From: Opitutales bacterium
Lineage (GTDB): Bacteria > Verrucomicrobiota > Verrucomicrobiia > Opitutales > Oceanipulchritudinaceae
Assembly: GCA_020831525.1 (NCBI GenBank)
Contig: JAFIGH010000047.1
Coordinates: 1 to 37,370, forward strand
Direction of reading: 5' to 3'
DNA: 37,370 bases
The translations under genes were made by a program, and so were the position numbers. Positions 1 through 37,370 of the stretch are shown in pieces. Position 1 is the first letter of the stretch. Each line of letters opens with the position of its first letter. The notes under the pieces were generated by a model. The model saw only the letters and a list, made by a program, of their open reading frames with translations. It searched no databases and was not told the DNA's origin.

Positions 1-3154
<3,154 letters not shown>

Positions 3155-3159
3155 TTCGC

Positions 3160-5586
<2,427 letters not shown>

Positions 5587-5621
5587 TGCGGGTGTAGGCG
5601 TTCGCCGCCGGGCTCTTCCGG

Positions 5622-5647
5622 GACCGGGGCCCTCCACGGCCCCGGTC
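5622..5647 (+). terminator. Strong GC hairpin after gyrA (possible terminator or attenuator)
   Basis: GACCGGGGCC (5622-5631) pairs perfectly with GGCCCCGGTC (5638-5647) around a 6-base loop, 36 bases after the gyrA stop. There is no T-run after it, so it is not a classical intrinsic terminator. It may reduce read-through into the ftsK-like gene, or protect the gyrBA transcript end. Confidence 0.35.
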
Positions 5648-5698
5648 GCCGCTGTATTCGCCACGGCCCGTGCCTGCGTCCGTACCCAGCCTATATTC

Positions 5699-7603
5699 AT
5701 GACCGTTTCACACCAGACCGTCCCCAGCGGACTGCGCGGCATCAAATCCAACCTCCGCCGATTCCTTCGGCGCATCGGATTCGACGCGCCGCCACAGAAG
5801 GCGGCCGAAGCCTTTGCGGAACCCGGATCGACCGGGAAGCCGGAGTCCGAGTCCGCCCCAGGAACGGGCGAAGCGGGCGTCTCCGCCCCGGAGGACGGCG
5901 AGCGCCGCAAACTCGAGCGCCAGGAAGAAGACGAAGCATGCCTCAGCGAATGGCGGGCGGCGCTCAGCGACCGGCACGCCGAACGGGAGCGGCGCCGCAC
6001 ACGCGACGCCGCCCTCATCCGCAACAGTCAGCGCCACATAGAAAACCTCGCCGCCCGCCTGGATGAGCTGGAGGAAGACCTGCGCGCCGCGGAAGAGCGG
6101 GAAGAGACGGTCACCGAGCCTCCGCCGCCTCCCAAGCCCGCCCGGGCAGCGGCGACAGCACCGCCAACCGCCGCCGAACCCGCCGCGACCGCCGTCTACA
6201 CACCGCCCTCCCCCGCGCTGCTCGAAGCAGCCGACGACTCCGGAGGCGACTTTGTCGACGAACAAACCGTCCGTACCCAGAAAACCAAACTCCAGGAAAC
6301 CTTCGACAGCTTTTCGGTCGATGCCTTTGTATGCGATGCCCTCGTCGGGCCGCGGGTGACGCAGTTCCGTGTCAAACCGGGCTACGGCGTGAAGGTCGAC
6401 GCCATCTCGGGACTGGCGCGCAACCTTGCCATGGCGATGGCGGTCAAAGCCGTCCGTGTGCAGGCACCGATTCCGGGCGAGCCGTTTGTCGGTGTCGAAG
6501 TCCCCAACCCCGTTTCGCCAACCATCCGCCTCGGCGCCGCCTTCGCCGCGCAGGAGTGGACCGACTCCGATGCGGCGATACCTCTTGTCATGGGCATGGA
6601 CATGGGCGGTGGAATCGTCGTCACCGATCTCGCGCGGGCGCCCCACATGCTTATCGCGGGGGCCACGGGCAGCGGAAAATCCGTCTGTATCAACAATTTC
6701 CTGCTCTCGCTCCTCTACCGCTTCCGTCCCGATGAACTGGAGCTGGTGCTTGTGGACCCGAAGAAGGTGGAGTTTTCGATGTATCAGGACGTTCCGCACC
6801 TGATCCACCCGCTCGTCACCGACCCGAAGACCGCCTGCGCCGCCTTCAAATGGCTCGTGCGCGAGATGGAGCGCCGCTACACCGTCCTCGCCGAGCGCAA
6901 GGTGCGTAACCTCGCGAGCTACAACGAAAAAGCGGAGGCAGGGGGCTTCGCGAAGATGCCCTACATCGTCCTTTTTGTCGACGAGTTGGCAGATCTCATG
7001 ATGACGGCTCGGCAGGACGTGGAGACCCCCATTGCCCGGCTGGCGCAGATGTCGCGGGCCGTCGGCATCCACACCGTGCTCGCCACCCAGCGCCCGAGCG
7101 TGAACGTCATCACCGGCATCATCAAAGCGAACTACCCGAGCCGCGCGGCCTTCATGGTCAGCTCGGCGGTGGACAGCCGCACGATCCTCGACAGCAAGGG
7201 CGCCGAAAGCCTCCAGGGCCAGGGCGACATGCTCTTCAATCCGCCGGGAGTGTCGCGGCTGCTGCGCCTGCAAAGCCCGTTCGTGGAAGACGCCGAGATC
7301 CTTCGCGTGACCGATCATCTGCGCGCCCAGTCGCCGCCGCGCTACCGCGCGGAGTTCCGGAGTGCCGAAGACGAGGGCGACAGCGGCGGCGACGCTGACG
7401 ACGGTGCCGATCCGCTCTTGAAGGATGCCCTGCGGATCATCGCGGCGAACCGCCGGGCGAGCACCAGCTTTCTGCAGAGGAAGTTAAAAATCGGATACAA
7501 CCGCGCGGCCCGCATCATGGAAGAGCTGGAGGACCACGGCTATGTGGGGCCGCAAATCGGACAGAACCCGCGCGAGGTTCTCGTCGAACCGGGAGAACGC
7601 TGA
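5699..7603 (+). CDS. FtsK/SpoIIIE-family DNA translocase without membrane domain (SftA-like)
   Basis: This is an ATP-driven double-stranded DNA pump that clears chromosome ends from the division site. The 634-aa protein has the alpha/beta motor with Walker A GATGSGKS (321-328), Walker B FVDELADL (D428, E429) and the family block ATQRPSVNVITGIIKANYPSR. A C-terminal winged-helix gamma domain follows (about 570-634: LKDALRIIAANRRASTSFLQ), the part that reads polar KOPS-type sequences in FtsK. The usual four N-terminal TM helices are absent. Residues 1-190 are charged, with a short predicted coiled coil (IENLAARLDELEEDLRAAEE) and a Pro/Ala-rich linker. That layout recalls soluble SftA of Bacillus. 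The ATG at 5699 is the first start giving a plausible N-terminus. The next gene begins 3 bases after the stop. Confidence 0.92.
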   Translation: MTVSHQTVPSGLRGIKSNLRRFLRRIGFDAPPQKAAEAFAEPGSTGKPESESAPGTGEAGVSAPEDGERRKLERQEEDEACLSEWRAALSDRHAERERRRTRDAALIRNSQRHIENLAARLDELEEDLRAAEEREETVTEPPPPPKPARAAATAPPTAAEPAATAVYTPPSPALLEAADDSGGDFVDEQTVRTQKTKLQETFDSFSVDAFVCDALVGPRVTQFRVKPGYGVKVDAISGLARNLAMAMAVKAVRVQAPIPGEPFVGVEVPNPVSPTIRLGAAFAAQEWTDSDAAIPLVMGMDMGGGIVVTDLARAPHMLIAGATGSGKSVCINNFLLSLLYRFRPDELELVLVDPKKVEFSMYQDVPHLIHPLVTDPKTACAAFKWLVREMERRYTVLAERKVRNLASYNEKAEAGGFAKMPYIVLFVDELADLMMTARQDVETPIARLAQMSRAVGIHTVLATQRPSVNVITGIIKANYPSRAAFMVSSAVDSRTILDSKGAESLQGQGDMLFNPPGVSRLLRLQSPFVEDAEILRVTDHLRAQSPPRYRAEFRSAEDEGDSGGDADDGADPLLKDALRIIAANRRASTSFLQRKLKIGYNRAARIMEELEDHGYVGPQIGQNPREVLVEPGER

Positions 7604-7606
7604 GTC

Positions 7607-9061
7607 ATGCCCGCCGCCCCGGAAACAACCGCGCAGCTCCTCGCCCTCCTCCGCGACCATGGTCCGGAGCGGCTGTGCACGCGCTACCGGCGTCCGCCCC
7701 TGCCGAGCAAACTCCTCCGCGCCCTTTGCGAAGAGGGCGACCCCGAAGGCCTGCGCTTCGTCGCGCGCTACCCGCTCTCGCCGAGTGATCTGCTCGAGCA
7801 ACTCGCCGCGCGGACGGAAGACACCGCCGTCGCCGCTCTGCTCGCGGCCAACCCGCGCACGCCGCCGCCCGTCCTCTCCGCCTTTATCGGACATTCCGCC
7901 GCCCAAGTGCGGGCGGCTGCCGCGCTCCATCCCGGCCTGCACCCGCGCGAAATCCTCAACCTCCTGCGCGACAGCGATCCCTTCGTCGTGCGGTGCCTCG
8001 CCGGCAACCCCGGCCTCAAGAGCCAGCACCAAGCCTGCATCGCCCGCCACGAAGACCCGTCGGTCCGCATGGCGCTGGCCGGCAACACCGCCCTCGATCC
8101 GCAGGTCGTGCGCGTCCTCGGCGACGATGAGAGTCCGCTTGTCCGTTTCCACACCGCCGCACAGGCGCGCGCCGACAAGAACCAACTCCTCATGTGGGCC
8201 GACAGCGACGACCCGGCCCTGCAGCACGGCCTGCTCCTCCGCAAAGCCCCGCCCCCCGAAATACTGGAGTCGCTCGCCCTCTCCGCACACACCTCCGTGC
8301 GCACGGCGCTTGCGGAAAACCATCCGCCCGACCCCGCCGCCCGCCTCTTTGTTCTAGACCACGGAACAGCGGAGGAGCGCGCCGCCCACGCTGCCGACCC
8401 CGCCCTGCCGCGGCCTGTCCAACGGATGCTCTGCCAGAGTGACGACACCCGCACCCGCTCCGCCCTCGCCGCCAATCCCGCCATCGACACCGACATCGCG
8501 GAGTACCTCTGCCAGTCGGGAAGCGAAGCCGAGATTCTCGCACTGCTTGCCAACCCTTCGAAGACACCGGCATGGCACGGATTCATCGTCCGCTCCGGCC
8601 ATCCGCACGTAAACGCCGCTCTCGTCTACGAAGACGACCTCGACCCGAGGCACCTCCACGAGTTGGTCAACCGCCGCCTCTGCCCCGAGACCACCGTGCA
8701 ACTCGCCGCCGCGCGCCGCCCGTTCCGCAGCCTGCGCGCCGACCTCGCCACCGCCCTCGCGACCCACCCGTGGCCCGCCCTGCGCGCCCTTGCCGCCGGA
8801 TCAAAACACCTGCCGCACACGCTCCTGCGCAAACTCACCGCGGACCCCGTGCCGACCGTCGCCGCCGCCGCCGCGAATCCCAACGCCGACACCCCGGCAC
8901 CCGCCGTGGAATCCATCCCGGCCGCCCGCGGAGGAGACGTCTCCGCATGGCTCTCGCGTATCGACCACACCCTCGAATCGATCACCCGCGGCACCTCCCG
9001 GCCCTCCGTACCCACTTTTCAAACACAACCGCAATCATCCGCAGTGACCAAAGCATCATGA
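7607..9061 (+). CDS. LRV/HEAT-like repeat protein of unknown function
   Basis: The 484-aa product is mostly alpha-helical repeats of about 23-24 residues, with the recurring pattern VRxALAxNPAxxPxxxxxL (for example SVRMALAGNTALDPQVVRVL, and similar units through residues 75-430). This resembles leucine-rich repeat variant (LRV) and HEAT-type solenoids, which usually act as protein-binding scaffolds. The last 60 residues are polar and probably disordered. No signal peptide or TM segment is seen, so it should be cytoplasmic. It starts 3 bases after the FtsK-like gene and its TGA overlaps the next ATG (ATGA at 9058-9061), which suggests translational coupling. The partner may be the translocase or the small proteins next door, but that is only inferred from position. 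Confidence 0.75.
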   Translation: MPAAPETTAQLLALLRDHGPERLCTRYRRPPLPSKLLRALCEEGDPEGLRFVARYPLSPSDLLEQLAARTEDTAVAALLAANPRTPPPVLSAFIGHSAAQVRAAAALHPGLHPREILNLLRDSDPFVVRCLAGNPGLKSQHQACIARHEDPSVRMALAGNTALDPQVVRVLGDDESPLVRFHTAAQARADKNQLLMWADSDDPALQHGLLLRKAPPPEILESLALSAHTSVRTALAENHPPDPAARLFVLDHGTAEERAAHAADPALPRPVQRMLCQSDDTRTRSALAANPAIDTDIAEYLCQSGSEAEILALLANPSKTPAWHGFIVRSGHPHVNAALVYEDDLDPRHLHELVNRRLCPETTVQLAAARRPFRSLRADLATALATHPWPALRALAAGSKHLPHTLLRKLTADPVPTVAAAAANPNADTPAPAVESIPAARGGDVSAWLSRIDHTLESITRGTSRPSVPTFQTQPQSSAVTKAS

Positions 9062-9417
9062 CCAAGAAACCGAAAACGCCTCCCCGCCTCGGATTCGCCG
9101 ACATCGTCCTCGGCGCCGACACCGAAACCATCCGGCAGGCCCTCGAAGCCCGCACGCAGATCGACAAACTTCTCGCCGAACGCGCCGAGGCCTACGAGCG
9201 CATCGCGGCGCTCGAGAGCCAAGTCGATGAAATCCTCGGCGACGAAGCCGAATTTCCCTTTCCCGACCCGCCGTTGCCCGTCTTCGGGTTCGGACCGGCC
9301 CCGGCAAAGAAAAAAACCGCCGCCAAGAAAGCGGTGAAAGCCGCCGCCCCCGCGCCGAAGCCGACCGCAGCGCCCCCGGACAAGGGCACGCCCTCCCCGG
9401 AAAAGCCGGAAGCCTAA
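9058..9417 (+). CDS. Small coiled-coil protein with Lys/Ala-rich tail, copy 1
   Basis: No family is recognised. The 119-aa product has an N-terminal segment GFADIVLGADTETIRQALEA, then a coiled coil (about 30-60: IDKLLAERAEAYERIAALES), a Phe/Pro motif (EFPFPDPPLP), and a histone H1-like basic tail rich in Lys, Ala and Pro (about 83-119). The coiled coil plus F/P motif plus basic tail recur in the next gene, so the two look like diverged paralogues. The start overlaps the upstream stop (ATGA). The basic tail could bind nucleic acid, which would fit its place after gyrase and FtsK genes; that is inference. Low-complexity tails can evolve independently, so the coiled-coil core is the better evidence of homology. 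Confidence 0.7.
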   Translation: MTKKPKTPPRLGFADIVLGADTETIRQALEARTQIDKLLAERAEAYERIAALESQVDEILGDEAEFPFPDPPLPVFGFGPAPAKKKTAAKKAVKAAAPAPKPTAAPPDKGTPSPEKPEA

Positions 9418-9434
9418 GGCCCGCCCTCCGGGCC
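9418..9434 (+). other. Short intercistronic hairpin
   Basis: GGCCCG (9418-9423) pairs with CGGGCC (9429-9434) around 5 bases, directly after the TAA of the first small coiled-coil gene and ending 7 bases before the next ATG. It covers the position where a ribosome binding site would lie, so it could dampen or couple translation of the second gene. Confidence 0.4.
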
Positions 9435-9441
9435 CGCCGGC

Positions 9442-9909
9442 ATGTCTCTCCCGCCCGACCAGCGTATGCGCGTCGACCGGCTCCTCCTTGCAAGGGAGGA
9501 ACGGCTTGCGCGTATCCACGCCATCGAACGGGAGATCGAGTCCCTCCTCGGGCAGCCCTACCCCTTCGATCCGCCGCCCGCCGACCTGCCCAGCCTCGCC
9601 CGCCGCAAGCGCCGAAAAAAACGGCCCGCCCGCAAAGCAAAGAAGACAGCCGCCGCGAAGGCGCTCGCGCCCGTGCGGCCCCTCCGGCCGGACGAATCCG
9701 CCTACCGGATTACCTATACCGGCGGCGGCGGCACGCTCCGCACCGAGATCCATCACGACGCCGAAGCCCTCGCGGTCTTCCTCGCCGCGCTCGCCCCGGC
9801 CGACCTTCGCGTCGAAACCCTCGACGCAAAGGGCAATGCCGTCGAAACGCTGCATCCTCCCCCGGCTTTGACAGGCCCTGAAAACGGGACCACCGTCCTT
9901 CCCTCATGA
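9442..9909 (+). CDS. Small coiled-coil protein with basic region, copy 2, plus C-terminal domain
   Basis: The product is 155 aa with no known family recognised. Residues about 8-45 (MRVDRLLLAREERLARIHAI and on to LLGQPYPFDPPPADLP) align with the core of the preceding small protein: D-LL-x-R/E, RIxAxE, LG, PF and PP are shared. A strongly basic stretch (RRKRRKKRPARKAKK, about 55-70) follows. Unlike its neighbour it ends in a compact segment (about 85-145: ESAYRITYTGGGGTLRTEIH) that may form a small alpha/beta fold. Its TGA overlaps the ATG of the ABC exporter (9906-9909), so translation is probably coupled. It may be a nucleoid or ribosome-associated factor, but nothing in the sequence proves either. 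Confidence 0.7.
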   Translation: MSLPPDQRMRVDRLLLAREERLARIHAIEREIESLLGQPYPFDPPPADLPSLARRKRRKKRPARKAKKTAAAKALAPVRPLRPDESAYRITYTGGGGTLRTEIHHDAEALAVFLAALAPADLRVETLDAKGNAVETLHPPPALTGPENGTTVLPS

Positions 9910-11648
9910 ATGTAATCTGGCGCGTCGGACGCTACCTTGTCCGCTACAAATGGCTCTTTGTGCTCCTCCAGACGATGGCGGTGGGCATGACGGTGCTGGC
10001 GCTGGCCGTGCCCGCCGCCGTCGAGCGCATCCTCGAAAACGTGCAGGCGGAGTCCTCGACAGGGGTCCTGCTGCTCGGCGTGGTCATCATCGCGGCGCTC
10101 TTTTTCGGCAGCGAGCTGCTTAACGGCATTCGCATCTTCGTCAACAACACCCTCGAGCAGCGCGTCCTCATGGACATGCGGCGGGACATCCACCGCAAGC
10201 TCCTCAGCCTCCCGGTGTCGTTCTACGACCAGCGCAAGAGCGGGGAAATCTCCTCGCGCGTGATCGAAGACGTGTCCAACGTCGAGCGCGCCCTCCTCGA
10301 CGGGACGGAGATGGGCGGGCGCGCGCTCGTCATGATCCTCGGCGCGACGACGATCCTCTTCATCAAGAATCCCCTTCTCGCCACCTTTGTGTTCATTCCC
10401 GTGCCACTGCTTATCATTATCGGGGTGTTCTACGCGCGGGGCTCGCGTGTCTACTGGAAGCGCGTGCGCGAGGCAGCGGGCGACCTCAACAGCCTCCTCG
10501 TGGAGGACATTCAGGGCAACCGGCTCATCCAGACCTTCGGGCTGCAGGGGCGCGAGTGCGCGCGCTTCGAGGAGCGCGCCGCCACCCTGCGCGACCGCAC
10601 CCTGCGCGCCATGTACCGCTGGGCCGTCTACAACCCCGGCACGACCTTCCTCACCAACATGGGCACGGTAGCAGTCATCGGCCTCGGCGGTTACTTCATC
10701 CTCGGTGACGCGGCGGACTTCGGCTTTCCCCAGCTCGTCTCCTTCCTCCTCTACGCCAACATGCTTTACGCCCCCATCGGGCAACTGCACGGCATCAACC
10801 ACATGCTCGCCGCCGGCCGCGCCTCGGGCGAGCGGGTCTTCGAGATCCTCGATGCCACGGTGGAGATCGAGAACCACCCGCGGCCCCAGCCCTTTCCCGC
10901 AAGCCCTGTCGGCCTGCGCTTCGAAAACATCGGCTTCGCCTATCCCGGCCGCCCGGAGGTGGTCGAAGGCCTCAACCTCGAGATCCCGGCGGGCAAAGTC
11001 ACCGCCCTTGTCGGCCACACCGGGGCGGGAAAGAGCACCCTCGCCAACCTCGCCATGCGCGCCTACGACGTCACAAGCGGCGCCGTCACGGTCAACGGAA
11101 CCGACATCCGCGAGATCGACCTCGACGACCTCCACCAGAGCATCGGCCATGTCGCGCAGGATCCCTTTCTCTTCGAAGGCTCGGTGCGGGACAACCTCCT
11201 CCTCGCCCGCGAGGACGCCACGGAAAACCAGATCCTCGCCGCCCTCGAAGGCGCCTGCGCGCGGGAATTCGTGGAACGCCTTCCCGACGGTGCCCACACC
11301 AACATCGGCGAAAAAGGCATCCGCCTCTCCCAGGGCGAGAAACAGCGCCTCACCATCGCCCGTGTCCTCCTCAAAAACCCGCCCTTCGTCATCCTCGACG
11401 AGGCCACGGCGAGCGTCGACACCATCACGGAGAAGCAGATCCAGGAGGCCCTCGACAACCTCATGGCCGACCGCACCGTCCTCGTCATCGCCCACCGCCT
11501 CTCCACCGTGCGCAAAGCCGACCGCATCGTCGTCCTCTCCGCGGGAGCCATCATCGAGCAGGGCACCCACGACGAACTCTGCCGCCTCGATGGGCACTAC
11601 GCCCGCCTCTGGCAGGTGCAGATGGACTTCATTCCGGAGTCTGTCTGA
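9906..11648 (+). CDS. ABC exporter, fused membrane and ATPase domains (MsbA/MdlB-like)
   Basis: This is a half-transporter that should dimerise in the inner membrane and export a lipid, peptide or drug. Residues about 1-310 hold six TM segments of the type I exporter fold, starting VRYKWLFVLLQTMAVGMTVLAL after a short cytoplasmic N-terminus. The ATPase domain has Walker A GHTGAGKST (370-378), signature LSQGEKQRL (474-482), Walker B VILDEAT (D498, catalytic E499) and the H-loop histidine H530. The signature has Gln where LSGGQ has its first Gly, a tolerated variant. Length (580 aa) is standard. The substrate cannot be read from the sequence; an MsbA-like lipid role is one option. It is the last gene of the tightly linked series, 168 bases before the HPr gene. 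Confidence 0.9.
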   Translation: MNVIWRVGRYLVRYKWLFVLLQTMAVGMTVLALAVPAAVERILENVQAESSTGVLLLGVVIIAALFFGSELLNGIRIFVNNTLEQRVLMDMRRDIHRKLLSLPVSFYDQRKSGEISSRVIEDVSNVERALLDGTEMGGRALVMILGATTILFIKNPLLATFVFIPVPLLIIIGVFYARGSRVYWKRVREAAGDLNSLLVEDIQGNRLIQTFGLQGRECARFEERAATLRDRTLRAMYRWAVYNPGTTFLTNMGTVAVIGLGGYFILGDAADFGFPQLVSFLLYANMLYAPIGQLHGINHMLAAGRASGERVFEILDATVEIENHPRPQPFPASPVGLRFENIGFAYPGRPEVVEGLNLEIPAGKVTALVGHTGAGKSTLANLAMRAYDVTSGAVTVNGTDIREIDLDDLHQSIGHVAQDPFLFEGSVRDNLLLAREDATENQILAALEGACAREFVERLPDGAHTNIGEKGIRLSQGEKQRLTIARVLLKNPPFVILDEATASVDTITEKQIQEALDNLMADRTVLVIAHRLSTVRKADRIVVLSAGAIIEQGTHDELCRLDGHYARLWQVQMDFIPESV

Positions 11649-11816
11649 CCTTTATCCCCTCTCGAACAAGCACTTGCGCACGACGCACGACGCCGCGAAG
11701 CCGCTCCCGGAGCGGGCAAAAAAGCATTGCCATCACTCCACCCTACCCCAGCATCGACGCCATCGAAAGACTGGGACCTCCTCTGAGGCCCCGCCCGACC
11801 GATGCACGTAGAATCC

Positions 11817-12086
11817 ATGGATCACACTCTCGAACTCGTGGTGCAGAACAAGATGGGCGTCCATGCCCGTCCCGCCGCCATGATCGTTCGTATCGCGAAC
11901 AAGTATCCCGCCGAGATCTACGTCGAGAAGGACGACGAACAGGTAAACGGAAAGAGCATCATGGGCCTCATGATGCTCGCCGCGGGCCAAGGCTCCAAGC
12001 TCAAGTTCTCCGCCTCCGGCGAAGGCGCCGAAGAAATGCTCAAGGACCTCAAAGCCCTCTTCGAGCGCAAGTTCGAGGAAGCTTGA
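11817..12086 (+). CDS. ptsH: HPr phosphocarrier protein
   Basis: HPr is the small phosphoryl carrier of the PEP phosphotransferase system, and in many bacteria also a regulator. The active-site histidine is in MGVHARPAA (His16 from this start), and the regulatory serine that HPr kinase modifies lies in NGKSIMGLMML (Ser47). Both match canonical His15 and Ser46 within one residue. The product is 89 aa, the usual size. An alternative ATG at 11802 adds five residues and has GAGG 13 bases upstream; I preferred the later start by family length. No enzyme I or sugar EII gene is in the window, so a regulatory or nitrogen-type PTS role is possible. PtsH is used as a family name and the assignment could equally be an NPr/Crh-like protein. 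Confidence 0.9.
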   Translation: MDHTLELVVQNKMGVHARPAAMIVRIANKYPAEIYVEKDDEQVNGKSIMGLMMLAAGQGSKLKFSASGEGAEEMLKDLKALFERKFEEA

Positions 12087-12236
12087 CTTTCCGGGGGCTG
12101 ACCGACTACCTCGGGGGGCGTTGAAGACCGCCCAATGCCCTGTCCGGAAATGGCGAAACCGACCGCAACGCCGCGGGTCGTCTTCTCATGGCGTGCCCCG
12201 GCCTGACGCGTGCGCTCACGGAAAGGGTCCGTTGCC

Positions 12237-13502
12237 ATGAGTCTCGTCTCCGCAGCGTTCGCGACCGGCCTCACCGGTGCCTTTGCCGCGCGCGTCTTTC
12301 TTCCCGTCTTCGCCGCCGCGATGCTCCTGCGTTTCGGTCCCGAATACATCGCCTCCGATCGGTTGACAGCCATGCTGTACCATCTGGGCGTTCCGTTTGA
12401 CGGCGCCCCCACATGGTTCACCCACGACATCTCCCTTTGGATCTTCGGCAGCCTCGCCGCATTGGAAATGCTCGCGCACAAGAGCGCGGAGGCCCGGCAG
12501 ATTCTCAATGAGGTGGACCAATACGCCAAGCCGGTGGCGGCCGGTCTCACATGGCTCGGCGTCACCTCCGCCGCGGACTTCACCTTCCTCGAAGACATTC
12601 TCGGCCCGCAGGCGGCGCTTACCGGATACCACGAGGCCAACCTCACGATCGTCATCATCCTCGGGCTTCTTATGCTCGGGACCTACGTGGTCGCCACGGG
12701 GCACAACGCGGTTATTCGCGGTTTCATCGAAGGCGACGAAGGCGACGATTCCGGAATCATGCGCCTTTTCAGTTGGATTCAGGATCTTTGGTCGGTTTTC
12801 GGGCTCTTCCTTCTCATCCTCTATCCGTTCTTCATGCTCGGCTGGATTCTGGTGGGGACCGGAGTCATCCTCCTCCTGCGGAGGCGGGCGCGCATCCGCG
12901 AGGAACGCGCGCGGGTCCCTTGCGGGGCGTGCGGCGAGCCCGTTTACCGCAGCGCTCTTGCCTGCGGTCATTGCGGCCGCGAGAACCCCACCGTCAACAA
13001 CCTCGGATGGCTTGGCACGGCCAACCCGGAACTCGCCGGAGACCGCGTCCAGCACGCTCTCCTTCTGCAAACGCACCGTCGCTGCCGGAAATGCGCCACC
13101 CGCCTTGGCAAACGGACGCCCGACCAAGCCTGTCCGGTTTGCGAAACACGCCCCTTTGAGACTCGCGAAGCCGTTGCGGCCTACGAACGGTTCGTCGGCA
13201 ACCGCCAGGCCCCTGTCATCCTCATCTGCGCCGCCCTCAGCACCATTCCCCTCTTCGGGCTCCTGCCGGGCGTCATCTATTACCGCCTCGCCCTCGTCGC
13301 CCCCTATCGGCGGTATATGGGGGCCGGACGCGCGCTCCTCAGTCGCTGGCTCGTCCGCATCCTCGCCTTCTTTCTCATTCTCCTGCAAATCATTCCCGGC
13401 GCCGGCATCATCGCCGTGCCTCTCCTCGCGCTCGTCAGCCACTCCGTCTACCGCCGCGCCTTCCTCCGCTCTGCCGAACGCCTTCACTCCGTCCCTTCGT
13501 GA
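12237..13502 (+). CDS. DUF4126-like membrane protein with two zinc ribbons
   Basis: The 421-aa product begins like DUF4126 proteins (N-terminal TM region GLTGAFAARVFLPVFAAAML, then LTIVIILGLLMLGTYVVATG and LFLLILYPFFMLGWILVG). It then carries a cytoplasmic-looking insert with two four-cysteine zinc ribbons: C229/C232...C243/C246 and C283/C286...C299/C302. Two or more TM segments follow (VILICAALSTIPLFGLLPGV; LAFFLILLQIIPGAGIIAVP). The start has GGAAAGGG about 10 bases upstream, a good ribosome binding site, so ATG 12237 is preferred over a GTG at 12210. No catalytic motif is seen and the function is unknown. The zinc-ribbon fusion is the unusual part, since simple DUF4126 proteins are much shorter. 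Confidence 0.75.
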   Translation: MSLVSAAFATGLTGAFAARVFLPVFAAAMLLRFGPEYIASDRLTAMLYHLGVPFDGAPTWFTHDISLWIFGSLAALEMLAHKSAEARQILNEVDQYAKPVAAGLTWLGVTSAADFTFLEDILGPQAALTGYHEANLTIVIILGLLMLGTYVVATGHNAVIRGFIEGDEGDDSGIMRLFSWIQDLWSVFGLFLLILYPFFMLGWILVGTGVILLLRRRARIREERARVPCGACGEPVYRSALACGHCGRENPTVNNLGWLGTANPELAGDRVQHALLLQTHRRCRKCATRLGKRTPDQACPVCETRPFETREAVAAYERFVGNRQAPVILICAALSTIPLFGLLPGVIYYRLALVAPYRRYMGAGRALLSRWLVRILAFFLILLQIIPGAGIIAVPLLALVSHSVYRRAFLRSAERLHSVPS

Positions 13503-13642
13503 GGGCTTCGACGGGTAGCCCCCCGCGGCATCCCCTCTGCGTGCAGTGCGGAATCCCTCTTCGGAGATACCAAGTAGGTGAAGCGGCTGACTGCGCTTGC
13601 ACCGGTCGCGGGGGGCCGGCAAAACCGCAGGCATTTGGTCAC

Positions 13643-13677
13643 CCCCGGTCCCGACCGCCAGGATGGCCGTCGGCTAC
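13643..13677 (+). repeat. Long inverted repeat, left arm (partner at 14332-14366)
   Basis: The arm reads from CCCCGGTCCCGACCGCC to CGGCTAC. Its reverse complement occurs at 14332-14366 with a single mismatch over 35 bases. The two arms enclose the REP-like cluster. A third, more diverged copy of the same sequence is at 32826-32852. Confidence 0.85.
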
Positions 13678-13694
13678 AGCGCGGCAGCCCCGAC

Positions 13695-13744
13695 GTAGGC
13701 TGAAGCTTCAGCGAGGCACGGATGCGGTTGGCAGGAACGGACGG
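13695..13744 (+). repeat. REP-like palindromic unit, direct copy 1
   Basis: The unit starts GTAGGCTGAAGCTTCAGC, which contains the perfect 14-base palindrome GCTGAAGCTTCAGC, and ends GGAACGGACGG. Near-identical units lie at 13757-13806 and 14151-14200. Confidence 0.85.
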
Positions 13745-13756
13745 AGGCGCCCCGGC

Positions 13757-13806
13757 GTAGGCTGAAGCTTCAGCGAGGCACGGATGCGGTTGGAAGGAAC
13801 GGACGG
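13757..13806 (+). repeat. REP-like palindromic unit, direct copy 2
   Basis: This is the same 50-base unit as at 13695, one base different in the GGTTGGAAGGAAC part, spaced by 62 bases from copy 1. Confidence 0.85.
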
Positions 13807-13819
13807 TCGGCGGCCCGGC

Positions 13820-13864
13820 GTAGGGTTTTCGCGAGGTACGAATGCGGTTGGAAGGAACGGACGG
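13820..13864 (+). repeat. REP-like unit, degenerate copy 3
   Basis: This copy keeps the GCGAGG and ATGCGGTTGGAAGGAACGG parts but has lost the palindrome (GTAGGGTTTTCGCGAGG), so it shows the right half is conserved separately from the palindrome. Confidence 0.7.
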
Positions 13865-13875
13865 ACCCGGCGCGG

Positions 13876-13901
13876 CGCTCGCTAAAGCTTCACGCTACAG
13901 C
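13876..13901 (-). repeat. REP-like unit in opposite orientation
   Basis: The plus strand reads CGCTCGCTAAAGCTTCACGC, the reverse complement of a variant GTAGCGTGAAGCTTTAGCGAG. Together with the direct copies it gives the head-to-tail/inverted layout typical of BIMEs. Confidence 0.7.
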
Positions 13902-13932
13902 GGTGCGCGGCGGCACAGGCGTCAACGGCGAT

Positions 13933-13970
13933 CGGATAAGCCGGATACTCGCAAAAATCCGGTCTATCCG
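13933..13970 (+). repeat. Short copy of element with CGGATAA inverted ends
   Basis: The ends CGGATAAGCCGG and CCGGTCTATCCG pair at 10 of 12 positions. The left end and the following ACTCG match the full-length copies at 33051 and 33586. It looks like an internally deleted member of the family. Confidence 0.5.
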
Positions 13971-14007
13971 GATTCGACTCCGCATCATCCGAAAAACGAG
14001 CGCGAAG

Positions 14008-14099
14008 CGCCATGGACTGCGGCGGGCACCGCCGCCTTTGCGGCTGGGCGGCGTCCGTAAGCGGCGAAGGCGTTGAAGTGATCACCGCAGTCCATGGCG
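14008..14099. repeat. 15-bp perfect inverted repeat (stem-loop, 62-base loop)
   Basis: CGCCATGGACTGCGG at 14008-14022 is the exact reverse complement of CCGCAGTCCATGGCG at 14085-14099. A further small hairpin GCGGGC/GCCCGC follows at 14098-14111. Confidence 0.75.
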
Positions 14100-14150
14100 G
14101 GCTTCGCCCGCACGATGCATGGGCTCAACCAAGCGGCATTGGGCCCCGGC

Positions 14151-14200
14151 GTAGGCTGAAGCTTCAGCGAGGCACGGATGCGGTTGGTAGGAACGGACGG
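14151..14200 (+). repeat. REP-like palindromic unit, direct copy 4
   Basis: The same 50-base unit as at 13695 and 13757, with the palindrome GCTGAAGCTTCAGC intact, about 350 bases downstream of the cluster. Confidence 0.85.
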
Positions 14201-14331
14201 TTGCGGCGGGAGAGGAAGACGAAGAGGAAGGTCTACGCGCGCGACCGGTCCAGCGGACATCACCTTGCGGTGGCGCAAGGGGCACAGCGGGCACACGCGG
14301 GCATCACACGCCGTGGATCCAACCGAACGCC

Positions 14332-14366
14332 GTAGCCGACTGCCATCCTGGCGGTCGGGACCGGGG
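14332..14366 (-). repeat. Long inverted repeat, right arm (partner at 13643-13677)
   Basis: It begins GTAGCCGACTGCCATCCTGG. It pairs with the left arm at 34 of 35 positions. Confidence 0.85.
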
Positions 14367-14621
14367 TGCGCGAAGGCCCGCAACCTCAAGATCCCCCAGC
14401 CCCTACGCGCGCAGTCGGTCAAAGAGGCTCACCGCGAAATCCTTGACGCCCTGCTCGAAATCGTAAATCTCGGGGCATCATGCTGTTACCGACACTCCAA
14501 ACATCCTTTGTCTGCGTAAACCCCGAGCCGCATGTCGAGCGCCGATGCCGGTAAATGCGAAACTGGGTATTCCCCATATCCCGGTTCTGCCAAAAGTTAT
14601 CTGATGCGAACACGAATCATC

Positions 14622-15161
14622 ATGGCTGCATTTCTATCGTCCCTCGGACGCCTCTTCGGTGGCGACGCCAACCCCTTTTATGACCTAGTCGAGATTTACA
14701 CGAGTATGCGTCAACAGGTTCTCGAACTCGATGACGAGAAGATCGGTGAGCTGAAGGAAAAGCCCGTTTGGGCAGTGTTGATGGAGACAGGATACCCGGA
14801 CGCAGCAGCCACACTCGTTGCTGTGGCGGACGGTGCGGCAAGCCTCTATTTCTCTAATGGCGGCGGGATTATCGGAGCTGGCGAGCATGCGAACGTTCGT
14901 CCGGCATCGCTTCGACTGATCAAGATGGCAGAGGGATTCCTCGGCGAGATGAGGAGGGTCGAGACTTTCCCTGTTCCGAAGCCAGGGCACACGAACTTCT
15001 ACGTGGTCACGCCGAAGGGTGTATTCACCTACACCGCGAAGGAGGACGACCTGGGCAAAGAGAGAGACAAGCTTTCGAAGCTCTTTCACCAAGGCCACGA
15101 GCTCATTGGGCAAATGCGCATCGCCGAACAGAACCGACAGGCGGAACACGATGCGCCATGA
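14622..15161 (+). CDS. Conserved hypothetical protein
   Basis: The 179-aa product has no named domain that I recognise, although the core (VWAVLMETGYPDAAATLVAV, then SLYFSNGGGIIGAGEH and NFYVVTPKGVF) recalls a widespread family of uncharacterised bacterial proteins of similar length. No TM helix or signal peptide is evident; the start MAAFLSSLGRLFGGD is amphipathic and may touch membranes. ATG 14622 was chosen because the conserved part begins shortly after it; ATG 14604 and an upstream ATG at 14532 are in frame but add no recognisable sequence. Codon use is less GC-rich than in the flanking operons, which suggests later acquisition. It lies between repeat clusters and has no operon partner. 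Confidence 0.7.
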   Translation: MAAFLSSLGRLFGGDANPFYDLVEIYTSMRQQVLELDDEKIGELKEKPVWAVLMETGYPDAAATLVAVADGAASLYFSNGGGIIGAGEHANVRPASLRLIKMAEGFLGEMRRVETFPVPKPGHTNFYVVTPKGVFTYTAKEDDLGKERDKLSKLFHQGHELIGQMRIAEQNRQAEHDAP

Positions 15162-15272
15162 AAACCCGCTACCAGCCGCTCTGTTTCGATGATTTTCTGT
15201 AGCTACAAACCCTAACCCCGTGATCGATGCCCGCCCACGCTGGCAGGGGTACATGCGCTCATCGTTCTGAGA

Positions 15273-15833
15273 ATGAAAAACATAATTATACTCTGCCTTG
15301 TGGCACTATTGGTCGGGTGTTCAGATGGTTATATCCCCAATTACATCAAAGAGAAGATTGGAGAGGTTATGCCCGGGGATCATGCTGAGCACTATATCGA
15401 TTGGATAAATGAGCAATACGGACATTTCTTGCCTGAACCCATCGAGCGACTTTCAGGGTCATTCGCTTTGAGAATAATTGGTGTGGGAGGATTTGTGGGA
15501 CATTCGTACATGACAGAGGTGATCGAAAACGATGATGGAACCGGGACAATTATCTACCGTGATTTCCGAAATCAGCGAATATCAGTTTACAGAAAGGAAG
15601 TCGTCGTTGAGCCAGTTTTAAGATCTCTTCTGGATTTCAGGACCGACATGAGTACGATCATGGAGCTTTCTATGTTCCAGAATGACTCAGGTGATTATAT
15701 TCACGACGGATATGCATGGGTTATAGAGGCATTCGACGGAAAGAATCGCCGCTTTATTTTCAGGGCATCAAACACCGCACTCGAAGAATCTTTTTCCACT
15801 CTGTTGGAGGAATTGAACCGCTTTGAAAGATGA
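15273..15833 (+). CDS. Low-GC lipoprotein of unknown function
   Basis: The 186-aa product has a type II signal peptide: MKNIIILCLVALLVGC, with lipobox LVGC and the lipidated cysteine at residue 16. The mature part is soluble and acidic with no recognised domain. It should be anchored to the inner or outer membrane; Ser-Asp follow the cysteine, and Asp at +2 would favour inner-membrane retention only if the E. coli Lol rule holds here. The base composition is strikingly richer in A+T than any large gene of the window (many ATA, AAT and AGA codons), a strong sign of horizontal transfer. It stands alone, 111 bases after the previous gene. Confidence 0.8.
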   Translation: MKNIIILCLVALLVGCSDGYIPNYIKEKIGEVMPGDHAEHYIDWINEQYGHFLPEPIERLSGSFALRIIGVGGFVGHSYMTEVIENDDGTGTIIYRDFRNQRISVYRKEVVVEPVLRSLLDFRTDMSTIMELSMFQNDSGDYIHDGYAWVIEAFDGKNRRFIFRASNTALEESFSTLLEELNRFER

Positions 15834-16406
15834 CTCAGAATCGGGTAGCGGGCAGGATTTACCTCCCCACCCCCCACACCATGCGCCGTCCCCTGCGACT
15901 ATGGCCACACACAGCCGGAGGCCGGTTGCCGCCGCGCAGATGATTCCGTAGAATCGTTCCACCGAGACGAACGCCTTGCGTCGTCGCCGTATATGAAGAT
16001 CAGCCGTTGTTCAATGGCACCCGGATAAACCGCCATGGCAAATTGAGTCTCCGTGCAAACAGCGGGCGGGGACGCCCACTCCACTTTCGAATCACCGGTT
16101 TATCCGCGGCATTCCACCCGGAGGTCGATTCCGCATGAACAGGACCCGCGTGTTTCCAGACATCGGTCGTCCAGGGCGAGGTGGACCAGACTATTGCGCG
16201 ACTTTGCCGTTGCCATGGTTGGGGATCTTTGCTTTTCATGGGTTCATGATACACGGGACTTTGCTCAATCCTTCGAAGCCTTGGCAAAGAATGGAAACCT
16301 GATTGCATCACGCCCATACCGGGCACACACAAGACGCCTGAGATTCGCAATCTGCTTGACCAGCGTGCCGCGCGTGTCGATTCTGGCGAAGAATGAGATC
16401 CTCAGT
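15834..16406. other. Intergenic region with one repeat element
   Basis: This 573-base gap has no credible gene. It contains the inverted-end element at 16022-16106. The remainder (16107-16406) has intermediate GC and short open frames on both strands but no recognisable product; it may be remnant sequence. Confidence 0.6.
16022..16106 (-). repeat. ~85-bp element with perfect 11-bp inverted ends
   Basis: CGGATAAACCG (16022-16032) and CGGTTTATCCG (16096-16106) are exact reverse complements. Read on the minus strand the element aligns along its length with 33051-33134 and 33586-33669 (shared blocks include CTCGAAAG-GGAG and CGCCCG-TGTTTG). A diverged direct copy lies at 16733-16815. Confidence 0.8.
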
Positions 16407-16739
16407 ATGAATCCTCGAAAGCTAAAGGCGCAGAATCGATGGCGTGCCACCCGTAAGAAGGGAAAGACGAAGTTCATCCTTCTGACGGGCGTTCTTTCAT
16501 GGGGTTTTCCCATGTTCATTCTGATGACGTTCTTCATCCATCGCCGACAGAATGATGTGCTCTCACCGGCAGGGATTTTGATTTCAGCGATCATTTGGCT
16601 ACTTGCCGGAGCACTGTTCGGCTGGGTGATGTGGACCGTCTCGGAGAAGAGTTACCAAAAGCATTTGGCTGCGCTTAGGTCGAATGAAACACCCGAATCG
16701 GATAGCGGAGGGGATTCAATCCCAAAGTCGTCCGGATAA
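16407..16739 (+). CDS. Small two-TM membrane protein
   Basis: The 110-aa product has a basic N-terminus (MNPRKLKAQNRWRATRKKGK) followed by two hydrophobic segments (FILLTGVLSWGFPMFILMTF, about 22-41, and ILISAIIWLLAGALFGWVMW, about 52-71) and a polar tail. By the positive-inside rule the N-terminus is cytoplasmic. Similar small proteins with the pattern 'Wr.tR.kGk..Fil..G.l.WG.pmf' occur in diverse bacteria, without known function. The frame is open further upstream to 16053 but that part lacks similarity and crosses a repeat. The gene lies between two diverged copies of the same inverted-end repeat, and its stop codon lies inside the right-hand copy. Confidence 0.7.
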   Translation: MNPRKLKAQNRWRATRKKGKTKFILLTGVLSWGFPMFILMTFFIHRRQNDVLSPAGILISAIIWLLAGALFGWVMWTVSEKSYQKHLAALRSNETPESDSGGDSIPKSSG

Positions 16740-16815
16740 TCAACCTTTGGCAAAGAGAGTTTCCGGGCAAACAGCGGGTGGAACGCCACTCCGCTTTCGA
16801 GTCAACGGCTTACCG
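16733..16815 (-). repeat. Diverged copy of the inverted-end element, overlapping a stop codon
   Basis: It starts CGGATAA and ends CTTACCG and aligns with 16022-16106 in the same orientation (shared GGCAAA, GAGT-TCCG-GCAAACAGCGGG, ACTCC-CTTTCGA). The inverted ends are decayed. The TAA of the small membrane protein (16737-16739) is part of the left end. Confidence 0.7.
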
Positions 16816-16961
16816 TGGCAACGTGCCTGAATCTAGGCGAGCGCGGAGACGGCCGGACCCGAAGAGCGGACCAACGGAATATTGCGGTCTTTGGCTTTGG
16901 TCTTTGACCGCTGCCGGATTCTCGGCCATATTATGTCTTTTCCACAAGAACAGCCATATCC

Positions 16962-17864
16962 ATGAAGCTATCCTGCAGCCCAAACGACTTCCGTGTGCCG
17001 GTTTCCGGCAAGACGTCCAAGCCTCTTCGCCTCGCCAAACGGCCCACCGGAATCGACAAACTCTACAAGTCGAAAAAGGACTATCGTGCGCGGATGGATG
17101 AGTTTTCGGAAGAGCTGCACGATCTTCAGCGCGTTTTCTACGCCCACGGCCGTTATGCCCTACTGCTGATTTTCCAGGGTATGGACACCGCCGGCAAGGA
17201 CGGGGCGATCCGCCATGTCATGAGCGGCGTGAACCCGCAGGGCTGCCATGTCCACAGCTTCAAGCAGCCGAGCCAAGAGGAGCTGGCGCACGACTACCTG
17301 TGGCGGACGACGAAACGGCTGCCGATGCGCGGCGACATCGGTATTTTCAACCGGTCTTACTACGAGGAAGTTTTGATCGTGAAAGCGATGCCGGGTGTGC
17401 TGGCCGCCCAGTCGTTGCCGGATGGGTACACGGAGCAGGATCAGTTTTGGCCGGACCGCTACCGGGACATCGTCCAGTTCGAGGATTATCTTCACCGCAA
17501 CGGCACGCGGATTTTGAAGTTCTTTCTGCACATCTCCAAAGAGGAGCAACGGCAGCGGCTGCTGTCCCGCGCGGACGAAGCGGACAAACATTGGAAGATC
17601 AGCGCCGCCGATTTGAAGAGCCGCGCCCAGTGGGACGACTTCCAAAAGGTTTACGCCGAGTGCCTCCAGAACACCAGCCACGGCCTCGCCCCGTGGTACT
17701 GCGTGCCGGCGGACGACAAGCGCAACGCCCGGCTGATCATCTCCCATATCATCATCGAAACTTTGCGTGCCCTGCCGATTTCTTATCCGGAGCCGGATGA
17801 AAAGCAGTTGGCCGAAGTGAAACGCGTGCGCGAAGTGCTCAAGGCGGAAGGACCCGGCAAATGA
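16962..17864 (+). CDS. Polyphosphate kinase 2, class III-like
   Basis: PPK2 enzymes move phosphate between polyphosphate and nucleotides. The 300-aa product has the P-loop block GMDTAGKDGAIRHVMSGVNP (73-92; Walker A with the extra Asp75 and Asp80) and the second motif GIFNRSYYEEVL (127-138, Arg131), followed by a lid region. The sequence GVNPQGCHVHSFKQPSQEEL is typical of the group often called PPK2 class III, which can use AMP and ADP as acceptors with polyphosphate as donor. Length matches the family. It is probably cytoplasmic and soluble. Its TGA overlaps the ATG of the P-type ATPase by four bases (ATGA, 17861-17864), so the two are co-translated. Nucleotide preference cannot be fixed from sequence. 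Confidence 0.93.
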   Translation: MKLSCSPNDFRVPVSGKTSKPLRLAKRPTGIDKLYKSKKDYRARMDEFSEELHDLQRVFYAHGRYALLLIFQGMDTAGKDGAIRHVMSGVNPQGCHVHSFKQPSQEELAHDYLWRTTKRLPMRGDIGIFNRSYYEEVLIVKAMPGVLAAQSLPDGYTEQDQFWPDRYRDIVQFEDYLHRNGTRILKFFLHISKEEQRQRLLSRADEADKHWKISAADLKSRAQWDDFQKVYAECLQNTSHGLAPWYCVPADDKRNARLIISHIIIETLRALPISYPEPDEKQLAEVKRVREVLKAEGPGK

Positions 17865-20560
17865 GCGAAACGCCATCGGAACCCTTTTCTGTTTCCCATC
17901 CCCACGCCCTGTCGGGTGAGGAAACCGCACAACAACTCGACAGCGGCCCCGACGGCTTGACGGAGGCGGAGGTCGCCAAGCGTCTGGAAGCGGTCGGGCC
18001 GAACCGGCTGCCCGCCGGCGTCAAAGTGGGGCTGCTCAAGCGATTCTTTAAGCACTTCCACGATACGCTGATTTACATTCTCATCGCCGCCGCCGTCATC
18101 ACGGCCGCCCTCGGGCACTGGATCGACACGGTGGTCATCATGGCGGTGGTGATCATCAATGCCGTCATCGGCCTCATCCAAGAAGGCAAAGCCGAGCAGG
18201 CGCTGGAGGGCATCCGCAAAATGCTCTCCGCCCATGCCCAGGTGCGGCGTGGAGGTGAGTGGACGGAAATCGACGCCGACGGCCTCGTGCCGGGCGACTT
18301 TGTGCGGCTGCGCGCGGGCGACCGCGTGCCGGCCGATCTGCGCCTCCTCGACACCAACAATCTGCGCATCGAAGAATCGGCCCTGACCGGCGAGTCGGTA
18401 CCCTCCGCGAAGAAAACCGATCCGGTGGAGGCAAAGGCGGGCGTGGGCGACCGCAGCGGCATGGCGTTTTCGGGGTCGATCGTCACCGGCGGGCGTGGTA
18501 CGGGCATCGTCACCGCGACGGGAATCCACACGGAGATGGGGAAGATCAACCGCATGATCTCCGAGGTGCAGACGCTGGCGACTCCCCTGACGCGGCAGAT
18601 GGCGGCGTTCTCCAAAACCCTCTCCTTCGTCATCATCGGCATGGCCGTTGTCATGTTCGTGGCCGGTTGGATCCTGCACGACTACAGCATGGATGAGCTG
18701 TTTTTCGCCGCCATCGGTTTTGCCGTCGCCGCCATCCCGGAAGGGTTGCCCGCCATCCTCACCATCACCCTCGCCATCGGCGTGCAGAGCATGGCGCGGC
18801 GCAACGCCATCACCCGCCAGCTCACTTCCGTAGAGACCCTCGGCTCGGTCACCGTGATTTGCTCCGACAAGACCGGGACCCTCACGCGCAATGAAATGAC
18901 GGCGCGCCAGGTGATCACCCACCACCGTGACTATCAGGTCGGCGGCATCGGCTATGACCCGGAGGGCAAAATTACCTTCGACGGCGAACCCGCGCCCCTC
19001 GACGGCAACGGCGATCTCAAGGCCGTGATCGAAACCATGTCGGTCTGCAACGACTCCGACATCGCCGAAAAGGACGGCCATTGGACCGTCATGGGAGAGC
19101 CGACCGAAGGCGCGCTCTGCACCCTCGGCCGCAAAGCCGCCTTTGAACGCGACGGCTATGAACGCATCGCCGCCGTTCCCTTCGACTCTGACAACAAGTT
19201 CATGGCCACGCTCAACCGTCTGCCCGACGGCAGCGGCACGCGCATTTTCATGAAAGGGGCACCCGACCGCCTCCTCGACCGCTGTACCCAACAGCGCGGC
19301 GCTTCCGGTGAAATCGAGCCGCTCGACCGCAAATACTGGGAGGGCTGGATCGACACCCTCGGCGGGCAGGGACTCCGCATTCTCGCCGCCGCCGCCCGCC
19401 CGGCCGATGACGGGAAAACCGATCTCTCCGTCAAAGAACTCGATGAAGGCATGGTTTTTCTCGGCCTTGTCGGCATCGTTGATCCGCCGCGGCCGGAAGC
19501 CATTGAAGCCATCGCGAAGTGCCGAGACGCCGGCATCCGGGTGAAAATGATCACCGGCGATCATTCCGGCACCGCCTGCGCCATCGGCCGCGAAATGGGC
19601 ATCTCCGACGGCAACCACGCCGTCACCGGGGCCGAACTGGAAGAAGCCAGTGACGAGGAGTTGCGGGAACTGGTCCGCGGCACCGACATTTTCGCCCGCA
19701 CCAGCCCGGAGCACAAACTGCGCCTCGTGAAAGCCCTCCAGGCCAACGGCGAAGTCGTCGCCATGACCGGCGACGGCGTGAACGACGCCCCCGCTCTGAA
19801 GCGCGCCGATGTCGGCGTAGCGATGGGCATCAAAGGCACCGAGGCGACCAAAGAAGCCGCCGACATCGTGCTGGCCGATGACAACTTTGCCTCCATCGAG
19901 CGCGCCGTCGAGGAGGGGCGGACGATCTACGACAACCTGCGCAAATCCATCATCTTCATCCTCCCGACCAACGGCGCGGAGGCGCTCGTAATCCTCGTCG
20001 CCGTCTCCCTGGGCTGGGTTCTGCCCCTCACGCCGGTGCAGATTTTGTGGGTCAACATGGTCACCGCCGTCACCCTCGCGCTCGCCCTCGCCTTCGAGCC
20101 GTCCGAGCCCGGCATCATGAAGCGCCCCCCGCGCGACCCCAAGGCGCGCATCCTCGGGCTGCATTTTCTCTGGCGCATCGGCTACGTCTCGATCCTCATC
20201 GGCGGGGCGACCATTGCGGTCTTTGTGATCGAACGCCGGCTGGAAATGCCGATCGAGTTGGCCCGCACCGTCGCGGTCAACACCCTCGTCTGCGCCCAGG
20301 TCTTTTATTTGTTCAACAGCCGCTTTATGCGGGAATCGAGCTGCCACTTTGACCGTCTCTTCACGAACCGCGTGGTGTGGTTCGCCGTCACCGCGCTGGC
20401 CCTGTTGCAACTCGGCTTCGTCTATCTCCCGTTCATGCAGACCGCCTTTGGCTCCGCTCCGCTTGAATTACGCCACTGGCTCATCCCGCTCGGGGTCGGA
20501 CTGGCGGTATTTTTCGTCGTCGAAGGCGAAAAAGCCCTCGCCCGCCGCCGCGCGGGGTAG
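17861..20560 (+). CDS. P2-type cation-transporting ATPase (Ca2+-ATPase-like)
   Basis: This is an 899-aa inner-membrane pump. It has the N-terminal cation ATPase domain, actuator motif TGES (176-179), phosphorylation site DKTGTLT with Asp336, hinge TGDGVNDAP, and about ten TM helices. TM4 has PEGLP (293-297) and TM5 has Asn704 and Glu707, matching SERCA metal ligands N768/E771. TM6 reads WVNMVTAVTL: Asn732 matches SERCA N796, but position 736 is Ala where SERCA has ligand Asp800. So it resembles bacterial Ca2+ pumps but lacks one canonical site, and the ion is uncertain (Ca2+, Na+/K+-like or another cation). It is coupled to the PPK2 gene, suggesting a link between polyphosphate and cation export. 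Its stop is one base from the convergent lipoprotein gene. Confidence 0.93.
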   Translation: MSETPSEPFSVSHPHALSGEETAQQLDSGPDGLTEAEVAKRLEAVGPNRLPAGVKVGLLKRFFKHFHDTLIYILIAAAVITAALGHWIDTVVIMAVVIINAVIGLIQEGKAEQALEGIRKMLSAHAQVRRGGEWTEIDADGLVPGDFVRLRAGDRVPADLRLLDTNNLRIEESALTGESVPSAKKTDPVEAKAGVGDRSGMAFSGSIVTGGRGTGIVTATGIHTEMGKINRMISEVQTLATPLTRQMAAFSKTLSFVIIGMAVVMFVAGWILHDYSMDELFFAAIGFAVAAIPEGLPAILTITLAIGVQSMARRNAITRQLTSVETLGSVTVICSDKTGTLTRNEMTARQVITHHRDYQVGGIGYDPEGKITFDGEPAPLDGNGDLKAVIETMSVCNDSDIAEKDGHWTVMGEPTEGALCTLGRKAAFERDGYERIAAVPFDSDNKFMATLNRLPDGSGTRIFMKGAPDRLLDRCTQQRGASGEIEPLDRKYWEGWIDTLGGQGLRILAAAARPADDGKTDLSVKELDEGMVFLGLVGIVDPPRPEAIEAIAKCRDAGIRVKMITGDHSGTACAIGREMGISDGNHAVTGAELEEASDEELRELVRGTDIFARTSPEHKLRLVKALQANGEVVAMTGDGVNDAPALKRADVGVAMGIKGTEATKEAADIVLADDNFASIERAVEEGRTIYDNLRKSIIFILPTNGAEALVILVAVSLGWVLPLTPVQILWVNMVTAVTLALALAFEPSEPGIMKRPPRDPKARILGLHFLWRIGYVSILIGGATIAVFVIERRLEMPIELARTVAVNTLVCAQVFYLFNSRFMRESSCHFDRLFTNRVVWFAVTALALLQLGFVYLPFMQTAFGSAPLELRHWLIPLGVGLAVFFVVEGEKALARRRAG

Positions 20561-20561
20561 A

Positions 20562-21170
20562 TCAGAAGCGGCGGCGCTCGGGGATGTCGGTGAAGTTGAT
20601 CTGCAGGAGGAGCAGGAACTTGTATTGGTTGAAGTAGGCGGTGCCGACGAGGGGTTCGGTGGAAAAGGCATTGGTGCCGTCGGCGTAGTAGCCAAGGAGG
20701 GCGATCTTGGAGACGGCCTGCTGCTTATTGGAGCCATAGATGACGAGTTCCGGAAACTCCGAGGTGCCCGCGCCGGGAATGATGATGGGGATGGAGGGAA
20801 TCCCGAGGAGGGAGTCGGCCACATCCATGCCGAGGGCGCCGCTGCGCGCCTCGACGATGAGGGTGGCGTCGGCGCGGTCGCTCTGGAGGCGGGCGCCGTT
20901 TTCACTGAGAAGGGCGCGGATGGAGCCGATGACGTAGCCGCTGTCATAAGACTCCAGCATGGAATCATCGACGTAGACGCGCTCACCTTCAAGATCGGGG
21001 ATTCGCGTGCCCTTGAGGGCATTGTCGACGGCGGTGCTGAGGAGCAGTTGCTCAATGGCGGTCCGCGGCGGATGGGTATGGGAGGAAGAAGTACACCCGG
21101 AGAAGACAAGGGCGCACGCGAACAGACCGATGGCGGCAAGAGACGAAGGTAGACGGCGGAATTTCATCAT
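20562..21170 (-). CDS. Lipoprotein (DUF6655-like)
   Basis: The 202-aa product has a lipoprotein signal peptide (about residues 1-25: basic MMKFRR, hydrophobic LAAIGLFACALVFS, lipobox FSGC). The mature protein (RTAIEQLLLSTAVDNALKG, then VYVDDSMLESYDSGYVIGSI and SGALGMDVADSLLGIPSIPI) resembles uncharacterised lipoproteins annotated as DUF6655; that name is from memory. It lies 14 bases after the stop of the DUF748-like gene on the minus strand, so the two probably form an operon for envelope assembly. Adjacent ATG codons at 21170 and 21167 both fit as start. The 3' end meets the convergent ATPase gene with one base between stops and no room for a terminator. Confidence 0.8.
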   Translation of the reverse strand: MMKFRRLPSSLAAIGLFACALVFSGCTSSSHTHPPRTAIEQLLLSTAVDNALKGTRIPDLEGERVYVDDSMLESYDSGYVIGSIRALLSENGARLQSDRADATLIVEARSGALGMDVADSLLGIPSIPIIIPGAGTSEFPELVIYGSNKQQAVSKIALLGYYADGTNAFSTEPLVGTAYFNQYKFLLLLQINFTDIPERRRF

Positions 21171-21184
21171 GGGAGAGATCGTAA

Positions 21185-24100
21185 TCAATCGAGGTCGGAG
21201 GCAAACTCAAAGAACACAAATGCGCCCCGGCGCGCGGGCGACGTGCCGGGAGCGGGGAGCGTAAGGCGGTCGGCGGGGAGGCGCGCGGACTCCACCAAGT
21301 AGTCGCGCACGGCGTCGAGCCGGGACTGCGCGAGCGTTTGGAGAAAAGCCGCGTCGGGTTCGAAGGCGGCAAGCAAGCGCCGCTCCATTTCCGCCACGCC
21401 GGGCGCGCCCGCGGCCGGACCGGTATCGCCCGGCGGCCTCGGCTCACCGGCGGAGCGCGCGGCGGGTGCCGGCGGCGATTCGCCGGTGTAGAAACCCCGG
21501 CGCCCGGTCTCGCGGACGGAAGCTTCGGAGGTGGTGTAAAAGGCGTCCCTTCGGGCGGGCCGCGCCTCTTCCGCTCCGAGGTAGAATCCGTCCCCGGCAG
21601 CAGCCCTCGGCGAGGCGGCGCGCCCTTCGTCCGGCGGCGGGGCCGCCTCGGCATTCGTTCCCTCGCCTTCCGGAGCGGCGCTTTCGCGCTCGGCGGCATC
21701 TTCCGGCGGGGCCTCCCCGAAGGAGGATTCGTAAAGCCGGCGAAGGCCCTCCGAGCGCGACGGAGCGGCGATTTCGGCAAGGCGCTCGTTGAGCATGGCG
21801 CGGGCCTGCGCCCGGTAATCCGCCTCCGGATCGACCGACGGCACAAGGGCAAGGACGGCCTGCGGCCGCTCGCGGATAAAGTCGGCCACCAGATCGAGGG
21901 TGGAGCGCGCCTGTTCGCTCAGCTCCGCCCCGCCCGCTTCAAAACCTACCCGGCTGGTATCCGCTTCTTCAGCCGCCTCCGCCTGCATCACGTCGAGACC
22001 GGAAATTGCCCCGCCCACAAGCGAGCCCGCGATGCTGAGGGGTGCGGTGAGGGCACGCGTGATGGTGGACCGCAGAATCTGCATGAAAATCTGCGCTGGC
22101 TGGAAGTCGGGATCGTCGAGGCTCCCGCGGATGGGCACGTCCAGCCGAATCAGCCCGTTACGGTCTTCGAGGGCGGCCACCGCCACGCCTACCGGCAGAC
22201 CGCCCGCCCCGCTGCCCGCGGATCCGAAGCGGATGCGTTGCACGCGCAACTGGTTCTCCGCGTTGAGCAGGTTCTCATCCACCCGCACATCGAAGTCGCC
22301 CGAAAACGTCCCTTCCGTGATGGGCCGTCCGATGGCGTCGGCGGCGTATGGGGAAAAGGCCGTCAGCGGGATCTCACTGATGGCCGCGAGGGCACGGGTG
22401 CGCAGCGAGGGATCGGCCGGCGCAAGCGAAGCATCCAATTTGATTTCACCCGCCTCATTGAAGCGCGTCGAAAACGCTAACGTCGTCTCGGTCCCGGGTT
22501 CGAGGGTGATGTCCTCCACGAGGAGCCGGAGTTCGGAGAGCACGAGCGCGGCGCGCGGGCGCACCGAGGCGTCGTGGACCGCAATCCGCCCGTCCTCGAC
22601 AAGAACCCGGCCGACGCGAATATCCGGGAGGGCCGCCACGGCCTCGGCCGCCTCCGCCAACGCCTCCTCCGCCATCGCGGCGGCCTCGTCTTCGTCCGCG
22701 GGCGCGGGCGCCTCCGCCTCCGCTTCCTCTTCAGGAAGTAGTCGCATGAGCGCAAGGCTGCCGTCCTCGAGCCGGTCGATCCGCGCCCGCGGGGAAACCA
22801 TGTGCACCTCGTCGATCTCCGCCGAAAGGGGCTCGGAAACAACGGCGGCCCCCGTGATGGTGAGCGCCTCGAAAGCGGCAAGCGGCTGCGCGTCGCCCGA
22901 CAGGCGGAGAGAAAAGTCGCGCACGGCGGTGTCGGCCCGCACCGTCGCCACCGGGAGTCCCTCGTCGTTCATCCGCACGGCAAGGTCGCCCGCTGTTTCA
23001 AAGCCCGCCGACTCGAGGCGCAGGGGGACGAAAGTCTCCACAACCGGGCCGAATGCCCCGAGGTCGAGGTCGCTCACCTCGAAGGCAAGGTCGGCCGCCA
23101 CCGGATCCGGCACAAGGCTGCCCTCAAGGCGGACACGCCCACTCTCATTCACAAGGAGCGAGAAGAAAAAGTCCGCCGCTTCCCCGGGCGTATTGGTGAC
23201 GTTGCCGAGGCGCAGGGTGATATCGTCGAGGCGGATCGTCGTCGGCCCCGAGGCGGCATCCTCCAGTTCCACCGAGAAGTCCGAAAACTCAAAGGATTGC
23301 AGGACCGCGCGCCAATCTGACTCCGCGAGCGTTTCGAGGTGCTCGAGAACGGCGTTGACGGGCTTGGCGAGATCCTCGCCGTCCGAGCGGACACCGAATT
23401 CGAGCGCCGCCGGCGTCCCTTCGCCCGGGCGTGCCGGAGCCGGAGCGGACGGGTCCGCGGTCGTCGCCTCGGGCAGGAGGTAGCCGAGAAGATCAATCGC
23501 ACCGTCGCTCCCGCGGCGGGCACGTAAAAATCCGTCGCCGATCTCCACCGCCTCGACGCGGGCCTCGTGCGCAAACAGGTCCACCGCAAAGCCGCGGACC
23601 TCGAGGCGGTTTAGTTGGAAAAACGGCTCCGCGCCGTCCTTCGGGCGCAGTTCCACCGAGCGCAGCCCGAAGGCCCCCGCCTCTACCCCGAGGCGGCGAT
23701 CCTCCCCGAGCGGCTGGAAGTAATACCTCAACGAACCGTAGGCGCGCCCGTCGGCCACCTGGAGATTCACCGCATCGTCGTAAAACGGTGCGTAATCCGG
23801 CAAACGCAGACCCTCAAGGTCCGCCTCCCCCACAACACTCAGGGGGTTCAGGAAAAACCGGCCCCGCACGGATATCCGCTCGTCCGCTCCCGTCACCGCG
23901 ACAAAGTCGTATTCATTCGCGTGCGTCGCGTGGGTGCGCAGGTCGTTCAGAACGATGTTGAGCGAAGCCACCGAGTGCTTGAATGGAATCGGCAGGGAAC
24001 GGTCCTCGAAGTCGATCCGCGCGTTCTCAAGAACGAAGCGCTTCAACACCGCCGCCGGAATATCCACCGGCTCGCCCGGTTCGGACGTTTCCTCCGGGGG

Positions 24101-24508
24101 ATCGACCGGCGCGAGCGCCTCCAGCAGATTGATCGAGCCCGCCTCATCAATGACGACCGAAACATAAAGCCCCTCCAACTCAAAGGCCGAGGCGGTCAAC
24201 TCCCCCGAGAACAGCGAAACCACCGGATCGGCGTTGGCGTGGAGCCGGTCGAACCGCAACACCGGGACACCCTCGGCATCGGTCAAGGCGACATCGCGCA
24301 GCGTCACGCTGAAGCTGAGCGGATTCATCCACACCCAGCCGATGCGGACGCCACCCGTGATCGCCCCGCCCGCCACCGGCGGCGCAGCAAACTTCACGGC
24401 GAGAGGAAGAACGACAAAGCCGATCAAGAGATAGAGCAGGAAGAGAGCCCCCGCCATCCGGAGGAGACGGATCTTCCACGGGCGTTTCTGTCGATTTGCA
24501 GCGGACAT
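21185..24508 (-). CDS. DUF748/AsmA-like envelope protein with OmpA-like tail
   Basis: The 1107-aa product starts with a membrane anchor (about 10-37: LLRMAGALFLLYLLIGFVVL). Then comes a large periplasmic part of the DUF748/AsmA-like type (repeated pattern of 'LRDVALTD', 'VVSLFSGELTASAFELEGL' and further blocks near 700-870 such as 'VDVPIRGSLDDPDFQP'). AsmA-like proteins are thought to help lipid transport or outer-membrane homeostasis. The C-terminus has an OmpA-like stretch (ELSEQARSTLDLVADFI...LAQSRLDAVRDYLVESARL) interrupted by a disordered Pro/Ala/Glu-rich insert with three FY-containing units (GDGFYLG, RDAFYTT, RRGFYTG). ATG 24508 has GGAAG 8 bases upstream and is preferred; ATG 24523 and GTG 24529 are in frame. 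It precedes the lipoprotein gene. Confidence 0.8.
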   Translation of the reverse strand: MSAANRQKRPWKIRLLRMAGALFLLYLLIGFVVLPLAVKFAAPPVAGGAITGGVRIGWVWMNPLSFSVTLRDVALTDAEGVPVLRFDRLHANADPVVSLFSGELTASAFELEGLYVSVVIDEAGSINLLEALAPVDPPEETSEPGEPVDIPAAVLKRFVLENARIDFEDRSLPIPFKHSVASLNIVLNDLRTHATHANEYDFVAVTGADERISVRGRFFLNPLSVVGEADLEGLRLPDYAPFYDDAVNLQVADGRAYGSLRYYFQPLGEDRRLGVEAGAFGLRSVELRPKDGAEPFFQLNRLEVRGFAVDLFAHEARVEAVEIGDGFLRARRGSDGAIDLLGYLLPEATTADPSAPAPARPGEGTPAALEFGVRSDGEDLAKPVNAVLEHLETLAESDWRAVLQSFEFSDFSVELEDAASGPTTIRLDDITLRLGNVTNTPGEAADFFFSLLVNESGRVRLEGSLVPDPVAADLAFEVSDLDLGAFGPVVETFVPLRLESAGFETAGDLAVRMNDEGLPVATVRADTAVRDFSLRLSGDAQPLAAFEALTITGAAVVSEPLSAEIDEVHMVSPRARIDRLEDGSLALMRLLPEEEAEAEAPAPADEDEAAAMAEEALAEAAEAVAALPDIRVGRVLVEDGRIAVHDASVRPRAALVLSELRLLVEDITLEPGTETTLAFSTRFNEAGEIKLDASLAPADPSLRTRALAAISEIPLTAFSPYAADAIGRPITEGTFSGDFDVRVDENLLNAENQLRVQRIRFGSAGSGAGGLPVGVAVAALEDRNGLIRLDVPIRGSLDDPDFQPAQIFMQILRSTITRALTAPLSIAGSLVGGAISGLDVMQAEAAEEADTSRVGFEAGGAELSEQARSTLDLVADFIRERPQAVLALVPSVDPEADYRAQARAMLNERLAEIAAPSRSEGLRRLYESSFGEAPPEDAAERESAAPEGEGTNAEAAPPPDEGRAASPRAAAGDGFYLGAEEARPARRDAFYTTSEASVRETGRRGFYTGESPPAPAARSAGEPRPPGDTGPAAGAPGVAEMERRLLAAFEPDAAFLQTLAQSRLDAVRDYLVESARLPADRLTLPAPGTSPARRGAFVFFEFASDLD

Positions 24509-24720
24509 CGAATGGTCTTCCATCACCACGCAACCATAAGAAAAGGCAAGGCAAATCCGGTCCGGCGGCCTAATGCGCGCGCTCCGGAAACAGTCCGCGC
24601 CCGCCCCCCGCGCGGGCCGCCGCTGAGTTCAGGGCCCCGCTCCCCAAAGAAAACGCCTTCGCCCTTGAGTCGCGTCGAAACGACGGCACAGTGACGAACA
24701 GCCTGCCGCATCGGGCGGCA

Positions 24721-24729
24721 TGCTATAGA
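24721..24729 (+). promoter_or_regulatory. Extended -10 promoter element for moxR
   Basis: TGCTATAGA is an extended -10 (TGnTATAGA). Its expected start point, about 7 bases downstream, is near 24736, only a few bases before the moxR ATG at 24739, so the transcript would be leaderless or nearly so. No good -35 is seen, which extended -10 promoters do not need. Confidence 0.45.
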
Positions 24730-24738
24730 CACGCTTAT

Positions 24739-25731
24739 ATGAGTTTACCCACGGAATCGGAAATCCTCGGCACGGTGCAGTCGGCCCGGGAACGCATTTT
24801 TACGGAGATCCGCAAGGTCGTCATCGGCCAGGACGAAGTCATCGACCAGTTGATCACTGGCCTGCTGGCGCGGGGGCACTGCCTCCTCACGGGCGTGCCG
24901 GGGCTGGGCAAGACGCTCCTTGTGAAAACGGTGGCGGACTCGTTCTCGCTCACCTTCAAACGCATCCAGTTCACGCCCGACCTCATGCCGGCCGATATCT
25001 TCGGCACGGAGGTTGTCGAGGAGGACAAGGCTACGGGGCATCGGATCTTCCGTTTCGTGAAGGGGCCGATCTTTGCCAACCTTGTCCTCGCCGACGAGAT
25101 CAACCGCACCCCGCCGAAGACGCAGGCCGCGCTCCTCGAATCGATGGAGGAGCGCCAGGTCACGGCGGGCGGGCAGACCTACCCGCTCGCCCCGCCGTTC
25201 TTCGTCCTCGCCACGCAGAACCCGATCGAGCTGGAGGGCACGTATCCGCTGCCCGAGGCACAGCTCGACCGCTTCCTCCTCAACATCGTGATGGACTACC
25301 TGCCGGAGAAGGACGAGGTGGCCATGGTCGCGGCGACAACCGCGCCCCCCGGCGAGAAACCGCAAGAGGTCTTCTCCCCCGAGGAAGTGCAGGAGTTGCA
25401 GGCGCTGGTGCGCCAGGTGCCCGTCTCGCAGCACGTCGTGGAATACGCCGTGAGGCTCGTGCGGGCGACGCGTCCGGACAACGCGCAGGCCCCGGAGTTT
25501 GTGCGCAAGCAGGTGAAGTGGGGGGCCGGCTCGCGCGCCTCGCAGGCCCTCGTCCTCGCAGGCAAGGCGCGCGCCCTCCTGAACGGCCGCTACACCGTCG
25601 CCGTCGAAGACGTCAAGGCGCTCGCCGCACCCGTCCTGCGCCACCGCGTCATCCCCAATTTCCAAGCCGAAGCCGAGGGCGTGCGCACCGACGACATCGT
25701 GCGCAAACTCTGCGCCGAAGTGCGGGAGTAG
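24739..25731 (+). CDS. MoxR-family AAA+ ATPase
   Basis: MoxR proteins are AAA+ chaperone-like ATPases that act with DUF58 and VWA proteins. The 330-aa product has Walker A GVPGLGKT (52-59), Walker B VLADEINR (116-123), sensor-1 ATQNP (159-162) and the arginine-finger region AQLDRFLL. The C-terminal lid includes the typical WGAGSRASQALV. The start ATG 24739 (MSLPTESEI) is placed where the family begins; upstream in-frame codons to 24691 lack similarity. It is the first gene of the five-gene MoxR/Bat set that runs on to 37008. It is separated from the DUF58 gene by 162 bases that carry REP-like units. Confidence 0.93.
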   Translation: MSLPTESEILGTVQSARERIFTEIRKVVIGQDEVIDQLITGLLARGHCLLTGVPGLGKTLLVKTVADSFSLTFKRIQFTPDLMPADIFGTEVVEEDKATGHRIFRFVKGPIFANLVLADEINRTPPKTQAALLESMEERQVTAGGQTYPLAPPFFVLATQNPIELEGTYPLPEAQLDRFLLNIVMDYLPEKDEVAMVAATTAPPGEKPQEVFSPEEVQELQALVRQVPVSQHVVEYAVRLVRATRPDNAQAPEFVRKQVKWGAGSRASQALVLAGKARALLNGRYTVAVEDVKALAAPVLRHRVIPNFQAEAEGVRTDDIVRKLCAEVRE

Positions 25732-25810
25732 GGGCCGGACGGACATATGGATCGATTTTTCCGAAAATTCACCGCCGCCGGAGACGACGAAACTCGCAGC
25801 CGACGGAAGG

Positions 25811-25882
25811 CGCTCGATAAAACTACACGCCACAGCAGAGACCACCGCACCCCTCAACGTAGGCTGAAGCTTCAGCGAGGCA
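25811..25882. repeat. Inverted pair of REP-like units between moxR and the DUF58 gene
   Basis: 25811-25838 is a diverged inverse unit (CGCTCGATAAAACTACACGC), matching 13876-13901. 25859-25882 is a direct unit with the intact palindrome GCTGAAGCTTCAGC, matching copies at 13695, 13757 and 14151. Head-to-head units of this kind are called BIMEs. It lies inside an operon and may change the relative level of the two transcripts. Confidence 0.75.
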
Positions 25883-25893
25883 TGTAATACCCA

Positions 25894-26805
25894 ATGAGCC
25901 GCACCGCCGCCAAAGACCTCCTCGATCCCGCCGTCCTCATGCGGCTGGACAACTACGCGCTCATGGCAAAGGCTGCCGTGGAGGGTTTTCTCTCGGGCAT
26001 GCACCGGAGTCTCTTCCACGGGTTCGGGACGGAATTTCTGCAATACCGCAACTACGTGCCGGGCGAGGACCTGAAGTATCTTGACTGGAAGGTCTACGCG
26101 CGGCGCGACCGGCTCTACACCAAGGTCTATCAGGAGGAGACGAACATGAATGTCTACCTCCTTGTCGACGCCAGCGCCTCGCACGACTACGCGGGCACAC
26201 GCGCCCCGTGCGACAAGCTGCGCTACGCCTGCATGACGGCGGCCGCCCTCGCTTACCTTGCCTCGCGTCAGGGCGACAACGTGGCGCTCTACGCCTACAA
26301 CGACCATGTGCGCGAGGTCATCGAGCCGGGCCACCGCGCCGGGCATCTGCAGCGCATCTTCCACGCCCTCACCCGCCTGCGCGCGGAGGGCACCGCCGAT
26401 CACGAGCAGGTGCTCAACGCCGTGCTCCACCACATGCGCAACCGCGGCGTAGTCGTCTTTCTCTCCGACATGCTCGAAGCCGAGGAGACTCTCCCGCCCC
26501 TCCTGCGGCAACTGCGCTTTGCCCACTGCGACGCGCTCGGCATGCAAGTGCTCGACCCCGACGAGCTGGACCTCCCGCAGCCGCGCGCCACGCGCTACCT
26601 CGACGCCGAAGCCGAGGGCCGTGAAATCATCACGCACGCCCCCGCCGTGCGCGCGAACTATGCCCGCGAAATGAACGCCTTTCTCGAACGCCTGCGCAGC
26701 GGGCTCGCCTCCGCGCGGGTGGACTACCTGCGCCTGCTCACGAACGACTCGCTGGGGCATTCGCTCGCCCGCTACCTGCACAAACGGGAGGCCCTGCGAT
26801 GCTGA
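25894..26805 (+). CDS. DUF58 domain protein
   Basis: The 303-aa product has the DUF58 signature YVPGEDLKYLDWKVYARRD (54-72) followed by a VWA-like segment NVYLLVDASASHD (86-98). DUF58 proteins are partners of MoxR ATPases in the bat/aerotolerance and related operons; the biochemical role is not settled. No TM segment is visible, so it should be cytoplasmic. The TGA overlaps the start of the next gene (26799) by seven bases, which suggests coupled translation. The start is the first ATG after the REP-like pair. The MIDAS-like DASAS motif lacks the canonical downstream Thr/Asp residues that I can point to with confidence, so metal binding is uncertain. Confidence 0.92.
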   Translation: MSRTAAKDLLDPAVLMRLDNYALMAKAAVEGFLSGMHRSLFHGFGTEFLQYRNYVPGEDLKYLDWKVYARRDRLYTKVYQEETNMNVYLLVDASASHDYAGTRAPCDKLRYACMTAAALAYLASRQGDNVALYAYNDHVREVIEPGHRAGHLQRIFHALTRLRAEGTADHEQVLNAVLHHMRNRGVVVFLSDMLEAEETLPPLLRQLRFAHCDALGMQVLDPDELDLPQPRATRYLDAEAEGREIITHAPAVRANYAREMNAFLERLRSGLASARVDYLRLLTNDSLGHSLARYLHKREALRC

Positions 26806-28769
26806 CCTTCGGGGCCGCCGGGTTTCTCTTCGGGCTGCTCGCGCTCGCCGCGCCCGTCATCGCGCACCTCATGCAGCGCGAGATGGCGCTGCCCGTGCGC
26901 TTTCCCTCCATCCGTTTTATCACGCTGGCGCGCCAGCCGCGCGAGGAGCGCCGCCGCCTGCGCGACCTTCTGCTCCTTGCAATGCGGCTGCTTCTCCTCG
27001 CCGCCATCGTCTTTGCCCTCGCACAGCCGCAGTGGGAGCCCCGTGCCGCCGCCGCCGCGCCCGCCGACGGCCACGAAACCATCATCCTCGTCGATACCTC
27101 CGCCAGCATTGGCGGGTGGGACGGCCTCGCCGAAGCCCGCGAAGCCTTGCGCGATGTCCTCGCCGAACGCGGCGACCGGCGTGTCGGGCTCGTGCTCTTC
27201 GCCCACCGCGTGCTCGAACAGCTGGAGCCCGGCGCGGCACCCGCGGATGTGCGCCGCATCGTCGACGAAGCGCAGGCGGTGCCCGCGCGCGGCCGTCCCG
27301 GCGAGGCCCTGCGCGAAGCCTTCGTGCTCTTCGGCGGCGAAGGCGAACGCGAACTGGTCGTCATTTCCGACTTCAACGAGTCCACATGGCTCACCGAGCT
27401 ACCCGCCGTCCCGGACGGGATCGATGTAACCCCTGTCACCGTGGGCACCGCCGGGCGCGCCGAGGGCAACGCCGGAATCCTTGAGGCGCGGGTCTTCCCA
27501 TACGGCGACGAGGGTTCGCGCACTGTCCTCCGCGTGCGCAATTACGGCGACGAAGCCGTCACCCTCCCCGTCGAAATCGAATCCGCCGGCCGCCGCCTCC
27601 GTCGCGAAGTCACCCTCGACCCCGGACAAACCCGCCCGGTCACCTTCGAAACTCAGCACCGCGAGCGCGCCCCCGCTGTCGCCCGCCTGCCGGACGACCC
27701 CTACCCCGGCGACAACGAGCACCACTTCTGGACCGGTCGCCCGCCCGCCCTGCGCGTCCTCGCCTTTCTCCCGCAGATGGAGGAGCCCGAGCGCGCCGAC
27801 GACTACTTCTTCACGCGTCTCGCCCTCGAAGCCAACGTCGAGGGCGACTGGGTCAACTTCGAACCCGCCTCCTCCAGCCGCGCCTTCTTCTCCGCCGAGG
27901 TCCTCGCCGAAGCCCGCGCCGTCTACCTGCCCGGCACCCTCGCCTACCTCGACCGCGGCCAGCTCGACGCCCTGCGCGCATGGGTCGAAGAAGGCGGGGT
28001 CGTCCTCGCCACGCCGGGCCGCTCGCCCCTTCGCATGTTCCGCGCCCTCGCCAACGCCGGCCTCGGCAACCACCGCTTCGACCAGATGACCGCCCCGCCG
28101 GGCGCGGCCCGCGAAATCGACCACCCCGGCTGGATCAACCCGGAGTCCCGTTTTTCCCGCATCTTCGACGAGGGCGCAAGGCGCGACCTCTTCGGCGTAA
28201 ACCTCCTGCGCTACGCCCGCTTCGAGGCCGATTCGGAAGCCACCGTCATCCTCCGGTCCGAATCCGACAACCCCCTCCTCACGCAGCAGAGCGTGGGGCG
28301 CGGCTCCGTCTACGTCGCCGCCTTCAGCTTCGGCCCCGACTTCACCGACATCCGCGTGCGCCCGACCTTCGTCCCGCTCGTGCGCGAGATCTTCTCCGAA
28401 GCCGCCACCGGCGAAGGCGGCGTGCTCGAACTCGAAACGGGCGCCGCCCCGCCCGCCTCCCTCGCCCGCCGCGGCGTCACCGGCGAACGCCTCGCCCGGC
28501 CCGGCCTCATCGAGGCCGACGGAATCCACGCTTCCGTGAACATCCCGCCCGCTGAGGGGTCTCTTCGTCAGGTGGACCCCGTCCGCCGCCTCGCGCAGGC
28601 CGACACCGTGGCCTACCGCGGCCCGCGCACCGCCGGCGCCATCCGGGAAGCCGCCGAAGGCACCGTCGACCTCTGGCCGTGGATGATCCTCCTCGCCGCC
28701 CTCGCCTTCGCCGCCGAAACCCTCCTCGCGGGCCGACGCGGCGAAGCAGCCACACAGAATGATGAGTGA
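26799..28769 (+). CDS. BatA-like VWA membrane protein
   Basis: The 656-aa product begins with the BatA N-terminal domain: TM helix, then LPVRFPSIRFITLARQPREERRRLRD and a second TM (about 56-75). A von Willebrand factor A domain follows with MIDAS motif DTSAS (Asp99, Ser101, Ser103), residues about 92-210. The middle is beta-rich, and the next part (about 320-540: VLAFLPQMEEPERADDYFFT; AVYLPGTLAYLDRGQLDALR) resembles the class I glutamine amidotransferase-like fold often present after the VWA domain in these proteins. A C-terminal TM helix (LWPWMILLAALAFAAETLLA) closes it. The orientation places the VWA domain in the periplasm. The stop lies 11 bases inside the next gene. Confidence 0.85.
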   Translation: MLTFGAAGFLFGLLALAAPVIAHLMQREMALPVRFPSIRFITLARQPREERRRLRDLLLLAMRLLLLAAIVFALAQPQWEPRAAAAAPADGHETIILVDTSASIGGWDGLAEAREALRDVLAERGDRRVGLVLFAHRVLEQLEPGAAPADVRRIVDEAQAVPARGRPGEALREAFVLFGGEGERELVVISDFNESTWLTELPAVPDGIDVTPVTVGTAGRAEGNAGILEARVFPYGDEGSRTVLRVRNYGDEAVTLPVEIESAGRRLRREVTLDPGQTRPVTFETQHRERAPAVARLPDDPYPGDNEHHFWTGRPPALRVLAFLPQMEEPERADDYFFTRLALEANVEGDWVNFEPASSSRAFFSAEVLAEARAVYLPGTLAYLDRGQLDALRAWVEEGGVVLATPGRSPLRMFRALANAGLGNHRFDQMTAPPGAAREIDHPGWINPESRFSRIFDEGARRDLFGVNLLRYARFEADSEATVILRSESDNPLLTQQSVGRGSVYVAAFSFGPDFTDIRVRPTFVPLVREIFSEAATGEGGVLELETGAAPPASLARRGVTGERLARPGLIEADGIHASVNIPPAEGSLRQVDPVRRLAQADTVAYRGPRTAGAIREAAEGTVDLWPWMILLAALAFAAETLLAGRRGEAATQNDE

Positions 28770-29016
28770 TTTCCGTCAGACCGAATACTTCCGATACACC
28801 CGGAGGCGATCTGACCGTGCAGGCATCAAAGACGAATGGATCGAACGAGTGATACGGAACCCCGAGGCAGAGAGCGTCCAAGCCGACGGCAGGATTCGAC
28901 GATGGGCTCGAATCAAAGAATTTGAAAACCGCGCGTTACGCGTCATTCTATTGGAAGATGGAGAGACGGTTCACAACGCGTTTTTCGACCGTGACTACCA
29001 AAGAAAGCTACAATGA
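28759..29016 (+). CDS. Small toxin-like protein paired with DUF2283
   Basis: The 85-aa product (MMSDFRQTEYFRYTRRRSDR at the start, then RWARIKEFENRALRVILLED and HNAFFDRDY at the end) matches a family of small proteins seen next to DUF2283 genes; the pattern suggests a small RNase-type or BrnT/RelE-like fold, and DUF4258 is one possible label. I did not confirm any catalytic residue. It overlaps the batA stop by 11 bases and overlaps the DUF2283 gene by four (ATGA, 29013-29016). Its codon use is less GC-rich than that of the operon, suggesting recent arrival. Two ATGs (28759, 28762) fit the start. A toxin role is inference from pairing. Confidence 0.65.
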   Translation: MMSDFRQTEYFRYTRRRSDRAGIKDEWIERVIRNPEAESVQADGRIRRWARIKEFENRALRVILLEDGETVHNAFFDRDYQRKLQ

Positions 29017-29228
29017 AAATCAGGTATTTTGAAGATACGGATACGGCACTCCTTGAGCTGGGCACAGGAAATCCAGTTGAGACGAAGGAACTATCCGAAG
29101 ACATCTATCTCGATCTCGATGCTTCCGGCAACGTCGTTTCCCTGACACTGGAACACGCCAGCAAACATGGCGATCTTTCGGAGTTCAGTTTCATCAGGAC
29201 ACCGCAAACAACGAAATTGAAGGCCTGA
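29013..29228 (+). CDS. DUF2283 domain protein (candidate antitoxin)
   Basis: The 71-aa product reads MKIRYFEDTDTALLELGTGN and then DIYLDLDASGNVVSLTLEHA, a typical DUF2283 protein. Such proteins are commonly found beside small partner genes, and several are suspected to be antitoxins; the function is not proved. It shares codon use and an ATGA overlap with the upstream gene, so the two travel as one module. It is 115 bases before the DUF4175-like gene. Confidence 0.75.
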   Translation: MKIRYFEDTDTALLELGTGNPVETKELSEDIYLDLDASGNVVSLTLEHASKHGDLSEFSFIRTPQTTKLKA

Positions 29229-29343
29229 CAAAAGACGAACTCTCCTACCGCTTTCGAGAACCGGAATGGTGCCGTTTGCGGAATAACGGACCCCTTGCGT
29301 TCCCGGCTTTTCCGAGTGCCACAGCCAACTTGCGCCACCCCTC

Positions 29344-32300
29344 ATGAACACTTTCCACACACGTTTGCACGACCTCCGGCGCGCCCTGCGGGTGCGCCTT
29401 GCCGGGCTGGTCGCGGCGGCGGCGCTCACCGGCTTCGCCTTCGCGCTCTTCGTCCTCGAGGGCTACAACCGCGCCGCCTCCCTGCGCGAGGGACCGGCGC
29501 TGCTGCTCACCGCCGCCGCCCTCGCCGCCGCCGCCGGGGGGCTGGTGTGGGGAGCCCTACGCGTCTGGCGGCGGCACCGCGCGCTGCGCGGCATCGCCGA
29601 CAAGGTGGAGGCCCGCCACCCGGAACTCATGGACGCGCTCCATTGCGCCGTCGAGCTGAGCGAGCGCCAAGGCTCCGGGCCCAATCCCGTCGAAGCCGCC
29701 CTCCTCGGCCAGGTCGAAGCCTACTCCCGCCGCATCGACTTCCGTGCCGCCGTTCTTCCCGGCTGGCTCCGCGCCAAGCCGCTCGCCGCTCTCCTCACCC
29801 TCGGCATCCTCCTCGCCGCCGCCGCCAGCCAACTGCCCGTCGTGGAAAAAGCCGCGCACCACCTCAACGACCTGCGGCGGGGCACCTTCACCGCCCTCGC
29901 CGTCGAACCCGGCCACGCCGAGGTCGGGCGCGGACGCGACCTCACCGTCGCCGCCGAAGTCCTGCGCGGCGAGCCCGCGCTGCATATCGAATACGACGAT
30001 GCCGACGGCCAGCGCCGCCGCCACCCCGTCTTTGAGGGCGAGACGGGCCGGCCCGAGTTAACCTTCTATGACGTGCGCGGGGAGTTCCGTTACCGTCTCC
30101 TCACGCCCTCGGTGGTTTCTCCGTGGTACGGTGTTGAGGTCTACGACCCGCCCGAACTTCTCGACTTTGCGCTCACCACGGCGCCCCCCGCCTACACCGG
30201 CCTCGAACCCGCCGAACACCGCGAACCCGCCGACATCGAAATCATCGAAGGAACCGTCCTCCACTTCATGGCGGAGACACTTCCCGGCCACCGCGCCGCA
30301 CTCCTCCTCGACGACCGCGAAGTCGCCTTCGCCGAAACCGACGACGGCCGACACCGGCTCGAACACCGCCCCGGCCAACCCGGCCGCTACGCCATCGTCG
30401 TGCGCGACGAACACGAGCGCGAGACCCGCACGGGCCGCCGCGAAATCGACATCCGCCGCGATGAGCCGCCGCACGTCGAAATCGCCGCTCCCGGGCAGGA
30501 CCTCGTCCTCGAACCCGGCGAGCGCGTCGGCATCCAGGTCTTCGCGGGCGACGACTTCGGCGTGGCGCGCGTCGAGCTGTCCGTCACCGTGGCCGGGGGC
30601 GATCCCCGCCGCGCCGTCCTCCACGACGCCCCCGACCGCCGCACGCCGGACGTCGAAGCCTTTCACGCCCTCGACCTCGCCGACCTCGGCGCGGAAGACG
30701 GCGACGTCGTCATCTACTTCGCCGAGGCCACCGACAACCGCCGCCCCGAAGGCCAGCGCGCGCGCTCCGAAGTCTACTTCATCGAAGTGCGCGAAGACGT
30801 CGAGCCCGAGGAAATGGATGGAATGGACGGCGACACTGAGGAACTCGACGTGCGCGCCCTCATCGTCGAGGTCAAACGCATCATCCGCGAGACCTACCGC
30901 TCCCTCGCCCTCGAAGGCCGCGACCAGGTGCGCGCCAGCCAGGACCTCTCCGTCGCCCTCTCCCGCGTGCGCGCCGGACTCACCGAACTGCGCACGCAGG
31001 TGCGGGAACTCGTCGGCCCGGACAACGAGCTGATGGACCTGCTCGAAGCCGCCAACGAGGAACTCGAAACCGCCGAGAGCCTCCTCAGCCGCAACCGCGG
31101 CGAGCCCGCCATCCCCCCTGAAATTGCCGGTCTGCGCAACCTCGTGGCCTTCGAAAACGCCGTCCGCCGCGAAATGCAGGCGCGCGAGGGCGAAGGCGAA
31201 GGCGAGGGCACCGGCGAAGCCGAAGAGCCCGGCGAACCGGGCGAAGGCGAGGGAGACGCCCCTTCCGGCGAAGATCTGCCCTCTTTCGCCGACCTGCCGC
31301 CGCTGCTCGAAGACCTCAACGCCCTCATCGACAGCCAGTCCGGTCTCAACCGCGCCATGGGCCGCTCCGAACGCACCGGCGCCCCCGAGGACGAAAACCG
31401 CGCCCTCGCCGGAGACCAGCGCGGCCTCTCCACGGAAAACCGCGATATCGCGCAGCGCCTTTCGCAGCTCCCCGCCGCCGCTCCCCTCACCCAGCTCCTC
31501 GAGCAGGCCGACCGCAGCATGGACCGCGCCGCCGAAGCCCTCGACGGCCACCAACCGGGCCGCGGCGAGCGCCACGGCGTGCGCGCGGGCGAGTCCCTCG
31601 TCAACGCCGCCGCCCTCCTCGAAGGCCTCATCAACGAAATGGCCGGGGCCATGATGCTCGGCCTCGCCGAACGCGCCGGCGACCTCGCCGGCCAGCAGTC
31701 CGGCGGCGCGCAGGCCAGCCGCGAAGCCGCCGCGGGCGAGCGCCCGCCCGACGGCCTCGAAGAAGCGCAGACCGGCCTCAACACCGACTTCGAGCGCCTC
31801 CGCGAAGACCTCGACAGCGCCGCCGCCGAGTTGCGCGGGCAATTCCCCGAAGCCGCCCGCAACCTCGAGCAGGTCGGCCGCGATCTAGACCAAAACCGCA
31901 CCGGCGGCACCATGACCCGCGCCGCCAACGCCCTCCTCTACGAGCGTTTCGACCGCGCGGAGGACTTCCAGGAACAGGCCGCCGCCGACCTCGACGCCGC
32001 CGCGGGCGGCCTGCGCGAAGCCGGAGCCGACGTCCCCGCACTCTCCGACGCCGCCGTGCGCCGCGCCCTCGCCGAACTCGACCGCGCCCGCCGCGAACTC
32101 GGCCAGCTCGCCGAAGACGGCGGCGAAGGCGAAGCCCCGGCACCCGGAGACAACGGCGAAGGCGACGCCATGGCCGCCGCCGAAAACGGTGAAGGCGAAG
32201 GTCCCGCCGACGAGGGCGAAAACGGCGCCCAACGCCTCGCCGACCTGCGCAACCGCCTCTCCGGGCTTCTCGGTGAGGCCGGCGACCGCCTCGACGACAG

Positions 32301-32532
32301 CCAGCTGCGCGAACTCTCCGCCCGCCTCGGCGAGGAAAGCGGCGCCCGCACATGGGACGGCAAACTGCGCGACACCGATGCCGCCGTCGGCACCGCCTCG
32401 CGCGCCCTCCTGCGCCACCTCCGCCAAAGCCTCGACGAACGCGCCACCCGGCGCCTCAGCGGCGACGCCCCCTCCCGCTACCAACGCCAGGTGGAAGAAT
32501 ACTTCCGCCGCCTGTCAGAGGAAGACCGGTGA
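29344..32532 (+). CDS. DUF4175-like large membrane protein
   Basis: The 1062-aa product has three N-terminal TM helices (about 19-41, 49-72 and 139-160), then a long cytoplasmic or periplasmic part that matches the DUF4175 pattern found at the end of MoxR/DUF58/BatA operons. A beta-rich domain (about 165-480, with repeated PPAYTGLEP- and DDFGVARVELSV-type units) precedes a helical region rich in Glu, Arg, Ala and Leu. Two acidic low-complexity tracts occur (about 614-645, EGEGEGEGTGEAEEP; and 925-965, EGEAPAPGDNGEGD). Function is unknown but it is a standard member of these operons. ATG 29344 follows the 115-base gap left by the DUF2283 gene. The next operon gene lies 2.3 kb further on. Confidence 0.8.
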   Translation: MNTFHTRLHDLRRALRVRLAGLVAAAALTGFAFALFVLEGYNRAASLREGPALLLTAAALAAAAGGLVWGALRVWRRHRALRGIADKVEARHPELMDALHCAVELSERQGSGPNPVEAALLGQVEAYSRRIDFRAAVLPGWLRAKPLAALLTLGILLAAAASQLPVVEKAAHHLNDLRRGTFTALAVEPGHAEVGRGRDLTVAAEVLRGEPALHIEYDDADGQRRRHPVFEGETGRPELTFYDVRGEFRYRLLTPSVVSPWYGVEVYDPPELLDFALTTAPPAYTGLEPAEHREPADIEIIEGTVLHFMAETLPGHRAALLLDDREVAFAETDDGRHRLEHRPGQPGRYAIVVRDEHERETRTGRREIDIRRDEPPHVEIAAPGQDLVLEPGERVGIQVFAGDDFGVARVELSVTVAGGDPRRAVLHDAPDRRTPDVEAFHALDLADLGAEDGDVVIYFAEATDNRRPEGQRARSEVYFIEVREDVEPEEMDGMDGDTEELDVRALIVEVKRIIRETYRSLALEGRDQVRASQDLSVALSRVRAGLTELRTQVRELVGPDNELMDLLEAANEELETAESLLSRNRGEPAIPPEIAGLRNLVAFENAVRREMQAREGEGEGEGTGEAEEPGEPGEGEGDAPSGEDLPSFADLPPLLEDLNALIDSQSGLNRAMGRSERTGAPEDENRALAGDQRGLSTENRDIAQRLSQLPAAAPLTQLLEQADRSMDRAAEALDGHQPGRGERHGVRAGESLVNAAALLEGLINEMAGAMMLGLAERAGDLAGQQSGGAQASREAAAGERPPDGLEEAQTGLNTDFERLREDLDSAAAELRGQFPEAARNLEQVGRDLDQNRTGGTMTRAANALLYERFDRAEDFQEQAAADLDAAAGGLREAGADVPALSDAAVRRALAELDRARRELGQLAEDGGEGEAPAPGDNGEGDAMAAAENGEGEGPADEGENGAQRLADLRNRLSGLLGEAGDRLDDSQLRELSARLGEESGARTWDGKLRDTDAAVGTASRALLRHLRQSLDERATRRLSGDAPSRYQRQVEEYFRRLSEEDR

Positions 32533-32922
32533 CGAATACCTCGTCGCGCGGGCAGAGGGCAATGGCGCTCGGAAAAGGCCGGGGCCACGGCGGGCACCGC
32601 CATAGTAGGTGTGAGACCTCGACTCGGCTGAGTTCGTCGCAGGCTGGTCCGCACCACGCCGCCGCCGGGGCCGTCCCCGCCAACCGCACGAACACGATCA
32701 CCGCCGACCGCGCGCGCCGGGCTGCCGACCAAGCTTCGGCAGGCTCAGCCGAGTCAAGGTCAGGCAGCTACGGTCTCCCAACCGCACACACGCGCCGCGA
32801 TGCTCACCGAACGAGCCCGACCGCTGTAGTCGGCTGCCATTCTGGCGGTCGGTCGAGGATGCGCGGCCGCGGATTCGCCGCGCTTCCGGCGCCCCTACAG
32901 GGCGCAACCGCGGTGTGACCAC

Positions 32923-32955
32923 GGAAACCCATGGTTGGCACCATGGGCTGTCACC
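32923..32955 (+). repeat. 33-bp inverted repeat, left arm in copy 1 (partner 33239-33271)
   Basis: GGAAACCCATGGTTGGCA and on to GGGCTGTCACC. Its reverse complement is at 33239-33271 with one mismatch in 33. Each arm is itself a small hairpin (CCCATGG/CCATGGG). Confidence 0.9.
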
Positions 32956-33050
32956 GTACGCGCCGTTGGCGCGGGGTCGTCCCGGCGGTGCCCGGCGCGC
33001 CATGCGGCAACCGCCTTACGGTTGCACCACGGGTCGGCGGGAATGGCGCG

Positions 33051-33134
33051 CGGATAAGCCGGGAACTCGAAAGCGGAGCGGAAGTCCCGCCCGATGTTTG
33101 CGCGGAAACCTCCCGTGCAATGCAGACGTTACCG
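33051..33134 (+). repeat. Inverted-end element, copy in duplication 1
   Basis: It starts CGGATAAGCCGGGAACTCG and ends CGTTACCG and aligns with the reverse complement of 16022-16106 at 84-85 bases. The same element is at 33586-33669 in copy 2. Confidence 0.75.
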
Positions 33135-33238
33135 GGTGCCATTGCCGGCCGGCGGTTGAGCCCCGAAGGGGCGCCCTGTTCGCCACAACCGCCTGAACCC
33201 AGACGACCCAAACTCGAGTGCACCCCGAAGGGGCGCCG

Positions 33239-33271
33239 GGTGACAGCCCATGGTGACAACCATGGGTTTCC
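33239..33271 (-). repeat. 33-bp inverted repeat, right arm in copy 1
   Basis: Reads GGTGACAGCCCATGGTGACA, continuing to CATGGGTTTCC; pairs with 32923-32955 at 32 of 33 positions. Confidence 0.9.
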
Positions 33272-33405
33272 CGGTTCCGGATTTCCGCGCCCTGAAGGGG
33301 CGCCGGGATCCGCAAACCGCCGGATCCCCCCGTGGCACAATGTGTACGACCGATCCGACCACTTCGTCTCCCGACCCCGGAATTCCGCACCGGGTGCACG
33401 GCCAC

Positions 33406-33859
33406 GGATTCGCCGCGCTTCCGGCGCCCCTACAGGGCGCAACCGCGGTGTGACCACGGAAACCCATGGTTGGCACCATGGGCTGTCACCGTACGCGCCG
33501 TTGGCGCGGGGTCGTCCCGGCGGTGCCCGGCGCGCCATGCGGCAACCGCCTTACGGTTGCACCACGGGTCGGCGGGAATGGCGCGCGGATAAGCCGGGAA
33601 CTCGAAAGCGGAGCGGAAGTCCCGCCCGATGTTTGCGCGGAAACCTCCCGTGCAATGCAGACGTTACCGGGTGCCATTGCCGGCCGGCGGTTGAGCCCCG
33701 AAGGGGCGCCCTGTTCGCCACAACCGCCTGAACCCAGACGACCCAAACTCGAGTGCACCCCGAAGGGGCGCCGGGTGACAGCCCATGGTGACAACCATGG
33801 GTTTCCCGGTTCCGGATTTCCGCGCCCTGAAGGGGCGCCGGGGATCCGCAAACCGCCGG
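33406..33859 (+). repeat. Large duplication, copy 2 (454 bp)
   Basis: Copy of 32871-33323 shifted by 535 bases. The inverted repeat arms are at 33458-33490 and 33774-33806, and the inverted-end element at 33586-33669. Between the copies, 33324-33405 is single-copy sequence. Confidence 0.9.
33586..33669 (+). repeat. Inverted-end element, copy in duplication 2
   Basis: Identical to 33051-33134. Confidence 0.75.
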
Positions 33860-33891
33860 TTCCGCCTCCGTCGCGGGGTCGTCCCGGCAAG

Positions 33892-34341
33892 TCATTGCCC
33901 CAGGAAGGAAACACGCAGCCCTGCTTTTCTCGCCAATGCAGCTTGCCGCTTGTCCCCTGTATGGAAACGGGGGGCTTCCAGCTCCACCGCAAGGCTGACA
34001 TGAAGCAAATCCAGTGTCCGGCAAAGCGTCGGGGCACTGAAGTTTCGCGAAAGTCTCTCGGCGGTTGAAGCGACTCTGGCGGAGTCCGGGACAGTCCGGG
34101 CAAGCCTGCCTTGAACGATGTCTGCATCCATGAGCGACAGAGCCCCCTCCAAGGTTTCTTCCGTTAGCTGGTTTCGTCCATGAAGAACGCGCAGGGCATT
34201 GCGCATTTCCATCTCCGCGAGAAACGGCAACGGAATAAGGCCCGCCCGCCGAACCCGTCTTGCCGCCTCGCGGGAGCCCGCCTCCAATTGATAGATTTTC
34301 ACCAATACGCCGCTGTCGAAATAGTCGGTGAACTCAGCCAC
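33892..34341 (-). CDS. PIN-domain toxin (VapC-type)
   Basis: The 149-aa product has the PIN-domain acidic quartet of VapC RNases: Asp9 in YFDSGVLVKIY, Glu45 in AEMEMRNAL, Asp111 in TLDLLHVSLA and Asp130 in FHTGDKRQAALARKAGL. These match the expected Mg2+-binding positions, so the gene looks intact. VapC toxins cut tRNA or rRNA and are held in check by an antitoxin. A GTG start (34339-34341) is chosen because it overlaps the antitoxin stop (GTGGCTGA) and begins VAEFTDYF in the family register; longer frames to 34446 are not supported. The module runs opposite to the Bat operon. Confidence 0.88.
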   Translation of the reverse strand: MAEFTDYFDSGVLVKIYQLEAGSREAARRVRRAGLIPLPFLAEMEMRNALRVLHGRNQLTEETLEGALSLMDADIVQGRLARTVPDSARVASTAERLSRNFSAPTLCRTLDLLHVSLAVELEAPRFHTGDKRQAALARKAGLRVSFLGQ

Positions 34342-34579
34342 GGTCTTGATAGATTTGGTCCGCGGCCGAAGCGCTCTCTTCGCCGCTGGAACGTGTATAG
34401 AGCGACTCCAGACGTTGGAGCGGATCGCCCCAGTCGATGTGCTCACTTCGACCTCTTGCCGGTGTCAAATGCGCGACAACCCGGCCGCGAATCGCCCACT
34501 GCAAGGATTCTCCGGATTCCAGCCGCTGACGGATCGAACGCGTGTTTTGCTGGATTTCCCGGGTCGTTACTGACTTCAT
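34334..34579 (-). CDS. Phd/YefM-like antitoxin
   Basis: The 81-aa product starts MKSVTTREIQQNTRSIRQRL and continues with ESGESLQWAIRGRVVAHLTP, the Phd/YefM-type antitoxin pattern (N-terminal DNA-binding fold, C-terminal toxin-neutralising tail). It overlaps the PIN toxin by 8 bases, the usual antitoxin-first order. Upstream in-frame sequence to 34771 lacks similarity. The promoter with a 13-base odd-centred palindrome (34589-34614) precedes it, suggesting self-repression. The partner is a VapC toxin, a mixed pairing that is common. Confidence 0.85.
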   Translation of the reverse strand: MKSVTTREIQQNTRSIRQRLESGESLQWAIRGRVVAHLTPARGRSEHIDWGDPLQRLESLYTRSSGEESASAADQIYQDRG

Positions 34580-34588
34580 GTCTTTCAA

Positions 34589-34614
34589 TTTGTCTGACAA
34601 AGGCCGGCTGTCAA
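34589..34614 (-). promoter_or_regulatory. Promoter with candidate operator for the Phd/VapC module
   Basis: On the minus strand a perfect TTGACA -35 lies at 34614-34609. The -10 region, 15-17 bases downstream, is weak (ACAAAT/CAAATT, 3 of 6). The palindrome TTTGTC-A-GACAAA (34601-34589) overlaps it, 9 bases before the antitoxin ATG. It fits an autorepression operator for a Phd-type antitoxin. Confidence 0.5.
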
Positions 34615-34616
34615 GC

Positions 34617-34637
34617 GGCAAGCTGCGGCAGCTTGCC
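34617..34637. other. Perfect 9-bp hairpin upstream of the antitoxin promoter
   Basis: GGCAAGCTG (34617-34625) pairs with CAGCTTGCC (34629-34637) around CGG. It lies just beyond the -35. Its role is unknown; it could be a second operator or part of a boundary. Confidence 0.4.
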
Positions 34638-34818
34638 GGCAGGCGGTGGAAGACTTCACCTATCTCGTATCCATCCCCGCCTCCCCTCTCGCGCGCAGCG
34701 GAATACCCGACCACCGTTTTCGCCGCCTTGCGGAATCCGCGTTCCGGTTGTTGACTCGCGGACCACGCCATTGGAAGTTGGCTTATGTTTCCGAACGTGA
34801 AAACGATGACGATTGAGG

Positions 34819-37008
34819 ATGTCCCTTGACCCGCTGACGCATCCTTGGCTCATCTTCGCGCTCGTTCTTCTCGGGCTCGGACTGGTCCTGTGGACGCTCC
34901 GCCGCGCCTCCGGGCTCGTGCCCCCGCGCTACCTCGGCGCGCTGGCCGCCCTGCGCGCGGGCGGGCTCCTCGGCCTCGCCGTGCTCGCCGTGCAGCCCTA
35001 CTGTTCCCGCTTCGAGCCCGACACCGACGCCATCGAAGTCGCCGTCCTCGCCGACACTTCGGGCAGCATGGGCGTGCGCGACCTCCCCGGCGGAACGAGC
35101 CGCCACGAAGCCGTCGCCGCCCTCCTCGACCTCGGCGACGAGACCTCCGCCGCCTCCCGCCTCGCGGAGCGGCATCCCCTGCGCCTGCACGCCTACGCCC
35201 GCGGCGTCCGTGTTCTCGCCCCCGGCGAACCGCTCCCCGAGCCGGGCGGCGTCACCGCCACGGGCGACGCCCTGCGCTCCGTCCTGCGCGACCGCGGCGA
35301 CACCGGGCGCACCCTCGCCGCCGTCCTCCTCCTCACCGACGGGCAGGAAACCGCCGGCGAGACCCGCATGATCGACGCCGGGCGCGAACTGCGCGACGCC
35401 GGCATCCCCGTCACCGCCGTGGGCGTGGGCACGCCCGGACGCCCGCGCGACCTCTCCGTCGAATTCACGCGCACGCGCCTCAGCGTCGACGCCCGCCAGC
35501 CCTTCGGTCTCGAAGCCACCGTGCGCAACACTCTCGGCCGCGACATCGAGGCCGACGTCGAACTGCTCCACGGCGCCTCCCGCATCGACACCCTCCCCGT
35601 GCAACTCGCCGCCGGCGAAGAGGAGACCGTGCGCTTCGAAGTGCCGCCGCCGCCCACAGGCTTCCACAGCTACCGCGTGCGCATCGCCGGCACCGTCGAA
35701 GGCACCAACCCCGCCACCGACCAGGACTACGCCACAGTCGAAGTCGAAGAACCCGACCGCTTCCGCGTGCTCTACCTCGCCGAGCGCCTGCGCCCCGAGT
35801 TCCGCTTCCTCCGCCAAGTCGCCGCGGGGGACGACCGCATCGCCCTCTACGGTCTCATCCAAACCGCCGAAGACGTGTGGACATGGTCCGGTCCGGACGA
35901 CACCGGCGGCGGCACCGCCGTCGAGCCCATTGAACAGTTCCCCGAAGACGGCGCCTTCTTTCTCCAGTTCGATGCCGTCGTCCTCGACCTCACCACCGCC
36001 CCGCGCTTCAACGAATCCGCCCTCGAAGGCCTTCGCGCCCTCGTCGCCAACCGCGCCGGCGGGCTCCTCGCCATCGGCCCCGTGCCGACAGACGCCGAAG
36101 CTCTCCTCGGCATGCTCCCCGTGCGCACCGCGCGCCCCGTCGCCGTGCGCGACGACCGCCACCTCTCCCTCGAAGCCGACCCCGTCTTCACCGACGGCCC
36201 GCGCGGCGTCCTCTTCCAACGGCCCGGCGTCTTCCTCGCCGGGGGCCTGCCCGCCTACGGGGGCGAACCCAAGCGCGGCGCCGTGCCCCTCGCCACCTCG
36301 CGCGACGGCGACGAAGTCTTTGCCGCCGTCCAGGCCTACGGCGGCGGCCGCGTCTCATGGATGGGCACCGCCGACACATGGCGCTGGCGCCTCGACAGCC
36401 GCCGTGGCTTCGAGCAACACCGGGCCTTCTGGTCCGGCAAACTCCTTTGGCTCGCCTCCAGCGCCCGCCCGCGCGTCGCCGTGCCCCTGCGCGGCAGCCG
36501 CGTCTCCACCGAAGACACCGCCGCCCTCGACGTCTCCGTGCGCGGCAGCGACTTCCGCCCCGAGCGCGAGGCCCGCGTCACCGCCGCCGTCGAAGGTCCC
36601 GGCGGTCACCGCGACGAAATCCTCCTCCAGCCCGACAGCCTCGAGCCCGGCCTCTTCCGCGGCAACATCGAGCCCGCCCGCCCCGGCGAATACCGCGTCG
36701 ACTACCGCATCGAGTTCTCCGACGGCGAAGTCCTCACCCCCGAAGCCTTCTTCGCCGCCGCCCCCGGCGGGGCCGAGTTCGCCGACACCCGCCTGCGCGA
36801 AGCCGCCCTGCGCGACCTCGCCCGCCTCACCGGCGGACGCTACCTCGACTGGCAGGACGCCCGCCGCCTCGACGAAATCCCCCTCTCCGAAGAAATTCCC
36901 CTCGTCGAATCCCGCCGCCACCTCACGCGCAACTGGCCCTTCTTCCTCATCCTCGCCGCCCTCTTCTCCGCCGAATGGTTCCTCCGCCGCCGCACTGGCC
37001 TGCGGTGA
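34819..37008 (+). CDS. VWA-domain membrane protein (second, with GATase-like region)
   Basis: The 729-aa product has two N-terminal TM helices (about 11-26 and 41-60), then a VWA domain with MIDAS DTSGS (Asp79, Ser81, Ser83) and LLLTDGQE. A beta-rich segment follows, then a glutamine-amidotransferase-like part (about 310-520: FRVLYLAERLRPEFRFLRQV; FDAVVLDLTTAPRFNESALE), a second beta-rich part and a C-terminal TM helix (FFLILAALFSAEWFLRRR). It is a typical last member of MoxR/DUF58/BatA/DUF4175 operons. It now lies 2.3 kb from the DUF4175 gene. The start ATG 34819 has no separate ribosome binding site at good spacing (GAGG directly abuts it); TTG 34813 is an alternative. Expression may therefore need its own promoter or read-through. 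Confidence 0.85.
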   Translation: MSLDPLTHPWLIFALVLLGLGLVLWTLRRASGLVPPRYLGALAALRAGGLLGLAVLAVQPYCSRFEPDTDAIEVAVLADTSGSMGVRDLPGGTSRHEAVAALLDLGDETSAASRLAERHPLRLHAYARGVRVLAPGEPLPEPGGVTATGDALRSVLRDRGDTGRTLAAVLLLTDGQETAGETRMIDAGRELRDAGIPVTAVGVGTPGRPRDLSVEFTRTRLSVDARQPFGLEATVRNTLGRDIEADVELLHGASRIDTLPVQLAAGEEETVRFEVPPPPTGFHSYRVRIAGTVEGTNPATDQDYATVEVEEPDRFRVLYLAERLRPEFRFLRQVAAGDDRIALYGLIQTAEDVWTWSGPDDTGGGTAVEPIEQFPEDGAFFLQFDAVVLDLTTAPRFNESALEGLRALVANRAGGLLAIGPVPTDAEALLGMLPVRTARPVAVRDDRHLSLEADPVFTDGPRGVLFQRPGVFLAGGLPAYGGEPKRGAVPLATSRDGDEVFAAVQAYGGGRVSWMGTADTWRWRLDSRRGFEQHRAFWSGKLLWLASSARPRVAVPLRGSRVSTEDTAALDVSVRGSDFRPEREARVTAAVEGPGGHRDEILLQPDSLEPGLFRGNIEPARPGEYRVDYRIEFSDGEVLTPEAFFAAAPGGAEFADTRLREAALRDLARLTGGRYLDWQDARRLDEIPLSEEIPLVESRRHLTRNWPFFLILAALFSAEWFLRRRTGLR

Positions 37009-37078
37009 GGCCAGAATGGCGCCAGCCCCCGCACTTTTGCGCTCATTGGCGTAAAGCCGGGTTGTCCACCCTAACTTC

Positions 37079-37139
37079 AATGGCGCTCGGACAATCCGGG
37101 TGCCCGGGGAAATCCGGTCGTTTCCAATCGAGCGCCATT
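37079..37139. repeat. 11-bp perfect inverted repeat after the VWA gene
   Basis: AATGGCGCTCG (37079-37089) is the reverse complement of CGAGCGCCATT (37129-37139). The left arm also occurs at 32561-32573 after the DUF4175 gene (AATGGCGCTCGGA). Confidence 0.7.
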
Positions 37140-37182
37140 GCGGTTTGACGCTGCGGAACATGGGGCTTGGGCGGTCCTGCCG

Positions 37183-37338
37183 TCGCGCACCTTCGGCGCG
37201 CGGAATGGCGGCGTTGCCTTTGTTCCCAGGGCGTTGCCCCGGGCTGAGGGGTATCGCGCCTTCGGCGCGCGGGATGGCCGCGTTGCCCTTGATCCCCGGG
37301 CGTTGCCCTGGGCTCAGGGGTATCGCGCCGTTGGCGCC
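37183..37338 (+). repeat. Tandem units of about 70 bases
   Basis: Unit starts lie at 37183, 37254 and 37323 (spacing 71 and 69). Each starts with a small GC hairpin (TCGCGCCTTCGGCGCGCGG type) and has GGGCGTTGCCC and GGGCT(G/C)AGGGGTAT. The third is cut short or changes after the first 16 bases. Confidence 0.75.
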
Positions 37339-37370
37339 GGGGTTTTCAGGCGGTGTTTTGCCTGCGCGGG

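Follow-up and report, generated by a model that had tools for sequence, protein, structure and literature searches.

The window analysed here, the whole 37,370-nt stretch of DNA, is contig C103 of a 5.30-Mb genome of an Opitutales bacterium that is assembled in 184 contigs (G000). It holds copies of a short repeat with inverted ends, referred to below as a MITE, whose unit, as defined by aligning the copies, is C-AATGGCGCYCGGATAAGC...GCTTATCCGRGCGCCATT-G; this measures 101 bp from AATGG to CCATT and 103 bp with the outer C and G, and longer and shorter forms also exist. The copies in the window and the features that accompany them are as follows.

13924–14140, plus strand: long 217-bp member with the shared ends, right end GCTCAACCAAGCGGCATT; flanks GGCACAGGCGT / GGCCCCGGCGT (9/11 bp)
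16012–16114, plus strand: MITE copy, subfamily A, found by alignment with the other copies; 2-nt deletion in the right end
16407–16739, plus strand: small 110-aa ORF with two TM segments, between two copies; GC 0.51
16723–16826, plus strand: degraded MITE copy, subfamily A, with 11 end mismatches; its left end gives the small ORF its TAA stop
32561–32578, plus strand: lone element end, a match to the end pattern, partner uncertain
32864–33842, no strand: direct duplication with a 535-bp period holding both 33-kb copies (32864–33307 vs 33399–33842; 99.8% identity over at least 444 bp)
33041–33144, minus strand: MITE copy, subfamily A; flanking repeat 9/11 bp, CGGGTCGGCGG / CCGGCCGGCGG (33030–33040 / 33145–33155)
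33576–33679, minus strand: second copy of the 33-kb insertion, within the 535-bp tandem duplication
37079–37139, plus strand: short 61-bp member, end mismatches 2 and 5–6

A sequence-only reading had described a five-copy family of ~85-bp elements here, and its four long copies (16022, 16733, 33051 and 33586) are present at those positions. The CGGATAA motif and 11-bp inverted ends that it took for the termini are internal, since the inverted ends run further out as CAATGGCGC..., so that its copy at 16022–16106 becomes 16012–16114; the true unit is ~103 bp and far more numerous than five copies. Its ‘short derivative’ at 13933–13970 is the left end of the 217-bp member, to which a 214-bp element elsewhere in the genome (C34:44765–44978) is comparable. 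The repeats themselves are real, but the copies at 33,051 and 33,586 are not separate insertions: both lie in minus orientation inside one direct duplication, and they therefore represent a single event. The duplication also contains many GGGGCGCC-type inverted repeats.

As had been noted, two copies in the same orientation flank the small two-TM ORF, whose stop codon falls inside the end of the right copy. No family match above cut-off was found for this ORF. It is one of three low-GC ORFs at 14532–16739 (0.56, 0.43 and 0.51 vs 0.65), which were possibly acquired; another, at 15273–15833, looks like a lipoprotein gene. No target duplication could be recognised at the copies at 16012 and 16723, and both copies are old. 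Other repeats lie nearby: a 39-nt inverted repeat (13643–13681 / 14328–14366; 95% complementary) frames ~650 bp containing the 217-bp MITE and has a relative near 32822–32852, this being a family separate from the MITE, while GCCCCGGCGTAGGCTGAAGCTTCAGCGAGGCACGGATGCGGTTGG... repeats occur four times within the 13687–14205 region and once, in shorter form, at 25852–25882.

The window samples a much larger population. Across G000 there are 35 matches to a 104-bp consensus, and the 18-bp end is matched 110 times with up to three mismatches, vs 11 for a reversed-pattern control, or 78 times vs 0 with up to two; the end matches group into ~69 loci. Further members occur in close relatives. The terminal inverted repeat is 18–20 bp long and is common to forms that differ in length and interior. 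Among the loci retrieved, 13 of 28 end pairs measure exactly 101 bp, with other classes at 61, 76, 98–103, 134 and 146–147 bp, and longer pairs of 214–256 bp appear when the length limit is widened. At least three subfamilies (A, B and C) share the ends and a central palindrome and differ in the sequence between. The 101-bp length is also seen in two genomes of the same genus (G009 and G010), and a member of the same GTDB family (G011) carries 147-bp MITEs. The elements are thus short, non-coding, bounded by inverted ends, accompanied by a target duplication and present in multiple dispersed copies, as MITEs are.

Target duplications were assessed for every two-ended element by comparing, left against right, the 11 bp beyond one extra base per side, with mismatched pairs as the null; the 11-bp length and the outer C/G were established by scanning offsets (offset 1/1). 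In G009 and G010, 12 of 14 elements reached at least 80% identity (mean 0.92; mismatched pairs, mean 0.38, with 1.6% reaching 80%). The corresponding figures were nine of 20 in G000 (mean 0.63; mismatched pairs, mean 0.33, 0% reaching 80%) and five of six in G011 (mismatched pairs 0%). The flanking repeats, examples of which are CGTTTTGTCCC, CGGATTAACGC, GAGTCAAACCT and GCCCCTGATCA, are 11-bp target-site duplications lying just outside the outer C...G pair, and the earlier proposal to look for such duplications has a positive outcome. The preferred target has A or T at its centre between G-rich and C-rich sides: the central base is A/T in all 15 of the clearest duplications, while position 3 tends to be G and position 9 to be C; this G/C symmetry, unlike the central A/T, arises in part from counting both strands. 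A BLAST search of G000 loci against the loci retrieved from relatives found no usable orthologous empty site. An open-frame test for avoidance of genes (18 of 22 vs 0.87) is uninformative in a genome of such high GC.

These duplications bear directly on the suggestion that the repeats are recombination sites, integron attC-like or otherwise, which carry single-gene cassettes. Two same-orientation copies do enclose a small low-GC ORF and the ends are foldable; however, site-specific cassette integration leaves no 11-bp target duplications, for which reason the cassette reading is unsupported, and the many size classes and insertion at unrelated 11-mers also stand against it, as does the lack of an attC core in the sequence-only reading itself. 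Close pairs are few: six neighbouring pairs lie within 3 kb in G000 (2.6 expected), and this window accounts for four of these, the duplication included. The flanks of 22 genome copies average 0.638 GC vs 0.653 for the window, so the proposed link to low-GC genes does not hold as a general association. Cassette-bearing sites are therefore exceedingly improbable. For the bracketed ORF the simplest reading is an incidental one, in which two old insertions came to lie on either side of a gene by chance.

The palindromic form of the elements also recalls REP/BIME-type repeats moved by RAYTs (REP-associated tyrosine transposases), all the more as G000 contains 49 matches to Y1_Tnp (PF01797) and one copy in G009 adjoins a RAYT-like gene. 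Nevertheless, 11-bp target duplications are not a product of RAYTs, and an element lies within 1.5 kb of only two of the 49 Y1_Tnp genes, vs 1.9 expected. With target duplications present and proximity to Y1_Tnp absent, this identity was dropped as very unlikely. The number of these RAYT-like genes is itself unusually high, and many lie in open frames of ~340–360 aa.

The ends of the MITE point instead to the IS4 family. Its subgroup IS4 is described as having ends of the form -AATR--------WTW----, lengths of 1400–1650 bp and target repeats of 10–13 bp (De Palmenaer et al. 2008; PMC2266710). The MITE end, C-AATG-GCGCTCGG-ATA-AGC, fits this consensus (PMC2266710) at every position, and the 11-bp duplication falls within the subgroup's range; the end expected on a cognate full IS4 element is CAATGGCGCTCGGATAAGC. 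A complete IS4-family element of 1595 bp is present in a genome of the same family as the window genome (G007, contig C385, loci L324/L341). Its ends, AATGGCACTCGGTTAAGC/G, agree with the MITE end consensus AATGGCRCTCGGWTAAGS at every position, and it encodes a 491-aa transposase which scores 210 bits against NF033592 (transpos_IS4_1; cut-off 115). The repeat that flanks it is imperfect (AGGCTAGGGTG / AGGCTAGGGCG). Outside the terminal repeat it bears no obvious likeness to the MITE interiors, and it is accordingly regarded as a relative rather than a proven parent. More widely, a pattern search found AATGGCRCTAAGTTAAG ends in 41 of 288 genomes of the phylum, with many short derivatives that have similar duplications. 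Two full elements with these ends, of 1589 bp (L275, with the 11-bp duplication ACATCAGGATT) and 1556 bp (L276), encode transposases with NF033592 scores of 180 and 197 bits (cut-off 115); the G007 and L276 transposases share 32% identity across most of their length.

An alternative parent, an IS21-type element, was considered on the strength of an istA-like start in G011 that follows the end AATGGCGCTTGGTCAAACCTTCTCATCGGGATCG, which also heads the 147-bp MITEs of that genome. The istA-like fragment (L206, contig C87 of G011) is truncated and stands alone, however, reaching only 26 bits for NF033546 (cut-off 160), and full elements bearing these ends belong to IS4. Target duplications of IS21 are shorter, at 4–8 bp. 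An IS21 parent was dropped on account of the truncated fragment and is highly improbable. Elsewhere in G011, the long ORF adjoining the end on contig C63 (L219) resembles glutamine synthetase and was rejected as a transposase, and an insertion sequence, AATGGCGCTAAGTTAAGG, turns up at contig ends alone.

We conclude, with a probability of about nine in ten, that the repeats are IS4-subgroup MITEs of the IS4 family, proposed to be moved in trans by a transposase of that type; the fit to the end consensus and the G007 element whose ends match the MITE end consensus are what lead to this assignment. The likeness to MITEs remarked on in the sequence-only reading is thus borne out by the target duplications, by the link to a transposase family and by a full-length relative whose ends are the same. 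The search for a source element, which it had also suggested, is answered in part: an IS4 transposase with matching ends exists in G007, whereas the G000 assembly contains no match to the IS4 transposase domain PF01609. One candidate autonomous element in G000, between the ends at C125:2969 and 4879, holds ORFs without a recognisable transposase. At C87:110693–110763 an element end runs into unrelated ACCGCCTATGAAAAGAGAGATTC... at the end of the contig, which may mark the border of an autonomous element missing from the assembly.

In the proposed mechanism, a DDE transposase would bind the ends and excise the element, the 3' ends would be joined to target phosphates 11 bp apart, and repair of the gaps would yield the 11-bp duplication. 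The autonomous partner in G000 would have been either lost or left unassembled, because multi-copy insertion sequences in this genome fall into contig gaps.

Such gaps are associated with a second insertion sequence. Several G000 contigs break off within an element, precisely at GGGCGGGACGCCC|AATACTGTCAGTTTAG, and the end AATACTGTCAGTTTAG occurs 13 times in G000, always near a contig end. Nine of the 13 lie in MITE cores, of which eight are of the A/B type and one is of the C type; such cores make up ~1.7e-4 of the genome. The other four seem to form two pairs, each from opposite sides of a single insertion, one in a CRISPR spacer and one in a gene. The 13 ends thus amount to about seven copies, of which MITE cores hold about five. 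The CRISPR site comprises C123:97633 and C96:39 (L067, L064), where the insertion sequence lies in a spacer of an apparent CRISPR array beside a repeat-like GTCGCCCCCTTCACGGGGGCGCGGATTGAAAC. In the sister species G009, both ends found of the second insertion sequence (2/2) are at MITE-like cores, and its partly assembled transposase matches PF01609 and Nterm_IS4, with 190 bits for NF033592. The ends, C-AATA-CTGTCAGT-TTA, also fit subgroup IS4. Only the tips of this element are assembled in G000, where locus L069 looks to carry the C-terminus of the transposase, and the missing PF01609 is thus no proof that the genome has no IS4 enzyme. Its targets, GGCGGGACGCC and GGCGAGACGCC, are unlike those of the MITE, and to judge from these sequences the MITE is probably mobilised by something else. 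For this second IS4-subgroup element the palindrome at the MITE's centre (GGGCGGGACGCCC in A/B) is a hot target.

It may be asked whether the palindrome is kept for some purpose of its own. In an alignment of 32 sequences the end and central stems are 82.9% paired, vs 32–39% when slid, and changes on both sides of the stems number 25 cells vs 10.4 in shuffles. Since these changes mostly separate the subfamilies, they reflect few independent events; the stems are compatible with a maintained palindrome and indicate no particular function. One possibility is that the 101-bp fold of an IS4-type MITE has also been kept for a role in the host, as a terminator, a structured RNA or a binding site for a regulator, which would be consistent with a length that is constant across species and with compensated changes in the central stem (for example, CG 7, UA 7 and AU 5 at the outer pair). 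Against this, Rfam matches in the window number 0 at the gathering score, folding of the whole alignment yields almost nothing, the changes largely fall between the three subfamilies, and transposition alone already makes terminal repeats palindromic; a host role is accordingly unlikely. A similarly speculative view, which we doubt, joins the MITE and the second insertion sequence in a lasting two-tier arrangement. The palindrome, with its constant length and compensated stem changes, would be maintained as a harmless dock diverting the insertion sequence from genes, and the insertion sequence inside would be framed by a foreign pair of IS4-type ends, on which a related transposase could act to move the whole together.

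Of the named matches to the MITE end, most are Opitutales MAGs labelled CSSed, a prefix borne by samples in a study with Cock Soda Lake sediment among its sites (PMC6146748), and we infer that it stands for this sediment. End matches in MAG contigs of 3.0–3.7 kb assigned to ‘Wenzhouxiangella’ and ‘Salinarimonadaceae’ look like binning strays. Among the papers searched, none joined MITE and IS4 family with Verrucomicrobia, or MITE and insertion sequence with Opitutaceae. The analysis identifies an abundant, unannotated class of repeats in an uncultured Opitutales lineage and ties it to a transposase family; G000 and genomes close to it contain dozens of scattered MITEs, and across the phylum there are related ends and short derivatives. 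The nested targeting, with the MITE of one IS4-type element as the chief insertion site of another in two sister species, offers a clean natural case for studying how a transposase chooses palindromic targets, and the nested repeats explain why several G000 contigs break within MITEs.

Correia/NEMIS and RUP are short elements with inverted ends, of ~100 bp to a few hundred bp, which are thought to be mobilised in trans. The parent transposase families of these elements and of MITEAba12-type MITEs differ from that of the IS4-type MITEs described here. In being short and non-autonomous, with inverted ends and a presumed mobilisation in trans, the window elements are like bacterial MITEs of the MITEAba12 type (PMC6382973). 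With subgroup IS4 they share the end pattern -AATR--------WTW- and target repeats of 10–13 bp (PMC2266710), and their full relatives have in addition its type of transposase and, as YLHRWEIEVRFRDIK in the G007 protein shows, its YREK spacing; unlike full IS4 elements, those in the window are 61–217 bp long and non-coding, and with the full elements found they have only the terminal repeat in common. The second insertion sequence resembles ISRm22, an IS4-family element of which all nine Sinorhizobium meliloti copies sit in REPs (Tobes and Pareja 2006; PMC1525189), in that the AATACTGTCAGTTTAG element inserts at the palindrome axis of a short repeated element. IS4-family insertion at palindrome axes was thus already known; the added twist is the nested target, which, unlike the REP target of ISRm22, is an IS4-type MITE with target duplications of its own.
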